Assembly (NCBI RefSeq): GCF_000472385.1
Contig: NZ_AWZU01000019.1
Coordinates: 62,309 to 126,308, forward strand
Reading direction: 5' to 3'
Length of the DNA stretch: 64,000 bases
DNA from: Bradyrhizobium sp. ARR65
Lineage (GTDB): Bacteria > Pseudomonadota > Alphaproteobacteria > Rhizobiales > Xanthobacteraceae
The position numbers were made by a program, and so were the translations under genes. The notes beneath the pieces are model-generated. The model made no database searches and was not told the DNA's origin. It worked only from the letters and a program-made list of their open reading frames with translations. Positions 1-64,000 of this stretch are shown here, one piece after another; position 1 is the stretch's first letter; every line of letters begins with the position of its first letter.

Positions 1-373
1 CGTGCGCCTCGGCGGCCTTGGCGAGCCGCAGGCCGTGTTTGGCGATCAGCGCCTTGTTGGCGGTCACCACTGATTTGCCGGCTTTCAGCGCGGTCTCGAT
101 TGCGGAGAGCGCCGGCTCGCCGGCCCCCCCGATCAGTTCCACCAGACAATCGACCTCAGGATTTTCCGCAAGCGCCTGTGGATCCTTCGCCCAGGCGATG
201 CCGCGCAGATCGACGCCGCGCTTTTTCGCCTTTGAGCGCGCGGTGACGGCGACCACACGTACGGGGCGCCCACAACGCGACGCCAAGCTAGTGCCCTGGC
301 TCTCGATCAGACGGACGACCTCAGCACCCACGGTGCCGAGCCCCGCTATACCCACTCTCAGGGGTGCGACCAT
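1..373 (-). CDS. hom: Homoserine dehydrogenase, N-terminal part (cut by window edge)
   Basis: NAD(P)-dependent homoserine dehydrogenase, which reduces aspartate semialdehyde to homoserine on the way to threonine and methionine. About 124 N-terminal codons are visible; the gene continues beyond base 1. Reading down from the ATG at 373 the protein begins MVAPLRVGIAGLGTVGAEVV, a Rossmann GxGxxG nucleotide-binding loop. Further on come a VDCLVELIGG segment and a KSVVTANKALIAKHG segment, both typical of this family. It lies 80 bp downstream of the AlaC-type aminotransferase gene on the same strand, separated by a palindromic repeat. An aminotransferase followed by hom is a familiar order in Rhizobiales. 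An in-frame TTG lies a few codons upstream, but ATG 373 fits the family N-terminus better. Confidence 0.9.
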   Translation of the reverse strand, partial: MVAPLRVGIAGLGTVGAEVVRLIESQGTSLASRCGRPVRVVAVTARSKAKKRGVDLRGIAWAKDPQALAENPEVDCLVELIGGAGEPALSAIETALKAGKSVVTANKALIAKHGLRLAKAAEAH

Positions 374-407
374 AACAGACAAGACCTGGAAAGACTTTAT
401 GCTGCAG

Positions 408-452
408 GCATGATCTGATCCGAAAACCGGATTCCACTTTTCGGGATCATGC
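408..452. repeat. Palindromic intergenic repeat (rhizobial REP-like)
   Basis: A 45-bp imperfect inverted repeat with outer arms GCATGATC and GATCATGC and an inner CCGAAAACCGG / CTTTTCGGG pair. Elements of this GCATGATC...CCGAAAA kind recur between genes in rhizobial genomes (recalled, not searched). It abuts the stop codon of the aminotransferase gene and precedes hom, so its transcript could fold as an intercistronic stem. Confidence 0.75.
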
Positions 453-1673
453 CTACCGCCGGTTGGCGAGAGGAACCACGTTGTGCAACGTTTCGATGCC
501 GCTTTCAAGGAAGCGGCGCACGCCGCGGGCGGCCTGGCGGATACGCTGCTCGTTTTCCACCATGGCGATGCGCACATAGCCTTCGCCATGCTCGCCGAAA
601 CCGACGCCGGGTGAGACCACGACGCCGGACTTTTCCACCATGAGGGTCGCGAACTGCATGCTGCCTAGCGTCTTGAATGCTTCGGGCAGCGGCGCCCAGG
701 CGAACATCGAGGCTTCGGGCGGTGGAATCTCCCAGCCCGCGCGACCGAACGATTCGACCAGCGCATCGCGCCGCTTGCGATAGGTATCGCGCATCTCACG
801 AATGCAGTCCTCCGGACCGTTCAGCGCGGCGGTCGCCGCCACCTGAATCGGCGTGAACGCGCCGTAATCGAGATATGATTTGACGCGCGCCAAGGCCGCG
901 ATGATCCGCTCATTGCCGACGGCAAAGCCCATACGCCAGCCAGCCATGGAGAAGGTCTTCGACATCGAGGTGAACTCGACGGTGACGTCGATCGCGCCGG
1001 GCACCTGCAGCACGGACGGCGGCGGGTTGCGATCGTCGAAATAGACCTCCGCATAAGCGAGGTCCGAGAGGATGAAGATTTCGTGACGTTTCGCAAACGC
1101 CACGAGGTCCCGATAAAAGTCGAGACTGGCGACATAGGCCGTCGGATTGGAGGGATAGCAGACCACGAGCGCGATCGGCTTCGGGATGGAATGAACGATG
1201 GCGCGCTCGACCGCTTCGAAGAATTGCGGGGTCGGCTCGGACGGCACCGAGCGGATCACCCCGCCCGCCATCAGAAAGCCAAAGGCGTGGATCGGATAGC
1301 TCGGGTTCGGGCACAGGATGACGTCACCGGGCGCGGTGATCGCCTGGGCGACATTGGCAAAGCCTTCCTTGGAGCCGAGCGTCGCGACGATCTGCGTCTC
1401 CGGATTGAGCTTCACCCCGAAGCGCCGCGCATAATAAGCCGCCTGGGCCTTGCGCAGGCCGGGAATGCCGCGGGAGGCCGAGTAGCGGTCGGTCCGCGGC
1501 TTGCCCAGCGTCTCCTTCAATTTGTCCAGGACATGGGGTGGCGCCGGCAGGTCGGGATTGCCCATGCCAAGGTCGATGATATCGGCGCCGGCATTCCGCG
1601 CGGCCGCCTTGGCCCGGTTCACTTGCTCAAAAACGTAAGGCGGCAAACGGCGGATGCGGTAAAATTCTTCCAT
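453..1673 (-). CDS. alaC: AlaC-type PLP-dependent aminotransferase
   Basis: Fold-type I aminotransferase of 406 residues, close to the usual length. The sequence resembles E. coli AlaC (glutamate-pyruvate aminotransferase) along its length: a RIRRLPPYVF start, DIIDLGMGNPD, SRGIPGLR, GSKEGFANV, PNPSYPIH, YPSNPTA and a DLAYAE aspartate. The PLP lysine is in SMSKTFSMAGWRMGF. Family members are often labelled LL-diaminopimelate aminotransferase, and substrate choice between alanine and diaminopimelate cannot be decided here. Position just upstream of hom suggests a role in aspartate-family or alanine amino-acid synthesis. The ATG at 1673 gives the expected MEEFYRIRRLPPY N-terminus. Confidence 0.88.
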   Translation of the reverse strand: MEEFYRIRRLPPYVFEQVNRAKAAARNAGADIIDLGMGNPDLPAPPHVLDKLKETLGKPRTDRYSASRGIPGLRKAQAAYYARRFGVKLNPETQIVATLGSKEGFANVAQAITAPGDVILCPNPSYPIHAFGFLMAGGVIRSVPSEPTPQFFEAVERAIVHSIPKPIALVVCYPSNPTAYVASLDFYRDLVAFAKRHEIFILSDLAYAEVYFDDRNPPPSVLQVPGAIDVTVEFTSMSKTFSMAGWRMGFAVGNERIIAALARVKSYLDYGAFTPIQVAATAALNGPEDCIREMRDTYRKRRDALVESFGRAGWEIPPPEASMFAWAPLPEAFKTLGSMQFATLMVEKSGVVVSPGVGFGEHGEGYVRIAMVENEQRIRQAARGVRRFLESGIETLHNVVPLANRR

Positions 1674-1868
1674 GGCTCCTTAACTCCGGCAACCGGCATG
1701 GGCAGAATCGCAATCCCATTGGGGATTTGCGAAACGGAAATCCGACTTGCCCGAAAATCGTGCCGAATCAACGACCTAGCACGAATTCAGCGGCAAAATT
1801 CTAAACGGTTGCCCTGATTTGCGGTTGAGCACAGTTCTTTTAGCACGGACCGACGCCCGCGCCAGCGC

Positions 1869-2174
1869 TCACTTCGCGTTGGAATTTTGGGTGGTCGAAG
1901 CCTGACGGTCTCGCGCTTTGATCAATTCAGCTTCAATCTTGGCGCGCTGGTCCGGCGGGATCACTGCCTCGTCCCGGTCCGGCGGCAGGTCATGGACAGG
2001 CAGATAGGTGCCGGGGTCCTTGGCGTGCGCCGAGGCGTCCGCCGGCGCGCCGAGCGAAGGCAGATCGGCAATGGGGCTGGAGCAGCCGGCCAGGACAAAA
2101 GCCGACAACGCCAATATACCCAATGCAAGCACGCTTGTGTGCCGTCCGACCGACATCGCTTTGGCCAATCCCAT
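1869..2174 (-). CDS. Small putative lipoprotein
   Basis: A 101-residue protein with a hydrophobic signal segment ending in a lipobox (SAFVLAGCSS), so it is probably lipidated on the cysteine and anchored in the envelope. The mature part is short, rich in Pro, Asp and Ala, and ends in a charged stretch (IEAELIKARDRQ). No domain is recognised. A second methionine seven codons in (MSVGRHTSV) is an equally possible start. It stands alone on the minus strand, divergent from phaC, with a 220-bp shared upstream region. Confidence 0.7.
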   Translation of the reverse strand: MGLAKAMSVGRHTSVLALGILALSAFVLAGCSSPIADLPSLGAPADASAHAKDPGTYLPVHDLPPDRDEAVIPPDQRAKIEAELIKARDRQASTTQNSNAK

Positions 2175-2394
2175 TTCGCCGATTTAAGCAGCGCCCAATC
2201 TGCCGCAGCTCAAACCATTGTCGCCCGAAACGATTAGAGCCAGAAACAGTAGACGGGAGCGATAGGGCTGCAATGTGACGGAACCAAGATTGATTGTCGC
2301 AGTGCAACACGCACCGTGCCGCAAAAGTTAACTTGAAAACTGCTAGCGCTATCTCGCGGTGACGCAAGCGAAATGAATCGGTAGTGTCTTTCTC

Positions 2395-4200
2395 ATGAAC
2401 GACGTGAAGATCGATACCGGGCCAACCAAGACATTCGACGCCGAGGCCTTTGCGATGAATCTGGCCCGCGCGATGGAGAGCGGCGGCAAGGCGCTGGCTG
2501 CCTATCTGAAGCCGCGCGAAAGCGGCGAAATCAAAGACAATCCGCCCACTGAGCTTGCCGAGGTGATCAGGACGATGACCGCGGTCGCCGAATATTGGCT
2601 GGCCGACAATGAGCGCGCCTCCGACCTGCAGACCAGGATCGCCAAGGGATACCTCGACCTCTGGGGCTCGGCGGTACGGCGGCTCGCGGGGCAAGAGGCA
2701 GCGCCGGCGATCGCCCCCTCGCCGCGCGACAAGCGCTTTGCCGACCCGGAATGGAAATCGAATCACTTCTTTGATTTCGTGATGCAGCTTTATCTGCTGA
2801 GCGCACAATGGGCCCACGATCTCGTGCGCAATGCGGAAGGGCTCGATCCGCAGACGCGCAAGAAGGCCGAATTCTACGTCCAGCAGATCGTCAATGCGCT
2901 GGCGCCTTCGAACTTCGTGTTCACAAATCCGGAAGTGTTGCGCGAGACGCTGGCTTCCAGCGGCGACAATCTGGTGCGCGGCATGCAGATGCTGGCGGAA
3001 GACATCGAGGCCGGTAAGGGTATCCTCAAAATCCGTCAGTCCGATCCCGCCAATCTCCAGCTCGGCGTCAACATGGCGGTCACGCCCGGCAAGGTAATCT
3101 ATCAGAACGAGCTGATGCAGCTCATCCAGTACGAGCCGACGACGGAGAAGGTGCTGCGTACGCCGCTTCTGATCGTGCCGCCCTGGATCAACAAATTCTA
3201 CATCCTGGACCTGCGCCCAGAGAAATCCTTCATCAAATGGTGCGTCGACCAGGGCATCACGGTTTTCGTGATTTCCTGGGTCAATCCCGACAGGAGCTTG
3301 GGCGCCAAGACCTGGGAGGACTACATGAAGGAAGGCCCGCTCGCGGCGATGGACGCGATCGAAAAGGCCACCGGCGAAATGAAGGTGCATACGCTGGGGT
3401 ATTGCGTCGGCGGCACCCTGCTCGCCACCACGCTGGCCTGGCTTGCGGAAAAGCGGCGCGTGCGCACGACCTCGGCGACCTTGCTGGCGGCGCAGGTCGA
3501 CTTCACCCATGCCGGCGATTTGCTCGTGTTCGTCGATGAGGGCCAGATTTCGGCGCTGGAGCGCGACATGCAGGAGGCCGGCGTGCTGGAAGGCGCCAGG
3601 ATGGCGATGGCCTTCAACATGCTGCGCTCGAACGACCTGATCTGGTCCTACGTGGTCAGCAATTACTTGAAGGGGCAGCCGCCGGCCGCGTTCGATCTGC
3701 TACACTGGAATTCGGATGCAACGCGCATGCCCGCGGCCAACCACTCCTATTACCTGCGCAACTGCTATTTGGAGAACCGGCTGTCCTCAGGCACGATGGT
3801 GCTCGACAACACCTTGCTCGATCTCTCCAAGGTCAAGGTGCCGGTCTATAATCTGGCGACCCGCGAGGATCACATCGCGCCGGCCGATTCCGTGCTTTAC
3901 GGCTCGCAATTCTTTGGCGGGCCGGTGAAATTCGTGCTCTCCGGCTCCGGTCATATCGCCGGTGTCGTCAATCCGCCGGCGGCGAGCAAGTACCAGTACT
4001 GGACCAATGACGAGATTCGCGACATCTCGCTGCAGGACTGGTTGAACGCCGCGCAGGAACACAAGGGCTCCTGGTGGCCGGACTGGCGCGAATGGCTTGC
4101 CAGCATCGATGCGGAGGAAGTGCCGGCACGCAGCGTCGGCAGCGATGCCTTGCCGCCCATCGAGGACGCACCCGGAAGTTACGTCCGGGTCCGCTCATAG
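2395..4200 (+). CDS. phaC: Class I poly(3-hydroxyalkanoate) synthase
   Basis: Polymerises (R)-3-hydroxyacyl-CoA into polyhydroxyalkanoate at the granule surface. It has 601 residues, the usual size for class I PhaC. The lipase-like box is LGYCVGGT with the nucleophile at Cys337. Before it is the PPWINKFYILDL region typical of the family. The catalytic aspartate is in REDHIAP and the general-base histidine in GSGHIAGVVNPP, so the triad is complete. The ATG at 2395 leaves an N-terminal region of ordinary length. No phaR, phaZ or phasin gene is adjacent; the next gene encodes a MAPEG protein. Confidence 0.95.
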   Translation: MNDVKIDTGPTKTFDAEAFAMNLARAMESGGKALAAYLKPRESGEIKDNPPTELAEVIRTMTAVAEYWLADNERASDLQTRIAKGYLDLWGSAVRRLAGQEAAPAIAPSPRDKRFADPEWKSNHFFDFVMQLYLLSAQWAHDLVRNAEGLDPQTRKKAEFYVQQIVNALAPSNFVFTNPEVLRETLASSGDNLVRGMQMLAEDIEAGKGILKIRQSDPANLQLGVNMAVTPGKVIYQNELMQLIQYEPTTEKVLRTPLLIVPPWINKFYILDLRPEKSFIKWCVDQGITVFVISWVNPDRSLGAKTWEDYMKEGPLAAMDAIEKATGEMKVHTLGYCVGGTLLATTLAWLAEKRRVRTTSATLLAAQVDFTHAGDLLVFVDEGQISALERDMQEAGVLEGARMAMAFNMLRSNDLIWSYVVSNYLKGQPPAAFDLLHWNSDATRMPAANHSYYLRNCYLENRLSSGTMVLDNTLLDLSKVKVPVYNLATREDHIAPADSVLYGSQFFGGPVKFVLSGSGHIAGVVNPPAASKYQYWTNDEIRDISLQDWLNAAQEHKGSWWPDWREWLASIDAEEVPARSVGSDALPPIEDAPGSYVRVRS

Positions 4201-4282
4201 CGAAGGTTTGGCGAAGCTTCTTGCGCTCGGGTATAAGCACACCAGCAACACTGATCTCGAAAGCGCGTAAGAGGGGGAGACG

Positions 4283-4696
4283 ATGGCATCCGGATTGCTG
4301 ACACCCGAGTTGTTCTGGCTGACCTTGACCGTCATTTTGACGGGCATCTTGTGGATCCCCTACATCGTCAACCGTGCCCAGGTGCGCGGACTGTCCGGCA
4401 CGATGGCCAATCCGGCCCGCGACGCCAAGCCACATGCGCCATGGGCGACACGGCTGATGTTCGCCCACGACAACGCGGTTGAGAATCTGGTGATCTTTGC
4501 ACCCCTGGTGCTGATCCTCAACGAGATCGACTACTCGACCAAATGGACCGTCTACGCCAGCGCGGTCTATTTCTGGTCCCGCGTCGCGCATCTGATCGTC
4601 TACACGCTGGGGCTGGCGGTGTTCCGCACGCTCGCCTTCACCGTCGGTTTTCTGGCCCAGGCGGTGCTGGCGCTGGCGATCTTCGGGATTTTCTGA
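4283..4696 (+). CDS. MAPEG-family membrane protein
   Basis: A 137-residue integral membrane protein with about four hydrophobic segments: LFWLTLTVILTGILWIPYIV, NLVIFAPLVLILNEI, VYASAVYFWSRVAHLIVY and FTVGFLAQAVLALAIFGIF. The conserved MAPEG features include a FAHDNAVENLVIFAPLVL helix and the RVAHLIVYTLG helix. The eukaryotic family handles eicosanoids and glutathione conjugates; the role of bacterial short members is mostly unknown. A GAGGGGGAGACG ribosome-binding site precedes the ATG. It follows phaC by 82 bp and converges on the threonine dehydratase gene. Confidence 0.8.
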   Translation: MASGLLTPELFWLTLTVILTGILWIPYIVNRAQVRGLSGTMANPARDAKPHAPWATRLMFAHDNAVENLVIFAPLVLILNEIDYSTKWTVYASAVYFWSRVAHLIVYTLGLAVFRTLAFTVGFLAQAVLALAIFGIF

Positions 4697-4705
4697 GTTC
4701 GCCGC

Positions 4706-5950
4706 TCACATACAGCGCGCGATGAACCCCGCCGCGCTGAGCCGCGCCATCACGTCATCCAGATGTGCCCGGTCGCGCGTTTCGATGACGAGTTCGAGCA
4801 AGGTCGCCTTGGCCGGTAGATCGGAAAAGGTGCGCTGATGCGAGACTTCGATAATGTTGGCGCCAGCCTCGGCCAGCAGGATTGACACCGCGGCAAGCTG
4901 CCCCGGCCGGTCGACAAGATCGATCGCAAGCTGAGTCAGCCGTCCCTCGCGCGCGAGTTCGCGGGTCAAGACGGAAGCAATCAGCCTGGTATCGATGTTT
5001 CCGCCTGTCAGGATGAGACCGACATTGCGACCCGCAAAGCGTTCAGGGTTCGATATCACCGCGGCGAGCCCAGCAGCGCCGGCGCCTTCCACCACTGTCT
5101 TTTCGATCGAGATCAAACTCGCCACCGCCCGCTCGATCTGATCCTCGCTGACGAGCACGACGTCGTCGACCAGACCGCGGATGATCTGCGTCGTGATCCT
5201 TCCGGGCGATTTGACCGCGATGCCCTCGGCAAGGGTATCGCCGCGCATCGGCAGCGCCTGGTCGTAGATCGCATTGTACATCGACGGGTAAAGCTCGGCC
5301 TGAACGCCGAGGATCCGCAAATCCGGCCGCACGGCGCGCGCCGCGATCGCGATGCCGGAGATCAGCCCGCCGCCGCCGATCGGAACCACAAGCGTGTCCA
5401 GAAACGGCACCGCTTCGAGCATTTCAGGCGCGACGGTCCCCTGCCCCGCGATGATCAACGGATCGTCGTAAGGGTGGATCAGCGTCATGCCGTGGGCCTT
5501 GGCATGTGCGAGCGCGAATTCACCCGCCTCTTCCAGCGTGGCGCCGGAGATCATCACCGCCGCGCCATGCCGCCGCGTGTTTTCGATCTTCACCATCGGC
5601 GTGCCGATGGGCATCACGATGGTGGTGGGGATGCCGAGACGCTTGGCATGATAGGCGACGCCCTGCGCGTGATTGCCCGCCGACATCGCGATCACGCCGC
5701 GCCCGCATTGTTCGGGTGAAAGGGCCAAAAGGCGGTTCAACGCGCCGCGCTCCTTGAAGGAGGACGTGAACTGCAGATTCTCGAATTTGAGCCAGATCCG
5801 ACAGCCGCACATCTCGCCCAGCGTCCGGCTTTCCTCGCATGCGGTGACCAGCACCGCACCACGGATGGCAGTCGCTGCAGCGTTGATGTCGGCGGGCGTG
5901 ACTGGCAAGTTGGGCGTGTCTGCGCGCTTGTTATTAGAATCGGTCGGCAT
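4706..5950 (-). CDS. ilvA: Threonine ammonia-lyase (threonine dehydratase) with C-terminal ACT domain
   Basis: PLP enzyme converting threonine to 2-oxobutyrate and ammonia, the entry to isoleucine synthesis. It has 414 residues. The PLP lysine is in TSSFKERGALNR, the phosphate-binding glycine loop is PIGGGGLISG, and the substrate-contacting loop is SAGNHAQGVAYH. The C-terminal stretch from about residue 340 (LTQLAIDLVDRPGQLAAVSILLA...) looks like a single ACT-like regulatory domain. That architecture is the shorter one-ACT type rather than the roughly 510-residue E. coli IlvA with two, so catabolic versus biosynthetic use is uncertain. The gene sits downstream of argC and is separated from it by a cloverleaf-like palindrome. 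Confidence 0.88.
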   Translation of the reverse strand: MPTDSNNKRADTPNLPVTPADINAAATAIRGAVLVTACEESRTLGEMCGCRIWLKFENLQFTSSFKERGALNRLLALSPEQCGRGVIAMSAGNHAQGVAYHAKRLGIPTTIVMPIGTPMVKIENTRRHGAAVMISGATLEEAGEFALAHAKAHGMTLIHPYDDPLIIAGQGTVAPEMLEAVPFLDTLVVPIGGGGLISGIAIAARAVRPDLRILGVQAELYPSMYNAIYDQALPMRGDTLAEGIAVKSPGRITTQIIRGLVDDVVLVSEDQIERAVASLISIEKTVVEGAGAAGLAAVISNPERFAGRNVGLILTGGNIDTRLIASVLTRELAREGRLTQLAIDLVDRPGQLAAVSILLAEAGANIIEVSHQRTFSDLPAKATLLELVIETRDRAHLDDVMARLSAAGFIARCM

Positions 5951-5970
5951 CTTCGGCGGCCAATTTTGGC

Positions 5971-6057
5971 GCCGTCATTCCGGGGCGATGCGTTAGCATC
6001 GAACCCGGAATCTCGAGATTCCGGGTTCGGCTCTGCGAGCCGCCCCGGAATGACGGC
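5971..6057. repeat. Cloverleaf-shaped palindromic repeat, copy 1
   Basis: The outer arms 5971-5987 (GCCGTCATTCCGGGGCG) and 6041-6057 are perfect 17-bp reverse complements. Inside are three consecutive hairpins with almost no unpaired bases: 5987-6000 (GATGC-GTTA-GCATC), a perfect 28-bp palindrome at 6001-6028 (arm GAACCCGGAATCTC), and 6029-6041 (GGCTC-TGC-GAGCC). The second copy at 8003-8101 keeps the outer arm and the central arm but has different side-hairpin sequences. It lies between the argC stop and the ilvA start. Confidence 0.9.
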
Positions 6058-6067
6058 GTGAATGAAC

Positions 6068-7117
6068 TTACGGGAACAGCGCGATCTGCTCCAGTCCGGC
6101 GGTTTCCGGAAAGCCGAACATCAGGTTCATGTTCTGGATCGCCTGCCCGGCCGATCCCTTCACCAGATTGTCCAGCACCGAGATCACGATGGCCCGGTTC
6201 TTGATGCGATCGGGAAACACCCCGATCTGCACATAGTTGGACCCGCGTACATTCTGGGTCTGTGGCATCACGCCCTTTTTCGCAACATGGACGAACGGCT
6301 CGTTGCGATAGGCGTTCGAGAGCGCATCGCGCAAATCATCGACGCTCGCGCCATCGAGTCTGACATAGCACGTGCAAAGTTCGCCGCGCGCCATCGGAAT
6401 CAGGTGCGGCGTGAAATTCACGGTCACGGCACTACCGGCGGCGGCGCCGATCTCCTGCTCGATCTCGGGCGCATGACGATGCGTGCCGACGGAATAGGGC
6501 GACAGCCCCTCGCCCGCCTCCGAGAACAGTGTGTTCTGCTTCAGCCCGCGCCCGGCCCCGGTCACACCGGACTTGGCATCGATGAGAATGTCATGCACGT
6601 CGATCAGCTTGGCCTTGGCGAGCGGCACCAGGGCCAGCAACGACGCCGTCGGATAGCAGCCGGGGCAGGCCACCAGCCGGCTTGATGCAATTTTCTTCCG
6701 ATAGAATTCGGTCAGGCCGTAGACGGCTTCACCCTGCAGTTCCGGCGCGCGGTGCTCGTGTCCGTACCATTTCGCATAGACCTCCCTGTCGCGCAGCCGA
6801 AAATCCGCGGACATATCCAGGACCTTGATGGCCGGATTGGCTTTCAGGACCGCGGCGATGATCTCCTGAGTCGTGCCGTGCGGCAGGCCACAGAACACGG
6901 CATCGAGCTGCTCCCAATCGACCTTCTCCCATTCCACAAGCTTGGGCAGGTCCAGCATGAAGAAATGCGGGAACACGTCCTCCATTGCCCGGCCGGCATG
7001 GGTGTTGGCGGTCAAGGTCGTGATCTCGGCATGCGGATGCCGCGCCAGCAGGCGGACCGCATCCGCGCCGGTGTAACCGGAAGCGCCGAGGACACCGATT
7101 TTCTTCTTGCTGCTCAT
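6068..7117 (-). CDS. argC: N-acetyl-gamma-glutamyl-phosphate reductase
   Basis: Third step of arginine synthesis: NADPH-dependent reduction of N-acetylglutamyl phosphate to the semialdehyde. It has 349 residues, as expected for the long ArgC type. The N-terminal GVLGASGYTGADAVRLL loop binds NADP. The catalytic cysteine is in VACPGCYPTASLLAL. Further family signatures are SGVTGAGRG and VNFTPHLIPMARG. The ATG overlaps the stop of the PaiB-like gene by four bases (ATGA), so the two are likely co-transcribed and translationally coupled. Confidence 0.95.
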   Translation of the reverse strand: MSSKKKIGVLGASGYTGADAVRLLARHPHAEITTLTANTHAGRAMEDVFPHFFMLDLPKLVEWEKVDWEQLDAVFCGLPHGTTQEIIAAVLKANPAIKVLDMSADFRLRDREVYAKWYGHEHRAPELQGEAVYGLTEFYRKKIASSRLVACPGCYPTASLLALVPLAKAKLIDVHDILIDAKSGVTGAGRGLKQNTLFSEAGEGLSPYSVGTHRHAPEIEQEIGAAAGSAVTVNFTPHLIPMARGELCTCYVRLDGASVDDLRDALSNAYRNEPFVHVAKKGVMPQTQNVRGSNYVQIGVFPDRIKNRAIVISVLDNLVKGSAGQAIQNMNLMFGFPETAGLEQIALFP

Positions 7118-7782
7118 GTCTCGCTCCCATCATTGCCCGCCGCTTCGTTTGCAAATGCCGCAGGCCTGGCCTCACGCATCAGATGCGAAATCTGTTGTGC
7201 GTTCGCATCGGGCCTCGCGGCCAACGCGGCACTCACTGCGCGGTAATCCGCCTCGGTCTTGTGCTGGTTGAGCTTGAAGCTGCCTTCGATCTCCTCAACC
7301 GTCATCACCAGGCCGACGATCAACTTCTTCATCGCCTCAAACCGTCCCGCCGTCATTTTCGCCGATGTCCAGGGCCTCTTGGGCAAGAGCCGCTCCTCGA
7401 ACTTGGCACTCAGCGTATCGACCTGCACCGAGAGTTCGTCATCCGTCAGCACCCGCACCGGACCGGTCAGATGCACGGCCTGATAGAGCCAGGTCGGCAC
7501 CTGGTCGGGCGAGACGTAGTAATCCGCCGAGACATAGGCGTCGGCGCCGGTGACGGCCAGGAGCCACGACGATGTCCCTCCTGAGAGCTTTACCAGCGGA
7601 TTGTGACGGGCGACATGAAACGCCGCGCGCGGCGTGCCGTCCTCAGCGTATGACAGATAGAACGGCAGTGCGGAGGCGATCGGCTTGCCGCCGTCGAAAG
7701 CGCAGATGAGTCCAAATCCGCGCGCTTCGGCAAATTTCAGGCAGGCCGCGCGATCGGCTTTGAACATCGGGGGCGTGTACAT
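7114..7782 (-). CDS. PaiB-like FMN-binding protein
   Basis: A 222-residue protein of the PaiB / FMN-binding split-barrel family. It begins MYTPPMFKADRA and carries FGLICAF, ASALPFYLS, AFHVARHNP and the conserved C-terminal motifs PWTSAKM, IVGLVMTVEEIEGSFKLNQHK. Bacillus PaiB is described as a transcriptional regulator of sporulation and protease genes, but the fold binds flavin and the biochemical role in other bacteria is open. The gene overlaps argC by 4 bp, an arrangement with no obvious functional explanation. Confidence 0.82.
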   Translation of the reverse strand: MYTPPMFKADRAACLKFAEARGFGLICAFDGGKPIASALPFYLSYAEDGTPRAAFHVARHNPLVKLSGGTSSWLLAVTGADAYVSADYYVSPDQVPTWLYQAVHLTGPVRVLTDDELSVQVDTLSAKFEERLLPKRPWTSAKMTAGRFEAMKKLIVGLVMTVEEIEGSFKLNQHKTEADYRAVSAALAARPDANAQQISHLMREARPAAFANEAAGNDGSET

Positions 7783-8109
7783 GTCTCACTCCTATTTGAG
7801 CCAGGAGCCGCCGAACCGGATGCGCGTTTTCTTTTGAGGAGAATGCCGCAGGATCCAATCCGGCGGCAGAGGCGATGATCTCAAACGCCGACAACCGCCC
7901 ATGCCGCGCAGGCGCGGCGGCGGCGAGCGATGCGGATGGTCGCGACGCTGATCATGCGCGGGCCTATAAGCCGGCGCCTGTGCGCGGTCAAGATGCGACG
8001 GTGTCATTCCGGGGCGCTTGCAACGCAAGCGAACCCGGAATCTCGCGCCGCAACCTCCAGATTCCGGGTTCGCGCGCTCGAGGCGCGCGCCCCGGAATGA
8101 CGCTCCATC
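7783..8109. other. Intergenic stretch dominated by a palindromic repeat
   Basis: This 327-bp stretch upstream of the paiB-like gene contains the second cloverleaf-like repeat (8003-8101) directly after the MBL hydrolase stop. The remaining 200 bp should hold the paiB-argC promoter, but I could not pick out convincing -35/-10 boxes. Short reading frames here have no recognisable product. Confidence 0.5.
8003..8101. repeat. Cloverleaf-shaped palindromic repeat, copy 2
   Basis: The outer arms 8003-8016 (GTCATTCCGGGGCG) and 8088-8101 are perfect complements. Three hairpins follow inside: 8017-8029 (CTTGC-AAC-GCAAG), 8031-8071 (13-bp arm GAACCCGGAATCT with a longer loop than in copy 1), and 8072-8088 (GCGCG...CGCGC). 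The side hairpins differ in sequence from copy 1 while keeping the pairing, which suggests selection on structure or a copying mechanism tolerant of stem changes. It lies nine bases beyond the stop codon of the MBL hydrolase gene. Confidence 0.88.
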
Positions 8110-9096
8110 TCAGATCGCCGGATTCCACGGCATCGGAATGACCCGATAGCCGTCGCCGTCCTTTTCGAGATGGGCGAGTCCGGGGAACGGATAATGGAAT
8201 GCCTGAAGCAGCAGCCTCTCCGTTACCACCATGTCATAGATGCGGCGGCGCGTCTTTTCCGCAACATCCGCGTCCTGATCGAAAAAGGCATGCCACCCCG
8301 GATGTGTCGCGAACGGATTGGGATTGTTGGTCACGTCCGATTGGATGAACACCTTCCCCGAACCGGATGACAGCACGTAGGACGTATGCCCAGGCGTGTG
8401 CCCGACGGTCTCGACCGCAAGCAGGCCGGGCGCGATTTCCTTGCCCCACTCGTATGGCGTCACCTTTCGCTTTAGGCCGGCCTCGAAGATGTTGCGGTTG
8501 TTCTTGAACAGGCTCTGCATGCGACCCGCGGGCGCGCGGCTCATCTCGCCATCGTCCATCCAGAACTTCCATTCGACCGCCGGCACCAGCACTTCGGCAT
8601 TCGGAAAGGCGGGCGTGCCTTCGGCGGTCAGCAATCCGTTCACGTGGTCGGTGTGAAAGTGAGAAATCACGACCATGTCGACGGCCTTGGGATCGAAGCC
8701 CGCGGCCGCCATGTTCTCCGCGAACAGTCCGTTGGTCTTGTTCTTCTCCCGCGCCAATGACCCGTTGCCGGTATCAATCACCACAACCTTGCCGCCGGTG
8801 GTGATAACGAGAGGGGCGAAATAGATCGTCATTGTATCGCCAGGCAGGAACGCCCGTTGGAGCGCCGCGCTGACGTCCTCCTTCTTGGCATTGGTGATGA
8901 AGGAATCCTCCAGCGGAAAGGTGAACCTGCCGTCGGACACCACGGTGACCTCGATGTCGCCGATCCTGTAGCGATAGAAGCTCGGCGCCTGTTTATCCGC
9001 CGGCGTAGCAGCGGCACTCGCCGGCGCCGATCCGAGCAACGGTGCAGCCGCGATCGCCGCGGCGGACGTGAGTGCTTGCCGTCGTGATAGTTGCAT
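8110..9096 (-). CDS. Exported MBL-fold metallo-hydrolase
   Basis: A 328-residue metallo-beta-lactamase-fold hydrolase. The N-terminus has a twin-arginine-type signal (LSRRQALTSAAAIAAAPLLG...) ending at about ASAAA, so a folded, metal-loaded enzyme is probably sent to the periplasm. The metal site is ISHFHTDHVNG near residue 147, with further ligand regions VVIDTGNG, GHTPGHTSYVL and SDVTNN. Similar enzymes include lactonases that degrade acyl-homoserine lactones as well as many of unknown substrate, so quorum quenching is only one possibility. It is monocistronic, divided from the DedA gene by 141 bp. Confidence 0.85.
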   Translation of the reverse strand: MQLSRRQALTSAAAIAAAPLLGSAPASAAATPADKQAPSFYRYRIGDIEVTVVSDGRFTFPLEDSFITNAKKEDVSAALQRAFLPGDTMTIYFAPLVITTGGKVVVIDTGNGSLAREKNKTNGLFAENMAAAGFDPKAVDMVVISHFHTDHVNGLLTAEGTPAFPNAEVLVPAVEWKFWMDDGEMSRAPAGRMQSLFKNNRNIFEAGLKRKVTPYEWGKEIAPGLLAVETVGHTPGHTSYVLSSGSGKVFIQSDVTNNPNPFATHPGWHAFFDQDADVAEKTRRRIYDMVVTERLLLQAFHYPFPGLAHLEKDGDGYRVIPMPWNPAI

Positions 9097-9237
9097 CGCT
9101 GTCCTCCCACCGACAGAATGAATTCCGAGTTGTTCGCTCCTCGCCTGTCTTGCGTTGATCGTAGCAGGATCGCGTTTCCCGCGCGAACAGGACAGGTGTC
9201 CCGGTCGCTAACCCCCACCATCTCGCGTTTATTCCGG

Positions 9238-9768
9238 CTAAACCGCGCGCCAGAGCCATTCCATCACCCGCGCGATCACGTCGCCAAACAAGAGCAGGAC
9301 GGCGGCCCAGATCAGGGCGGAAACGAAGTTGGCGACTTGAAACTCCCAGTAGGGCATTTCGAAAATGCCGGCCACGAGCGGCACCGACGCGCGCAAGGGG
9401 CCGAAGAAGCGACCGATGAAGATGCTGGGGACGCCCCAGCGCCGAACGAAAGCTTCGCCCCGGGGCAGGATGTCGGGATAGCGCGAGAGCGGCCAGATCT
9501 GCGCAACCTGCTCCTTGTAACGAAAGCCGAACCAATAGGAGACCCAGTCCCCCAGCGCCGCGCCGATACCGCCAGCAATCCACACCGGGAGGAAACTGAT
9601 ACCACTTACCCCGATCAGCGCGCCGATCGCGACCAGCGCGCCCCAGGCCGGGATCAATAGCGAGAAAAACGCAAGCGATTCACCGAACGCCAGCAGAAAC
9701 ACGATTGGGGCAGCCCAGGCCTGATGGTCGCGCACGAAACTGACCACGGCGCGCGCAAACTCTTCCAT
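9238..9768 (-). CDS. DedA-family (SNARE-associated / VTT) membrane protein
   Basis: A 176-residue inner-membrane protein of the DedA family. Some family members flip undecaprenyl phosphate or phospholipids and support envelope integrity. It shows the family pattern: an N-terminal half-helix pair (WAAPIVFLLAFGESLAFFSLLIPAW), a GALIGVSG / GAALGDWVSYWFG segment, then the FIGRFFGPLRASVPLVAG motif with the conserved arginine and Gly-Pro-x-Arg. The final hydrophobic helix is FVSALIWAAVLLLFGDVIARV. It appears to be expressed alone. Confidence 0.85.
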   Translation of the reverse strand: MEEFARAVVSFVRDHQAWAAPIVFLLAFGESLAFFSLLIPAWGALVAIGALIGVSGISFLPVWIAGGIGAALGDWVSYWFGFRYKEQVAQIWPLSRYPDILPRGEAFVRRWGVPSIFIGRFFGPLRASVPLVAGIFEMPYWEFQVANFVSALIWAAVLLLFGDVIARVMEWLWRAV

Positions 9769-9991
9769 GTCCCAAAAAAGCCCTTCTCGCCCCGTTCCAA
9801 TCCCGGAACCCAGTTAGCGCCCAGACGCCTGAAAACACGTAAGCCGGCCGCTTGCGCGACTTCAAGTCACAAAGGCATGGGGCGCGGTAATCCCCCTTGC
9901 GGAGCCGGCCGTCACTTTTTAAGCCCGACCGTGGCATAGTCACCTGAACCCTGATTCGCCGCGCGAACTTGCGCGTATTATATGAAGATCT

Positions 9992-12049
9992 ATGGCCAAA
10001 CCTTTGAAAGCTCTTGCCAAAACCAAAGCGCCCAACGACCTGTTTGGGGCTGAGGACTCAAAACGCCGCCCCGCCGCCAAGACAGCCGCGCGCGCCGCCG
10101 GCGCCGAAGACGGCTACACCGCGCGCGACATCGAAGTCCTCGAGGGTCTGGAACCGGTACGCCGACGTCCGGGCATGTATATCGGCGGCACGGACGAAAA
10201 GGCGCTGCACCACCTGTTTGCCGAAGTCATCGACAACTCGATGGACGAGGCCTTGGCAGGCCACGCCACATTCATTGAGGTGGAGCTCTCCGCAGACGGC
10301 TTCCTCACCGTGACCGACAACGGCCGCGGCATTCCTGTCGACCCGCATCCGAAATTCCCGAAGAAGTCCGCGCTCGAAATCATCATGTGCACGTTGCACG
10401 CGGGCGGCAAGTTCGACTCCAAGGTCTATGAGACCTCCGGTGGTCTGCATGGCGTCGGCATCTCCGTGGTGAATGCGTTGTCGACACGGCTCGAGGTCGA
10501 GGTCGCGCGCGGCCAAAAGCTGTATCGCATGGCGTTCGAACGCGGCCATCCCAAGGGCAAGCTCGAGGACCTGGGCAAGATCAGCAATCGCCGCGGCACC
10601 AAGATTCGTTTCAAGCCCGATCCGGAGATTTTTGGCGCCAAGGTCGCGTTCAAGCCGCAGCGGCTATTCAAGATGGCGCGCTCCAAGGCGTATCTGTTTG
10701 GCGGCGTCGAAATTCGCTGGCGTTGCGCGCCCGAGCTGCTCAAGGCCGTCGAGGACGTGCCGGCGGAAGCGACCTTCCACTTCCCCGGCGGCCTGAAGGA
10801 TTATCTCGCCGCCGCGATCCATGCCGACACGTTGGTGCATCCGGATATTTTCTCTGGCAAGTCGGGGCGCGTCGGCGGCCATGGCGGTTGCGAATGGGCG
10901 GTGGCCTGGACCGCGGATGCCGACGGCTTCATGTCCTCCTACTGCAACACGATCCCGACCGGCGACGGCGGCACCCACGAATCGGGCATCCGCAGCGCGT
11001 TATTGCGCGGGCTGAAGGATCACGCCGAACGCGTCGGCCAGAGCAAGCGCGCCGCCAATGTCACGTCCGAAGACGTGATGGCCGGTGCTGCCGTCATGCT
11101 CTCGGTGTTCGTGCGCGAGCCCGAATTTCAGGGCCAGACCAAGGACCGGCTCGCGACGGCCGAGGCGCAGCGCATCGTCGAACAGGCGGTGAAGGATCCG
11201 TTCGACCACTGGCTGTCGGCCAATCCCGTACAGGCCAACAAGCTGCTCGACTTCGTGATCGAGCGGGCGGACGAACGCATCCGCCGCCGCCAGGAGAAGG
11301 AGGTCGCGCGCAAGACGGCGACCAAGAAAGCGCGGCTGCCCGGCAAGCTCGCCGACTGCACCGATAGCGCGCAGGAAGGCTCGGAGATCTTCATCGTCGA
11401 AGGCGACTCCGCAGGCGGCACCGCAAAGGTTGCGCGCGATCGCAAGACTCAGGCCGTGCTGCCCTTGCGCGGCAAGATTCTGAACGTCGCCTCCGCCGGC
11501 AAGGACAAGCTGATGGCCAATGCCCAGCTCGCCGATCTCGTGCAGGCGCTCGGCTGCGGCACCGGCGCGCATTATCGCGAAGAGGATTTACGCTACGCGC
11601 GCATCATCATCATGACCGACGCCGACGTCGACGGCGCGCATATCGCCTCGCTCCTGATTACCTTCTTCTACCGGCAGATGCCGCGCCTGATCGATGAGGG
11701 CCACCTCTATCTGGCGGTGCCGCCGCTCTACAAACTCACCCACGGTAGCAAGACGGTCTATGCCAGGGACGATGCCGATAAGGCGAAGAAGCTGAAGAGC
11801 GAGTTCAACGCCAACGCCAAGGTCGATATCGGCCGCTTCAAGGGCCTCGGCGAAATGATGCCGGCGCAGCTCAAGGAAACCACCATGGACCCGGCCAAGC
11901 GTACCCTGCTTCGCGTGGTGCTGCTCGCCGATGATCGCGAAGGTACCGCCGATTCGGTCGAGCGCCTGATGGGCACCAAGGCCGAGGCGCGATTCGCCTT
12001 CATCTCCGAAAAGGCCGAATTCGCCGGGGAAGACCTGCTGGACGTTTAG
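9992..12049 (+). CDS. parE: DNA topoisomerase IV subunit B
   Basis: ATPase subunit of topoisomerase IV, which decatenates daughter chromosomes together with ParC (not in the window). It has 685 residues, the usual alphaproteobacterial length. The GHKL ATPase domain shows EVIDNSMDEA, VTDNGRGIPV and GGLHGVGISVVNALS. The TOPRIM domain shows EGDSAGGTAK and DADVDGAHIASLL. The ending RFKGLGEMMPAQLKETTMDP... is the conserved C-terminal region. About 45 Lys/Ala-rich residues precede the GYTARDIEVLEGLEPVRRRPGMYIG start of the conserved fold. A perfect-stem terminator follows the stop. Confidence 0.95.
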   Translation: MAKPLKALAKTKAPNDLFGAEDSKRRPAAKTAARAAGAEDGYTARDIEVLEGLEPVRRRPGMYIGGTDEKALHHLFAEVIDNSMDEALAGHATFIEVELSADGFLTVTDNGRGIPVDPHPKFPKKSALEIIMCTLHAGGKFDSKVYETSGGLHGVGISVVNALSTRLEVEVARGQKLYRMAFERGHPKGKLEDLGKISNRRGTKIRFKPDPEIFGAKVAFKPQRLFKMARSKAYLFGGVEIRWRCAPELLKAVEDVPAEATFHFPGGLKDYLAAAIHADTLVHPDIFSGKSGRVGGHGGCEWAVAWTADADGFMSSYCNTIPTGDGGTHESGIRSALLRGLKDHAERVGQSKRAANVTSEDVMAGAAVMLSVFVREPEFQGQTKDRLATAEAQRIVEQAVKDPFDHWLSANPVQANKLLDFVIERADERIRRRQEKEVARKTATKKARLPGKLADCTDSAQEGSEIFIVEGDSAGGTAKVARDRKTQAVLPLRGKILNVASAGKDKLMANAQLADLVQALGCGTGAHYREEDLRYARIIIMTDADVDGAHIASLLITFFYRQMPRLIDEGHLYLAVPPLYKLTHGSKTVYARDDADKAKKLKSEFNANAKVDIGRFKGLGEMMPAQLKETTMDPAKRTLLRVVLLADDREGTADSVERLMGTKAEARFAFISEKAEFAGEDLLDV

Positions 12050-12075
12050 GCGATTACAACCGTCCGTTGCGCCGA

Positions 12076-12115
12076 AGAAAATCGCCTCCGGTCGGACCGG
12101 AGGCGATTTTCTTTG
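12076..12115 (+). terminator. Rho-independent terminator after parE
   Basis: The arm AGAAAATCGCCTCCGGTC at 12076-12093 is perfectly complementary to 12095-12112. It is a long GC-rich stem with flanking A and T runs and a TTTCTTTG tail, 27 bp past the parE stop codon. Confidence 0.85.
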
Positions 12116-12297
12116 ATTTTCAACCGTTTAGAGAATCCGCTCTCCCGTGCTTATGCGATAGTTTTCGGTGCGACTGTGCCTACCCTGCAACAGCATTTTG
12201 GGTCGAACCGGCTATATTGTTTGCGAATTGGGGACGAGGCCCCGCCTGGAATTTCAACGCGGTCAGTTCGAACGCTCAAAGACCTGAAGGAATGACA

Positions 12298-13086
12298 ATG
12301 AAAAAGCTCCTGCTCGCTCTGTCCGCTGTGGCAGCGATCACCGGCTCGGCCAACGCGGCCGATCTCGCGGCGCGGCCTTACACCAAGGCTCCTCCGCCGG
12401 TCGCGCCCGCTTATAACTGGACCGGCTTCTACATCTTCGGCGGTGGCGGCGGCGGCATCTGGGATGCCGACCAGCACACGCAGACGACCGTGGGCGCCGT
12501 GCCGCTGACGATTGATCAGCGCCAGGGCGGCGATGGTTGGTTCGGCACCGTCGGTCTCGGCTACGACTGGCAGTTCAACAATAGCTGGGTGGTTGGCGTG
12601 TTCGCTGACGGCCAGTTCGGCAGTCTGCGCGGCAGCCTCTCGGATGCCTTCAACGGCATCACCGGCCGGATCAAGCTGCAGGACTCTTGGGCCGCCGGCG
12701 TGCGCTTCGGCTATCTCGTTGCGCCGAACGTCTTCTCCTATGTCAATGGCGGTTACTCCGGTTCGCACTGGTCGGGCTCGACGCTGGTCGATAATTTCAG
12801 CGGCCTCCCGGTCGGCCTTCACACCGACAGCTTCAACCGCAATGGCTGGTTCGTCGGCGGCGGTGTCGAAAACAGCCTGAACATCTTTGGCCTCACGGCG
12901 CCCGGCTGGTTCATGAAGACCGAATACCGCGCAGCCTATTACGACAAGAAGGCTGTCGACGAGCGCTTCGACGGTACCAACGTCCTGTTCGGCGATTCAG
13001 TCACCTTCAAGCCCCTGGTGCAGACCGTCAGCACCTCGCTGGTCTACCGCTTCAACTGGACCGGCCCGGTGGTCGCGAAGTACTGA
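12298..13086 (+). CDS. Outer-membrane beta-barrel protein (Omp25/31-like)
   Basis: A 262-residue porin-like barrel. The signal peptide MKKLLLALSAVAAITGSANA is followed by mature ADLAARPYTKAPPP, the hallmark of this abundant Bradyrhizobium outer-membrane family. The mature part has alternating Gly/aromatic strands (NWTGFYIFGGGGGG, WFGTVGLGYDWQF, WFMKTEYRAAYY) and ends LVYRFNWTGPVVAKY, close to the aromatic barrel end. ATG 12298 is preferred over ATG 12292 because the GAAGGA ribosome-binding site is correctly spaced only for the former. A terminator follows at 13110. The opposing gene at 14421-15194 encodes a paralogue. Confidence 0.87.
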   Translation: MKKLLLALSAVAAITGSANAADLAARPYTKAPPPVAPAYNWTGFYIFGGGGGGIWDADQHTQTTVGAVPLTIDQRQGGDGWFGTVGLGYDWQFNNSWVVGVFADGQFGSLRGSLSDAFNGITGRIKLQDSWAAGVRFGYLVAPNVFSYVNGGYSGSHWSGSTLVDNFSGLPVGLHTDSFNRNGWFVGGGVENSLNIFGLTAPGWFMKTEYRAAYYDKKAVDERFDGTNVLFGDSVTFKPLVQTVSTSLVYRFNWTGPVVAKY

Positions 13087-13109
13087 TCGCTTTCTGACGT
13101 CAAACCTAG

Positions 13110-13137
13110 AAGCCCCGGCCTAGTCCGGGGCTTTTTG
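13110..13137 (+). terminator. Rho-independent terminator after the first outer-membrane protein gene
   Basis: The arm AAGCCCCGG pairs with CCGGGGCTT around a CCTAGT loop and is followed by TTTT. It lies 24 bp downstream of the stop codon. Confidence 0.88.
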
Positions 13138-13361
13138 ATTCCTGCATTCCACAACAGGTGGACAAGCGCCGTATCGGGTGAAGCTCGCCTTGTTGCGCGC
13201 CATATCCCATGGCGGATTCGAACCGCTCGCGGGTGGTCACGCCCCTGGACTGTGTTTAGGCTCGCGGAAGTTTCCCTCGTCGCCGCCGAAGCGTTGCGCG
13301 GCCGGACGAAGGCTGAATGTCGACAAGAGACCGCCCTCAAAACGTCTTGGGAGGAAACACC

Positions 13362-13547
13362 ATGCGCAGGGCGCTTCTGATCGTTGGCCTATTGGCACTT
13401 GCCGTTGGCCTACTCTGGATCGGCCAAGGCACCGGCGTTATCAGGTGGCCGCCTGAAAGCTTCATGGTCGATGAAATCCAATGGGCAGGCTATGGCGTCG
13501 CCTTGGCCGCCCTCGGGTTGATCTTCATCTGGCAAGCCAAGGGCTGA
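13362..13547 (+). CDS. Small two-helix membrane protein
   Basis: A 61-residue protein with two hydrophobic helices, RRALLIVGLLALAVGLLWIG and WAGYGVALAALGLIFIWQ, linked by a short polar segment (RWPPESFMVDEIQ). A strong GGGAGGAAACACC ribosome-binding site sits before ATG 13362, which is why this start is chosen over an in-frame one 45 bp upstream. It lies 22 bp before the SDR gene and is likely co-transcribed with it. No family is recognised. Confidence 0.7.
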   Translation: MRRALLIVGLLALAVGLLWIGQGTGVIRWPPESFMVDEIQWAGYGVALAALGLIFIWQAKG

Positions 13548-13569
13548 AATCTTTTGGAGTAGATCCACA

Positions 13570-14340
13570 ATGAAATCCGAACTGTTCGATCTCGGCGACA
13601 AGGTCGCAATCGTCACCGGCGGCAATGGCGGCATTGGATTAGGCATGGCGCGTGGACTTGCCGATGCTGGCGCGAGGCTCGCTATCGTCGGACGCAATGC
13701 GGAGAAATCGGAGCAAGCGGTAGCGGAGATCGCAGCCCGCGGCGCCAAGGCAATTTCTGTTGTCGCCGACGTCACCGACGGGAACGCGGTTGCCAAGATG
13801 GTTGAGCGCGTCGGAAGGGAGTTCGGCCGCATCGATATTCTCGTCAACAACGCCGGTATCAATATCCGCAAGCCGCCGCACGCACTCGAGCTCGATGAAT
13901 GGGAGCGGGTGATCGACACCAACCTCACCAGCGCTTTTGTTTGTTCGAAAGCTGTACATCCCGCCATGAAGGAAGCCGGCGGCGGCAAGATCATCAACAT
14001 CGGCTCGATGATGTCGATCTTCGGCGCGAGCTTCGCGCCGGCCTATGCTGCGAGCAAGGGCGGCATCGTGCAGTTCACGCGTTCATGCGCTTGCGCCTGG
14101 GCCGCCGACAATATCCAGGTCAATGCGATTCTGCCGGGTTGGATCGACACCGACCTCACAAAACGCGCCCGCGCCGAGATCGGCGGCCTGCATGAGCGCG
14201 TGCTGGCACGTACGCCCGCGGCACGCTGGGGTGCGATCGACGACTTCGCGGGAATTGCAGTGTTTCTCGCCTCGTCCGCTTCCGACTTCGTCACCGGCAC
14301 CGCGGTACCCGTCGACGGCGGCTACTCCATCACCGGCTAA
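13570..14340 (+). CDS. Short-chain dehydrogenase/reductase
   Basis: A 256-residue classical SDR. Cofactor-binding loop TGGNGGIGLGMARGLADAG, structural NNAGIN motif, and catalytic Ser, Tyr and Lys in IGSMMSIFGASFAPAYAASKGG are all present. The ending DFVTGTAVPVDGGYSI is the usual SDR C-terminus. It resembles 2-deoxy-D-gluconate or glucose dehydrogenase-type SDRs, but substrate cannot be assigned. The gene follows the small membrane protein and ends at a bidirectional terminator shared with the opposing outer-membrane protein gene. Confidence 0.87.
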   Translation: MKSELFDLGDKVAIVTGGNGGIGLGMARGLADAGARLAIVGRNAEKSEQAVAEIAARGAKAISVVADVTDGNAVAKMVERVGREFGRIDILVNNAGINIRKPPHALELDEWERVIDTNLTSAFVCSKAVHPAMKEAGGGKIINIGSMMSIFGASFAPAYAASKGGIVQFTRSCACAWAADNIQVNAILPGWIDTDLTKRARAEIGGLHERVLARTPAARWGAIDDFAGIAVFLASSASDFVTGTAVPVDGGYSITG

Positions 14341-14372
14341 AAGCGATCGCCGGTGTTCCCGTGCCCAAACGA

Positions 14373-14398
14373 CAAGCCCCGGCCAAGACCGGGGCTTG
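14373..14398. terminator. Bidirectional terminator between convergent genes
   Basis: CAAGCCCCGG (14373-14382) pairs perfectly with CCGGGGCTTG (14389-14398) around the loop CCAAGA. It lies between the stops of the SDR gene (+) and the outer-membrane protein gene (-). It shares its core stem with the terminator at 13110. Confidence 0.78.
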
Positions 14399-14420
14399 AA
14401 CTGGTTGCGGACTACCGAAA

Positions 14421-15194
14421 TTAATAACGGGCAGCGACCGGAGCGCCCAAGCCGCCAAAGCCGCCGAAGCGCCAGTTCAGGCGAACCAGGCCAATGTCGA
14501 CCTCCTGACGGATATGCTCCGTCTCGAAGAACGCGCCGGCCGCATCCGTGAGATTGACGTTGCGGCTGCCCATGAACAGATGGTCGTACTCGACACCGAT
14601 TGACCAGTTTGGCGCGAAGCCAAACTCCAGACCGGCGCCGACCGTGCCGCCCCAACGGGTTTCGTCCGCCCTGGCCAGCAACGCGCCGGTCCCACTGAAC
14701 GCGTCATACCTATTGCCGACTACGGCTGCACCGCCCTTGACGTAGAGCAGGACATTGTTCCAGGCGTAGCCAACCTGCCCGGTGAGCAACCCAAAAGCAT
14801 CGAGTCGCGAACGGTTGAAGTCGGGCGGGAAGAGAAGGCTGGTATTACTGCCTCTGAAATCAGCCCAGTTGCCCTGCCCTTCGAGACCGAACACCCAACT
14901 GGCTGTCTGCCAGCGATAGCCGATTTGACCACCAGCCGTGCCGCCGGTTGCGTTATGGCAACCTTCCGGCCCGGGCAGAGTGGCAAAGATATCCGCTACA
15001 AGGTCCCAGCAATTGCGCGACGAGCCACCGCCGCCGTTGACGCCGATGTAGAAGCCGCTCCAGTCGTAGAGGACGGGCGCGGGGGCCGGCGGCGCCTTGG
15101 TGTAAGGCCGTGCCGCGAGATCGGCCGCCGAAGCGCCGTCAAAGCCTGCGATCGAAATAACAGACGCGAAAACCCAACCAAGATGCCGTTTCAT
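14421..15194 (-). CDS. Outer-membrane beta-barrel protein (Omp25/31-like), paralogue
   Basis: A 257-residue outer-membrane barrel. The signal peptide MKRHLGWVFASVISIAGFDGASA leads to mature ADLAARPYTKAPPAPAP, the same start as the protein at 12298-13086. The mature part has WSGFYIGVNGGGG, GGQIGYRW, GQVGYAWNNVLLYVKGGAA, GAGLEFGFAPNWSIGVEYDHLFMG and a terminal strand ending APVAARY. The GVEYDHLFMG strand pattern is typical of Omp25/31-type porin-like proteins of Rhizobiales. It contains two cysteines in the first extracellular region (NCWD...EGCHN) that could form a disulfide, which the other paralogue lacks. Confidence 0.87.
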   Translation of the reverse strand: MKRHLGWVFASVISIAGFDGASAADLAARPYTKAPPAPAPVLYDWSGFYIGVNGGGGSSRNCWDLVADIFATLPGPEGCHNATGGTAGGQIGYRWQTASWVFGLEGQGNWADFRGSNTSLLFPPDFNRSRLDAFGLLTGQVGYAWNNVLLYVKGGAAVVGNRYDAFSGTGALLARADETRWGGTVGAGLEFGFAPNWSIGVEYDHLFMGSRNVNLTDAAGAFFETEHIRQEVDIGLVRLNWRFGGFGGLGAPVAARY

Positions 15195-16185
15195 GGAAGC
15201 CCCTCCAAAGCACAGCGAGCAGATTGTTGAGTGATAGTACGCTACACGCTTAAGGCGAGCGACATGGAACCCTGGCTTGGCGGACCACCGGCGTCACTTT
15301 GACCGCGTAAGTTGCATATGAGCAACAAAATACGCGCGGAAATGGCAATAGTGCTGTCGCATTATGCGCGAAAACGCCTGATCTCCGACACGCTGCCATC
15401 GCGATAGGTCGGCTCGAGGCGAACTGAACCAATGGCACAAGCTCTGGATCCTTCAGATCCGCAGGGCGCGGCATCTTCAGCAGGCGATCCGGCACCGCGC
15501 TATCGATGCCGACGCGCACCTCGCGGATCGCGCGGCGATACGACATCAAGTGCGTGCAATGGACCAGCAAGCCCGTTGAATCAGCGGAACGATGCCAGCT
15601 CGTCGCGGTCACATCGCCTTCCGCAGCTTCGACACGTTCTTGTCGTCGTTGTTACCGATCACAAGCGCAATGCGCTTCTCCCCTTGCGCCGGCGCGGCCG
15701 GCACCGTCAGCCAGCCCGCAACAGCGCAGCCCAGCACCGCCTCCGACATCCACGTCATGAAAATTCCCTGTCTCGGATCACCCTGACGATAGTCGATGCA
15801 GCGATACCGGCAGTTCGGCGCGCCAACCGCGATAGCCTCCTTACCCGCTCGCTCGGTGCGGCGTGGCGAAGCGCGTCGTCATCCTGCCCGGAGCCGCGAC
15901 CTCCAGGATAGGCTTTGGAAACCATCGTGGCAGCGCAGGGCTGACAGGTATTTAGGCGAAAACGTTAGGTTTTTTCGGCGCTTCCCGCGCCTGCTCCATT
16001 GACTTCCAGCGATTCCACCCTATGTTCCGGCTTGAAGCGGCAGGTAATCGAACAAGCGATTCCGCTGAAGTGCCGCCGTCAGCGTAAGTCAGCGCCCCCA
16101 GCTTTTGAAAGCGCGCCGTTTCGGGGTTGCACGCGACAGCCTTTTACCCCCTCGATACCAAACGGCGGTTTCGACTAGAGGCTCA
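15195..16185. other. Gene-poor stretch with a decayed gene
   Basis: About 990 bp between the outer-membrane protein gene and the DEAD-box helicase. The first 165 bp should contain the outer-membrane protein promoter. Bases 15362-15758 hold a caspase-like pseudogene on the minus strand. From 15759 to 16185 I see no convincing gene: the short plus-strand frame at 15796-16002 has no family resemblance. This last part should carry the helicase promoter and leader. Confidence 0.55.
15362..15758 (-). pseudogene. Remnant of a caspase-like (peptidase C14 fold) exported protein
   Basis: Starting at ATG 15758, a 49-codon open frame encodes a signal-like segment (GCAVAGWLTVPAAPAQ) followed by GEKRIALVIGNNDDKNVSKL. 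This is the first strand and loop typical of bacterial caspase-like domains (KRIALVIGNxxYxxVxxL). It ends at a TGA at 15609. Downstream in the same direction is a tail-like segment, RAIREVRVGIDSAVPDRLL, then KMPRPADLKDPE. A frame change follows, after which LEPTYRDGSVSEIRRFRA reads to a TAA at 15362. I infer that most of the catalytic domain was deleted and the rest frameshifted, or that two partial genes were joined. Confidence 0.6.
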
Positions 16186-17583
16186 ATGTCTTTTTCCCAT
16201 CTCGGTCTATCCGACAAGGTGTTAGCGGCCGTTGCGGCCACCGGCTACACCAACCCCACGCCTATCCAAGATCAGGCAATTCCGCACGTGTTGGCCCGTC
16301 GAGACGTCCTCGGCATCGCCCAGACCGGCACTGGCAAGACCGCAGCCTTCGTGCTTCCCATGCTCACCATCCTGGAGAAAGGTCGCGCCCGGGCCCGCAT
16401 GCCGCGCACCCTGATCCTGGAACCAACGCGCGAGCTGGCCGCCCAGGTCAAAGAGAATTTTGATCGCTATGGTGCGGGCCAGAAGCTCAACGTCGCGCTC
16501 CTGATCGGCGGCGTCTCGTTCGGCGATCAGGACTCCAAATTGACCAGGGGCGTCGACGTTCTGATCGCAACTCCCGGCCGGCTGCTCGACCACACCGAGC
16601 GCGGCGGGCTGCTTCTCACCGGGGTCGAGCTCCTGGTGATCGACGAAGCCGACCGCATGCTCGACATGGGCTTCATCCCCGACATCGAGCGCATCTGCAA
16701 GCTCGTTCCGTTTACTCGCCAGACCCTGTTCTTTACCGCGACGATGCCGCCGGAGATTCGGCGCGTCACTGAGGCCTTCCTGCACAATCCCGTCAAGGTC
16801 GAGGTCTCCAGGCCCGCGACCACCGCCTCCACGGTCACGCAATCGCAGGTGCCCGCCAGCAGCGAACCGCACCAAAAGCGCGAGCTACTGCGTCGCCTGT
16901 TGCGCGGAGCCAAGGACCTCAAGAACGCGATCATCTTCTGCAATCGCAAGCGCGAGGTCGCTATCCTTCACAAGTCGCTGCAGAAGCATGGCTTTTCCGT
17001 TGGCGCCCTACATGGCGACATGGATCAACCGGCGCGCATGGCAGCGCTCGATCAATTCCGCAAGGGTGAACTGCCGCTGCTTGTCGCCTCCGATGTCGCT
17101 GCACGCGGCCTCGATATTCCCGAAGTCAGTCACGTCTTCAATTTCGACGTCCCTCATCATCCCGACGATTATGTCCACCGCATCGGCCGCACGGGGCGCG
17201 CGGGCCGCAGTGGAACGGCGATTTCCATCGTCACGCCGGTGGACCAGAAGTCGGTCGCGGCGATCGAAAAGCTGATCGGGCAAAGCATTCCCCGCGCCGA
17301 AGGCGATTTCTCCAGCGAAACCGCCGAAGAGAGTGAGCATCCTCGCGAGCACAGGTCACACGAATCGTCGCGCCGCGGACGCAAGGGTGGCCGAGAGCGC
17401 GAGACGCGCCATGGTGGCGGGCGCCACCACGGTGCGCCGGGACAACAATCGCCGGCCGCACAGCGCACACCGTCGATCACGCAACGCGGCGAGCCGCGGC
17501 GCGCGCGCGACATTGATTCCGAGCCGGCCGACCACTCCCATCTTCCGGCCTTCCTGCTGCGGCCGGTGCGCGCCCGCGTCTGA
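16186..17583 (+). CDS. rhlE: DEAD-box RNA helicase (RhlE-like)
   Basis: ATP-dependent RNA helicase of 465 residues. All core motifs are visible: Q motif (PTPIQDQAIP), motif I AQTGTGKT, Ia PTRELA, DEAD box VIDEADRMLDMGF, motif III as FTATMP, and motif VI HRIGRTGRAGR. The C-terminal tail of about 90 residues is Arg/Gly/His-rich (RRGRKGGRERETRHGGGRHHG), typical of RhlE-type RNA-binding tails. The ATG at 16186 begins MSFSHLGLSDKV, the usual N-terminus; an in-frame extension to 16105 is not supported. Likely roles are ribosome assembly, RNA turnover or cold adaptation. Confidence 0.92.
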   Translation: MSFSHLGLSDKVLAAVAATGYTNPTPIQDQAIPHVLARRDVLGIAQTGTGKTAAFVLPMLTILEKGRARARMPRTLILEPTRELAAQVKENFDRYGAGQKLNVALLIGGVSFGDQDSKLTRGVDVLIATPGRLLDHTERGGLLLTGVELLVIDEADRMLDMGFIPDIERICKLVPFTRQTLFFTATMPPEIRRVTEAFLHNPVKVEVSRPATTASTVTQSQVPASSEPHQKRELLRRLLRGAKDLKNAIIFCNRKREVAILHKSLQKHGFSVGALHGDMDQPARMAALDQFRKGELPLLVASDVAARGLDIPEVSHVFNFDVPHHPDDYVHRIGRTGRAGRSGTAISIVTPVDQKSVAAIEKLIGQSIPRAEGDFSSETAEESEHPREHRSHESSRRGRKGGRERETRHGGGRHHGAPGQQSPAAQRTPSITQRGEPRRARDIDSEPADHSHLPAFLLRPVRARV

Positions 17584-17632
17584 AGAAGCACCTATTTACC
17601 GCTCGTTCACGATCGTCTATTAACGTGCCCGC

Positions 17633-17638
17633 TATAAT
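17633..17638 (+). promoter_or_regulatory. Possible -10 box for the diguanylate cyclase gene
   Basis: A perfect TATAAT lies 51 bp before the GTG start of the GGDEF gene and just after the helicase stop. No good -35 box is seen at normal spacing, so this is tentative. Confidence 0.3.
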
Positions 17639-17689
17639 TTGAGCGATTGCTGCAAGCGGGCGGCGCGGCCCTGCTATGGGGGCATAACA

Positions 17690-18757
17690 GTGGTCAAGGT
17701 GCTCGACGAACACGAACGCACGATGGCGTTTGCCGAAGTCGCCCTTGGGCAGATCAGGTCTCTCCGCCAGACAGCCATCCCTCGCAACTATGAAATCTGG
17801 TACGTCTACGCGACCGGATACAACGCGCCGCTCAACAAGATCATCAATGAGACGCTAGCGCGCAATGGCAAGCTGACCGAGGCCGATCTCGAGCAGATCT
17901 ACGACACCTATCTCTCCCACATCAAAACCACCGACCGCATCGACAAGGTCGGCGCGCGCGTCATCGGGGAAATCGATGAGGTCTTAAAGCTCCTCACCGA
18001 TGCCCTCGGCATGTCCGAAAGCTATGAGGTCTGCCTCGACGGTGCGGCGCAAAAACTTTCGACCGCGCGTACGGCCGCGCAGGTCAAGCCGATCGTGGAA
18101 ATGCTGCTGAAGTCGACGCGCGAGATGCGCGAGACCAACATGGCGCTCGAACAGCGGCTCACCTTGTCGCGAACCGAGATCAGCAATCTGCAGCAGAGTC
18201 TCGAGGCGATCCGGGCGGAAAGCCTGACCGACCCGCTGACGGGACTTGGAAATCGCAAATATTTCGACCGCATGATCGAGACCGAGGTACAGAACGCGCT
18301 GGCGAACAATCAGCCGCTGTCGCTGCTCATGTTCGACATCGATCATTTCAAGTCGTTCAACGATTCCTACGGCCATCTCACTGGAGATCAGGTGCTGCGG
18401 CTGGTCGGCATGTCACTGAAGCAGACCATCAAGGGCCAGGACATCACCGCGCGCTACGGCGGCGAGGAGTTTGCGGTCGTGCTGCCCAATACCGCGTTGC
18501 GCCAGGCGCTGACGGTTGCCGATCACATCCGCCGCGCGATCATGGCCAAGGAATTGAAGAAGAAGTCGACTGGCGAGATTCTCGGCCGCGTAACCATCTC
18601 GGTCGGTGTCTCCATGCTCAAGCCGGACGACGACACGGACTCCCTGATCGAGCGCGCGGACGCCTGTCTCTATGCCGCCAAGCGCGCCGGCCGCAACCGC
18701 GTGGTCTGCGAAGTCGATCCGGAATATACCGCCGAGATGCGGGGCCAAGTGGCGTGA
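17690..18757 (+). CDS. GGDEF-domain diguanylate cyclase
   Basis: A cyclic-di-GMP synthase of 355 residues. The N-terminal 190 residues (from VKVLDEHERTMAFAEVALGQI) contain YEIWYVYATGYNAPLNKIINE and then a long helical region. They form a soluble, probably signal-responsive part with no recognised sensor family and no membrane segment. The GGDEF domain begins at about SLTDPLTGLGNRKYFD. Its active-site motif is RYGGEEF, and the metal-binding DIDHFKSFNDSYGH is intact, so it should be active. The inhibitory I-site position reads KGQD rather than RxxD. GTG 17690 is preferred over an upstream in-frame ATG because TATGGGGG gives a well-spaced ribosome-binding site. Confidence 0.88.
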   Translation: MVKVLDEHERTMAFAEVALGQIRSLRQTAIPRNYEIWYVYATGYNAPLNKIINETLARNGKLTEADLEQIYDTYLSHIKTTDRIDKVGARVIGEIDEVLKLLTDALGMSESYEVCLDGAAQKLSTARTAAQVKPIVEMLLKSTREMRETNMALEQRLTLSRTEISNLQQSLEAIRAESLTDPLTGLGNRKYFDRMIETEVQNALANNQPLSLLMFDIDHFKSFNDSYGHLTGDQVLRLVGMSLKQTIKGQDITARYGGEEFAVVLPNTALRQALTVADHIRRAIMAKELKKKSTGEILGRVTISVGVSMLKPDDDTDSLIERADACLYAAKRAGRNRVVCEVDPEYTAEMRGQVA

Positions 18758-18824
18758 AATCGGCGCAGCCGCTGAAAGGGGGCAAAGGCCCGCACAGCGC
18801 CGTGTCCACCACTTCTCCAGCCCG

Positions 18825-19289
18825 TTACCCCGAACGGTGGGCACGCTTCCGCCTTCGCTCTCCGAGCTTCGGCGGACGCATCGCTTTGCCTATCCTACGC
18901 TGCGCGCTCTTCGTGACCTTCTTCTTCACGGGCTTCTTGGCCGATGCCTTCCGCACCTTCGCTCGTTTCCTCATTGCCGCACGCTGGGCTGCGGCCAGCG
19001 CCGCCCTCGCCCACTCGGCGAGTTCTTCGGAATCATCGAACAGCCGCGCCGGCAACTGCCAGTAGGAGCCAACCGTCACGGTCTTGGTACGGGTCTGGTA
19101 TTGAAACGGCCGCGAGCCCTCGGCTTCGAATTGCGGGATCGTGATTTCGTCGGCCCGGAAATAAAGCCCACTACGCAGCGCCAGCGCGAAGTTGGTCCCA
19201 TCAGCGGAGATACCGAAGCCGGAAAACATTCGCCGGATGGTGACAGGACCGAAATCGACGAACAGATCGATCAGGAAATCGCGGTCCAT
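18825..19289 (-). CDS. TfoX N-terminal domain protein with basic tail
   Basis: A 154-residue protein. Residues 1-100 match the TfoX/Sxy N-terminal domain: MDRDFLIDLFVDFGPVTIRRMFSG, FALALRSGLYFRAD, and a YWQLPARLFDDSEELAEWARAA segment. The remaining 50 residues are strongly basic (RKRAKVRKASAKKPVKKKVTK...), suggesting nucleic-acid contact. E. coli TfoX/Sxy is a competence co-activator; single-domain versions like this have no settled function. It converges on the diguanylate cyclase gene. Confidence 0.85.
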   Translation of the reverse strand: MDRDFLIDLFVDFGPVTIRRMFSGFGISADGTNFALALRSGLYFRADEITIPQFEAEGSRPFQYQTRTKTVTVGSYWQLPARLFDDSEELAEWARAALAAAQRAAMRKRAKVRKASAKKPVKKKVTKSAQRRIGKAMRPPKLGERRRKRAHRSG

Positions 19290-19312
19290 TGGCGCCTCAC
19301 CCCGACGTCAAC

Positions 19313-19410
19313 CCTCATGGTGAGGAGCGCGAAGTGCGTCTCGAACCATGAAGCCCCCCACTCGCGGCCATACTTCGAGACGCCGCACAGGGCGGCGCCT
19401 CAGCATGAGG
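19313..19410. repeat. Palindromic intergenic repeat of the CCTCATGGTGAGG type
   Basis: The outer arms are CCTCATGGTGAGG (19313-19325) and CCTCAGCATGAGG (19398-19410), each itself partly palindromic. Between them GCGTCTCGAACCATGA faces CTTCGAGACGCCGC. The pattern matches a repeat I recall as widespread in Bradyrhizobium. It lies between the sufA stop and the TfoX-like gene start. Confidence 0.75.
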
Positions 19411-19434
19411 CTAGCATGCTCGGGCTCGGCGAAG

Positions 19435-19839
19435 CTAAACCTGCGCAGGCTTTAGCTGAACGGATTCACCGCAGCCGCAGGCGGAAACCTGGTTGGGATT
19501 GTTAAAGACGAACTGCGCCTGCATCTTGTCGACCTTGTAATCCATCTCGGTCCCCAGGAGGAACAAGACAGCTTTGGGATCGACCAGGATCTTCACGCCC
19601 TTGTCCTCGACGACCTCATCGGTCGAGCGGATTTCGTGGGCGTATTCCACTGTGTACGACTGTCCGGCACAGCCACCATTCTTGACGCCGACACGCAAGC
19701 CGACGATTTCGGAATCGGCACGCCTGGTCAGCTCCAGTACGCGCTGCGCCGCGGCATCGGTCAGTTTCATAACCTGCGGACGCGGCCGCGCCTTCGGCTT
19801 GGAAGCTGGGTTGGGAGAAGCCTGTGTCATATTAGTCAT
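19435..19839 (-). CDS. sufA: HesB/IscA-type iron-sulfur carrier (SufA)
   Basis: An A-type carrier of 134 residues that accepts Fe-S clusters from the SufBCD scaffold and passes them to apoproteins. The three conserved cysteines are present: one in VKNGGCAGQSY and two in the C-terminal SACGCGES. The first ~25 residues (PNPASKPKARPRPQ) form a low-complexity basic extension before the fold begins at MKLTDAAAQRVLEL. An internal start at that methionine would give a protein of the standard ~110 residues. It is the last gene of the suf operon, 67 bp after sufT. Confidence 0.9.
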   Translation of the reverse strand: MTNMTQASPNPASKPKARPRPQVMKLTDAAAQRVLELTRRADSEIVGLRVGVKNGGCAGQSYTVEYAHEIRSTDEVVEDKGVKILVDPKAVLFLLGTEMDYKVDKMQAQFVFNNPNQVSACGCGESVQLKPAQV

Positions 19840-19906
19840 GTGGTCAGTCCCATCGGCAAATCAATGCCGGATCATGCTGCAGTTGGCCTTACTCTTGCGA
19901 AACGCC

Positions 19907-20287
19907 TCACCACATATTCAGGACGAGTCGCGCCTCGTCGCTCATCCGCTCCGGCGACCAGACCGGTTCCCAGACCACGCTGACATTGACCATACCGACC
20001 CCGGGAACGCTCGCGATCGCATTCTCCACCATCGTCGGCAGCTCGCCGGCGGCCGGACAATTCGGGGTCGTCAGCGTCATCACCACGTCGACAGAGCGGT
20101 CGTCCTTGATGTCGACCTTGTAGATCAGGCCGAGCTCGTAGATGTCGGCCGGGATTTCGGGATCGAACACCGTCTTCAGCGCCGCGATGATGTCCTTGGT
20201 CAGCCGCTCGGTTTCTTCCGGCGGCAGCGCCGATTGTGTCTCCATGTGGCTCAACTGGGCTTCGGCCGTGTCGGTCGTATCGGTCAT
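19907..20287 (-). CDS. sufT: SUF-associated DUF59/MIP18-family protein (SufT)
   Basis: A 126-residue protein of the MIP18/DUF59 family: VFDPEIPADIYELGLIYKVDI, VVMTLTTPNCPAAGELP and VSVVWEPVWSPERMSDEARLVLNMW. Relatives assist Fe-S cluster maturation of specific targets. The conserved cysteine is in TPNCPAAG. Its ATG overlaps the sufS stop by 4 bp, so translation is likely coupled. Confidence 0.92.
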   Translation of the reverse strand: MTDTTDTAEAQLSHMETQSALPPEETERLTKDIIAALKTVFDPEIPADIYELGLIYKVDIKDDRSVDVVMTLTTPNCPAAGELPTMVENAIASVPGVGMVNVSVVWEPVWSPERMSDEARLVLNMW

Positions 20288-21531
20288 GCGAACAATTCCC
20301 GCGCCTTGATCAGCGCTCGTGCCAGATGGTCCACTTCTTCACGCGTATTATACATCGCAAAGGATGCGCGGCAGGTGGCCGTCACGTTGAACCGCTCTAA
20401 AAGCGGCATCACGCAATGGGTGCCGGCACGAACCGCGATGCCCTGTCGGTCGATGACGGTCGCGACATCGTGGGGATGCGCGCCTGTCATCTCAAAAGAA
20501 ATCAGCGGCCCCTTGCCTTTCGCCGTTCCGATCAGGCGCAGCGAGTTGATTTCGCGCAGACGGTCCTCCGCGTAAGCGACGAGGTCGTGCTCATGCGCGG
20601 CAATGCGCTCCTTGCCGATCGAGTTGACATAGTCGATCGCGGCACCCAGCCCGATCGCCTGGACGATCGGCGGCGTACCTGCTTCGAATTTGTGCGGGGG
20701 ATCGCCATAGGTGACCCAATCCTTTGCCACCTCACGGATCATCTCGCCGCCACCGTTATAGGGCCGCATCTCCACCAGCAGATCATGCTTGGCGTAAAGC
20801 GCGCCGATGCCGGTCGGCCCATAGAGCTTGTGGCCGGTGAAAGCGTAGAAATCGCAGTCGATAGCCTGCACGTCGACCGGAAGATGCACCGCCCCTTGCG
20901 CGCCATCGACCAGCACCTTGATGCCGCGGGCATGCGCAAGTCTGACTACGTCCTTGACCGGTACCACCGTGCCGAGCGCATTCGACATCTGCGTGATAGC
21001 GACCAGCTTGGTGCGGGACGTCAGCAGTTTCTCGAACTCTTCGATGAGGAAATTGCCGTCGTCGTCCACCGGCGCCCATTTAATCACGGCACCGTGCCGC
21101 TCCCTGAGGAAATGCCAGGGGACGATGTTGGAATGGTGCTCCATGATGGAGAGCACGATCTCGTCGCCCTCGCCGATATTCGGCTCGCCCCATGAGGAGG
21201 CGACCAGGTTGATCGCCTCGGTGACGTTGCGGGTGAAGATGATCTCCTCGGGCCGCCGCGCGTTGAGGAACTGCGCCACCTTGGTGCGGGCGCCCTCATA
21301 GGCTTCGGTCGCCGCGTTGGCGAGATAGTGCAGGCCGCGATGGACGTTGGCGTACTCGCTGGTGTAGGCCTGCATCACGCGGTCGAGCACCGCCTTCGGC
21401 TTCTGCGCGGAAGCCGCGTTGTCGAGATAGACCAGCGGCTTGCCGTAGATCTGCATCGCCAGCGCCGGAAAATCCTCGCGCACGCGAGCAACGTCATAGG
21501 CTCCGTTGAGGACGGCCGGATGCGTGCTCAT
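20284..21531 (-). CDS. sufS: Cysteine desulfurase SufS
   Basis: Class II cysteine desulfurase (415 residues) that takes sulfur from cysteine for SUF cluster assembly. The PLP lysine is in FYAFTGHKLYGPTGIGALY, and the catalytic cysteine in IAVRAGTHCVMPLLERF, the short-loop arrangement of SufS. Other family marks are YLDNAASAQKP, TRNVTEAINLVA and MEHHSNIVPW. It overlaps sufD and sufT by 4 bp each. No SufE or SufU partner gene is in the window. Confidence 0.95.
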   Translation of the reverse strand: MSTHPAVLNGAYDVARVREDFPALAMQIYGKPLVYLDNAASAQKPKAVLDRVMQAYTSEYANVHRGLHYLANAATEAYEGARTKVAQFLNARRPEEIIFTRNVTEAINLVASSWGEPNIGEGDEIVLSIMEHHSNIVPWHFLRERHGAVIKWAPVDDDGNFLIEEFEKLLTSRTKLVAITQMSNALGTVVPVKDVVRLAHARGIKVLVDGAQGAVHLPVDVQAIDCDFYAFTGHKLYGPTGIGALYAKHDLLVEMRPYNGGGEMIREVAKDWVTYGDPPHKFEAGTPPIVQAIGLGAAIDYVNSIGKERIAAHEHDLVAYAEDRLREINSLRLIGTAKGKGPLISFEMTGAHPHDVATVIDRQGIAVRAGTHCVMPLLERFNVTATCRASFAMYNTREEVDHLARALIKARELFA

Positions 21532-22850
21532 CGCCGTACCTCCAGCCAGCGCTCGGCTTGCGCCATCACGAACTCACGCAGGCTCTCGTCGGCAATCTCC
21601 TCGATCGCCTCGCCCAGGAACGCCTGGATCAAGAGCGCCTGCGCGTCCTTTTCGCAAAGGCCGCGCGCTCGCAGATAGAACAACAGGCTCTCGTCCAGGG
21701 CGCCCGAGGTCGCGCCATGGCCGCAGGTGACGTCGTCGGCGAAGATTTCCAGTTCCGGCTTGTTGTCGGCCTCGGCCTCATCGGACAAGAGCAGCGCCCG
21801 CGTCATCATCTTGCCGTCGGTCTTCTGCGCATCGGGGCGGACGATGATGCGCCCCTGGAACACCGAATGCCCGCGGTCGTCGACCACTGCGCGGAAATTC
21901 TCGCGGCTGGTACAATGGGGCACCGCATGGTCGACCACCAGCGTGGTGTCGCCGTGCTGCTTGTCCTTGAGCAAGTTGATGCCGTTGACGGAAAGGTCCG
22001 AACCCTCGCCCGCCAGCGTGATGAAAACCTGGTAGCGGCTGACCGCGCCGCCCCGGGTCATGTTGAACAGGTTGAGTTTTGCCTTCGCCCCGACGGTAAC
22101 GATCCCTGAGGAGATGTTGACGGCATCCGCAGCATCCGCCACGACGCGAAGATGCGAGAGCTCGGCCCCATCTCCGACCCAGAGAATCACCGCATCATTG
22201 GCCTGATAGGCGCTTGCGCCCTCAGCGGCCACGAAGCTCTCGATGAAGGTTGCACGCGCAGCCTTGCCGAGCTTGACGTGCGAGCGCGTGAACGCCGATG
22301 CGGAGGACGCCGTCGCGACATGCACGATCTGGATCGGACGGGAGAGCGCCGTGCCGTCAGCGACGCTGATCACGACGCCGTCGGTCACCATCGCGGTATT
22401 GAGCGAGATCACAGCATCCGTGGTCGACGTGAGCAGCAGATCGCTCCTCGCATCATTGGCGCCGTTCTCAAGAATTTCGCGCAGCGTCCGCACGCTGATG
22501 CCGGCGCCGAGCTCGGCAATGCCGGAGAGTTCGGGCACGAACACGCCATCGACCAGCACCAGCTTGGCGGCGCCATCAACCGCAACGAGCTCGAGCGCAG
22601 CCTTCGCCCGCGTGATCGCGGCCGCATCCGGCCGGCCCGCCAGCGGCGCCACCTCGCGCATCAGCGCGCGCAGATCGGTATATTTCCATTCCTCGATGCG
22701 CCGGTGCGGCAGGCCCGCACGCTCATAAGCCTCGAAGGCTCGGCGGCGCGCCTCCGCGACCTCACCTGCGCCGGGCAGCCGGTCTCGCGCGGTCGCAAAC
22801 ACATTGCTCACCGCGCGTTCGGTATCGGTTTTGGCCAGAACCAAGTTCAT
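21528..22850 (-). CDS. sufD: Fe-S cluster scaffold subunit SufD
   Basis: A 440-residue SufB/SufD-family beta-helix protein that pairs with SufB and SufC. The N-terminal RRIEEWKYTDLR motif is characteristic of SufD. The C-terminal half has INLLKDKQHGDTTLVVDHAVPHCTSRENFRAVVDDRGHSVFQGRI, with the histidine and cysteine facing the SufB interface, and EIFADDVTCGHGATSGALDE. It is translationally coupled to sufS by a 4-bp overlap and lies 17 bp after sufC. Confidence 0.93.
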   Translation of the reverse strand: MNLVLAKTDTERAVSNVFATARDRLPGAGEVAEARRRAFEAYERAGLPHRRIEEWKYTDLRALMREVAPLAGRPDAAAITRAKAALELVAVDGAAKLVLVDGVFVPELSGIAELGAGISVRTLREILENGANDARSDLLLTSTTDAVISLNTAMVTDGVVISVADGTALSRPIQIVHVATASSASAFTRSHVKLGKAARATFIESFVAAEGASAYQANDAVILWVGDGAELSHLRVVADAADAVNISSGIVTVGAKAKLNLFNMTRGGAVSRYQVFITLAGEGSDLSVNGINLLKDKQHGDTTLVVDHAVPHCTSRENFRAVVDDRGHSVFQGRIIVRPDAQKTDGKMMTRALLLSDEAEADNKPELEIFADDVTCGHGATSGALDESLLFYLRARGLCEKDAQALLIQAFLGEAIEEIADESLREFVMAQAERWLEVRR

Positions 22851-22867
22851 TGGAAATTCCTTAAGGC

Positions 22868-23620
22868 TCAGGCCGCATCCTCGAATTGCGCATAGCCGGA
22901 AGCTTCGAGCTCAAGCGCGAGCTGCTTGTCGCCGCTCTTCACCACGCGGCCCCTGGACATCACGTGGACGAAGTCCGGGACGATATAGTTCAGCAGCCGC
23001 TGGTAGTGAGTGATGACGACCATCGCGCGATCCGGCGAACGCAGCGCATTGACACCGTCGGCAGCAATCCGCAGCGCGTCGATGTCGAGGCCGGAGTCCA
23101 TCTCGTCGAGAATGCACAGGCTCGGCTCGAATAGCGCCATCTGCAAAACCTCGTTGCGCTTCTTCTCACCGCCGGAGAAGCCGACATTGACGCCACGCTT
23201 GAGCATGTCCTGCGGAATGTTCAGCGATTTTGCGACCTCGCGGACCTTTTTCAGGAAGTCCGGCGTCGAATATTCGTCCTCGCCACGGGCCTTGCGCTGC
23301 GCGTTCAACGCGGTGCGCAAGAAGTTCATGGTGGCGACGCCGGGAATTTCGACCGGATATTGGAAGGCGAGAAACACGCCCTTGGCGGCGCGCTCGTCGG
23401 GCTCCATGGCGAGCAGGTCCTCGCCCTTGAACAGGATCTGACCGTCGGTGACTTCATAGCCGGGCTTGCCGGCGATCACATGCGAGAGCGTGGATTTTCC
23501 GGAGCCGTTCGGCCCCATGATCGCGTGCACCTCGCCCGCATTCACGGTGAGGTCGAGCCCGTGGAGGATTTCGCGATCCTCGACCCGGACATGCAAATCT
23601 CTGACTTCAAGTAACGCCAT
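22868..23620 (-). CDS. sufC: Fe-S cluster assembly ATPase SufC
   Basis: A 250-residue ABC-type ATPase of the SufBC2D scaffold. Walker A is GPNGSGKST, the signature is GFSGGEKKRNEVLQMAL, Walker B is CILDEMDSGLD, and the switch histidine is in VVITHYQRLLNY. The MEPDERAAKGVFLAFQYPVEIPGV segment is diagnostic of SufC. It follows sufB by 72 bp. Confidence 0.95.
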   Translation of the reverse strand: MALLEVRDLHVRVEDREILHGLDLTVNAGEVHAIMGPNGSGKSTLSHVIAGKPGYEVTDGQILFKGEDLLAMEPDERAAKGVFLAFQYPVEIPGVATMNFLRTALNAQRKARGEDEYSTPDFLKKVREVAKSLNIPQDMLKRGVNVGFSGGEKKRNEVLQMALFEPSLCILDEMDSGLDIDALRIAADGVNALRSPDRAMVVITHYQRLLNYIVPDFVHVMSRGRVVKSGDKQLALELEASGYAQFEDAA

Positions 23621-23692
23621 TCGTCTTAATCCCTGAAAAATGCCGTCCAGTGTGATGCAAGCCGCGTCGGTCGAGGGCTCGCGGGACGACCA

Positions 23693-25189
<1,497 letters not shown>

Positions 25190-25227
25190 TCCATCCTCCG
25201 CTCGCGGTTTCAAGGACCGCGGTGGAC

Positions 25228-25243
25228 TAGTCTCGAAAGACTA
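25228..25243 (-). other. Intercistronic stem-loop before sufB
   Basis: In the transcript direction the sequence is TAGTCT-TTCG-AGACTA, a perfect 6-bp stem closed by a UUCG loop, between the NifS-like gene and sufB. It could protect or attenuate the sufB part of the message, or be a protein-binding dyad. Confidence 0.45.
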
Positions 25244-25273
25244 TTACGATGCTTTCGCGAGGAAATCACCTGC

Positions 25274-26440
25274 TTAGAAACGTTCAAGCCGTGTTTCGTC
25301 GCTCCCTTTAAGTAGGGTACTTGAGAGCTTTCGCCAAGCCTCCAGGCAGCGATCAATATCTGCTTCCGACGTGGACCAGCCCAGACTCAGGCGCACCGCG
25401 CCCTGAGCGAATTGTTCAGCAATTCCCATAGCTTGCAGCACATGCGAAGCCTGCACCTTGCCCGAGGAGCAGGCCGAACCGGAGGACACTGCCACGCCGG
25501 CGAGGTCAAAACCAATTACCGCGGTTTCCGCTTTCAGCCCTGGTGCCGTAAAAAGTGTCGTGTTGGGCAGCCGGGGCACGTGTTCCGAAAACACCGCCAG
25601 CCCCTCGGACTGGCGAAGCCCCCTTTCCAGTCGATTCCGCAAGCCCTGCACCCGTGCCGACTCGGCCTCGCGCGCGGCCATCGCCGCCCTGACGGCGGCG
25701 CCGAAACCGGCGATGCCGGCCACGTTCTCGGTCCCGGCCCGGCGCCCCAGTTCCTGGCCACCACCGCGCAAGAGCGGCTCCAGTCCGCTCACGCCCTCCG
25801 CCAGCACCAACGCACCCACACCCTTGGGTCCGCCGATCTTGTGTGCAGAGAACGTGGCGAGGTCCGCGTCTATTGCATTGATATCAAAACATATTTTTCC
25901 AAGCGCCTGAATCGCGTCGACGTGCAGCAGACCACCGGCGGCATGGACGATTTCGGCCACCTCTCGGACCGGTTGCAGCGCCCCGGTTTCATTGTTGGCC
26001 GCCATGATCGAGACCAGCGCCGGCGGGCTTTCGGCAAGAAGCCGCCGCAGGTGATCTAGGTCCACGACGCCGTTCCGCGTTACCGAAATCTTCGTCATTG
26101 CGTCGGCCGAAAATCGGCCTCCCGCCAGAACCGAGGCGTGCTCCACGGCGGAAACCAGCAGCCGCTGCACCGGTGCTCCCGTCCCGCGGTGCAGGCCAGG
26201 GCTGAGTGCCAGCGCATTCGCCTCCGTTCCGCTGGAGGTGAACACCACGTTTCGCGGCACGGCCCCAACGGCCTTGGCAACGGCCGCCCGGGCGTCCTCC
26301 ACCAGCCGGCGGGCCTGCCTGCCTTCGGCATGGACCGAAGACGGGTTGCCGGGAAGCCGCCAAGCCGCAGCCATCGCCTCGACCGCCTCCGGCCGAAGCG
26401 GCGTTGTCGCGTTCCAGTCGAGGTAGACCCGGTCGGACAT
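25274..26440 (-). CDS. NifS/IscS-type cysteine desulfurase, first gene of suf operon
   Basis: Class I cysteine desulfurase of 388 residues. The start is RVYLDWNATTPLRPEAVEAM. PLP lysine in ATFSAHKIGGPKGVGALV and the catalytic cysteine loop SSGSACSSGKVQASHVL are intact. It is a second, different sulfur donor upstream of sufBCDS; alphaproteobacterial suf operons commonly begin with such a gene. Possible alternative uses include tRNA thiolation. No ribosome-binding site is visible before ATG 26440, and a TATAAT box ends only 9 bp upstream. Confidence 0.92.
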   Translation of the reverse strand: MSDRVYLDWNATTPLRPEAVEAMAAAWRLPGNPSSVHAEGRQARRLVEDARAAVAKAVGAVPRNVVFTSSGTEANALALSPGLHRGTGAPVQRLLVSAVEHASVLAGGRFSADAMTKISVTRNGVVDLDHLRRLLAESPPALVSIMAANNETGALQPVREVAEIVHAAGGLLHVDAIQALGKICFDINAIDADLATFSAHKIGGPKGVGALVLAEGVSGLEPLLRGGGQELGRRAGTENVAGIAGFGAAVRAAMAAREAESARVQGLRNRLERGLRQSEGLAVFSEHVPRLPNTTLFTAPGLKAETAVIGFDLAGVAVSSGSACSSGKVQASHVLQAMGIAEQFAQGAVRLSLGWSTSEADIDRCLEAWRKLSSTLLKGSDETRLERF

Positions 26441-26754
26441 TAAGGTGCCATTATACCTAAATAGCTATTGAAAGCCGAGGCGAACGTCTGCCGTGTCCTC
26501 GCACCAGATGCAAACTGGTGATCTCGGGCCCCGCCGGCAACCAATAAAACTTCAACGTCTGGAACGCATTGGCGGATGTTCAAGATGCTTGCTTTTTGCC
26601 CCTCGCCTTATGTTAGAACGCCGCCTCCGGTTCACAAAAGCGTCGTCCGCGCATCGCCCGACGCCCGATCAACCACTTTCACTGCGAGGTTTCGTCTGCG
26701 GGGACCAGATGAAGCAAGCACGAAGTTGGCTGACCTTCACCCAAGGGTTCACTG
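26441..26754. other. Divergent promoter region between suf operon and alpha/beta hydrolase
   Basis: A 314-bp gap between divergent genes. It contains the likely suf promoter (26450-26469), a short inverted repeat CACCAG...CTGGTG at 26502-26520, and otherwise no recognisable gene. No IscR-like regulator gene is adjacent to the operon. Confidence 0.5.
26450..26469 (-). promoter_or_regulatory. Putative suf operon promoter with overlapping palindrome
   Basis: In the suf direction a consensus TATAAT (26455-26450) ends nine bases before the ATG. The perfect 10-bp palindrome AATAGCTATT (26460-26469) sits where the spacer would be, and no good -35 box is seen. This fits a regulator-dependent promoter, but the regulator is unknown. 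Confidence 0.4.
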
Positions 26755-27402
26755 ATGCCTGAAGTTATTTTCAACGGCCCGGCTGGCCGCCTTGAAGGCC
26801 GTTACCACCCGGCCAAGCAGAAGAACGCGCCGATCGCGATGATCCTGCATCCGCATCCGCAGTTCCATGGCACGATGAATCACCAGATCGTCTACCAGTG
26901 CTATTACGCCTTTGCGCATCGCGGCTTCTCGGTGCTGCGTTTCAACTTCCGCGGGGTCGGCCGCAGCCAGGGTTCCTTTGACCACGGCACCGGCGAGCTG
27001 TCGGACGCTGCCTCCGCGCTCGACTGGGCGCAGACGATCAATCCCGAGGCGCGGGCTTGCTGGGTCGCCGGCTTCTCCTTCGGCGCTTGGATTGGCATGC
27101 AGCTTCTGATGCGCCGCCCCGAGGTCGAAGGTTTTATTTCGATCGCGCCGCCCGCCAATCTCTATGACTTCTCCTTCCTCGCCCCCTGCCCCTCGTCGGG
27201 CCTGATCGTGCACGGCGAGAAGGATGCGGTGGTCCCGCCGAAGGATGTCAACACGCTGGTCGAGAAGCTGAAGACACAGAAGGGCATCGTGATCGACCAG
27301 CAGGTCATCCCAGGCGCCAATCACTTCTTCGACGGCAAGCTCGAGCCGCTGATGGAGACGATCACGGCCTATCTCGACATGCGGCTCGCCAACGTGCGTT
27401 GA
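26755..27402 (+). CDS. Alpha/beta hydrolase
   Basis: A 215-residue alpha/beta-hydrolase of the small dienelactone-hydrolase-like type. The nucleophile elbow is AGFSFGAWIGMQL, and the probable acid and base residues are the aspartate in VHGEKDAVVPP and the histidine in GANHFFDGKL. Near the start is HPHPQFHGTMNHQIV, a conserved block of this uncharacterised family. It begins MPEVIFNGPAGRLEGRYHP. It is followed 16 bp later by the DUF1697 gene, probably in one transcript. Confidence 0.85.
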   Translation: MPEVIFNGPAGRLEGRYHPAKQKNAPIAMILHPHPQFHGTMNHQIVYQCYYAFAHRGFSVLRFNFRGVGRSQGSFDHGTGELSDAASALDWAQTINPEARACWVAGFSFGAWIGMQLLMRRPEVEGFISIAPPANLYDFSFLAPCPSSGLIVHGEKDAVVPPKDVNTLVEKLKTQKGIVIDQQVIPGANHFFDGKLEPLMETITAYLDMRLANVR

Positions 27403-27418
27403 CGCGCGAGGTTCGGCG

Positions 27419-27931
27419 ATGGGTGCGTTCATCGGCCTACTGCGTGCCGTCAATGTCGGCGGCACCGGCAAATTGCCGATGAGCGAACTCAAGGCCATGT
27501 GCGAAGAACTCGGCTTCGCCGCCGTGCGCACCTATATCGCGAGCGGCAATGTCGTGTTCGAAACCCGCAAGTCGGAAGCCGCGATCAAGGCCGCGCTTGA
27601 GAAGCGGCTCGAAACCTACGCCGGCAAGCCCGTCGGCGTGCTGGTGCGCAGCGGTGCGGAGATGGCGCGGGTCGCCGCCGACAATCCATTTCCGAAGGCC
27701 AAGCCAAACTACACGGTCGCCATCTTCCTCGATCATGCGCCGCCGGCCGATGCGCTCGCAAGTGTGCGCGGGCGGCAGGATGAAGAGATCCGCCTCGGAC
27801 TCCGCGAGATCTACGTCCATTATCCGCAAGGTATGGGAAGATCGAAGCTCGCCATTGCCGCGGCAGAGACGGGTACCGCGCGCAACATGAACACGGTTGC
27901 CACCTTGGCCCGCATGGCCGGCGGTTCATAG
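27419..27931 (+). CDS. DUF1697-family protein
   Basis: A 170-residue protein matching DUF1697: it begins FIGLLRAVNVGGTGKLPMSELKAMCEELGF, followed by VRTYIASGNVVFET and a C-terminal MGRSKLAIAAAETGTARNMNTVATLARMA. The family is widespread and has no established function. The ATG at 27419 lies 16 bp after the alpha/beta-hydrolase stop. Confidence 0.87.
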   Translation: MGAFIGLLRAVNVGGTGKLPMSELKAMCEELGFAAVRTYIASGNVVFETRKSEAAIKAALEKRLETYAGKPVGVLVRSGAEMARVAADNPFPKAKPNYTVAIFLDHAPPADALASVRGRQDEEIRLGLREIYVHYPQGMGRSKLAIAAAETGTARNMNTVATLARMAGGS

Positions 27932-27949
27932 GCCGAGCATCAGGCACGG

Positions 27950-28279
27950 CTATCCCGGGGCAAGCTTCAACGCGACGATGCCGATCATCACGAGCCCGAT
28001 CCCTGCGACCTTGGTGAGACTCAGCGCCTCGCCAAACAGCAACACGCCCATGACCACGGTCCCGACCGCACCGATCCCGGTCCAAACCGCGTAGGCAAGC
28101 CCAAGGTCCAGCGCCTGCAGGGCTCGCCCAAGCAGGAAGACGAATGCCGCAAGTAGAGCGAGCGAGATCAGGCTCCAGCCCATTCGCGTGTAGCCCTCGG
28201 CATACTTCATCGAGATAGCCCAGCCGATATCGAGAAGCCCCGCGAGTATCAGTGCCATCCAGGCAAGCGAACTCGACAT
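27950..28279 (-). CDS. Small multidrug resistance (SMR) / SugE-like transporter
   Basis: A 109-residue protein with four membrane helices of the SMR family. ATG 28279 is chosen because MSSSLAWMALILAGLLDIGW matches the family N-terminus. The TM1 position normally occupied by the essential glutamate (AGLLEVxWA in SugE/Gdx) reads AGLLDIGWA, with Asp17 instead. The rest is typical: SMKYAEGYTR, AYAVWTGIGAVGTVVMGVLLFGE. Gdx-type members export guanidinium and EmrE-type members cationic drugs; which applies here cannot be said. Confidence 0.85.
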   Translation of the reverse strand: MSSSLAWMALILAGLLDIGWAISMKYAEGYTRMGWSLISLALLAAFVFLLGRALQALDLGLAYAVWTGIGAVGTVVMGVLLFGEALSLTKVAGIGLVMIGIVALKLAPG

Positions 28280-28286
28280 GACGCCA

Positions 28287-28964
28287 TCACGCGGCAAGCT
28301 TCAACAGATGCGCGTCGTGACGGAGCAGAAAGTCGCGCAGCAATTTCGCATAATCGGATCCGACGGCGGAGCGAACGCTCGGCCGGCGCGCGAGCTCAAC
28401 GCGCCAGCGACGGACTTTCGGCGTTTCATCGAAGACACTGAGGTCAACGATTTCATCGAACACATCGAAGTAGCGAAATATCGGCGCAAACACCGCATCC
28501 ACGAGGCTGAAACTTTCGCCTGCGAAAAACGGGCCCAAGCCCAACGCCCCTTCGACGCGCGCAAACTTCGCGGCAATCGCCGCCCGCTTATTCGCGAACG
28601 TCGCGGGATCCGTGGTGGTCTCGAGTCCCCACAGGTCTGCCAGGATGGCGGAGCCGAATTCCATCCAGGCGCGGTGCTGGGCGCGCGTCAGCGCATCCTG
28701 CGGATGCAGCCTGGTTCCCTGCTGGCTATCCTCGATGTACTCGCAAATGACGTTGCTCTCGAACAGCGCCACCTCACCATCATCCGAGGCGACGACGAGC
28801 ACGGGGACTTTGCCGAGCGGGGAAATATTGAGAAACCACTCCGGCTTCTCGGCGAGATCGATATCGATCCGCTCGAACGGCACACCCTTCTCGGACAGCG
28901 CGATCACCGCGCGCTGGACGTAGGGACAAAGTTTGTGACTGATCAGCTTCAGCGGGGCAGCCAT
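28287..28964 (-). CDS. Glutathione S-transferase family protein
   Basis: A 225-residue GST with an N-terminal thioredoxin-like domain. LISHKLCPYVQRAVIALSEKGVPFE carries a CPYV motif as in Omega/glutaredoxin-like GSTs, with the glutathione-binding GKVPVLVV and a downstream E-S pair in LFESNVICEYIED. The C-terminal helical domain follows. ATG 28964 is preferred over an upstream in-frame ATG (29036), which would lie inside the anmK 3' end and upstream of the predicted promoter. A strong promoter-operator is seen directly upstream. Confidence 0.85.
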   Translation of the reverse strand: MAAPLKLISHKLCPYVQRAVIALSEKGVPFERIDIDLAEKPEWFLNISPLGKVPVLVVASDDGEVALFESNVICEYIEDSQQGTRLHPQDALTRAQHRAWMEFGSAILADLWGLETTTDPATFANKRAAIAAKFARVEGALGLGPFFAGESFSLVDAVFAPIFRYFDVFDEIVDLSVFDETPKVRRWRVELARRPSVRSAVGSDYAKLLRDFLLRHDAHLLKLAA

Positions 28965-28983
28965 CCCGAACCTCGCAGTTTTC

Positions 28984-29026
28984 ATGCATTCGCATCTAAT
29001 TACATGCAAATGCATTAACCTGTCAA
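28984..29026 (-). promoter_or_regulatory. GST promoter with overlapping inverted-repeat operator
   Basis: In the gene direction there is a perfect TTGACA (-35; 29026-29021), an 18-bp spacer and TAATTA (-10; 29002-28997). A 12-bp inverted repeat, ATGCATTTGCAT / ATGCGAATGCAT with one mismatch and an 8-bp centre, spans 28984-29015 and covers the -10 box. A dimeric repressor bound here would block RNA polymerase. The -35 box overlaps the anmK stop codon. Confidence 0.65.
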
Positions 29027-30126
29027 GGTCGCGCAATCACCCCACCGGTCATCGGCATTGGCACACCCGTGGTCGCTGGATAGCTTAGCGGCAGGCCCTT
29101 CAATCCCCGGACGGCGAGGAAGCCGAAGGCTTGCGCTTCGATCGCATCCGCCGACCAGCCGAGCGCATTGGCGGCTTCGACGCGCGCCGGCGCGAGGCGT
29201 TCGCGCAGCATCCGCATCATGGTGAGATTGCGTGCGCCGCCGCCGGAGATGATCCAACCTTGCGGCGGCTTCGGCAGCAGCGGCACGATCCGCGCGATCG
29301 CCGCCGCGGTGAGCCCGGTCAGCGTGGCAGCGCCATCGGCCGGTGCCATCTCGCCCAGCTTGAAATGCGCGAAATCGTTGCGATCGAGCGATTTCGGCGG
29401 CCGCCTGGCAAAGAACGGATGATCAAGCACCCGTGCAATCCAGGTCTCATCCGCCGTTCCTTGCGCCGCCATCCGGCCGTCGCAATCAAAGCTCTGCCCG
29501 GTCGTCCGCTGCATGAAATCGTCGAGCAGCGCATTGCCGGGCCCGGTGTCGCAGGCGATCAGCGTATCGGCGCCATCGATATAGGTAATATTGGAAACGC
29601 CGCCGATATTCACCACAACGATCGGCCCTTGTCGTTCCAGCGACTGCACCAGCGCGCGGTGATAGACCGGCACGAATGGCGCGCCCTGCCCCCCGGCCGC
29701 GACATCGGCCGCACGGAAATCAGACATCACCGGGATATGGATGGCTTTGGCCAGCGCCGCAGCGTCGCCGATCTGCACGGTCAGCTTGCGTTCGGGCCGG
29801 TGCAGCACGGTCTGGCCATGGAAGCCGACAATGTCGATCTCCTCGGGCGCAATCCGGTGCTGGGCGGTAAAGGTCTTCACCGCTTCCGCATGGGCCAAGG
29901 TGACGACACGTTCGGCCTCGGACAGCACACCAGGCCGCGCATCGCGCTCAGCCAGGTGAACGGCCCCTGCGAGCGCCTCCCGCAGCAGCTTTCGCTCCGG
30001 ATCGGTATAAGCCCGGTAGCCGGAAGGCCCGAAGGCCTGGATCCGTCTGCCGTCGGTCTCGATCATGGCGACGTCCACCCCGTCGAGCGAGGTGCCGCTC
30101 ATCAGACCGATCGCCGTCAACATCAT
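29023..30126 (-). CDS. anmK: Anhydro-N-acetylmuramic acid kinase
   Basis: Converts 1,6-anhydro-MurNAc from peptidoglycan turnover into MurNAc-6-phosphate. It has 367 residues. The family N-terminus GLMSGTSLDGVDVAMIETDG is present. Further marks are VGFHGQTVLHRPE, SDFRAADVAAGGQGAPFVP, VVNIGGVSNITYI, CDTGPGNALLDDF and SGGGARNLTMM. It is divergent from tyrS with a 161-bp shared upstream region, and it follows the usual tyrS-anmK pairing seen in many proteobacteria. Confidence 0.95.
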   Translation of the reverse strand: MMLTAIGLMSGTSLDGVDVAMIETDGRRIQAFGPSGYRAYTDPERKLLREALAGAVHLAERDARPGVLSEAERVVTLAHAEAVKTFTAQHRIAPEEIDIVGFHGQTVLHRPERKLTVQIGDAAALAKAIHIPVMSDFRAADVAAGGQGAPFVPVYHRALVQSLERQGPIVVVNIGGVSNITYIDGADTLIACDTGPGNALLDDFMQRTTGQSFDCDGRMAAQGTADETWIARVLDHPFFARRPPKSLDRNDFAHFKLGEMAPADGAATLTGLTAAAIARIVPLLPKPPQGWIISGGGARNLTMMRMLRERLAPARVEAANALGWSADAIEAQAFGFLAVRGLKGLPLSYPATTGVPMPMTGGVIARP

Positions 30127-30287
30127 GCTTTAGCGAGCCTCACGAGTCCTACCCCGGACGCCCAGCTTGTGCCAAACGGGCACATCTTATAATGCCACAG
30201 CGCCTGCAGACGCGGCAGCCTGTCCGGTCACGGTTCCGCAATTTGCTGCAACTACCGTAAAACAAGAATGATCAGAGTCCCAGACAA

Positions 30288-31541
30288 ATGACTGCTTTTA
30301 AATCTGATTTTCTGAATGTGCTGCAGGACCGCGGCTTCATTCATCAGATTTCGGACCCCGAATCGCTGGATGCGCTGGCCGCCAGGCGCGAGCTCGTCGC
30401 CTATATCGGCTTCGACTGCACCGCGCCCTCGCTCCATGTCGGCTCGATGGTGCAGATCATGTGCCTCTACTGGTTGCAGCAGACCGGCAACAAGCCGATC
30501 GCCCTGATGGGCGGCGGCACCACGCGCGTCGGCGATCCCTCCGGCAAGGATGAGACCCGCAAGATTCTGTCCATCGAGGAGATCGAGCGCAACAAGGATG
30601 GCATCAAGCAGGTCTTCTCGCATTTCTTGCGCTTCGGCGAGGGCAAGAGTGACGCGATCATGCCCGACAACGCGGAATGGCTGACCAAGCTGAACTGGAT
30701 CGAAATGTTGCGCGACATCGGCCGGCATTTCTCGGTCAACCGCATGTTGGCGATGGATTCGGTCAAGCTCCGGCTCGAGCGCGATCAGGAGATGAGCTTC
30801 ATCGAGTTCAACTACATGATCCTGCAGGCCTACGATTATGTCGTGCTCAACCAGCGCTACGATTGTCGGCTGCAAATGGGTGGTTCCGACCAGTGGGGCA
30901 ACATCGTCAACGGCATCGATCTCGGACGCCGTTTGGGTACGCCGCAACTGCATGCGCTGACCACCCCTCTGATCACGACCGCGTCGGGCGAGAAGATGGG
31001 CAAGACCGCGAGCGGCGCGGTGTGGCTCAACGCCGACATGAAGAGCCCGTACGAATACTGGCAGTTCTGGCGCAACACCGAAGATGCCGATGTCGAGCGC
31101 TTCCTCAAACTGTTCACCACGCTGCCGCTCGGCGAGATCGAGAAACTCGCCGCGCTGAAGGGCGCCGAGATCAACGATGCCAAGAAGGCGCTTGCGGATG
31201 CCGCGACGACCTTGCTCCATGGGCCGGAGGCCGCGCGGCAAGCTGCGGAAACGGCGCGACGGACATTTGAGGAAGGCGCGATCGCGGAAAATCTGCCGAC
31301 GGTGGAAATTCCGCAAAGCGAACTTCAGGCGGGGTTCGGGGTGCTGGCTGCGTTCGTGAAGGCGGGCCTCGTCACCTCAAACGGCGAAGCGCGGCGGCAG
31401 ATCAAAGGCGGCGGCCTGCGCGTCAACGACGCGCCCGTTACCGACGAGCGCATGATGCTGACATCGGCGAATCTCGCGCCGGAGGGCGTGATCAAGCTTT
31501 CGCTCGGCAGGAAGCGCCACGTCCTGCTCAGGCCTGCATAG
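30288..31541 (+). CDS. tyrS: Tyrosyl-tRNA synthetase
   Basis: Class I aminoacyl-tRNA synthetase of 417 residues. The HIGH-like motif is [11 protein letters not shown] and the KMSKS-equivalent loop is [10 protein letters not shown]. The tyrosine-binding region [12 protein letters not shown] and [10 protein letters not shown] are present. The C-terminal S4 domain is seen in [17 protein letters not shown]. The gene begins [18 protein letters not shown]. No T-box or other leader regulator was recognised upstream. Confidence 0.96.
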
Positions 31542-31596
31542 GCGTATTCGCGAAACGCGCTTGCTCAAGCGCACCAAAGCGCGCTCCCTGTCACCA

Positions 31597-32844
31597 ATGG
31601 ATCAGAACGCGCCGCGGGAGGACATCTTGACTGCGCCGGCCAAGCCGGCGCGCGTAGCGCTCGTTGTCCTCGCACTGTGCTTTGCGCTCTCCGTGCTTGG
31701 CCGCGGCCTCGGCGAGAGCTTCACGGTCTTTCTCAAGCCAATCTCGGAAAGCTTTGGCTGGGACCGCGCCGAAGTGGTCTCGGTCTATTCACTGTGCGCT
31801 CTGGCTGGCGGCCTGGCGGCGCCCTTGATCGGACGGCTATTCGACCGGTCGGGACCGCGCACGGTCTATACGCTGGGGCTCGCGCTGCTCGGCGGCGCGT
31901 TCCTGTCTGCCGCCTTCGCCACTCATCTTTGGCAGTTCCAACTCAGTGTCGGGCTGTGCGTCGGCATCGGCATCGCCTTCATCGGCAATGTGCCCAACTC
32001 TATCCTGCTCGGCCGCTGGTTCGGTCCCAAATTGCCGACCGCGATGGCGGTGGTCTATTCCGCGACCGGCGCGGGCGTGCTGATCCTGCTGCCCGCCTCG
32101 CAGCTCCTGATCGATCGCTTCGGCTGGCGTGGCGCCTATGAGATTTTTGGCGCGCTCGTGCTCATCCTGCTCATTCCGTTGCTGCTGTTGCCGTGGCGGC
32201 TATTTTCCCGCGGCTCGCCGCATGTGGTCAAGAAAGCTGCCGAGAGTTTTGAAGGCGAAGGCTGGACGCTCGCGAGCGCGATGCGCCATCACGCTTTCTG
32301 GGCGTTGTTCGCGACGTTCTTCTTCACCGCGATCGGCATGTACGCCATCGCCCCACAGGTGGTGGCCTATCTGGTTGAAGCCGGCTTCCCGCCGCTGCAG
32401 GCAGCGACCGCCTGGGGCTTTTCCGGCGTCGTATTGCTGTTCGGAATGTTGGGTGTCTCCTCGCTGGATGGGCTGATCGGCCGCAGACCATCGGTGCTGT
32501 TCAGCTACGCGCTGTCCATCATCGGCATCGTGATGCTGTGGGCGCTGCAATGGTACCCGAACTTCTGGTTGCTCACCGGCTTTGTCGTCTGCTTCGGCAG
32601 TATGATCGGTTCGCGCGGCCCGCTGCTCTCGGCTACAGCGATGAAGATCTTTCGCGGCAATCGGGTCGGCACGATCTATGGCAGCATCTCCATCGGCAGC
32701 GGGTTAGGCTCGGCGGTCGGCTCCTGGAGCGGCGGCCTGATCCACGACCTCACCCATAGCTACAATCCGCTGATTGTATTTGCCCTGATCGCTGTGGTGC
32801 TTGGGATGATTCCCTTCTTGGTTGTACCCGCCCTGCGGCACTAA
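31597..32844 (+). CDS. Major facilitator superfamily transporter
   Basis: A 415-residue MFS protein with about twelve hydrophobic segments. It starts ARVALVVLALCFALSVLGRGLGESFTVFLKPI and has the loop 2-3 motif as GRLFDRSGPRTVYTLG. The RGLGESFTVFLKPISESFGWDRAEV block is typical of the oxalate/formate-antiporter-like subgroup. Substrate is unknown. ATG 31597 (MDQNAPRED) is chosen over a non-ATG extension that would nearly touch the tyrS stop. It is the second gene in a probable tyrS transcription unit, 55 bp downstream. Confidence 0.85.
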   Translation: MDQNAPREDILTAPAKPARVALVVLALCFALSVLGRGLGESFTVFLKPISESFGWDRAEVVSVYSLCALAGGLAAPLIGRLFDRSGPRTVYTLGLALLGGAFLSAAFATHLWQFQLSVGLCVGIGIAFIGNVPNSILLGRWFGPKLPTAMAVVYSATGAGVLILLPASQLLIDRFGWRGAYEIFGALVLILLIPLLLLPWRLFSRGSPHVVKKAAESFEGEGWTLASAMRHHAFWALFATFFFTAIGMYAIAPQVVAYLVEAGFPPLQAATAWGFSGVVLLFGMLGVSSLDGLIGRRPSVLFSYALSIIGIVMLWALQWYPNFWLLTGFVVCFGSMIGSRGPLLSATAMKIFRGNRVGTIYGSISIGSGLGSAVGSWSGGLIHDLTHSYNPLIVFALIAVVLGMIPFLVVPALRH

Positions 32845-32955
32845 GCCTCGTCTTTGCAATCGCATAGCCTCATGCCGATTTGTCCCGCCTCTATTCACCA
32901 TTGGTAAGGTGCTTGCTGGTATCGCGGTGGTGACAATCCCCTAGAAGAGGCCGCG

Positions 32956-34650
32956 ATGATGCTGCTCAGCCGATTGAAGATCCGCACCAAACTCGCAAGC
33001 ATCCTCATTCTCGCAGCCTTGACAGTCTTCGCGATCGTCGCGTTATCGGCCTGGCTCAGCAAAGAACGCATGCTGGAAGATCGCGTCGCGCAGATGCGCA
33101 CCGCGGTCGACCTGATGACCGGCATGGCGCAGACGCTGCAGGACGAGGTCGCCGCAGGCAAAATGACGCTTGCCGAAGCGAAGAACCAATTCCGTCTGCG
33201 CGGGCGGCGGATGACCTTCAACAACGGCCAGGGCTACGCCATCGTCTACAATGCCGATACGACGAGCCTCTTGAACATCGCCAACCCTCAGGTTGAGGGC
33301 CGCGCGTCCGGCGCAAAGGACGCCACGGGCCTTGTCATTGCCGATATCCAGATGACGGCCGCGCGCGAACGACCCGAAGGCGGCGTCGCGAGCTATACGT
33401 TCCCGCGCCCTGGTCAGACGGTCGCAGTTCGCAAGATGGCTTACGCCCGCCGCTTCGAGCCGTGGGACATCTATGTGACCTATGGCCTCTACGTCGACGA
33501 CATCGATGCGGACGTGAACTCATTGATGCTGCGTCTCGGCGTCATCGGCGGCGGTCTCACCTTGCTGCTTGGACTGTTGTCCTGGCTGATTTCGAACGAT
33601 GTCGCGGGAGCGCTGGGCCGCCTGAAGGACAGGATGCAGGCCATTGCCGGCGGCGCGCTGGATCAGCCGGTCGAGGAGACCGAGCGCGGCGACGAAGTCG
33701 GACGCATGGCGGAAACATTGGAAGTGCTGCGCCAGACTGCCATGACGGCGCGCACGCTGGAAGCCGAGCAGGTCGCGACCAAGCAGCGCAGCGAAAAAGA
33801 GAAGCGCGACGCCTTGATCGCGCTTGCCGATCGGTTCGACGCATCGGTGGGTCAGCTCGTCGGGCTGATGGCGTCCGGATCACACGAGCTGGAAGCGACC
33901 GCGCAATCCATGACGTCGACGGCGGAACACACTAATCATCGCGCCTCCGTGGTCAGCTCGGCCGCCACCGAGGCCAGCACGCGGGTGCAGACGGTCGCCG
34001 CGGCCGCCGAGGAATTGTCCTCGTCCATCACCGAGATCAGCCGTCAGGTCGCGCAATCCGCCGCCATCACCAACCGTGCCGTCGAAAGCGCGCGCCGCAC
34101 CGACACCATCGTGCGGGCGCTTGCGGATGGCGCCAAGCAGATCGAGCATGTCGCCGAGCTGATTTCCAGCATCGCCGAGCAGACCAATCTGCTAGCGCTG
34201 AATGCCACCATCGAAGCCGCGCGCGCTGGCGAGGCCGGCCGGGGTTTTGCGGTCGTCGCGGCCGAAGTGAAGACGCTGGCAAGCCAGACGGCAGACGCCA
34301 CCAAGGAGATCGGCACCCGCATCAGCCAGATCCAGGGTGCCACCAAGGAAGCGGTCGAGGCCATCGGCGGCATCACCGCGACCATCGAGGAAGTCAGCGT
34401 CATCGCAACCGCGATCGGCTCCGCGATCGAGCAACAGGGTGCGGCGACTTCGGAGATCGCGCGCAACGTGACGCAGACGGCGCAGGCGACCAAGGACGTG
34501 ACGAGCAACATCGGCGGCGTCAGCAGCGCCGCCAACGAAACCGGCAATGCCGCCGGCCTTGTGCTCGCCGCCGCCTCCAACCTCTCCAAGCAGGCCGAAC
34601 AACTGTCCGGCGAGGTCAGCACGTTCCTCGCCGGAGTGCGCGCGGCATAG
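32956..34650 (+). CDS. Methyl-accepting chemotaxis protein with single Cache-like sensor
   Basis: A 564-residue chemoreceptor. TM1 is at about residues 12-34. A periplasmic single-Cache (Cache_2-like) domain follows, with [27 protein letters not shown] and a [18 protein letters not shown] ending. TM2 is at about 193-215. Then come a HAMP domain ([33 protein letters not shown]) and the signalling domain with the conserved hairpin tip [35 protein letters not shown]. There is no C-terminal NWETF-type CheR-docking peptide. Cache_2 receptors often sense small organic acids. It is monocistronic. Confidence 0.92.
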
Positions 34651-34742
34651 AGCATGATCCCGACCCGAAGGGTCGCCTCAGCGCAAGGGAAGCCGGTTTT
34701 CCTTGCGACAACTGCGAGGCGTTTGCGCGGAGATCGTGCTCT
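34649..34742. repeat. Palindromic intergenic repeat with nested stems
   Basis: The outer arms AGAGCATGATC (34649-34659) and GATCGTGCTCT (34732-34742) differ at one position. Inside are a hairpin CGACCC-GAA-GGGTCG (34661-34675) and a second arm GCCTC/GAGGC (34675-34679 with 34716-34720). That arm encloses CGCAAGG...CCTTGCG (34682-34707). It shares AGCATGATC with the repeat at 408-452. It begins within the MCP stop codon and separates two convergent genes. Confidence 0.72.
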
Positions 34743-34761
34743 ACAAAACCCCCTGACGCGC

Positions 34762-35577
34762 TCATTGCCATGTGCCCATGCGGTCGCCGGAAGCGGCGGC
34801 CGCCCATGCGCTCACCGCTCCGAGCAAGGTGGCGGCGGCGATCGAAAACGCCAGGATGATCGTGCTGCGGCGCGAATGCGCAATGGCTGTTCTTGAAGCG
34901 GCAATAGCCTGATCGACCCGCCGTTCGGCGTCGCCTGCCGAGAGTCCCGTCGTAGTGGCGACCTGCTGGATGAGATGGGTGCGGTCATCGCCGTTCACGC
35001 CGTTATGGCTCGACGACGTCATAAGTATCCGGCCCGCTTCTGCTCGCTCGGCGCCCATAGCCACATTTGTCGTCGGCCGCGGCGCGCGGAACAGCCGGTC
35101 CAGCTCGTAGCTCAGCAGCGGTTCGGCCGAGGTCGTGTCTTTGGCGGTCAACGCCGATGACGAGCCATGTACGGTCGCCGCGCCGATCACCGCCGTCAGC
35201 GCCGCGCCGAGGAGGACGGCGAGCGCCCACGCCGCGAGGCCATGAAAGCCGTCGCGCGTTTCGGCCTCCGGCGTGCCGGCCACGTCATAGCGGCGGCGGA
35301 GATGGCCCGCGATGTAGCCGCCAATACCGAAACTGACGATGGCCTGCAGGATCAGGTAGAGGCCCGACAGAAGCGATAGCGCGGCCGATGCATCGCGCCA
35401 CGTCGGCGACGTCGAGCTTACGCCGAGTCCGATCGTGACGCCGAACATCACCAGGATGAAGGAAAATGCTGCGGCTGCAAAAGCGCCCGCAACTACGGGC
35501 GTCCAGTGCAGATAGGCCTTGTCGTCGGGAAGCGTGAGCGCTTCGTCTTCGACAAGCGTGCCGGCTTCGATTGTCAT
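34762..35577 (-). CDS. Four-helix membrane protein of unknown function
   Basis: A 271-residue protein with four hydrophobic helices: TPVVAGAFAAAAFSFILVMF, SLLSGLYLILQAIVSFGIGG, GLAAWALAVLLGAALTAVIG and TIILAFSIAAATLLGAVSAW. A polar loop of about 100 residues, probably on one side of the membrane, separates helices three and four. That loop holds TGLSAGDAERRVDQAIAASR, which resembles a helical hairpin. No named family is recognised. It lies 12 bp downstream of a 24-codon micro-gene and converges on the MCP gene. Confidence 0.75.
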   Translation of the reverse strand: MTIEAGTLVEDEALTLPDDKAYLHWTPVVAGAFAAAAFSFILVMFGVTIGLGVSSTSPTWRDASAALSLLSGLYLILQAIVSFGIGGYIAGHLRRRYDVAGTPEAETRDGFHGLAAWALAVLLGAALTAVIGAATVHGSSSALTAKDTTSAEPLLSYELDRLFRAPRPTTNVAMGAERAEAGRILMTSSSHNGVNGDDRTHLIQQVATTTGLSAGDAERRVDQAIAASRTAIAHSRRSTIILAFSIAAATLLGAVSAWAAAASGDRMGTWQ

Positions 35578-35589
35578 GTGCGAAGCCCT

Positions 35590-35664
35590 TTAGCGCAAAC
35601 CGAAAAACGAAAGTATGGCCATGATCACGACGATCAGGCCGATGAGATAGATCAATTGATTCAT
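35590..35664 (-). CDS. 24-residue membrane micro-protein
   Basis: Reading from ATG 35664 to TAA 35590 gives a 24-residue peptide, MNQLIYLIGLIVVI followed by MAILSFFGLR. It is essentially one transmembrane helix. A near-ideal ribosome-binding site, GGAGGAGGGTCAAATG, precedes it. The gene lies 12 bp upstream of the four-helix membrane protein and is probably in the same message. Very similar tiny ORFs (MNQxIYxxGLxVVxxxxLSFFGLR) are recalled from rhizobial genomes, though not searched here. It may interact with membrane partners. Confidence 0.7.
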   Translation of the reverse strand: MNQLIYLIGLIVVIMAILSFFGLR

Positions 35665-35805
35665 TTGACCCTCCTCCAGTCCTCTCCGGCCTGATAATCG
35701 CAAGTTGTTCGGAAGGTTCCTGTCGGAAGCAATGCGATGCCGCGCTGCGGCGGCCGGTTCCGAAGGAATGGGAAGGATTTAGATCATCGCGCGAGCGATC
35801 GCCGA

Positions 35806-38800
35806 TCAGTTGTTCGGCGGGAGCTCGATCGAGTTCTGCTGCTTGCCGGTGTTGAATTCCATGATCTTGCGCGTCACGCCCGGAAAGATCGCCGAGATCG
35901 GGTTGATGCGTACCACCGGCGCGCCCGGCGTGCCGACGACCTCATAGGTGACGCCGAACAGCCCCTCATTGCTGCCGCCGCCGAGAAAGAGACCGAGCAC
36001 CGGAATCTGACCGAACATGTTGTTCAGCCCATAGAGTGGCACGAACGTGCCGCTCATACGGACCTGATTGGCGACGTAGTCGATGCTGCCTTCGATGGTT
36101 GCACCCACCGTCGGCCCCTTTACCACGCCTTCGCGCACGCTGAGCTGTCCGTTGTGTCGCGTAAACTCCGCACGCAGCCGCGAGAACGACACGCCGTTCT
36201 GCACGCCGGGACCGCCGGCCACGACGCGATCAAGCGCGGCCTCACCCTTCACCGTGAAGTCGCGAACATTCATCAGGCCTTCCCTGGCGGATGGTTCGAC
36301 CGTCGGCGGATCCATGGCCAGCGCGAGCTGCCCACCGATCATCTTGGAATAGACGTCGCTGAAGCGGAAGAAGGCGCCGGCATCGTTGGTCTCGAGGTAG
36401 ATGACGTCGCGTCCAACGCCCTGCCCACGCGGCTTCAGCTCGGCGCTCAAAGGAGTGTCGCGGCCGATCTTGCCGCTCAGCGCAAAACTCTTGATCAGAC
36501 CGTTCCGCCGGGAGAACTTCAGGTCGATGTTGCGCATCGCCTCGCCGTTATAGCCTGCAACCGCACCGAGCTTGAGATCGACGTCAAGGTCGATGCTCTT
36601 GAGCTTGCTCTTGCTCTCTTCCTTGGTCGTGCCCGAGATCGCCGATTTCAGGAAGCCGCGGCCATCGAATACATCGCCGCGCATGGTCACCTTCACGACG
36701 CCGTCCGGACCGCGCTCGGCGCGCAGCGAGGTCTTGTCGCCCTCGGAGGGCGAATAGGTCGGGAAGTTGGCGTTCACCAGATCGCCGTTCTGGTCCACTT
36801 CCAGCGATCCCTTGATCGAGGCGCCACCGGCTGCGATCTCGATGTCCTCGAAACGAGTCGATTGGGACTTCGGGATCACGTTGAAGGTGGCCTTGCCGGA
36901 TTTTCCGGTCGCCTTGACCCAGCCCGGCAGCACGTTGTCGAGTTTCAGCGCAGTGAGATCGGCCTCAACCGCGAGCTTGCTGTCATGGTCGGGACCGCCG
37001 ATCTTGCCTGTCAGCTTGATCGGGACGGCGCCGCTCACACCAGGACCGAGGTCGAGACCCAGCCGCGTGCGGCTCGCATCATCCAACGTCGCCTGCAATT
37101 TGATATCTGCGTCGCCGTCGATCGGCTTGCGGTAGTCCAGCGTCGCCGCCTGGCCGTTGATCTTGACGTCGCCCTTGACCTGATAGCCCTGGTTGTTGGC
37201 GACGATCTTCAGTGTGTTGGCCTCCAGCTTCTGGCCCATCACCAGCTTGTCGGCGGCAAATCCGTTCAAATCGGCGCTCACGGCATAGGTCGTGTCGTCG
37301 GCCGTCAGTTCACCCTTCACCGGCATGCCTAAATTGATGAGCGCGGAGAACGTTCCCTTGCTGGCATTCGGATCTACCTGTGTTGCGGACAGGTCGCTGA
37401 GCCGATCGGAGGCGAGAATCTCGGCCGCAGCAGGAACCGGTCCGTCTACCTTCATTCTGACTCGCGCCGGCGGCGGCTTCGGATGCGTGTCGGGGACCTC
37501 GAAGACAAAATCAGAAATGTTGATCCTTCGGCCGCCCGGCGTGTCGGCGCTCGCCTGTCCGATCGTCACGGTCGCTGTGCGGCCGGTCACACGCGCCTTC
37601 AAATCGGCATCATGCACCGACGGCAACCCGTCCACCGGATGTACGGTCACGCCGCTCGCCACGATGTTGATGGAGAGGCCGTCGTCGGGAATCGGCGGCC
37701 CCTTGCGTGGCAGGTTTTTCACCAAGGTGTTGACGCCGATCTCGATGCGCTGAACCGAGCCGCGCTCGATGCGCTCGATCACCCATTCGCGCACCTCCGG
37801 CACGATCAGCGCCGGCCAGATGCGCTTCAAGGCGGAAGCCGACATCGGCGTCGCGGCGAAGCCGAGCTTGAGCAGCGGCTCGCCGGAATAGTCGATACTG
37901 CCGCTGCCGGCGATGCCGATCTCCCCGTTGCTGAGATCGGCCTGGGTCAGCAACACCTGCTTCCTTTCGGTATCGAAGCGAAATCCGATCGAGATGCGGT
38001 TGAAGATCAGCGGCGGTTCGCTGTCGATACCGCCGAGCAGGATGGTGCCGCCGGAAAGGCCGAGCTGCCAGTCGTTGTCGTTGCCGTTGGGCGGCTCCAG
38101 ATGCGCCAAAAGGGTAATCCGGTTCTCGCCGGCAACGATCTTGAGCGGTGCGACCAGCACGCGCCGCCCGGCGTCCCACTCGACGCTCATTTCCGCCGAG
38201 TCGATCGCCATCGGATAATCGGGCGTGTCGGTGTCGATGATGGTGCCGCTGCCGACGACGATCTTGCCCCGGAAATAGGTCGGCAGGCCATCTCGTCCCA
38301 GTTCGCCCTTCAGCTCGCCGCTGAGCGGCAAGTCCGCGTTGTAGGTCAGGTCTTTCAGGCGCAGCGCCAGAAGGATGTTGCTGGTCGAGACCTTGTCGGC
38401 GCGGATGTCGACGCTGCGCACACCATTCTCGGCAGCGCCGACGGTGACACCCAGCGACCATGGATGCGCGCCCCCCTCGCCGAGGCTGAGGGCCACGCCA
38501 CCACCGCTTGGCCGCCGCAGGCTCAGGCTGATGTTCTCGAAATTCCACTTGTTGCCGCGCTGCTGGTCGTCGACCACCAGGCTGCCGTTCTTCAAGCCAA
38601 TCTCGTTGAGGTTTTGGCCGTCCAGCCCCGTGAGGCTGAGGCTGTCGAGCCAATCGAGGCCGGCGAGCAAACCGCTATTGCTTGAGGGCGCGGCGGCCGA
38701 TGGTGGGGGCGACGATGCCGCGGGCGCCGGAGTGCCGGTGGGCGGCGCGGCGAGAGATGAAGATGGCTGCACCGCCAATCCCGCCCCGTCTTTGGGCCGC

Positions 38801-39525
38801 GCTGTAACGCCGGTCGCGAGCGGCTTTGCAGTGTCGCCGGCAGAGACGGTGACATAACCATCCGGCGTGATGCGCACCGAAAGCACGGCATCGACCAGAT
38901 TGAGGCTCTCGGCGCGAAGTTGCCCCATCAGCAGCGCTGCGCCGGACAACTTGACCTCCGCTTTCGGCGCGCTCGCCACGACCGCATGGTCGCGATCGCG
39001 GACGATGATATCGCGGATTCGCACGGCGATCCGTACCCGTCCCGCCCGCTCGATCTGCGTGCCGCCGACTTCGACCGTGTTGCCGTTGCCGATATTGTCC
39101 TCGATCGCCGCAGCAAGCCACGGCGTCGCCATGTCGAGATTGATCGGTCCCGCCCCGAGCCGCCACCACAGGGCGCCGAAGCATCCGGCAAAAATGACGA
39201 TCAGCGACGCGATGGTGATCGCGAGCCGTCGCACCCAACGTTCGCCGGCAAGCCAGCGCCGGACTGCAGCCAGACGGTGGAACCCCGGGCGGGAACGGGA
39301 CAGCAGCCGCCGCGCACGGTGGCCGGCTGCCTCCTCGTGCTCCTGATTCCAATCCTGCTCGTCCCAATGCACCTGTTGCACGGCAGCGGCAGGCGGACTG
39401 GAGCCTTGGTGAGGCCCCTGGGGCGACGTATTCCTTGCCATTGCCTCTCGGTAGCGGCGTTCACTGGAGGATTGATCGCCGGCACGGCACCCGTCGACAG
39501 GTAACGAGCGCTCCTGTGCCGGCAT
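35806..39525 (-). CDS. Large AsmA/YhdP-like envelope protein (DUF3971)
   Basis: About 1,239 residues. The first 100 residues are polar and basic (cytoplasmic), followed by a single transmembrane helix at about 101-122 (LAITIASLIVIFAGCFGALWW). A long beta-rich region then ends in an AsmA-like domain (VRMSGTFVPLYGLNNMFGQIP, LFGVTYEVVGTPGAPVVRINPISAIFPG). AsmA/TamB/YhdP-type proteins are thought to bridge the envelope and move phospholipids to the outer membrane. ATG 39525 is chosen because GAGGA is well placed upstream; ATGs at 39561 and 39441 are alternatives. A Pro/Ala/Ser linker near residues 240-280 looks disordered. Confidence 0.85.
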   Translation of the reverse strand: MPAQERSLPVDGCRAGDQSSSERRYREAMARNTSPQGPHQGSSPPAAAVQQVHWDEQDWNQEHEEAAGHRARRLLSRSRPGFHRLAAVRRWLAGERWVRRLAITIASLIVIFAGCFGALWWRLGAGPINLDMATPWLAAAIEDNIGNGNTVEVGGTQIERAGRVRIAVRIRDIIVRDRDHAVVASAPKAEVKLSGAALLMGQLRAESLNLVDAVLSVRITPDGYVTVSAGDTAKPLATGVTARPKDGAGLAVQPSSSLAAPPTGTPAPAASSPPPSAAAPSSNSGLLAGLDWLDSLSLTGLDGQNLNEIGLKNGSLVVDDQQRGNKWNFENISLSLRRPSGGGVALSLGEGGAHPWSLGVTVGAAENGVRSVDIRADKVSTSNILLALRLKDLTYNADLPLSGELKGELGRDGLPTYFRGKIVVGSGTIIDTDTPDYPMAIDSAEMSVEWDAGRRVLVAPLKIVAGENRITLLAHLEPPNGNDNDWQLGLSGGTILLGGIDSEPPLIFNRISIGFRFDTERKQVLLTQADLSNGEIGIAGSGSIDYSGEPLLKLGFAATPMSASALKRIWPALIVPEVREWVIERIERGSVQRIEIGVNTLVKNLPRKGPPIPDDGLSINIVASGVTVHPVDGLPSVHDADLKARVTGRTATVTIGQASADTPGGRRINISDFVFEVPDTHPKPPPARVRMKVDGPVPAAAEILASDRLSDLSATQVDPNASKGTFSALINLGMPVKGELTADDTTYAVSADLNGFAADKLVMGQKLEANTLKIVANNQGYQVKGDVKINGQAATLDYRKPIDGDADIKLQATLDDASRTRLGLDLGPGVSGAVPIKLTGKIGGPDHDSKLAVEADLTALKLDNVLPGWVKATGKSGKATFNVIPKSQSTRFEDIEIAAGGASIKGSLEVDQNGDLVNANFPTYSPSEGDKTSLRAERGPDGVVKVTMRGDVFDGRGFLKSAISGTTKEESKSKLKSIDLDVDLKLGAVAGYNGEAMRNIDLKFSRRNGLIKSFALSGKIGRDTPLSAELKPRGQGVGRDVIYLETNDAGAFFRFSDVYSKMIGGQLALAMDPPTVEPSAREGLMNVRDFTVKGEAALDRVVAGGPGVQNGVSFSRLRAEFTRHNGQLSVREGVVKGPTVGATIEGSIDYVANQVRMSGTFVPLYGLNNMFGQIPVLGLFLGGGSNEGLFGVTYEVVGTPGAPVVRINPISAIFPGVTRKIMEFNTGKQQNSIELPPNN

Positions 39526-39728
39526 GGCCGCCAATCCTCGATTAATCCGGTTGCTCGTCATCAGGGGCCAATCGGCTCAGCAACAAGCAGACGGTGGATG
39601 CCTCGAATTCCTTGTAACCATACTCCGGGGCCGTCAGACTTGCCCAGCCAAAGGCGCGATTCCGGTTCGCCGGGCAAGACCCGTAATGACGTATGATTGA
39701 TCCGCCGAAAGCGACGAAAGGAAGGCGT

Positions 39729-40427
39729 ATGTCCAAGAAATCGCGCAAGAAATCCCTCAAATCGTCGACCCGAGCCAAGACGGGCACGAAAAGGTCGGCC
39801 CCAGCGAGAGCAAAGTCCGGGAAAACACGGAGCCTTCCGGCCGCGAAATCAACGAAGAACGCAGTCTCCGGACCATCGCCGAAGTCCGCATCGAAACCAT
39901 CAAGCGCTCCAAAGGCCAACACCCCAGCGGTTGCAAAAGCCGAATCGGCGGCAGGCAAATCGCCGCAACTGGCGGAAGGTGCCAAGGCTCCTCCCTTCCG
40001 CCTGCCGCGCGACGGCGGTGAGGTGGTGTCCCTCTCCGACTTCGCGGGGCAGAAGCTGGTGCTGTTCTTCTATCCGCGCGCTAACACTCCGGGCTGCACC
40101 AAGGAGGCCATCGATTTCACGCGGCTGTCGCAAGCCTTTGCCGAGAGCGGAACCGCGGTGCTTGGGGTCTCGGCAGACAAACCCAAGGCGCAAGAGGCGT
40201 TCCGCGACAAGCATAAGCTGAATGTTCCGCTCATCTCCGATGAGAAGCACGAGATGCTGGAGGCCTATGGGGCCTGGGGCGAAAAATCCCTGTACGGGCG
40301 GACGTTCATGGGAATCATCCGCACCACCGTTCTGATCGGCGGCGATGGGCGCATCAAACGGATCTGGCGTCACGTGAAGGTCGACGGCCACGCCGACGAG
40401 GTGCTTGCGGCCGCGCGCGCCGCTTAG
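39729..40427 (+). CDS. bcp: Bcp/PrxQ-type peroxiredoxin with lysine-rich N-terminal extension
   Basis: A 232-residue protein. Residues 1-80 are almost entirely Lys, Ser, Ala, Pro and Arg (MSKKSRKKSLKSSTRAKTGT...), resembling a histone-H1-like tail. The thiol peroxidase domain starts at about residue 81. The peroxidatic Cys123 is in the motif NTPGCTKEAIDF; the residue five further on, usually the resolving cysteine of Bcp, is Ile128. So it should work as a 1-Cys enzyme. AAGGAAGG precedes ATG 39729; an in-frame ATG 36 bp upstream is less likely. It is divergent from the AsmA-like gene. Confidence 0.85.
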   Translation: MSKKSRKKSLKSSTRAKTGTKRSAPARAKSGKTRSLPAAKSTKNAVSGPSPKSASKPSSAPKANTPAVAKAESAAGKSPQLAEGAKAPPFRLPRDGGEVVSLSDFAGQKLVLFFYPRANTPGCTKEAIDFTRLSQAFAESGTAVLGVSADKPKAQEAFRDKHKLNVPLISDEKHEMLEAYGAWGEKSLYGRTFMGIIRTTVLIGGDGRIKRIWRHVKVDGHADEVLAAARAA

Positions 40428-40527
40428 CGGCCGGAACCCATTTCCCAAAAATTAACCATGGCCAGGTCAAATCGCTCCTGCAAGTTTAGCCGTACGGAAT
40501 CGCCTTCCGACCGGCGCGGGAGTGCTG

Positions 40528-41889
40528 ATGACGTACCGGTCAGGTCAATATTCCGGGTATCCCCAACACCATCCTCATGACCATGGCCGGAGCTTCGTCC
40601 GCCGGCCATCGCCTGGCGGTGCGCCGTCGCCGGCCTCGAAACGGGACAGCGAAAACGGCTACACCATCCTGCACGCCGGCAAGCAAGTGCGGTTCGGGCC
40701 CGTCGCGTTCTGGATCGTGGTCGGCACCATCACCCTGCTCGGCCTATGGTCGGCCGCAACCGCGACGTATTTCGCCTTTCGCGACGACGTCCTCACGCGG
40801 CTGATCGCGCGTCAGACCGAGATGCAGAACGCCTATGAGGACCGCATCGCCGAACTGCGCGCCAAGGTCGACCGCACCACCAGCCGGCAATTGCTGGATC
40901 AGGAACAATTCGACCGGAAGCTCGATCAGATCATGCGTCGGCAGACGGCCCTTGAGGCGCGTGCAACCGCGCTCGGCGCCATCCCCGATGTTACCGGCTC
41001 GATCAAGCCGCCGGCGCGTGCCGGCCTCCCCGCCGAGACGGGCACCGGGACGCCCAAGCCGTCGCCGATCAGCGATACTGTGATTTTCGTGGCGCCGCCG
41101 GACCGCGAAGCGCGGCTGGAATCGCGCGCGCCGGTCGCCGCGAGCTCTCCGCCAAGCCAGTTTGCGAAAGTCCAGGGCGTGGACAATGTGCTGGTCCGCC
41201 TGGAGCAATCGCTTGACCGGGTGGAGAACCGGCAGATGGCGGCGCTCGATACTTATCAAGACAGCATCGAATCGCGCCTGCGCCGCATGCGCGGCGTCAT
41301 CACCGATCTCGGACTCAACATGGCGCAGCTCGAGGCTGCAGCCCCGCGCGCCCCGATGGGCGGGCCCTTCGTTCCCGTCAAGCTTTCGCCCAATGCCGGC
41401 GTTTTCGAGCGCCAGCTCTATCGCATCAATATCGGCCGCGCGCAGATGGAACGGCTGACCCGGACGTTGTCGCTCGTGCCCTATCGGAAGCCTGTCATCG
41501 GCGAGGTCGAATTCACCTCAGGCTTCGGTGTACGCGTCGATCCGTTCCTGGGCCGGCCCGCGATGCACACCGGCCTCGACTTCCGGGCCCAGATGGGCGA
41601 TCCGGTGCGCGCCACCGCCAACGGCAAAGTGGTCTCGGCCGGCTGGGCCGGCGGCTATGGCCGCATGGTCGAGATCGATCATGGCAACGGACTGTCCACC
41701 CGCTACGGCCACCTGTCGGAAATCAACGTCAAGGTCGGCCAATACGTGAAGATTGGAGAGGTGATCGGCGAAGTGGGCTCGACCGGCCGCTCGACCGGTC
41801 CGCATCTGCATTATGAAACACGGATCGACGGAGAAGCTGTCGACCCGCAGAAATTCCTGCGCGCCGGCGTGCGGCTCGCGGCAGGCTGA
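40528..41889 (+). CDS. M23-family metallopeptidase with membrane anchor and coiled coil
   Basis: A 453-residue cell-wall endopeptidase of the LytM/M23 type, anchored in the inner membrane. The N-terminal 55 residues are polar, a transmembrane helix spans about 57-83, and a coiled-coil-prone region follows (about 85-150). After a variable linker the peptidase domain shows GFGVRVDPFLGRPAMHTGLDF, DHGNGLSTRYGHLSEINV and TGPHLHYETRIDG, so the zinc ligands (HxxxD and HxH) are complete. It could cleave peptidoglycan cross-links during growth or division. A GCGGGAG ribosome-binding site precedes ATG 40528. Confidence 0.9.
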   Translation: MTYRSGQYSGYPQHHPHDHGRSFVRRPSPGGAPSPASKRDSENGYTILHAGKQVRFGPVAFWIVVGTITLLGLWSAATATYFAFRDDVLTRLIARQTEMQNAYEDRIAELRAKVDRTTSRQLLDQEQFDRKLDQIMRRQTALEARATALGAIPDVTGSIKPPARAGLPAETGTGTPKPSPISDTVIFVAPPDREARLESRAPVAASSPPSQFAKVQGVDNVLVRLEQSLDRVENRQMAALDTYQDSIESRLRRMRGVITDLGLNMAQLEAAAPRAPMGGPFVPVKLSPNAGVFERQLYRINIGRAQMERLTRTLSLVPYRKPVIGEVEFTSGFGVRVDPFLGRPAMHTGLDFRAQMGDPVRATANGKVVSAGWAGGYGRMVEIDHGNGLSTRYGHLSEINVKVGQYVKIGEVIGEVGSTGRSTGPHLHYETRIDGEAVDPQKFLRAGVRLAAG

Positions 41890-41950
41890 CGCCACCTTCA
41901 CATCTAGTCTCGATCGGATCGCGGCCAGTGCCGTGGGGTCGCGGCACCGG

Positions 41951-43189
41951 CTAATGCCGGCCGCCGCCAAATCCACCGGGGCCGCCTCCGAATCCGCCGG
42001 GACCGGGGCCCCCACCGGGAAGCGGACCACCCGGGCCGCCGCCGGGAGGCCCTAAATCTCCCGGCCCCGGCGGCATACCGCCAGGAGCAGGAGCAGGACC
42101 AGGACCAGACGGGCCACCCGGCCCGATGGCTTGCCCATGACCACCCGGGCCCCCGGGACCGCCAGGCGGATAGCCGGAGCCGTGGGGCCCACCGCCAGGA
42201 CCGGACATCGGACCCTGAACGCCGCCGGGACCGCGCGGGCCTTGCATCGACGCTCCCGGGAAACTGCTGACAGACTGGACGGATTCGACCCGCAGGCCGC
42301 CCGAACTGTCGCGTACGGCGCTCACGACGACGCGCGCTTCGCCCGACGTCGGCGAAAAGCGCGACACGTCCCGCGCCACATAGCCCGAGCCCAATTCCAG
42401 ATCCGAGCCCGAGCGCCGGACATAGGCCTCGATCAGCAGGCGGCTGGCTCCGGCGAGATCGGAAAGATCATCCGCACGCGCGCGAGAGACCTGCATGACA
42501 CCCTGCGCGAGATGGCCCTCGGCCTGAACGCGCCGCCCAACCAGCGCGGCGTTCACGCCGTTCACGCGCAGTCCGCCAATCCGCAGTTCCCCGCGCTCCC
42601 GTTCAAGCAGGCCCGCGACGCGTGTCGCGTTATCGCGGCGCGGTTCGATCAGGCTTGCGACAACCGCCCCGTCGGTGCGGCGCAGCCCGAAGACCGCGAC
42701 ATGCGTCCCGGCCCGACGCCAGCTTTCACTGCCGGCCGAGATCACCCGCTGGCCGAGCACCGTCAATTCGCCGGCTCTCACATTCTCGATCGGTCCAACG
42801 ACCTCGCTGACTGCGTCGATGCCGCGCGTGGTCAACGTGCCATCGGCCCTGCGTTGGGCGACCACGCGCGCGACCTGTCCGATCCGCAGCGCCTTCGCAG
42901 ATGCCGCCGCCCCATCGATCCGCACCGGCACGTTGGGATCGTAGCTGATGCGCTCGCCATTGACGTAAATGCTCCCGAAACGCTGGATCACGCCGACGAT
43001 GCCGGTGCCACCGATGCCATGATCACCGCCGGTTATTCCGGTGCCGCCGATCCCGTGATCTCCATTGATGCCGGTCCCGCCGATGCCATGGTCGCCGCCG
43101 CGACGGTTCTGCGCCCAAGCGGACGACGATCCTGCGAGCCAAAGTCCCGCGAGCAGAGACCTGCGCGAAATGACCGGCCATTTCGTCAC
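41951..43189 (-). CDS. Exported DUF5666-like repeat protein with Gly/Pro-rich tail
   Basis: A 412-residue protein with a signal peptide (SRRSLLAGLWLAGSSSAWAQ). The mature part opens with three near-identical GDHGIGGTGI repeats. It continues with repeated OB-like units, GVIQRFGSIYVNGERISYD and later GPIENVRAGELTVLGQRV, like DUF5666. The last ~125 residues are almost only Gly, Pro, Ser and a few Met/His (GGPGGPGGHGQAIGPGGPSG), surely disordered. Function is unknown. Its ATG overlaps the stop of the DUF6502-like gene by 4 bp, so the pair is translationally coupled. Such DUF5666 proteins are sometimes suggested to be cell-surface proteins. Confidence 0.75.
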   Translation of the reverse strand: MTKWPVISRRSLLAGLWLAGSSSAWAQNRRGGDHGIGGTGINGDHGIGGTGITGGDHGIGGTGIVGVIQRFGSIYVNGERISYDPNVPVRIDGAAASAKALRIGQVARVVAQRRADGTLTTRGIDAVSEVVGPIENVRAGELTVLGQRVISAGSESWRRAGTHVAVFGLRRTDGAVVASLIEPRRDNATRVAGLLERERGELRIGGLRVNGVNAALVGRRVQAEGHLAQGVMQVSRARADDLSDLAGASRLLIEAYVRRSGSDLELGSGYVARDVSRFSPTSGEARVVVSAVRDSSGGLRVESVQSVSSFPGASMQGPRGPGGVQGPMSGPGGGPHGSGYPPGGPGGPGGHGQAIGPGGPSGPGPAPAPGGMPPGPGDLGPPGGGPGGPLPGGGPGPGGFGGGPGGFGGGRH

Positions 43190-44058
43190 GACTGGTCGCC
43201 TTCGCCCGGCTCTTCGCCGCCGCCATCCGGATCTTCGCGATAGACGTAGACGCCGAAATTCCAGCGGCTGTTGCCGCCCTTGTCCTTGGCGAGGGCGCGA
43301 TTGGCTTCCCGGTTGGCGGTCTTCAGCGCCTCCATCGCAAGCTCGCGCGAGCGCGCTTCCAGCCGTTTCGCCAGCTTGGGCGAAAGACCGTCATAGTGCA
43401 CCGCACGCTCCATGAAGGGCGGCGCCGCGGACGAAACGTTCTCCGCGGCCGCCGCGATATGGTCATGCAGGTTGCGGCCAAGATAATGCCACTTGCGATC
43501 GTCCTCGCCGCGCGGCACGAAAGCGGTCTCTACCAAGACGATCTCGTCATTGTCGTTGATGGTGACGAGCTTGCGGTCCAGCCATTCATCAAGCACCGCG
43601 CGCGGACGCACATCCTTGGTGATCGAACCGACCAGCGATTCGAATGACGGCGCATCGCCCGCCGCCGTGCGCGGCAACGGCAGCGGCTCGCCCTTGGCAT
43701 CGGTGAACTCGGGTGCCGCGAGCCAGCGCGCGATGATCGCGCTGGTGCGTGACAGCGTTGCCGGCGTCTCGTTCACCGGCGCGCCGGCCCCGCGCAGCCG
43801 CGCGACCTCCTTGCGGTGAATGCCGGTGAGCAGGCTGACGCGGCTGTCGGTCTGCTCCTTTCCCTCGAGCGCAAAATCGTGCTCGGCGACGTTGACGAAC
43901 AGCTCACGCAAGAGCTGCGCCAGCGCCGGAAACGTCATGCCGCTGCGAATGCAGAGCCGGACCAAGGGACGCAGCAGGCGCGCGAGCGGTGCGTGCAGCT
44001 TCGACGCGGCGATCGGTTGATGCGAGGCCGGCTTCGAGATCCGGGATTTGGCATTCAT
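43186..44058 (-). CDS. DUF6502-like protein, possible DNA-binding
   Basis: A 290-residue soluble protein matching DUF6502. It contains LARLLRPLVRLCIRSGMTFPALAQLLRELFV. SRVSLLTGIHRKEVARLRG follows and has the look of a winged-helix/helix-turn-helix recognition segment. The middle carries an AIIARWLAAPEFTDAKGEPLPLP block conserved in the family. The C-terminus is acidic. ATG 44058 (MNAKSRISK) is preferred over an extension to 44160 that would run through the promoter region. A perfect GTGGGAT/ATCCCAC dyad lies 25 bp upstream of the start. A regulatory role is inference. Confidence 0.75.
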   Translation of the reverse strand: MNAKSRISKPASHQPIAASKLHAPLARLLRPLVRLCIRSGMTFPALAQLLRELFVNVAEHDFALEGKEQTDSRVSLLTGIHRKEVARLRGAGAPVNETPATLSRTSAIIARWLAAPEFTDAKGEPLPLPRTAAGDAPSFESLVGSITKDVRPRAVLDEWLDRKLVTINDNDEIVLVETAFVPRGEDDRKWHYLGRNLHDHIAAAAENVSSAAPPFMERAVHYDGLSPKLAKRLEARSRELAMEALKTANREANRALAKDKGGNSRWNFGVYVYREDPDGGGEEPGEGDQS

Positions 44059-44082
44059 GGCGAAACTGTAGCGATCCCTTTC

Positions 44083-44139
44083 GTGGGATACAATCCCACT
44101 TTTTTCGCGAACTTGGTTGACGTGTGAATTTTTCCCACA
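44083..44139. promoter_or_regulatory. Divergent regulatory region with GTGGGAT palindrome
   Basis: GTGGGAT-ACA-ATCCCAC at 44083-44099 is a perfect 7-bp inverted repeat with a 3-bp centre. A second, imperfect relative, TGTGAATTTTTCCCACA, lies at 44123-44139. The two are about 40 bp apart (four helical turns) between the divergent DUF6502 gene and the glycan cluster, so one dimeric regulator could bind both and control both directions. Confidence 0.5.
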
Positions 44140-44174
44140 TATACGATGCCCATCAACCACGGGGAACCCGACGC

Positions 44175-44333
44175 ATGCCTCGTCACGACACCGCTCACTC
44201 TCCCAAAGCAGCAGAAAGTGGTTCCACCCGACGCGGCACGGTCGTCGAGGTCATGCTCTCCATCATCGTGCTCGGCGCGCTTCTGATGTTCGCGCTTGCC
44301 CTGCCCTATCTTGCCGGCTGTCTGATCGGTTGA
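44175..44333 (+). CDS. Small single-helix membrane protein at head of glycan cluster
   Basis: A possible 52-residue protein, MPRHDTAHSPKAAESGST... followed by one hydrophobic helix, VEVMLSIIVLGALLMFALAL, and ending LAGCLIG. GGGG lies ten bases upstream of ATG 44175. Its TGA stop overlaps an in-frame TTG of the following glycosyltransferase gene (TTGA at 44330-44333). That is compatible with translational coupling. No homologue is recalled, so coding status is uncertain. Confidence 0.45.
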   Translation: MPRHDTAHSPKAAESGSTRRGTVVEVMLSIIVLGALLMFALALPYLAGCLIG

Positions 44334-44350
44334 GCGGCGCGAGCTCTATC

Positions 44351-46270
44351 GTGATCACCTTTCGCCATTTGTCCCGCCGCCCGTCGGTGCTCCACATCTT
44401 CAAGGTCTATTACCCCGACCTGTTTGGTGGAACGCTTTCCGTCATCCGGGCTATCTGCGCGGGTTTGAAGCACAAATTCGCAGCCAACGTGCTCGTCTGC
44501 TCCAAGTCAGGCGGACAACGGCGGCTAATCGTGAACGAGGTGCCGGTCGAGCGCGTGCGCTCGTTCGGGGATGTGCTGTCGCTTCCTCTGGCTCCCACCT
44601 ATCCGTTGCGCCTGTGGCGCCGCATCGCAGAGCATGATCTACTGGCGCTGCATGCGCCGTTTCCGCTCGCCGATCTCGTCTTCGCGCTGGGATTTGCGCG
44701 GAAGCGGCCTCTGGTCGTTCATTGGCATGCCGACATCGTCTCTCATTCCTCGCTGCGGTGGCTGGTGCAGCCGTTGATGCGGCGAACGCTGCAGCGGGCG
44801 AACGCGATCATCGTGTCCGATCGCGCGCTGGCAAGCGGCACGCCGCTGCTGCGCGAATTTGCCGACAAATGCCACGTCGTGCCGTTCGGCATCGATATCT
44901 CCAAATATGAGTGGCCACCGCGGCGGCCTCCTCACGTCAATGGTCGCGGACGCCTTGTGCTCGCCTGCGGCCGGCTCGTTCCCTACAAGGGTTTTGACGT
45001 GCTGGTGCGTTCGGCGGTCAACCAGAGTTTCGAGGTGTGGATTGTCGGCGAAGGTCGCGAGCGCGAGCGCCTCGAACGGCTGATCCGCGAACTCGGTGTT
45101 CAGGACCGTGTGCGCCTGCTCGGCTCCGTTCCGGATGACGAACTCGCAAAGTTCATGTGCATCGCGGATGTGTTCGTTATGCCGTCAGTCACTGATGCCG
45201 AAACCTTCGGACTGGTGCAGCTCGAAGCGATGGCCGCAGGCCGTCCGATCATCAATACCTCGCTTGATACCGCCGTACCGCATGTCGCCCGCGACGGCAT
45301 CGAGGCGATCACCGTGCCGCCGCGCGATCCAACGAGACTTGCGGAGGCGATCAACAGCTTGATCGCCGATCCGGAACGCCGACGCCGCATGGGCGATGCC
45401 GCACGGCATCGCGCCGCGACGAAATATTCCACCGCTGCGTTCCAAGAGGGGATCGAGGAGGTTTATCGGCAAGCGATAGCCTCACGGCAACCGGCCCGCA
45501 CTTTGCGATCGCCGACGACCGGCTTGCTCGGCGCGATGCGGATCGCGGCGGCGCTGGCCTGGTCCGACATGCGTCACCGCTATGTGCGCTCGCTGCTCGG
45601 TCCGTTCTGGATGTCGATCCAGATGGCGATCATGGTCGCGGTGCTGGGATCGGTGATCGGCCATTTCTCGGCCGGCAGTACCATCTCGCGCCTGCCCATG
45701 CTCGCGCTCAGCCTGACCGCCTGGAATTTCCTCAACAGTGTCGTGCTCGATTCCACCACGGCGCTGCAGGACTCGGCGAGCCTGATCAGGGATCGGGCCT
45801 TGTCACCGGTCATTTTCCTGCTGCAGTGCTGCTTCCGGCAGGCATTGTTCGCCCTGCACAATCTCTCCGTGCCGTTGCTCCTCTGGCTGGTCCTGAGCCC
45901 GATGGATCTCAAAGCGGTGCTCGCCGCCCTTCCAGGATTTGTACTTTTCGTCGCCTGTACGTTCGGACTGAGCCTTGTCGTCGGTGCCGTGGCCACGCGC
46001 TTCCGCGATCTGAAGCCGATTACCGAATCGACGTTGACGCTGGCCTTCCTGTCCTCGCCGGTCATCTGGTCGCCGGCGATGGTCAATCAGGGTTCCTCCA
46101 TCATGCGCCTCAATCCGCTGACGCACCTGTTCGCTGTCTGGCGCGAGCCCTTGGCGAACAGCCATGTTCCGATGATCAGCATCGCCTATGTGCTGGTGTG
46201 CCTTGCCGCGCTTGCGCTCGCGGGCTGGCTCACCGTTGTCCACCTGCGCAGAGCCGCGTTCTGGATCTGA
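44351..46270 (+). CDS. GT4 glycosyltransferase fused to ABC-2 polysaccharide-export permease
   Basis: One uninterrupted 639-codon frame from GTG 44351. Residues about 10-380 form a GT-B, GT4 glycosyltransferase: LHIFKVYYPDLFGGTLSVI, VLACGRLVPYKGFDVLV, and the E-x7-E motif in DAETFGLVQLEAMAAGRPI. Residues 396-639 form a full-length Wzm/TagG/KpsM-like ABC-2 permease: MRIAAALAWSDMRHRYVRSL, LGPFWMSIQMAIMVAVLGSV, six hydrophobic helices and an ending VVHLRRAAFWI. The join (SPTTGLLGAMRIAAALAW) shows no stop or frame change. An internal ATG at 45536 has no ribosome-binding site. The start is uncertain, with TTG 44330 possible. The ATPase gene follows after two bases. Confidence 0.82.
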   Translation: MITFRHLSRRPSVLHIFKVYYPDLFGGTLSVIRAICAGLKHKFAANVLVCSKSGGQRRLIVNEVPVERVRSFGDVLSLPLAPTYPLRLWRRIAEHDLLALHAPFPLADLVFALGFARKRPLVVHWHADIVSHSSLRWLVQPLMRRTLQRANAIIVSDRALASGTPLLREFADKCHVVPFGIDISKYEWPPRRPPHVNGRGRLVLACGRLVPYKGFDVLVRSAVNQSFEVWIVGEGRERERLERLIRELGVQDRVRLLGSVPDDELAKFMCIADVFVMPSVTDAETFGLVQLEAMAAGRPIINTSLDTAVPHVARDGIEAITVPPRDPTRLAEAINSLIADPERRRRMGDAARHRAATKYSTAAFQEGIEEVYRQAIASRQPARTLRSPTTGLLGAMRIAAALAWSDMRHRYVRSLLGPFWMSIQMAIMVAVLGSVIGHFSAGSTISRLPMLALSLTAWNFLNSVVLDSTTALQDSASLIRDRALSPVIFLLQCCFRQALFALHNLSVPLLLWLVLSPMDLKAVLAALPGFVLFVACTFGLSLVVGAVATRFRDLKPITESTLTLAFLSSPVIWSPAMVNQGSSIMRLNPLTHLFAVWREPLANSHVPMISIAYVLVCLAALALAGWLTVVHLRRAAFWI

Positions 46271-46272
46271 CC

Positions 46273-47013
46273 ATGCCCGGCATCCGTTTGCGCAACGTCT
46301 GTCTCGATTACCCGCTCTATGGCGCCTACGACTTCTCGCTCAAGCGCCGCCTCCTCGCGCCGCTGATTGGGGAGACAAGCACCGCGCGAACGATCCGCGC
46401 CATCGACGATCTGTCGCTCGAAGCGACAGCCGGCGCGCGCATCGGCCTGTTCGGCCCCAACGGCTCCGGCAAATCGACGCTGCTGAGGCTGATCGCCGGC
46501 GTCTACCCGGCGACCAGCGGCCAGGTCGAGGTTACCGGCAGCGTCATGCCATTGCTCGGTCTGAACGCAGGCGCCAATCTGGACTTCGTCGCGGCGGACA
46601 ATATCAGCCTGCTGCTGCGCATCGGCGGGCGAAAGCCGACACCGGCGATCGTCGACGAGATATGGGCCTTCACCGAGCTCGAAGAACGCATGCGGCAATT
46701 GCCGCTGCGCATGTTCTCTTCGGGCATGCTGATGCGCGTTCTGTTCGCCACGGCCACGGCGTTTCCGGCCGACATCCTCCTGCTCGACGAGTGGCTCAGC
46801 GTGGTCGACGAGAACTTTTCGGCCAAAGCCGAACAGAGGCTCCTGAAACTCGTCTCGATGGCCGCCATCGTGATCATCGCCTCCCATGACCAGGGACTGC
46901 TGCAGCGCACTTGCACCAGCATCATCAAGCTCGATCACGGCCATATCGTCAGCACCATCCCGATCGATCAAAATCCCGCCCGCCAGAAAGACCTGCGAGA
47001 GAAGCGCGCATGA
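46273..47013 (+). CDS. ABC transporter ATP-binding protein, polysaccharide export (Wzt/KpsT-like)
   Basis: A 246-residue ATPase that would energise the fused permease. It starts MPGIRLRNVCLDYPLYGAYD. Walker A is FGPNGSGKSTLL, Walker B is ILLLDEWLSVVDE, and the switch histidine is in IIASHDQGLL. The signature motif is MFSSGMLMRV rather than LSGGQ, as is normal for Wzt/TagH-type polysaccharide exporters. There is no C-terminal carbohydrate-binding domain, so it is the short KpsT/TagH type. ATG 46273 is two bases after the fusion gene; its stop overlaps the next gene (ATGA). Confidence 0.92.
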   Translation: MPGIRLRNVCLDYPLYGAYDFSLKRRLLAPLIGETSTARTIRAIDDLSLEATAGARIGLFGPNGSGKSTLLRLIAGVYPATSGQVEVTGSVMPLLGLNAGANLDFVAADNISLLLRIGGRKPTPAIVDEIWAFTELEERMRQLPLRMFSSGMLMRVLFATATAFPADILLLDEWLSVVDENFSAKAEQRLLKLVSMAAIVIIASHDQGLLQRTCTSIIKLDHGHIVSTIPIDQNPARQKDLREKRA

Positions 47014-48437
47014 AGAAGATACTGGTCGTCAGCGAAGCGCTCGGCGAGCCGAACCACAAGCGCGGCATCTTTCACTTCACCCGCGAGCTGGTCCGGTCGC
47101 TGGCCGCCGAGGGCCACGAGCTCACCCTGCTGGTCGAAACCACGCGCCGCTATCGCCGGCTGCGACGGCGGCAGCGGCGAACACCGCTCTTTCCGGCGGA
47201 CTCGCGCGCGATCGAGCTGTTGGCGCTCTACCGCTTTCTGGACGAGACCAACATGACCGAGCCGATGATGCGGAGCACCCTGCGCCGCACGATCGCCTGG
47301 TTCAGGCAGCGGATTCATCTCGCCACCTCCTGGGAATTCGCCTCCTGCTTCCTGCGGGCCATCGGGCTGTCGGGCCTGCGCGCCAGACTGATCGAGAACA
47401 ACACCATCGGCCTCGAATACATCCCGACCGATCTGCGCCATCTCAAATGGTTCCGGGATTTCCTGCTCGAGCCCGGATTTTACAGCTATCAGGATATGTC
47501 GGCGCTGCTGCGGCTGCCTGCGCCACGGATCGATGCGCGCGGCTACGACATCGTTCTGGTGGACACGCCCACGCGAGTTGCGATCACACACGATCCCGAT
47601 ACCCGGGTCATCTGCGTCGTCCATGATCTCTTGCCTCTGACCGATCTCAGACTGAGCGACGTCGCGACGCGCCTCTTTTTGTCGCGCCTGCTGACCAGCC
47701 TGCACCAGGCGGACGAACTGGCATTCGTCTCGAACTACAGCATGAACCGGTTCAGGGAGCTGCTTCCGCAATTCGCGCACCTACCCGCCCGCGTGGTCTA
47801 TCCGCGCACGCGCTTTGATGCATCGGACCCGATGCAGCCTATGCCGGCCGCAGCCCGCTCCGCGCAGCCTACCTTCGTCATCATCGTGTCGGCGGAGCCC
47901 CGCAAGAACCTGAACTCGGTGATCCGTGCCTTTCGGAAGTTGCCGCACGCCGACCTAGTCGTGATCGGCTATACCGGTGCCCCACAACCGATCCGGAATT
48001 TGCCGCCGAACGTGCGGCTTGCAGGCTATGTCGACGAACAGGACAAAGCGGCGTTGATCGCCGAGGCGCATGGCCTGATCATGCCGAGCTTCGCGGAGGG
48101 ATTTGGTGTGCCGATCATCGAAGCTCTGGCCGCAAATACGCCGGTGTTGTGCTCGGACATTCCGGTGTTTCGCGAAGTGGCGGGCGAGCTCGCGGACTAC
48201 TTCGACCCCTTCTCGACCGAATCGATCTGCGCATCCGTCACGCGGGTCCTGGCGCAGCAGACGGAATGGCGAAACAAGATCCGGGCACGGCGCGAGGAGC
48301 TGGCCCAGCGCTTCGGCTACCAGACCCAGGCCCGCGATTTCCTCGCACACCACGCCGGCCCCGAAAACGTGATTGCTCTGGCCAAGACCTCCGCGCCATC
48401 TGCCGCGCTCGACGATCTCGCCACGCATGGGACTTGA
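47010..48437 (+). CDS. Glycosyltransferase family 4 protein
   Basis: A 475-residue GT-B glycosyltransferase. The N-terminal Rossmann domain begins KKILVVSEALGEPNHKRGIFHFTREL. The C-terminal donor-binding domain has VIIVSAEPRKNLNSVIRAF and the motif SFAEGFGVPIIEALAANTPVLCSDI, with the E-x7-E pair. An insertion at about residues 80-180 (LYRFLDETNMTEPMMRSTLR...) makes it longer than a usual GT4. There is no signal or membrane segment. It overlaps the ATPase gene by 4 bp and would act in the cytoplasm on the lipid-linked glycan. Confidence 0.88.
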   Translation: MKKILVVSEALGEPNHKRGIFHFTRELVRSLAAEGHELTLLVETTRRYRRLRRRQRRTPLFPADSRAIELLALYRFLDETNMTEPMMRSTLRRTIAWFRQRIHLATSWEFASCFLRAIGLSGLRARLIENNTIGLEYIPTDLRHLKWFRDFLLEPGFYSYQDMSALLRLPAPRIDARGYDIVLVDTPTRVAITHDPDTRVICVVHDLLPLTDLRLSDVATRLFLSRLLTSLHQADELAFVSNYSMNRFRELLPQFAHLPARVVYPRTRFDASDPMQPMPAAARSAQPTFVIIVSAEPRKNLNSVIRAFRKLPHADLVVIGYTGAPQPIRNLPPNVRLAGYVDEQDKAALIAEAHGLIMPSFAEGFGVPIIEALAANTPVLCSDIPVFREVAGELADYFDPFSTESICASVTRVLAQQTEWRNKIRARREELAQRFGYQTQARDFLAHHAGPENVIALAKTSAPSAALDDLATHGT

Positions 48438-48460
48438 GGTTTCCGAGACGCTGGCTGCCC

Positions 48461-49804
48461 ATGACCGTCGAACCTGGACCGTCGCGCGCCGCTGCCCCGC
48501 CGGCTCACTGGCTTGAGCAGTTCGGCGCTTGGCGCTGCTCGGCGACCTATCTCTACGCAACCGATATGCTGGTCGTGCTGACGGCGGCCTCGCTGCCGTG
48601 GTCGACGACTGCGCCAACCGTTTTCATTTTGCTCTGGCTGTTCCTCGTCCTTCCCCTCATGGATTGGAAGGCGTTCGGCGGCAGCCTGCTGCATCCCACC
48701 GCTGCCCTGCCACTTGCATTCTTCGCGCTCGCCACGATCGGCACTCTCTGGTCGGACGCCGCATGGGCTGCACGCCTGCACGGCATCAACCCGGTTTCCA
48801 AGCTCCTGCTCATTCCTTTCCTGCTGTACTTTTTTCAGCGGTCGCGCCGCGGCCTCTGGATCCTCATCGCCTTTCTCGCCTCCTGCGCCCTCTTGCTGCT
48901 TCTATCCTGGATCGTGCTGTTCGATCCGGCGCTGAAGATCGCAGCGACCGTGTCGGATGGTGTTCCAGTGAAGAACTACATCGACCAAAGCCAGGAGTTC
49001 GCGCTCTGCATCTTTGCCCTGGCTTATCCGGCCTTGGTCGCCGCGCGCGAGCGACGCTTACCGACTCTGCTCGGCCATCTCGTGCTGATCCTGGCCTTTC
49101 TCGCCAACATGCTGTTCGTCGTTTCGGCCCGGACCGCGTTGATCTATATGCCAGTGCTTCTGGTGATGTTTGCCGCGCGGTACCTCGATCGGCGCACGGC
49201 TCACGCACTGCTCGCCGCGATCATCGCTGCCGGCCTGCTGGTCTGGACGACGTCGCCCTACTTGCGCAAGCGGATCGGCGATATCACGATCGAATATCAG
49301 GCCTACGAGACCAACACCCTGGCGTCGACGGCGCAACGGCTGACCTATTGGCGCAAATCCATCGGATTCATTGCCCGCGCCCCGCTGCTCGGCCACGGTA
49401 CCGGCTCGATCGGGTACCTGTTCGAGCAGGACGCGATCGGAAAGACCGGCTTGCGCGCGGATGTGGTGAACAATCCGCACAATCAGACCCTCAACGCCGC
49501 GGTGCAATGGGGGCTGCTCGGCGTTATCGTCCTCTACGCGATGTGGCTGAGCCATCTCCTGCTGTTTTCCGGGCGAGATCTGGCGACATGGATCGGGCTC
49601 GTGGTCGTGGTGCAGAATCTCGTGAGCTCGCTGCTCAACTCGCATTTGTTCGATTTTCACGAGGGCTGGATGTACGTCCTGGGCGTCGGCATCGCCGGCG
49701 GCTTATCGCTGCGGGACCGCAGCTACACCAGCCAGCCAAATCTCAGTGCAAGGTCGACGCATTCCGAAGTCAATGGCTCGCCGCGTGCCCGACCTCACCG
49801 GTGA
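48461..49804 (+). CDS. O-antigen ligase / Wzy-type polymerase family protein
   Basis: A 447-residue polytopic protein with about ten to twelve membrane helices. It has the Wzy_C region expected of O-antigen ligases or polymerases: VVSARTALIYMPVLLVMF, ASTAQRLTYWRKSIGFIARAPLLGHGTGSIG and the conserved NNPHNQTLNAAVQWGLLG, with the histidine important in WaaL. Because export is by ABC transporter, a ligase transferring the glycan to lipid A core or another acceptor is more likely than a polymerase. The final 35 bp overlap the opposing solute-binding protein gene. Confidence 0.83.
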   Translation: MTVEPGPSRAAAPPAHWLEQFGAWRCSATYLYATDMLVVLTAASLPWSTTAPTVFILLWLFLVLPLMDWKAFGGSLLHPTAALPLAFFALATIGTLWSDAAWAARLHGINPVSKLLLIPFLLYFFQRSRRGLWILIAFLASCALLLLLSWIVLFDPALKIAATVSDGVPVKNYIDQSQEFALCIFALAYPALVAARERRLPTLLGHLVLILAFLANMLFVVSARTALIYMPVLLVMFAARYLDRRTAHALLAAIIAAGLLVWTTSPYLRKRIGDITIEYQAYETNTLASTAQRLTYWRKSIGFIARAPLLGHGTGSIGYLFEQDAIGKTGLRADVVNNPHNQTLNAAVQWGLLGVIVLYAMWLSHLLLFSGRDLATWIGLVVVVQNLVSSLLNSHLFDFHEGWMYVLGVGIAGGLSLRDRSYTSQPNLSARSTHSEVNGSPRARPHR

Positions 49805-51005
49805 TGACGTCACCAAACAGTTCCCAACTCTCGCCGTTGAAGCGCATCAGTTGCATCTGTTCGATCGGAAAATAATCGTCCGGCGAGGTGTTGATCGTGA
49901 TCCCCGGCAGCAGCATGTCGCTGGTGAAATTCTTCAAATCGGCGGCCTGCTTCATCACGTTCTCACGCGTGAGATTATCGCCGCATTGTTTCAAAACCTG
50001 CACCATCGCCTGTGATTCCACATAGGCATAGGCGTTATTGGCGTTGGCCTTGTCGCCATCCGGATAATACTTGTCCATAAAATCCCGCCATTTCTGCACG
50101 CCGGGATCGTCCTTCCAGCGCGGGTCGGTGGGGTCCTTCACATAGGCCGTCGAAATGATCCCCTTGGAATATTCGAGGCCCGCCGGCTTTAGGACGGAAG
50201 CAATGGTGGTTGCGGTGTTGGCAAGAAAGAATTTCGGTTTCCAGCCGAGCTCGCCGACCTTGCGGATCGCCTGTGCCGAGCCCTTCGGCGCCGCCCAGGA
50301 GAAGAAAATATCCGCGCCGGAATCGTGCAGCGCCACGATCTGGGAGTCGATCGAGGGATCGCTCACCTCGTAGGACTTGTCGGCGATGATCATGTCGATC
50401 TTGTCGCCGAGTCCATCCTTGAGGCCCTTGAACTGATCCCGCCCTGCATCATCGTTCTGCCAGAACACGGCGATCTTGCTGTCGGGATAATGCTCTCGGA
50501 TGTACTTGGCGTAGATCCGGCCCTCGCTCTGGTAATTGGGCTGAAAACCCATGGTCCAGGGAAAATTCTTGGGATCGCCGAATTTGGTTGCACCGGACGC
50601 GACGAAGAGCTGCGGCACCTTCTTGGCGTTCATGTATTTCATGATGGCCGAGTTCGAGGGCGTGCCCAGCGACTGAAAGATCAGCAGGACTTCGTCGCTC
50701 TCGACCAGCTTGCGCGCCTGCTCGATCGCCTTCGGCGGGCTGTAGGCGTCGTCATAGGAGATGAAGGTGATCTTGCGACCATTGATGCCGCCTTGCGCAT
50801 TGATCATGTTGAAGAAGGCGGCCTCAGCTTTTCCGATCACGCCATAGGACGAGGCGGGCCCGCTGTAAGGCATGATGTTGCCGATCTTGATTTCGGTGTC
50901 GCTGGCGCCGGGATCGTATTTCTTTTCGGCATGGGCAGCGGTGGCGAGCGCGGCCGACACGGCAAGCGCCATCACAGCAACAAGGTTTCTGAGACACCCC
51001 GGCAT
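49770..51005 (-). CDS. ABC transporter substrate-binding protein (branched-chain amino-acid type)
   Basis: A 411-residue periplasmic type-1 solute-binding protein. The signal peptide ends LATAAHA, then KKYDPGASDTEIKIGNIMPYSGPASSYG. Typical family parts are INAQGGINGRKITFISYDD, and a lobe ending FFSWAAPKGSAQAIRKVGELGWKP. GGGAGG precedes ATG 51005. No permease or ATPase of the same system is near, so it is an orphan. The ligand is unknown; branched-chain amino acids and aromatic compounds are usual for the family. Confidence 0.9.
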   Translation of the reverse strand: MPGCLRNLVAVMALAVSAALATAAHAEKKYDPGASDTEIKIGNIMPYSGPASSYGVIGKAEAAFFNMINAQGGINGRKITFISYDDAYSPPKAIEQARKLVESDEVLLIFQSLGTPSNSAIMKYMNAKKVPQLFVASGATKFGDPKNFPWTMGFQPNYQSEGRIYAKYIREHYPDSKIAVFWQNDDAGRDQFKGLKDGLGDKIDMIIADKSYEVSDPSIDSQIVALHDSGADIFFSWAAPKGSAQAIRKVGELGWKPKFFLANTATTIASVLKPAGLEYSKGIISTAYVKDPTDPRWKDDPGVQKWRDFMDKYYPDGDKANANNAYAYVESQAMVQVLKQCGDNLTRENVMKQAADLKNFTSDMLLPGITINTSPDDYFPIEQMQLMRFNGESWELFGDVITGEVGHAASH

Positions 51006-51154
51006 CGCAACCTCCCGACCGCATTTTCTTTTACCGGCAGTCTCGCAAGACCCGCTTTACCTGGCAAGCATTGCTTATCCCGTGCCGCGAAACAGCATTG
51101 TTGCCTGTCCACATTTATGATTGATGCAAGCGGAGCAACCGGGGGTTTTTGATT

Positions 51155-53326
51155 TTGGAACTGAAGAGACGGATTGGCCCGCGACATCCGCGCCTTGGCA
51201 AGGCCGCATTTGATTTCGCGCGTTGGCTGGCCAGGCATACGATGGGGCGAGCCGGCTTCCATCAGCTCGGCTCGCACTTTGCCAAGGAGCGCCTCGCGCT
51301 CGCGCGGCAAAAACTCGCCCGCGGCGAAGCGCTCTATCTTGCAGGGATCGGCGCACCGGGCACGCATAATTCGGGCGTGGCGCTGGTGGAGGTGACGCAA
51401 GCGAACGGCCCCCGACTTTTGCTCAACAATGAGGAAGAGCGCTTCTCCGGCAACAAACACACGTCGGAATTTCCGCAAAAATCGATTGATGCGATGGCGG
51501 CGCTTCTGCGCGACATGGGGCGCGACGTCACCGATATTTTCGCCTGGCTGACCTCTTGGGACTATCCAACGCTGGCCGGCACCATGTTCCGCTCGCTGCT
51601 GGAGGAGTTTCCGCAAAGCCTGAAACTGGCGCGGCGGCTTGAAGCGACCGGCTTCGACGGGCGGCGCATGGACGAGATGACGCGGACACCGAAAAAGCTG
51701 GCGCGGCAGCTCGGCCTCGCTGATCCTGTTCAGTTGATCACGCTACCGCACCACGACAATCACGCCTGGTTTTCGTTCGCCGCCTCGCCCTTCAGAGACG
51801 ACGGCGAGCCGGTCGCACTCGCCGTGCTCGACGGCACCGGCGACCTCGGATCGATCTCGCTCTATGTCATCAAGAACGGCGCGATGCAGCGGCTCTATTG
51901 CAACGAGAGCATCTTCGACTCGCTCGGCGCCTTCTACAGCGTGATCTCATCGACCCAGGGCGGCTGGACCTGGCTCTCCAGTGAAGGGCGTTACATGGGC
52001 GCCGCCGCGTGGGGCGACATGAGCCGCGCCAGTAATCCCTATTATGCGCGGTTGAAGCGGGTGCTGCAGCTCGAGCCCGATGGCGAGGTGCGGCTCAACC
52101 GGGCCCTCGCCAACTGGTATTGCGACCCGTTCGAACATCCCTACAAACGCGCGCTGATCGAGATTTTGGGCGAGCCGCTCAAGCCCGACCAGCTCTGGAA
52201 TCCCGACGCGGTGCTGCGGGTCGAGGATATCGAACACAGGCCCGACACACAGGACCGCCTGGACAAAGCGGCTGCGACGCAGCTCGTATTCGAGGACGCG
52301 ATGATCCATGTGGTGGATCATTTGTTGCGCGTCACGGGCGCCCACCGCCTAGTGCTCACGGGCGGCGTCGCGCTCAATGCGCTGGGGAATATGCGGCTGC
52401 TCGAGCATTTCGATGAAGCCTGGTTTGCGCAGAACCAAGACCGGAACGCACGCCTGCATCTGTGGGTGCCGCCCGTGCCGGGCGATGCCGGCGTCACCAT
52501 GGGCGCCGCCTGGCTGTTCGCGCATCTTGCCGGCAGCCCGCGCGGCGCGCCGCTGACGCATGCGTTCTATTGCGGCACGCCGCCTTCGCGCGCCGAGATT
52601 GAGGCGGCAATCGACGCAGACGACGTTGCCTCACAGCGCATCGGCGATATCTCCACTGTCGAGGGCCGCGAGGCTATCGCCGACCTGATGGCCTTCATCA
52701 TTGCGAAAGACGGCGTGATCGCGCTCTACCAGGGCGCCGCCGAAACCGGCCCCCGCGCGCTCGGCCATCGCTCGATCCTGGCCAATCCCTGCGATCGCCA
52801 TGCCCGCGAGAAGCTGAACGAGCGCGTCAAATACCGGGAGGCGATCCGCCCGCTCGCGCCGATGGCAACGCTGCAAGCAGCGCAGGACTATTTCGAGCTG
52901 GAGGAAGGCGCCTCCGACGCCGGCTACAATGCCTATAACTACATGGTGCTAACAGCGCATTCGAAGCCGCACGCGCGGGCGAAGATTCCAGCCGTCATTC
53001 ATGCCGACGGCACCGGACGCATCCAGATCGTCCGCGAAGCCGACGATCCCCTCACCTATACCTATTTGAAGGCGCTCGGCCGCCGCATCGGCGTCGAGAT
53101 ATCCGTCAACACCTCGTTCAATGTCGCTGGTCCCATCGCACAGACGCCGCGACAAGCGATCGAGACGCTGCGCCGCTCCAGGGGGCTGGATGCGGTGTTT
53201 CTGGTAGCGAGTGATGGCGCGGTCTACGCGGCCTGGCACGGCGGTCCGCGCGACAGCGGGCGATTCAGGAGCTGGTTCGCGGAGTGGCAGGCCGGGCGTG
53301 AAGAGCCTACGGCCGGACCAGCCTGA
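51155..53326 (+). CDS. NodU/CmcH-family O-carbamoyltransferase
   Basis: About 723 residues. Carbamoyltransferases of this family transfer carbamoyl from carbamoyl phosphate to hydroxyl groups; NodU does so on Nod factors. The N-terminal Kae1-like domain has LAGIGAPGTHNSGVALVE, HHDNHAWFSFAASPF and VLTGGVALNALGNMRL. The C-terminal half has ALYQGAAETGPRALGHRSILANP, REAIRPLAPMA and VSVNTSFNVAGPIAQTP. About 50 residues precede the usual N-terminus. The start is uncertain: TTG 51155 fits the GGGGG ribosome-binding site. Its neighbourhood suggests carbamoylation of a surface glycan. Confidence 0.85.
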   Translation: MELKRRIGPRHPRLGKAAFDFARWLARHTMGRAGFHQLGSHFAKERLALARQKLARGEALYLAGIGAPGTHNSGVALVEVTQANGPRLLLNNEEERFSGNKHTSEFPQKSIDAMAALLRDMGRDVTDIFAWLTSWDYPTLAGTMFRSLLEEFPQSLKLARRLEATGFDGRRMDEMTRTPKKLARQLGLADPVQLITLPHHDNHAWFSFAASPFRDDGEPVALAVLDGTGDLGSISLYVIKNGAMQRLYCNESIFDSLGAFYSVISSTQGGWTWLSSEGRYMGAAAWGDMSRASNPYYARLKRVLQLEPDGEVRLNRALANWYCDPFEHPYKRALIEILGEPLKPDQLWNPDAVLRVEDIEHRPDTQDRLDKAAATQLVFEDAMIHVVDHLLRVTGAHRLVLTGGVALNALGNMRLLEHFDEAWFAQNQDRNARLHLWVPPVPGDAGVTMGAAWLFAHLAGSPRGAPLTHAFYCGTPPSRAEIEAAIDADDVASQRIGDISTVEGREAIADLMAFIIAKDGVIALYQGAAETGPRALGHRSILANPCDRHAREKLNERVKYREAIRPLAPMATLQAAQDYFELEEGASDAGYNAYNYMVLTAHSKPHARAKIPAVIHADGTGRIQIVREADDPLTYTYLKALGRRIGVEISVNTSFNVAGPIAQTPRQAIETLRRSRGLDAVFLVASDGAVYAAWHGGPRDSGRFRSWFAEWQAGREEPTAGPA

Positions 53327-54209
53327 TCACCCGTCCGTCAATGACGAGCAGCGCACTGCCAATCACGAGGCTTCCCACGATTTCGCGCGCCGAGACGCGT
53401 TCGCCCAATATCAGATAGCCAAGCAGGACCGCGGTGACAGGGATAAGAAGTGTCACCAGCATCACATTGGTGGCGCCGGAACGACGCAGGATCTGGAAGA
53501 ACACGAGATAAGCCAACGCGGTCGACAGCGTTGCGAGTCCCAGCACGGCGAGCCAGGTCACCGGCCCCGGGATGGGAAGTCGCCATGGTTGCTCGAAGGC
53601 GCTGGCGATCACAGCCATCATCGCGCTTGAGGCCAGCAACTGACAGGCGGCGGTCTGCAGCGGTGGCGAAGCTGACAGACGGCGCCGCGCGACCAGTGCT
53701 GCAACTCCATAGCTGAACGAGGCTGCAAGACAGAGCACAATGCCGATTGCCTGAGCACTCGCGAGATCACCATCGCCGCGGAGAATGACGACGCCAATCA
53801 GACCGGCAATCACTCCAGCAATCCGGTGCGCTTCCGGGCTTTCTTCGCCGGCAACAAGCATCACGACGACAGTGAACAGAGGCGTCGTCGCGTTCAAGAT
53901 CGAGGCCAGACCGCTCGGAATAAAGCGCTGCCCCATCACGATCAACGAGAATGGCACGACATTGTTGAAAATCGCGACCAGCACCAGCGGTTTCCACGCC
54001 GACAGGCCATGCGGAAGATCGATGTTCCGGATCCAGAGCAGCGGCAGAAGCAGGCACGCAGCCAAGGCGACACGCAAAAAGACGAGCGTCAGCGGCGGCA
54101 GCTCTTTCAGGATGATGTCATTGAAGAAGAACGATCCGCCCCAAAGGACCGCAAGAGCGCCAAGCCAAAGCCAATCCTTCTGATGTATTCGACTCTTGCT
54201 CGAGTTCAT
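53307..54209 (-). CDS. EamA/DMT-family transporter
   Basis: A 300-residue ten-helix drug/metabolite transporter made of two EamA repeats. The first starts WLWLGALAVLWGGSFFFNDIILK. The second has AIGIVLCLAASFSYGVAALVARR. It ends GERVSAREIVGSLVIGSALLVI. Substrate is unknown. The stop region overlaps the 3' end of the convergent NodU-like gene by 20 bp. Confidence 0.87.
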   Translation of the reverse strand: MNSSKSRIHQKDWLWLGALAVLWGGSFFFNDIILKELPPLTLVFLRVALAACLLLPLLWIRNIDLPHGLSAWKPLVLVAIFNNVVPFSLIVMGQRFIPSGLASILNATTPLFTVVVMLVAGEESPEAHRIAGVIAGLIGVVILRGDGDLASAQAIGIVLCLAASFSYGVAALVARRRLSASPPLQTAACQLLASSAMMAVIASAFEQPWRLPIPGPVTWLAVLGLATLSTALAYLVFFQILRRSGATNVMLVTLLIPVTAVLLGYLILGERVSAREIVGSLVIGSALLVIDGRVIRLVRP

Positions 54210-54290
54210 TTTGCTGCCTTGCGCCTATGGCGCAAGTTTGCCGCAATGGAAGGTCCGCGCCACCCGATTTCCGGGAGGATTTGCCGCGAC

Positions 54291-55163
54291 CTACTTGTGC
54301 CGCGACACCAGCTCGATCATCTTGGCCTCATCGTCATCGGGTGCAATCGCCTTCGCCCGCGCATAAGATTCCACCGCAGCGCGGCTCATCAGCGGCTTTT
54401 CCGCGAGCAAACTCTCCGCCAGCGCCACCGCATAAGCAGCGTCCTTGTGGCGCAGCGTGGCGGTAAACGTCGCGTCGGCGAAGTTGCGCGCGACCATGCG
54501 CTTGGAGTGCCGGATCACTTGAGGGCTGGCAATGACGCCAGTCTCGATCGATTCGAGCACCAGCTTCATGTCGAGACCGGCCTGCTCGGCGATGGCGAGG
54601 CCCTCGGCGATGCCCGCGATCTGGATCGCGCCCATCAGGTTGTTGATCAGCTTGTAGACGGTGCCGGTCCCGACGGCTCCGAAGTGCCGGATCGTCGAGC
54701 CGATCGGCTCGAGAAAGGGCCGGGCCTTTTCCAGATCGGCAGCATCGGCACCGACCAAGAGCGTCAGGTTTCCGCTTGCCGCCGCATCAGGCAATCCGGT
54801 CACCGGGCAATCGATATAGATCAGGCCACGGCTGTTGAGCTCGCGCGACATGTCGAGCGCATGGCGATGAGACACGGTGGAGCATTCGATCGCGAGCGTT
54901 CCCGCCTTCATGGTCGTTGCGGCGCCATCCTCGCCGAGCCAAACGGCCCGCGACGCCTCGTCGTCCGCGACCATGGTCACGACCGCATCCGTGTCGATTG
55001 CGGCATCCGCAGGTGATGTTGCCCATCGCGCGCCGCGGGCGATCAAATCCTCTGCCTTCGCCTTGCTGCGATTCCATACCGCGACCGAAAAGCCCGCATC
55101 GAGATAGCGGCCCGCCATGCCGTGGCCCATGCGTCCAAGACCGATGAACGCAACGCGCGGCAT
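54291..55163 (-). CDS. 3-hydroxyisobutyrate dehydrogenase-like oxidoreductase
   Basis: A 290-residue NAD(P)-dependent beta-hydroxyacid dehydrogenase. The Rossmann start is VAFIGLGRMGHGMAGRYLDAGFSVAVWNRS. The substrate-binding motif is YIDCPVTGLPDAAASGNLTLLVG, and the catalytic lysine lies in GTVYKLINNLMGAIQIAGIAEG. Possible substrates include 3-hydroxyisobutyrate, tartronate semialdehyde and glyoxylate. It lies three bases downstream of prfB on the same strand and could be read through from it. Confidence 0.88.
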   Translation of the reverse strand: MPRVAFIGLGRMGHGMAGRYLDAGFSVAVWNRSKAKAEDLIARGARWATSPADAAIDTDAVVTMVADDEASRAVWLGEDGAATTMKAGTLAIECSTVSHRHALDMSRELNSRGLIYIDCPVTGLPDAAASGNLTLLVGADAADLEKARPFLEPIGSTIRHFGAVGTGTVYKLINNLMGAIQIAGIAEGLAIAEQAGLDMKLVLESIETGVIASPQVIRHSKRMVARNFADATFTATLRHKDAAYAVALAESLLAEKPLMSRAAVESYARAKAIAPDDDEAKMIELVSRHK

Positions 55164-55166
55164 GGC

Positions 55167-56298
55167 TTAGTCCACGTCTTCGACTTCGCCTGGCGCCGTG
55201 CCGAAGGCCCGCTGGGCCAGCGCGGCCGCCATAAACTCGTCGAGGTCGCCGTCGAGTACGCCCGAGGTGTCGGAGGTCTGCACGCCCGTGCGCAAATCCT
55301 TCACCATCTGATAGGGCTGCAGCACATAGGAGCGGATCTGGTGTCCCCAGCCGATGTCCGTTTTGGCGGCCTGTTCGGCGGCGGCCTTTTCCTCGCGCTT
55401 CTTAAGCTCGATCTCATAGAGGCGGGCGCGCAGCATGTCCCAGGCCTGCGCCCGGTTCTTGTGCTGGGAGCGGCCCGCCTGGCAGACCACCGCGATGCCG
55501 GTTGGGATATGGGTCAGGCGAACGGCCGATTCGGTCTTGTTGACGTGCTGGCCGCCGGCGCCGCCCGAGCGCATGGTGTCGACGCGGACATCGGATTCCT
55601 TGATGTCGATCTTGATGGTGTCGTCGATGACCGGGAAGATCTGCACCGAGGAGAACGAGGTGTGCCGCCGCGCGTTGGAATCGAACGGCGAGATCCGCAC
55701 CAGGCGGTGCACGCCGGCCTCGGTCTTCAGCCAGCCATAAGCATTATGTCCGCTGATCTGGACCGTGGCGGACTTGATGCCGGCTTCTTCGCCCTGGGAC
55801 TCCTCGAGGTATTCGATCTTGAAACCGTGCTTTTCCGCCCAGCGCGTGTACATGCGCAGCAGCATCTGCGCCCAGTCCTGACTCTCGGTGCCGCCGGCGC
55901 CGGCATGGACCTCGAGATAGGAATCGAAGCGATCGGCCTCGCCCGAGAGCAGCGCCTCGAGCTCGCGCCGCGCCACCTCTTTTTTCAGGCCCTTCAGCGC
56001 TTCCTCGGCTTCCGCGACAATACCGGCATCGTTCTCGGCCTCGCCGAGTTCGATCATCTCGACATTGTCGGCGAGCTCGCGCTCGACCTTGCCGATGCCG
56101 GACAACGCATCCTCCAGCGAGGTACGCTCCTGCATCAGCTTTTGCGCTTTTTGGGGATCGTTCCAGAGGTTGGGATCTTCGGCGAGCTTGTTCAGCTCAG
56201 CCAGCCGCGCCGTCGATGTTTCGACGTCAAAGATGCCTCCTCAGCAGCCCGACTGACTGCTTGATCTCTTCAACCAACCGCTCGATTTCGGCGCGCAT
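55167..56298 (-). CDS. prfB: Peptide chain release factor 2 with programmed +1 frameshift
   Basis: RF2 recognises UGA and UAA. ATG 56298 opens a 23-codon frame ([20 protein letters not shown]...) ending at an in-frame TGA at 56229-56227. If the ribosome slips +1 at CTT-TGA, reading continues as [14 protein letters not shown] in the frame ending at 55167, giving 376 residues. The peptidyl-hydrolysis motif [17 protein letters not shown] and the stop-recognition SPF motif ([10 protein letters not shown]) are intact. Starting at the internal ATG 56135 would remove the first domain, so the frameshifted product is the true protein. The nearby gene order does not affect the call. Confidence 0.95.
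56226..56241 (-). other. prfB autoregulatory +1 frameshift site
   Basis: In transcript order the site is AGGAGG-CAT-CTT-TGA-C. The Shine-Dalgarno-like AGGAGG sits three bases before the CTT slippery codon and the TGA stop, the same layout as E. coli prfB. When RF2 is scarce the ribosome pauses at UGA and slips forward, making more RF2. Confidence 0.93.
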
Positions 56299-56430
56299 TG
56301 ACGTCTCTGCTTGGATTTCTCTGCTCGGGGCGGCATCGGCCGCCGCGATGGTGTTGCTGTGCATGTAGCGGCCGCCTGCGCAAAGCGCAATCGCCGCCGC
56401 CTCAATCAACCGATTTAAGACTGGATCTGG

Positions 56431-58935
56431 CTAGTAAAGTCCGCCAGTGCCAGGCCGCATGATGTAGCCGGCATCCGGAGGTGCTCCCTGCGGGACCGGC
56501 ATGCGGTTGCCGTCGGCATCGGCGACACCGATCACGCTGTAATTGTCCGGCGGGGCCGTGCCCGGCTTGAAAGCTTCCAGGATGGTTCGTCCGGTATCGC
56601 CGGGGCCGACGCGCATACCGGTCCTGGCGTCGATGCGTACCAGCTTGATGCCGGCGGGAACCTTGAATGGGATAGCCGGTTTGTCGGCGAGTGCGAGCTT
56701 CAGGAAATCGCGCGCGATTGGCGCGGCCAAGTGGCCGCCGGTTGCGGCATTGCCCCTGCCCAGCGGCCGCGGCTTGTCGTAGCCCATGTAGATGGCGACC
56801 GCGACGTCCGGCGAGAAGCCGACGAACCAGGCATCCTTGGCCTCGTTGGTGGTGCCGGTCTTGCCGGCGATCGGCTTGCCGACCTCTTTCACTACGGTTG
56901 CCGTACCCGCCTGGACAACGCCTTCCAGCATCGAGGTGATCTGGTAGGCGGTCATGTTGTCGAGCACCTGCTCGCGGCGGTCAACCAGTTGCGGCTCGGG
57001 CTGGTTGCGCCAACCGTCCGGCGCGTCACAGCCGCGGCATTCGCGGGCGTCATGCTTGAAGATGGTGTGACCGTAACGATCCTGGATGCGATCGATCAGA
57101 GTCGGTTTCACGCGCCTGCCGCCATTGGCGATCATGGAATAGGCCGTAACCATGCGCATCGCCGTGGTTTCGCCGGCACCGAGCGCGTAGGAGAGATAGT
57201 TCGGCAATTCGTCATAGACACCGAAGCGCCGGGCATATTCGGAAATCAGGGGCATGCCGATGTCCTGCGCCAGCCGCACCGTCACCGTATTCAGTGACAG
57301 GCGCAGCGCGTTCCGCAGCGTTGTCGGTCCCTGATATTTGCCGGACGAGAAATTCTCCGGGCGCCAAATCCCGGCGCCCTGCCCCTGATCGATTTCGATC
57401 GGCGCATCCATCACCTGGGTCGACGGCGTATAGCCATTGTCCAGTGCCGCCGAATAGACGATCGGCTTGAACGACGAGCCGGGCTGCCGATAGGCCTGCG
57501 TGGCGCGGTTGAACTGGCTCTGATCGAAGGAGAAGCCGCCGACCATGGCGAGCACGCGCCCGGTGTTGGGATCCATGACCACCATGGCCCCGGAGACTTC
57601 CGGCACTTGCCGCAACCGGTATTGGCCCTCGACCGGACTGCCGTCCTTGTAAAGTGGATCGGCATAGATCACGTCGCCCGGCGCAAGCACTTGCGAGACC
57701 GCCGTCGGCGCGCGGCCCCTTGTCGACCCCGACGCCGTCCTCGCCCAGCGCACGCCGTCGAGCGTGATGATGCCGGTCTCCCGCTGCTTGCTGACGGCGC
57801 CGCCGAGCTCGCGGCCCGGCTGGAAGCCGATTCGCGCCGATTGCTCGCTGGTTTCGAGCACCACCGCCATCCGCCACGGCGAAATATCGGACAGCGACTT
57901 GATGTCGGCGAGTTTCACGCCCCAGTCGCCGGAGATGTCGAGCTTGGAGATCGGACCGCGATAGCCCTGCGCCTCGTCGTAATTGACGAGACCGGCGACC
58001 ATGGTCTTGCGCGCCTCCATCTGGATCTTGGGATCCAGCGTGGTGCGGACCGACAGGCCGCCCTCGTAGAGCTTCTTCTCGCCATAACGCTCGAAGATGT
58101 CGCGCCGCACTTCCTCGGCAAAATACTCGCCGGCAAAGATGTGTGCCGAGGTCGGATGAGACGTGACGACCAGGGGCGACTTGCGCGCCTTGTCGGCGTC
58201 CGCCGCGCTGATCCAGCCGTTCTCCTGCAGGCGGTCGATCACGTAGTTGCGCCGCTCGACCGCGCGGTCATGATTGCGCACCGGGTGCAGCGCCGCCGGC
58301 GCCTTCGGCAGCGAGGCCAGATAAGCCGCTTCCGCGATCGTCAGCTCGTTGACCGACTTGTCGAAATAGACCAGCGACGCGGCGGCGATGCCATAGGCGC
58401 CCATACCGAGATAGATTTCGTTCAGATACAGCTCGAGGATCTTGTCCTTCGAATAAGTGCGCTCGATGCGCATCGCGAGCAGTGCTTCCTTGATCTTACG
58501 GGTGAACGACACCTCGTTGTTGAGCAGGAAGTTCTTCGCCACTTGCTGGGTAATGGTCGAGGCGCCCTGCGGGCGCCTGTTGGAGCCGTAATTCTGTACG
58601 TAGAGAATCGCGGCGCGCAGCATGCCGGAATAGTCGACGCCGCCGTGCTCGTAGAAATTCTTATCCTCCGCCGCGAGGAAGCTGTTGATGACGAGTTTCG
58701 GCACCGCCTGGATCGGCAAGTAAAGCCGCCGCTCCTTGGCGTATTCAGCCAGCAGCGAGCCGTCGGCGGCGTGGACGCGCGTCATGACCGGCGGCTCGTA
58801 ATCCTGTAGCTGCGAGTAATCCGGCAGGTCCTTGGAGAAATGCCAGATCAGCCCCGCCACGGCCGCCACGGCGACCAGGAACATGACCGTTCCAGCGGCG
58901 AACAGGAAACCCAGGAAGCGCACCAGCAAGCGCAT
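56431..58935 (-). CDS. mrcA: Bifunctional penicillin-binding protein 1A
   Basis: An 834-residue class A PBP that polymerises and cross-links peptidoglycan. It has an N-terminal membrane anchor (residues 7-30). The glycosyltransferase domain has AAEDKNFYEHGGVDYSG, GASTITQQVAKNF and RKIKEALLAMRIE. The transpeptidase domain has the SxxK motif in PGSSFKPIVYS, SxN in LSLNTVTVRL, and KTG in IAGKTGTTNEAKDAWFVGF. An OB-like insertion of about 100 residues lies between the two domains. The ending is Pro/Gly-rich. Confidence 0.95.
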   Translation of the reverse strand: MRLLVRFLGFLFAAGTVMFLVAVAAVAGLIWHFSKDLPDYSQLQDYEPPVMTRVHAADGSLLAEYAKERRLYLPIQAVPKLVINSFLAAEDKNFYEHGGVDYSGMLRAAILYVQNYGSNRRPQGASTITQQVAKNFLLNNEVSFTRKIKEALLAMRIERTYSKDKILELYLNEIYLGMGAYGIAAASLVYFDKSVNELTIAEAAYLASLPKAPAALHPVRNHDRAVERRNYVIDRLQENGWISAADADKARKSPLVVTSHPTSAHIFAGEYFAEEVRRDIFERYGEKKLYEGGLSVRTTLDPKIQMEARKTMVAGLVNYDEAQGYRGPISKLDISGDWGVKLADIKSLSDISPWRMAVVLETSEQSARIGFQPGRELGGAVSKQRETGIITLDGVRWARTASGSTRGRAPTAVSQVLAPGDVIYADPLYKDGSPVEGQYRLRQVPEVSGAMVVMDPNTGRVLAMVGGFSFDQSQFNRATQAYRQPGSSFKPIVYSAALDNGYTPSTQVMDAPIEIDQGQGAGIWRPENFSSGKYQGPTTLRNALRLSLNTVTVRLAQDIGMPLISEYARRFGVYDELPNYLSYALGAGETTAMRMVTAYSMIANGGRRVKPTLIDRIQDRYGHTIFKHDARECRGCDAPDGWRNQPEPQLVDRREQVLDNMTAYQITSMLEGVVQAGTATVVKEVGKPIAGKTGTTNEAKDAWFVGFSPDVAVAIYMGYDKPRPLGRGNAATGGHLAAPIARDFLKLALADKPAIPFKVPAGIKLVRIDARTGMRVGPGDTGRTILEAFKPGTAPPDNYSVIGVADADGNRMPVPQGAPPDAGYIMRPGTGGLY

Positions 58936-59128
58936 GCTTAATTTATCCGTTCCAACCCATGCGCCGGAGCAGATGGCGCCTTCCGTTTGACGAGTGAGCG
59001 TGCCGGCATTCCTACGTCCGACTCAGGAGCTCGTCGGCGAGGCGGGACCTCGGTGATTCCCAAAACGCCTCGCAACGGCTTCTATACGACCGCCGCTGTG
59101 GCCAAACTAGGGCTTGTCGGGTTTCACA

Positions 59129-60415
59129 TTAGTTCGCCGGCCCGGCCGTGGCCAATCGCTTGGCCAGAAAGGCGTCAATCGCCTGGGCCATCGAGCCGGC
59201 GGTGCGATTGCGCCAGCTTTCCGAGACCAGGTGATCGAGATCACCTTTGTTCGAGACATAGCCGAGTTCGACCAGGACTGAGGGGACATCGGGAGCCTTC
59301 AGCACCCGGAAGCCGGCGGACTTCAGAGGATGCTTATGCATTCGCGTGGCGTTCTTCATCTCGCCCATCAAGAGGCGTGCGAAACGGTTTGAAAAAGTGC
59401 GGGTTTCCCGCTGCGCGAGATCGATCAGAATGTCGGCAACCTCGGTCGGCTCATCGGTCAAATTGACCCCACCGATCGCATCCGCCCGGTTCTCCGCCTC
59501 GGCCAACCGCTCCGCCTCGGCGTCGGAGGCTTTGTCGGAGACGGTGTAGATGGTCGCCCCTTGCGCATCGCCTTCGTGTTTCGGCAAGGCATCGGCGTGG
59601 ATCGACACAAACAGTGCCGCCGATTGGCTGCGGGCGATTTTCACCCGGTCATTCAACGGGATAAAGGTGTCGTCGGTCCGGGTCATGACCACCCGGTATT
59701 TGCCGTTCTGCTCGAGACGGTCACGGAGCGCCAGCCCAAAAGCGAGCACCAGGTTTTTCTCGGCCTCGCCCCCCGATTGGGTGCCGTTGTCGACCCCACC
59801 ATGGCCGGGATCGATGACGACCACCGGCCTTGCATCCGGCGCGGCCGGCTTTGTCGCCGGCACGCTCTTCGGAGCAGCCGCTGCGGGGCTGCCATCGGCA
59901 AGCGCAGGCTTCGATTCGGGGCGCGCCTCCGTGCTCATCGATTGCATGAAGGTTTCGCGGTCAACCTCCTGCAATTCAAGCACCAATCGTGACGGCTGGC
60001 CGTTGGCGGCATCCAGCATGCTGGAATTGGCGATGCGCGCCGGTCCGGTGAGATCGATAACGATCCGCGAACCACCGGGCAGCACCAGACCGTAGCGAAA
60101 TGCCTTGACCAGACCGCGCCCGCTGGCACCCGTTCCGGCCGGCAGGCGGAAATTGACCTGGGGGATATCGACCACCACCCGATAGGGGTCAGCCAGTGCG
60201 AACGCCCGAAACTGGACCGGTTTGTCGAGATCCAGGACGAATCGGGTCAGTTTGGCGTCGCCAGCGAGCCTGGCATCGGACGCCACCGGCAGGCTCGGCG
60301 CAACGACGGGCGCCTGATTTTCAGCACGGGCCGAATTCAACTCGACACACGACAATGCTGCAGCGCACAGCAGCGCGCATCCCAGCAAAAGACGACGTTT
60401 TGCGTGGCTCGCCAC
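59129..60415 (-). CDS. amiC: N-acetylmuramoyl-L-alanine amidase with AMIN domain (AmiC-like)
   Basis: A 428-residue exported enzyme that splits the stem peptide from glycan and helps daughter cells separate. The signal peptide ends LNSARA. An AMIN domain follows (residues about 50-150: LTRFVLDLDKPVQFRAFALADPYRVVVDIPQ). The zinc-dependent amidase_3 domain has VVIDPGHGGVDNGTQSGG, the glutamate in AEKNLVLAFG, and ALFVSIHADALP; ending in PSVLVELGYVSNKGD. A flexible Ala/Pro linker joins the two. It may act with the neighbouring PBP1A gene, which it precedes by about 190 bp. Confidence 0.94.
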   Translation of the reverse strand: MASHAKRRLLLGCALLCAAALSCVELNSARAENQAPVVAPSLPVASDARLAGDAKLTRFVLDLDKPVQFRAFALADPYRVVVDIPQVNFRLPAGTGASGRGLVKAFRYGLVLPGGSRIVIDLTGPARIANSSMLDAANGQPSRLVLELQEVDRETFMQSMSTEARPESKPALADGSPAAAAPKSVPATKPAAPDARPVVVIDPGHGGVDNGTQSGGEAEKNLVLAFGLALRDRLEQNGKYRVVMTRTDDTFIPLNDRVKIARSQSAALFVSIHADALPKHEGDAQGATIYTVSDKASDAEAERLAEAENRADAIGGVNLTDEPTEVADILIDLAQRETRTFSNRFARLLMGEMKNATRMHKHPLKSAGFRVLKAPDVPSVLVELGYVSNKGDLDHLVSESWRNRTAGSMAQAIDAFLAKRLATAGPAN

Positions 60416-61113
60416 CGAATCCGTGCCTCCGAGCGGCCCTTGTACCGCAATAGAACTGCAGGGTTAATGATACCCTAACGCAACAGGACTGAATAAAGGT
60501 AAGTGTGGCGGCCAAGCGACGCTCCCTTGCGCGGGGGCGTCAATCCTCGTATGTAACCTGTGCTGACGGCCATTACTGCCGGTTGTGTCGCGTTCAGCCT
60601 CCCGGTGCAGCGCCGGAACCTTCCGTTTTTGAAGATTCCAGCGTTTCCGACTTCTCTGCAAAGCCAGCGCGAGCCGCGCGGCCCAATCTGGAGAAGCGGT
60701 TTCGAGCCCGAGCGGCGTCCAGTCCCAGGTGATTTTGTTCCAGGGACGGTTTCGAGCGGCGGCATGGCCAGATACCGGACCCCGGACAAGGGTCCCCTGT
60801 GATCCAAAGGCGAGCGCCCCAAGCGCCGCATGGGTTGTCAGCAACCGATAAGGCGGCCGCTTCTGCCGCCAACTGTTCCAGACGGGCCGACGCTTGATGC
60901 GCCAGACTGTGATGCCGATGAAAACCAGCGGAAGACCCGCGCCGATGCGGAGCCAACGCTCCACGCGACGCCTCTTCCCGCAGGGTTCGGCTGGGCGTCC
61001 CGGGTTGCGTTTCGGCCTTCCCCTCACCCCCGAATCAGGTGGACCGTCGCGTCACCCGGCGGCGCGATATGCGCTTCCCGTGATCCGCGCGCGCCGCCTT
61101 CAAGAGTTTAAAG
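60416..61113. other. Long structured region upstream of RNase E gene
   Basis: A 698-bp gap between divergent amiC and rne. No convincing gene is seen; a minus-strand open frame (60464-61027) has no recognisable family. On the rne side, short perfect stems occur at 60777-60795 (GGACCC/GGGTCC) and 60852-60870 (GGCGGC/GCCGCC). A long rne leader would fit the known leader-based autoregulation of RNase E in E. coli; here it is inference. Confidence 0.45.
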
Positions 61114-64000
61114 ATGCCCAACAAAATGTTGATCGATGCCACCCACCCGGAAGAGACCCGGGTTGTCGTGGTCCGCGGCAATCGTGTCGAGGAGTTTGAT
61201 TTCGAGACCGCTCAGCGCAAGCAGCTCCGCGGCAATATCTACCTGGCCAAGGTGACGCGGGTAGAACCATCACTGCAGGCGGCCTTTGTCGAATATGGCG
61301 GTAACCGCCATGGCTTTCTGGCCTTCAGCGAAATCCATCCCGACTATTACCAGATCCCGGTCGCCGATCGCCAAGCGCTGATCGAAGCCGAAGAACGCGC
61401 CCATCGCGAGGCCGAGGAAGAGAACGAAAACCGTTCCAGCCGCCGCCGCTCTCGCCATCGCAGCTCGCGCCGGCGTGACCGTGACGAGCGCATCAGGAGC
61501 GGGATCGTCGAGGCTGCGGAAGCTGCCCCCGGCGGCGAGGCGACCGAGCCGCAAGAGACCGCCGAGCATCTGCACTCAGATGCCGAAGCGACAGCACCGC
61601 ATGAGGACGCTGGGCATGACGACGCCGCGGCCCGCGGCGAGGCGCATGAGCATGAGCATCACGACGATGAGCATGCGCATGATGATCACGACGGTCATGA
61701 CGATCACTATGATCAGGACGAACACGGCCATGAGCCGCATGCCGAGGGCGCGCATGAGGACGCCGTCCCGGCTGCGGCTTCGCGCGAAGTTCCCGCCTCC
61801 GTAGCGGCCGTTGCGCCTGACGTGCTGGAGGCCCCCGAAGTTCACGAGGTCGACGACCACACCAAGGACGAAGTCGAGACGCTTCAGCATGGCGCGGATG
61901 CGCCCGAGGCCTCCGACGGCGAGCATGCCTCCGACGAACATGCCGCCGAGGATGAGGTCGCGTCCCCCGCTGACGAGCAGGCGGCTGCGCCCGCCGACGA
62001 GGAGGCTCACGAAGAAGAGGACGAGGAAACCGACGAGGCCGAGGAGACCGAGGAAGACCTCGTCGAGTCCGTTGGCGGCGACGACGTGCTGGAGGAAGTG
62101 CCCGAGCGGTCGTTCCGCCCGCGCCGCCAGTACAAGATCCAGGAAGTCATCAAGCGGCGCCAGGTGATGCTGGTGCAAGTCGTGAAGGAAGAGCGCGGCA
62201 ACAAGGGCGCAGCGCTGACCACCTATTTGTCGCTGGCCGGCCGCTACGCGGTGCTGATGCCCAACACGGCACGCGGCGGCGGCATCAGCCGCAAGATCAC
62301 CTCCGCCCAGGACCGTTCGCGGCTGAAGGAAGTGGTGCAGGATCTGGATGTACCCGAGGGCATGGGCATCATCCTGCGCACAGCTGGAGCGTCGCGCACG
62401 CCCCAGGAGATCAAGCGCGACTTCGAATATCTGCTCCGCCTCTGGGAGACCGTGCGCGACACCACGCTGAAGTCGCAGGCGCCGACCCTCGTTTATGAGG
62501 AAGGCTCGCTGATCAAGCGCTCGCTGCGTGACCTCTACAACAAGGAGATCGACGAGATCCTGGTCGCCGGCGAACCCGGCTACCGCGAAGCGCACGACTT
62601 CATGAAGATGCTGATGCCTTCCAATGTGAAGGTGGTGAAGCAATATCGCGACGGCCAGCCGCTGTTCTCGCGCATGGGCGTGGAAAGCCAGTTGGACGCG
62701 ATGTTCTCACCAGTCGTGCAGTTGCGTTCCGGCGGCTACATCGTGATCAACCAGACCGAAGCGCTGGTCTCGATCGACGTCAACTCCGGCCGCGCCACCC
62801 GCGAGCACCACATCGAGGACACCGCGCTGAAGACGAATCTGGAGGCGGCCGAAGAGGTCGCGCGCCAGCTTCGTTTGCGCGACCTCGCCGGCCTGATCGT
62901 CATCGATTTCATCGACATGGACGAGAAGCGCAACAATCGCGCGGTCGAGCGCAAGCTGTCGGATTGCCTGCGGCAGGATCGCGCGCGCATCCAGGTCGGC
63001 CGCATCTCGCATTTCGGCCTTTTGGAGATGTCGCGCCAGCGGATCCGCGCCAGCGTGCTCGAGAGTTCCACCGAGCCCTGCCCGCAATGCGGCGGCACCG
63101 GCCATGTACGCTCGGTCTCCTCGGTCGCGCTGCAGCTCTTGCGGGGCCTTGAGGAAATCCTGATGAAGGGCGCGACCCACAATCTCGTGGTCCGCACCCG
63201 TACCGATGTCGCGCTCTATGTGCTCAACCACAAGCGCGGCCACCTGCGCGACCTCGAGAACAGCTTCAAGGTCACGCTCTCGGTGATTGCCGATCCCACC
63301 GTGAGCGGCCAGCAATCCTACATCATCGATCGTGGCGAGCAGGTCCATACGCTCGAGGCCGCCAAGGCGCTGCTCGCCGCGCAAGCGGCCGCCGCCCCGC
63401 CGCCGAGCGAGGAGATTTACGAGGAGGAAGAGCCCTTCGACATCGAACGCGAATCCGAGGTGGAAACCGAGGAGACGGAGGGACTCTCCGACGAGGTTTC
63501 GGCCCGGGAGGCCGGCGAAGGCGAAGCGCCGCAGGAAGGTCCGCGCCGCAGGCGGCGTCGGCGCCGGCGTGGCCGCGGCGGCGGTGGCGAGGTTCGCGAA
63601 GGCGCGCCGCGCGAGGAGCAGGAAGGCATCTTTGCCGAGCCGGGCGCCGTTTCCGAGGCGCAGGCCGAGGAAGGCGAAGCCGAGGAGGACGAATCCGAAG
63701 AAGCCGTTGCGCGTGCCGATCAGGCGGCGGGCGGCGAGCGGCGACCGCGCCGGCGGGGCCGTCGCGGCGGGCGGCGCCGACGCGGTGCTGGCGGCACGGA
63801 CGATGGATTGGCCGGCTCGATCGCCGACGAACTCGTGCCGCCTCCGGACTCCGAAGCCGTCAATGCGGTTGCCGATTTCGACAGCGGCACCTCGCCTGCA
63901 ACGTTACCCGAGGCGCAGCCGGGACCCATTGCGCCGGCTCCCGAACCGCAGCCCGCGCCCGAACCTGCCGCGCAGGAAGTGGCAAGCGCACCAACGGCGG
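61114..64000 (+). CDS. rne: Ribonuclease E, 5' part (cut by window edge)
   Basis: Endoribonuclease of the RNA degradosome; 962 codons are visible and no stop is reached. ATG 61114 gives MPNKMLIDATHPEETRVVVV. The S1 domain (VTRVEPSLQAAFVEYGGNRHGFLAF...) is split by about 250 residues (87-339) that are Arg-rich at first, then acidic with 13 histidines in residues 178-214. It resumes at YKIQEVIKRRQVMLVQVVKEERGNKGAAL. Catalytic metal-binding aspartates are in VSIDVNSGRAT and VIDFIDMDEKRNN. The zinc-link is PCPQCGGTGH. The C-terminal part is acidic with Arg-rich RNA-binding stretches (GPRRRRRRRRRGRGGGGEV). Confidence 0.95.
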   Translation, partial: MPNKMLIDATHPEETRVVVVRGNRVEEFDFETAQRKQLRGNIYLAKVTRVEPSLQAAFVEYGGNRHGFLAFSEIHPDYYQIPVADRQALIEAEERAHREAEEENENRSSRRRSRHRSSRRRDRDERIRSGIVEAAEAAPGGEATEPQETAEHLHSDAEATAPHEDAGHDDAAARGEAHEHEHHDDEHAHDDHDGHDDHYDQDEHGHEPHAEGAHEDAVPAAASREVPASVAAVAPDVLEAPEVHEVDDHTKDEVETLQHGADAPEASDGEHASDEHAAEDEVASPADEQAAAPADEEAHEEEDEETDEAEETEEDLVESVGGDDVLEEVPERSFRPRRQYKIQEVIKRRQVMLVQVVKEERGNKGAALTTYLSLAGRYAVLMPNTARGGGISRKITSAQDRSRLKEVVQDLDVPEGMGIILRTAGASRTPQEIKRDFEYLLRLWETVRDTTLKSQAPTLVYEEGSLIKRSLRDLYNKEIDEILVAGEPGYREAHDFMKMLMPSNVKVVKQYRDGQPLFSRMGVESQLDAMFSPVVQLRSGGYIVINQTEALVSIDVNSGRATREHHIEDTALKTNLEAAEEVARQLRLRDLAGLIVIDFIDMDEKRNNRAVERKLSDCLRQDRARIQVGRISHFGLLEMSRQRIRASVLESSTEPCPQCGGTGHVRSVSSVALQLLRGLEEILMKGATHNLVVRTRTDVALYVLNHKRGHLRDLENSFKVTLSVIADPTVSGQQSYIIDRGEQVHTLEAAKALLAAQAAAAPPPSEEIYEEEEPFDIERESEVETEETEGLSDEVSAREAGEGEAPQEGPRRRRRRRRRGRGGGGEVREGAPREEQEGIFAEPGAVSEAQAEEGEAEEDESEEAVARADQAAGGERRPRRRGRRGGRRRRGAGGTDDGLAGSIADELVPPPDSEAVNAVADFDSGTSPATLPEAQPGPIAPAPEPQPAPEPAAQEVASAPTA

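Follow-up and report, generated by a model that had tools for sequence, protein, structure and literature searches.

In Bradyrhizobium sp. ARR65 we found a GT4 glycosyltransferase and the membrane permease of a predicted ABC polysaccharide exporter encoded in one polypeptide, a fusion shared by more than one-third of the sampled genomes of Bradyrhizobium, a major genus of plant symbionts. This arrangement suggests that the building and export of a surface glycan are physically coupled. The window is the whole stretch of DNA analyzed, 64,000 nucleotides of contig NZ_AWZU01000019.1 from a genome of 8.6 Mb.

Domain organization of the fusion gene

The open reading frame runs on the forward strand from a GTG at 44351 to a TGA at 46270 and codes for 639 amino acids with no internal stops; the start is supported by a start codon at about the same position in 28 named relatives. 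It comprises a glycosyltransferase (GT) half (44384 to 45475, residues ~12 to 375), a linker (45476 to 45538, residues ~376 to 396) and a Wzm-type permease half (45539 to 46267, residues ~397 to 639). Pfam models were matched above their curated cut-offs on both sides of the linker, Glyco_trans_4_4 at residues 26 to 180 and Glycos_transf_1 at 197 to 354 (PF13579 and PF00534) in the GT half and ABC2_membrane at 401 to 596 (PF01061, 39.7 bits, cut-off 26.9) in the permease half, and domain models for GT4 and permease were matched by all 29 fused copies scanned. The AlphaFold prediction of the GT half is of good confidence for the most part and can be matched to solved GT4 enzymes along nearly all of their length, and the permease half aligns with residues 64 to 296 of a solved permease of 307 residues; hence, both halves are complete. 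For the permease half, predicted with only 29 close sequences as input, pLDDT is mostly below 50.

The GT half carries the motifs HWHAD, GRLVPYKG, and EX7E (E284 and E292). Residues E284, E292, K213, and R208, which include the EX7E pair and the donor-binding K, are invariant in the 29 fused copies. By its domain matches and its predicted structure, the half is a GT4 glycosyltransferase of GT-B fold. The first-pass annotation of the window had read here a complete GT4 enzyme and a complete Wzm-like permease in one frame, with a short junction near residue 390, and the domain matches and the linker agree with that description.

Distribution of the fusion

A near full-length fused frame without stop is present in 69 of 195 Bradyrhizobium genomes, the window's own included; the copies reach residue 639 in 68 of them, and the remaining one (G180) ends at the contig end. 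The other copies of the genus are 72 to 76% identical to that of the window, and the 28 named loci with the fusion are all from Bradyrhizobium. The GT half occurs alone in two genomes of the genus (69 and 62% identity), while in 124 the module is absent, with nothing above 46% identity in the match list. Outside the genus, one further fused copy (67% identical) was found in a family sample of 198 genomes (G286), and the fusion was not found in the other two genomes of its genus.

These copies leave practically no chance that the fusion is an artifact produced by a frameshift in sequencing or by an overlooked start at the junction. All that speaks for such an error is one ATG of the window copy that lies in frame close to the junction; this ATG is not conserved among relatives, and the frame is open in independent genomes; the fusion is therefore genuine and no sequencing slip. 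A stop or frameshift at the junction, or close relatives in which the halves are always separate genes, had been named in the first-pass annotation as signs against it. Instead, the junction is open in all 69 genomes, and searches with both halves found fused as well as split homologs, of which the fused ones are the nearest relatives and the separate ones lie at 39 to 46% identity.

Between relatives, the length of the linker can differ by as many as 9 residues. In at least three copies (L030, L035, and L037), there is no ATG, GTG, or TTG from approximately residue 367 to residue 416; with no start codon near the junction, their permease can be made only as part of the fusion. Over 406 pairs, pN/pS is 0.33 for the GT half, 0.32 for the permease half, and 0.80 for the linker, values that indicate similar purifying selection on both halves and weak constraint on the linker.

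Beyond the family, no fusion other than the window's own was found among the matches listed for 297 genomes of the order, 289 of the class, and 398 of the phylum, samples that overlap and were searched with different thresholds. In the class and phylum samples, nine long frames that surround Wzm matches were rejected as candidates since they matched ABC-2 permease models only and none matched a GT model; two shorter frames, of 455 aa in G816 and of 387 aa in G773, lack the length for both halves. Among 72,556 plasmid records, 59 match, and none covers more than 80% of the query. We found no description of a GT-permease fusion in the open-licence PMC literature, as represented largely by titles and abstracts.

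Gene context and type of exporter

Two nucleotides downstream of the fusion starts a Wzt-type ATPase of 246 aa (46273 to 47013, forward strand; PF00005, 65 bits, cut-off 25) with the letters of Walker A, a signature-like motif, Walker B, and the H-loop. It aligns with a solved ATPase over residues 4 to 227 and ends 19 residues past the match, too soon to include a carbohydrate-binding module at the C terminus; the absence of this domain from the partner ATPase had been noted in the first-pass annotation. A second predicted GT4 glycosyltransferase of 475 aa (47010 to 48437, forward strand), whose first 4 nt are shared with the end of the ATPase gene, is followed by a membrane protein with a Wzy_C domain, of the O-antigen ligase/polymerase type (48461 to 49804, forward strand, 447 aa from its ATG). 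The ATPase and the second GT4 follow the fusion in all 28 named loci and Wzy_C in 26 (the exceptions are L046 and L047), and a divergent DUF6502 gene lies upstream in all 28. Judging from these neighbors, the module is kept at a fixed chromosomal place, which sets it apart from the O-antigen clusters of B. japonicum and B. diazoefficiens, strain specific according to the portion of PMC4070871 consulted. Of the signs of an LPS O-antigen pathway, a Wzy_C gene is present next to the exporter genes, but the window genome has five Wzy_C places over the cut-off, and in other strains the O-antigen ligase identified with mutants adjoins homologs of rfaD/E/F (PMC4743980, in the part drawn on here).

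Considering the permease domain and the ABC motifs of the ATPase, the module is predicted to be an ABC-2 polysaccharide exporter of the Wzm/Wzt type, which presumably exports a lipid-linked glycan, and the length of the ATPase assigns it to the kind without a carbohydrate-binding module, like that of Klebsiella O2a. The best structural matches of the fused permease (E 2.6e-29) are PDB 9qfx and related chains, which from their molecule names we take to be the mycobacterial galactan exporter Wzm-Wzt (NF050109/NF050108), and the galactan Wzt is also among the best structural matches of the partner ATPase; against the equivalog model NF050109, the fused permease scored 137.8 bits, below the cut-off of 380. 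The galactan exporter likewise has no carbohydrate-binding module, but its permease and GT are separate proteins, and the mycobacterial GlfT enzymes belong to a GT family other than GT4. GlfT2 has been proposed to interact with Wzm-Wzt and in this way to set the size of the galactan (PMC10951656, in the sections used here). In Klebsiella O2a, whose Wzt lacks the module as does the ATPase found here, export is described as tied obligatorily to the extension of the chain in the excerpts of PMC11231755 used throughout this work. That coupling is noncovalent, between products of separate genes that include a polymerase, WbbM, with two GT modules, unlike the fusion.

Origin of the fusion and fate of the GT-only genes

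The GT tree was built with 15 of the 30 fused rows and the permease tree with 8. In the former, all 15 fall into a single clade (96/96) together with the two GT-only genes, which branch inside it at two supported places. This nesting rules out the GT-only state as ancestral and points to one fusion followed by two losses of the exporter. Both GT-only genes are open frames, one of 418 aa in L077 (7597 to 8853 of that locus, reverse strand) and one of 415 aa in L078 (7822 to 9069, forward strand). At their sites, no homologs of Wzm, the second GT, or Wzy_C were found, and in L077 there is a weak ATPase match (30%) 4 kb from the gene.

R208 is conserved as arginine in all 29 fused copies and in each of 12 separate sister GTs, and both GT-only genes have lost it, although it is not universal in GT4, since one aligned solved GT4 enzyme lacks it. 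At 74 deeply conserved positions, the GT-only genes deviate 6 and 10 times, versus once for the fused copy of G286, whose divergence equals that of the GT-only gene with six. Of 153 positions invariant in fused copies, L077 breaks 10 and the other GT-only gene 30, versus 8 for the fused G286 copy (L079), and a fused row excluded from the invariant set breaks up to 11 of 164 (L049). Compared with fused copies, pN/pS of the GT-only genes is 0.35 and 0.45, indicating purifying selection, so the GT may be useful without the exporter. A change in their role after the loss of the exporter is suggested by these patterns, and no more than suggested.

The sister GTs (39 to 46% identity) are separate genes, of which 13 were examined out of at least 25 found in the genus and family samples. 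Wzm and Wzt lie beside the GT in 12 of the 13 stretches and directly downstream in the order GT-wzm-wzt in 8, counts that include five stretches (L080 to L084) selected because both halves had matches. Among the eight picked by GT match alone (L057/L087, L058, L059/L088, L061, L063, L064, L089, and L090), seven have Wzm and Wzt directly downstream, the Wzm matches of L057 and L059 being weak (26 to 27%). For more distant GTs (23 to 33%), Wzm was on the same stretch in two of nine. Since most of the sister GTs examined directly precede wzm-wzt, the fusion joined genes of a normally adjacent kind.

The permease has a different affiliation. It clusters at 100/100 with the separate Wzm of G540, which belongs to a different family within the order, while the permeases beside sister GTs form their own 100/100 group, apart from it, with that of L088 outside; this tree is rough, with long branches and unsettled bootstrap, and only its 99/95 and 100/100 groupings were used. 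Thus, two lineages of exporter seem to have served as partners of the GT family. Separate GT-wzm-wzt sets of the same bacterial family (L057 to L064, L080, and L090; sister GT 41 to 46%) resemble the module in gene order and in their short ATPases and differ in being unfused, with permeases of another clade. A search with NF050109 over 14 handles, two of which are the same place, found the fusion together with a separate Wzm in the window genome (G000), BTAi1 (whose fusion locus is L049), the genomes of L036 and L046, and G286, and as the only match in the genomes of L028, L042, L045, and L047; four other genomes searched lack the fusion. The window genome also has, on contig C98 (L083, 9.6 kb), a sister GT (46%) and a Wzm/Wzt pair, all separate genes, with the GT on one strand and the pair on the other.

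This history also feeds the strongest rival reading, in which an adjacent GT and wzm merged by chance and the two domains work freely, the tether having no special role. Such a join would be an easy accident, since in L061, L063, and L090 Wzm may start inside the GT gene, the two sharing 4 nt at the GT stop, and in L064 Wzm can start 3 nt past the GT stop in the same frame. The variable, weakly constrained linker and the single evolutionary occurrence fit this reading too. We nevertheless consider it somewhat unlikely, given that the fused state has persisted while the 69 sampled genomes diverged, and in another genus, and that the samples contain no case of the same orthologs split again into two intact genes.

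Proposed function of the fusion

The reading that we prefer, and to which we give an even chance, is a covalently coupled synthesis-export unit, with GT4 and Wzm in one protein of a module-free exporter. The exporter would consist of two fused chains and two Wzt subunits and would then carry two GT active sites on the face toward the cytoplasm; in known exporters the N terminus of Wzm is cytoplasmic, and the GT attached to it would be a cytoplasmic domain at the exporter entrance. There, the fused GT, if active, and the second GT4 of the operon would add sugar to a lipid-linked chain that would be passed straight to the channel, coupling extension to export. The fusion would hold enzyme and permease at 1:1, fixing the ratio of extension to export, as proposed for module-free exporters, and the Wzy_C protein may ligate or polymerize the product.

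Several observations argue for the coupled unit: the frame kept across Bradyrhizobium and in G286, the copies whose permease can be made only fused, the similar constraint on both halves, the constant presence of ATPase and second GT4 downstream, the sister GTs adjoining Wzm/Wzt, the ATPase without binding module, and the loss of R208 in both GT-only genes. The coupling described for the module-free O2a (PMC11231755) and proposed for galactan (PMC10951656), as far as the portions used of both sources go, points the same way. Against it, the GT-only frames persist under purifying selection, L077 breaks hardly more invariant positions than the fused L079, R208 is missing from a solved GT4 enzyme, the variable linker could leave the GT free to act, and 124 of the 195 genomes of the genus manage without the module.

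Two other roles for the fused GT were considered. The first-pass annotation proposed that it adds the last sugar and that this sugar is the export signal, replacing the carbohydrate-binding module. The location of the GT at the exporter and the short ATPase would suit this idea, and in other Klebsiella serotypes terminal sugars read by the binding module are export signals (PMC11231755). However, the ATPases of nine systems with a separate GT homolog (eight sister GTs and one more distant) are equally short, so lacking the module is nothing peculiar to the fusion, and O2a exports without such a signal, with export coupled to extension (PMC11231755). A last-sugar signal is thus possible but not favored, and in our opinion quite improbable; what stands of that annotation is the fusion and the short ATPase, not the missing module as a pointer to the signal. 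Alternatively, the fused GT could be an adaptor that attaches the first sugar, or the second, to the lipid carrier and recruits the exporter as the pathway begins, leaving polymerization to the second GT4. The two GT4 genes in one operon would allow it, and adaptor GTs such as WbbO and ORF10 are normal in ABC-dependent pathways (PMC11231755), but a tether to the exporter would be less useful at the first step, and we regard this role as very unlikely.

How ABC exporters without the module recognize their substrates is unsettled, and a GT-transporter complex has been proposed for O2a and galactan. A natural covalent GT-permease makes such coupling directly testable by splitting the protein and offers a stable 1:1 object for structural work. 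A bolder version of the coupled unit is an ATP-driven "synthase" in which every sugar addition feeds the polymer directly into the ABC exporter and chain length follows from the fixed GT:exporter ratio. Cellulose and hyaluronan synthases also combine a GT and a membrane channel in one polypeptide, but theirs are a GT2 enzyme and a non-ABC channel, versus GT4, an ABC-2 permease, and an ATPase here. The fusion would then be an independently reached counterpart of these synthases, which we judge to be rather unlikely.

Other features of the locus

Directly upstream of the fusion, a possible small protein of 52 aa (44175 to 44333, forward strand) has one hydrophobic segment, a putative single transmembrane helix, and no Pfam match. 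Small ORFs that end approximately 9 to 24 nt before the fusion start are found in at least 23 of the 28 named loci and share a recurring C-terminal pattern, LPALLR...F...LA.PFV.AL; in L033 there is one farther upstream. On the other side of the module, a carbamoyltransferase gene (51149 to 53326, forward strand; PF02543 and PF16861, with a distant NodU match below the cut-off) lies near it in many relatives, albeit not in all. The protein encoded at 41951 to 43189, on the reverse strand, matches DUF5666 weakly, contains the segment GDHGIGGTGI in repeats, and ends in a tail rich in Gly and Pro.
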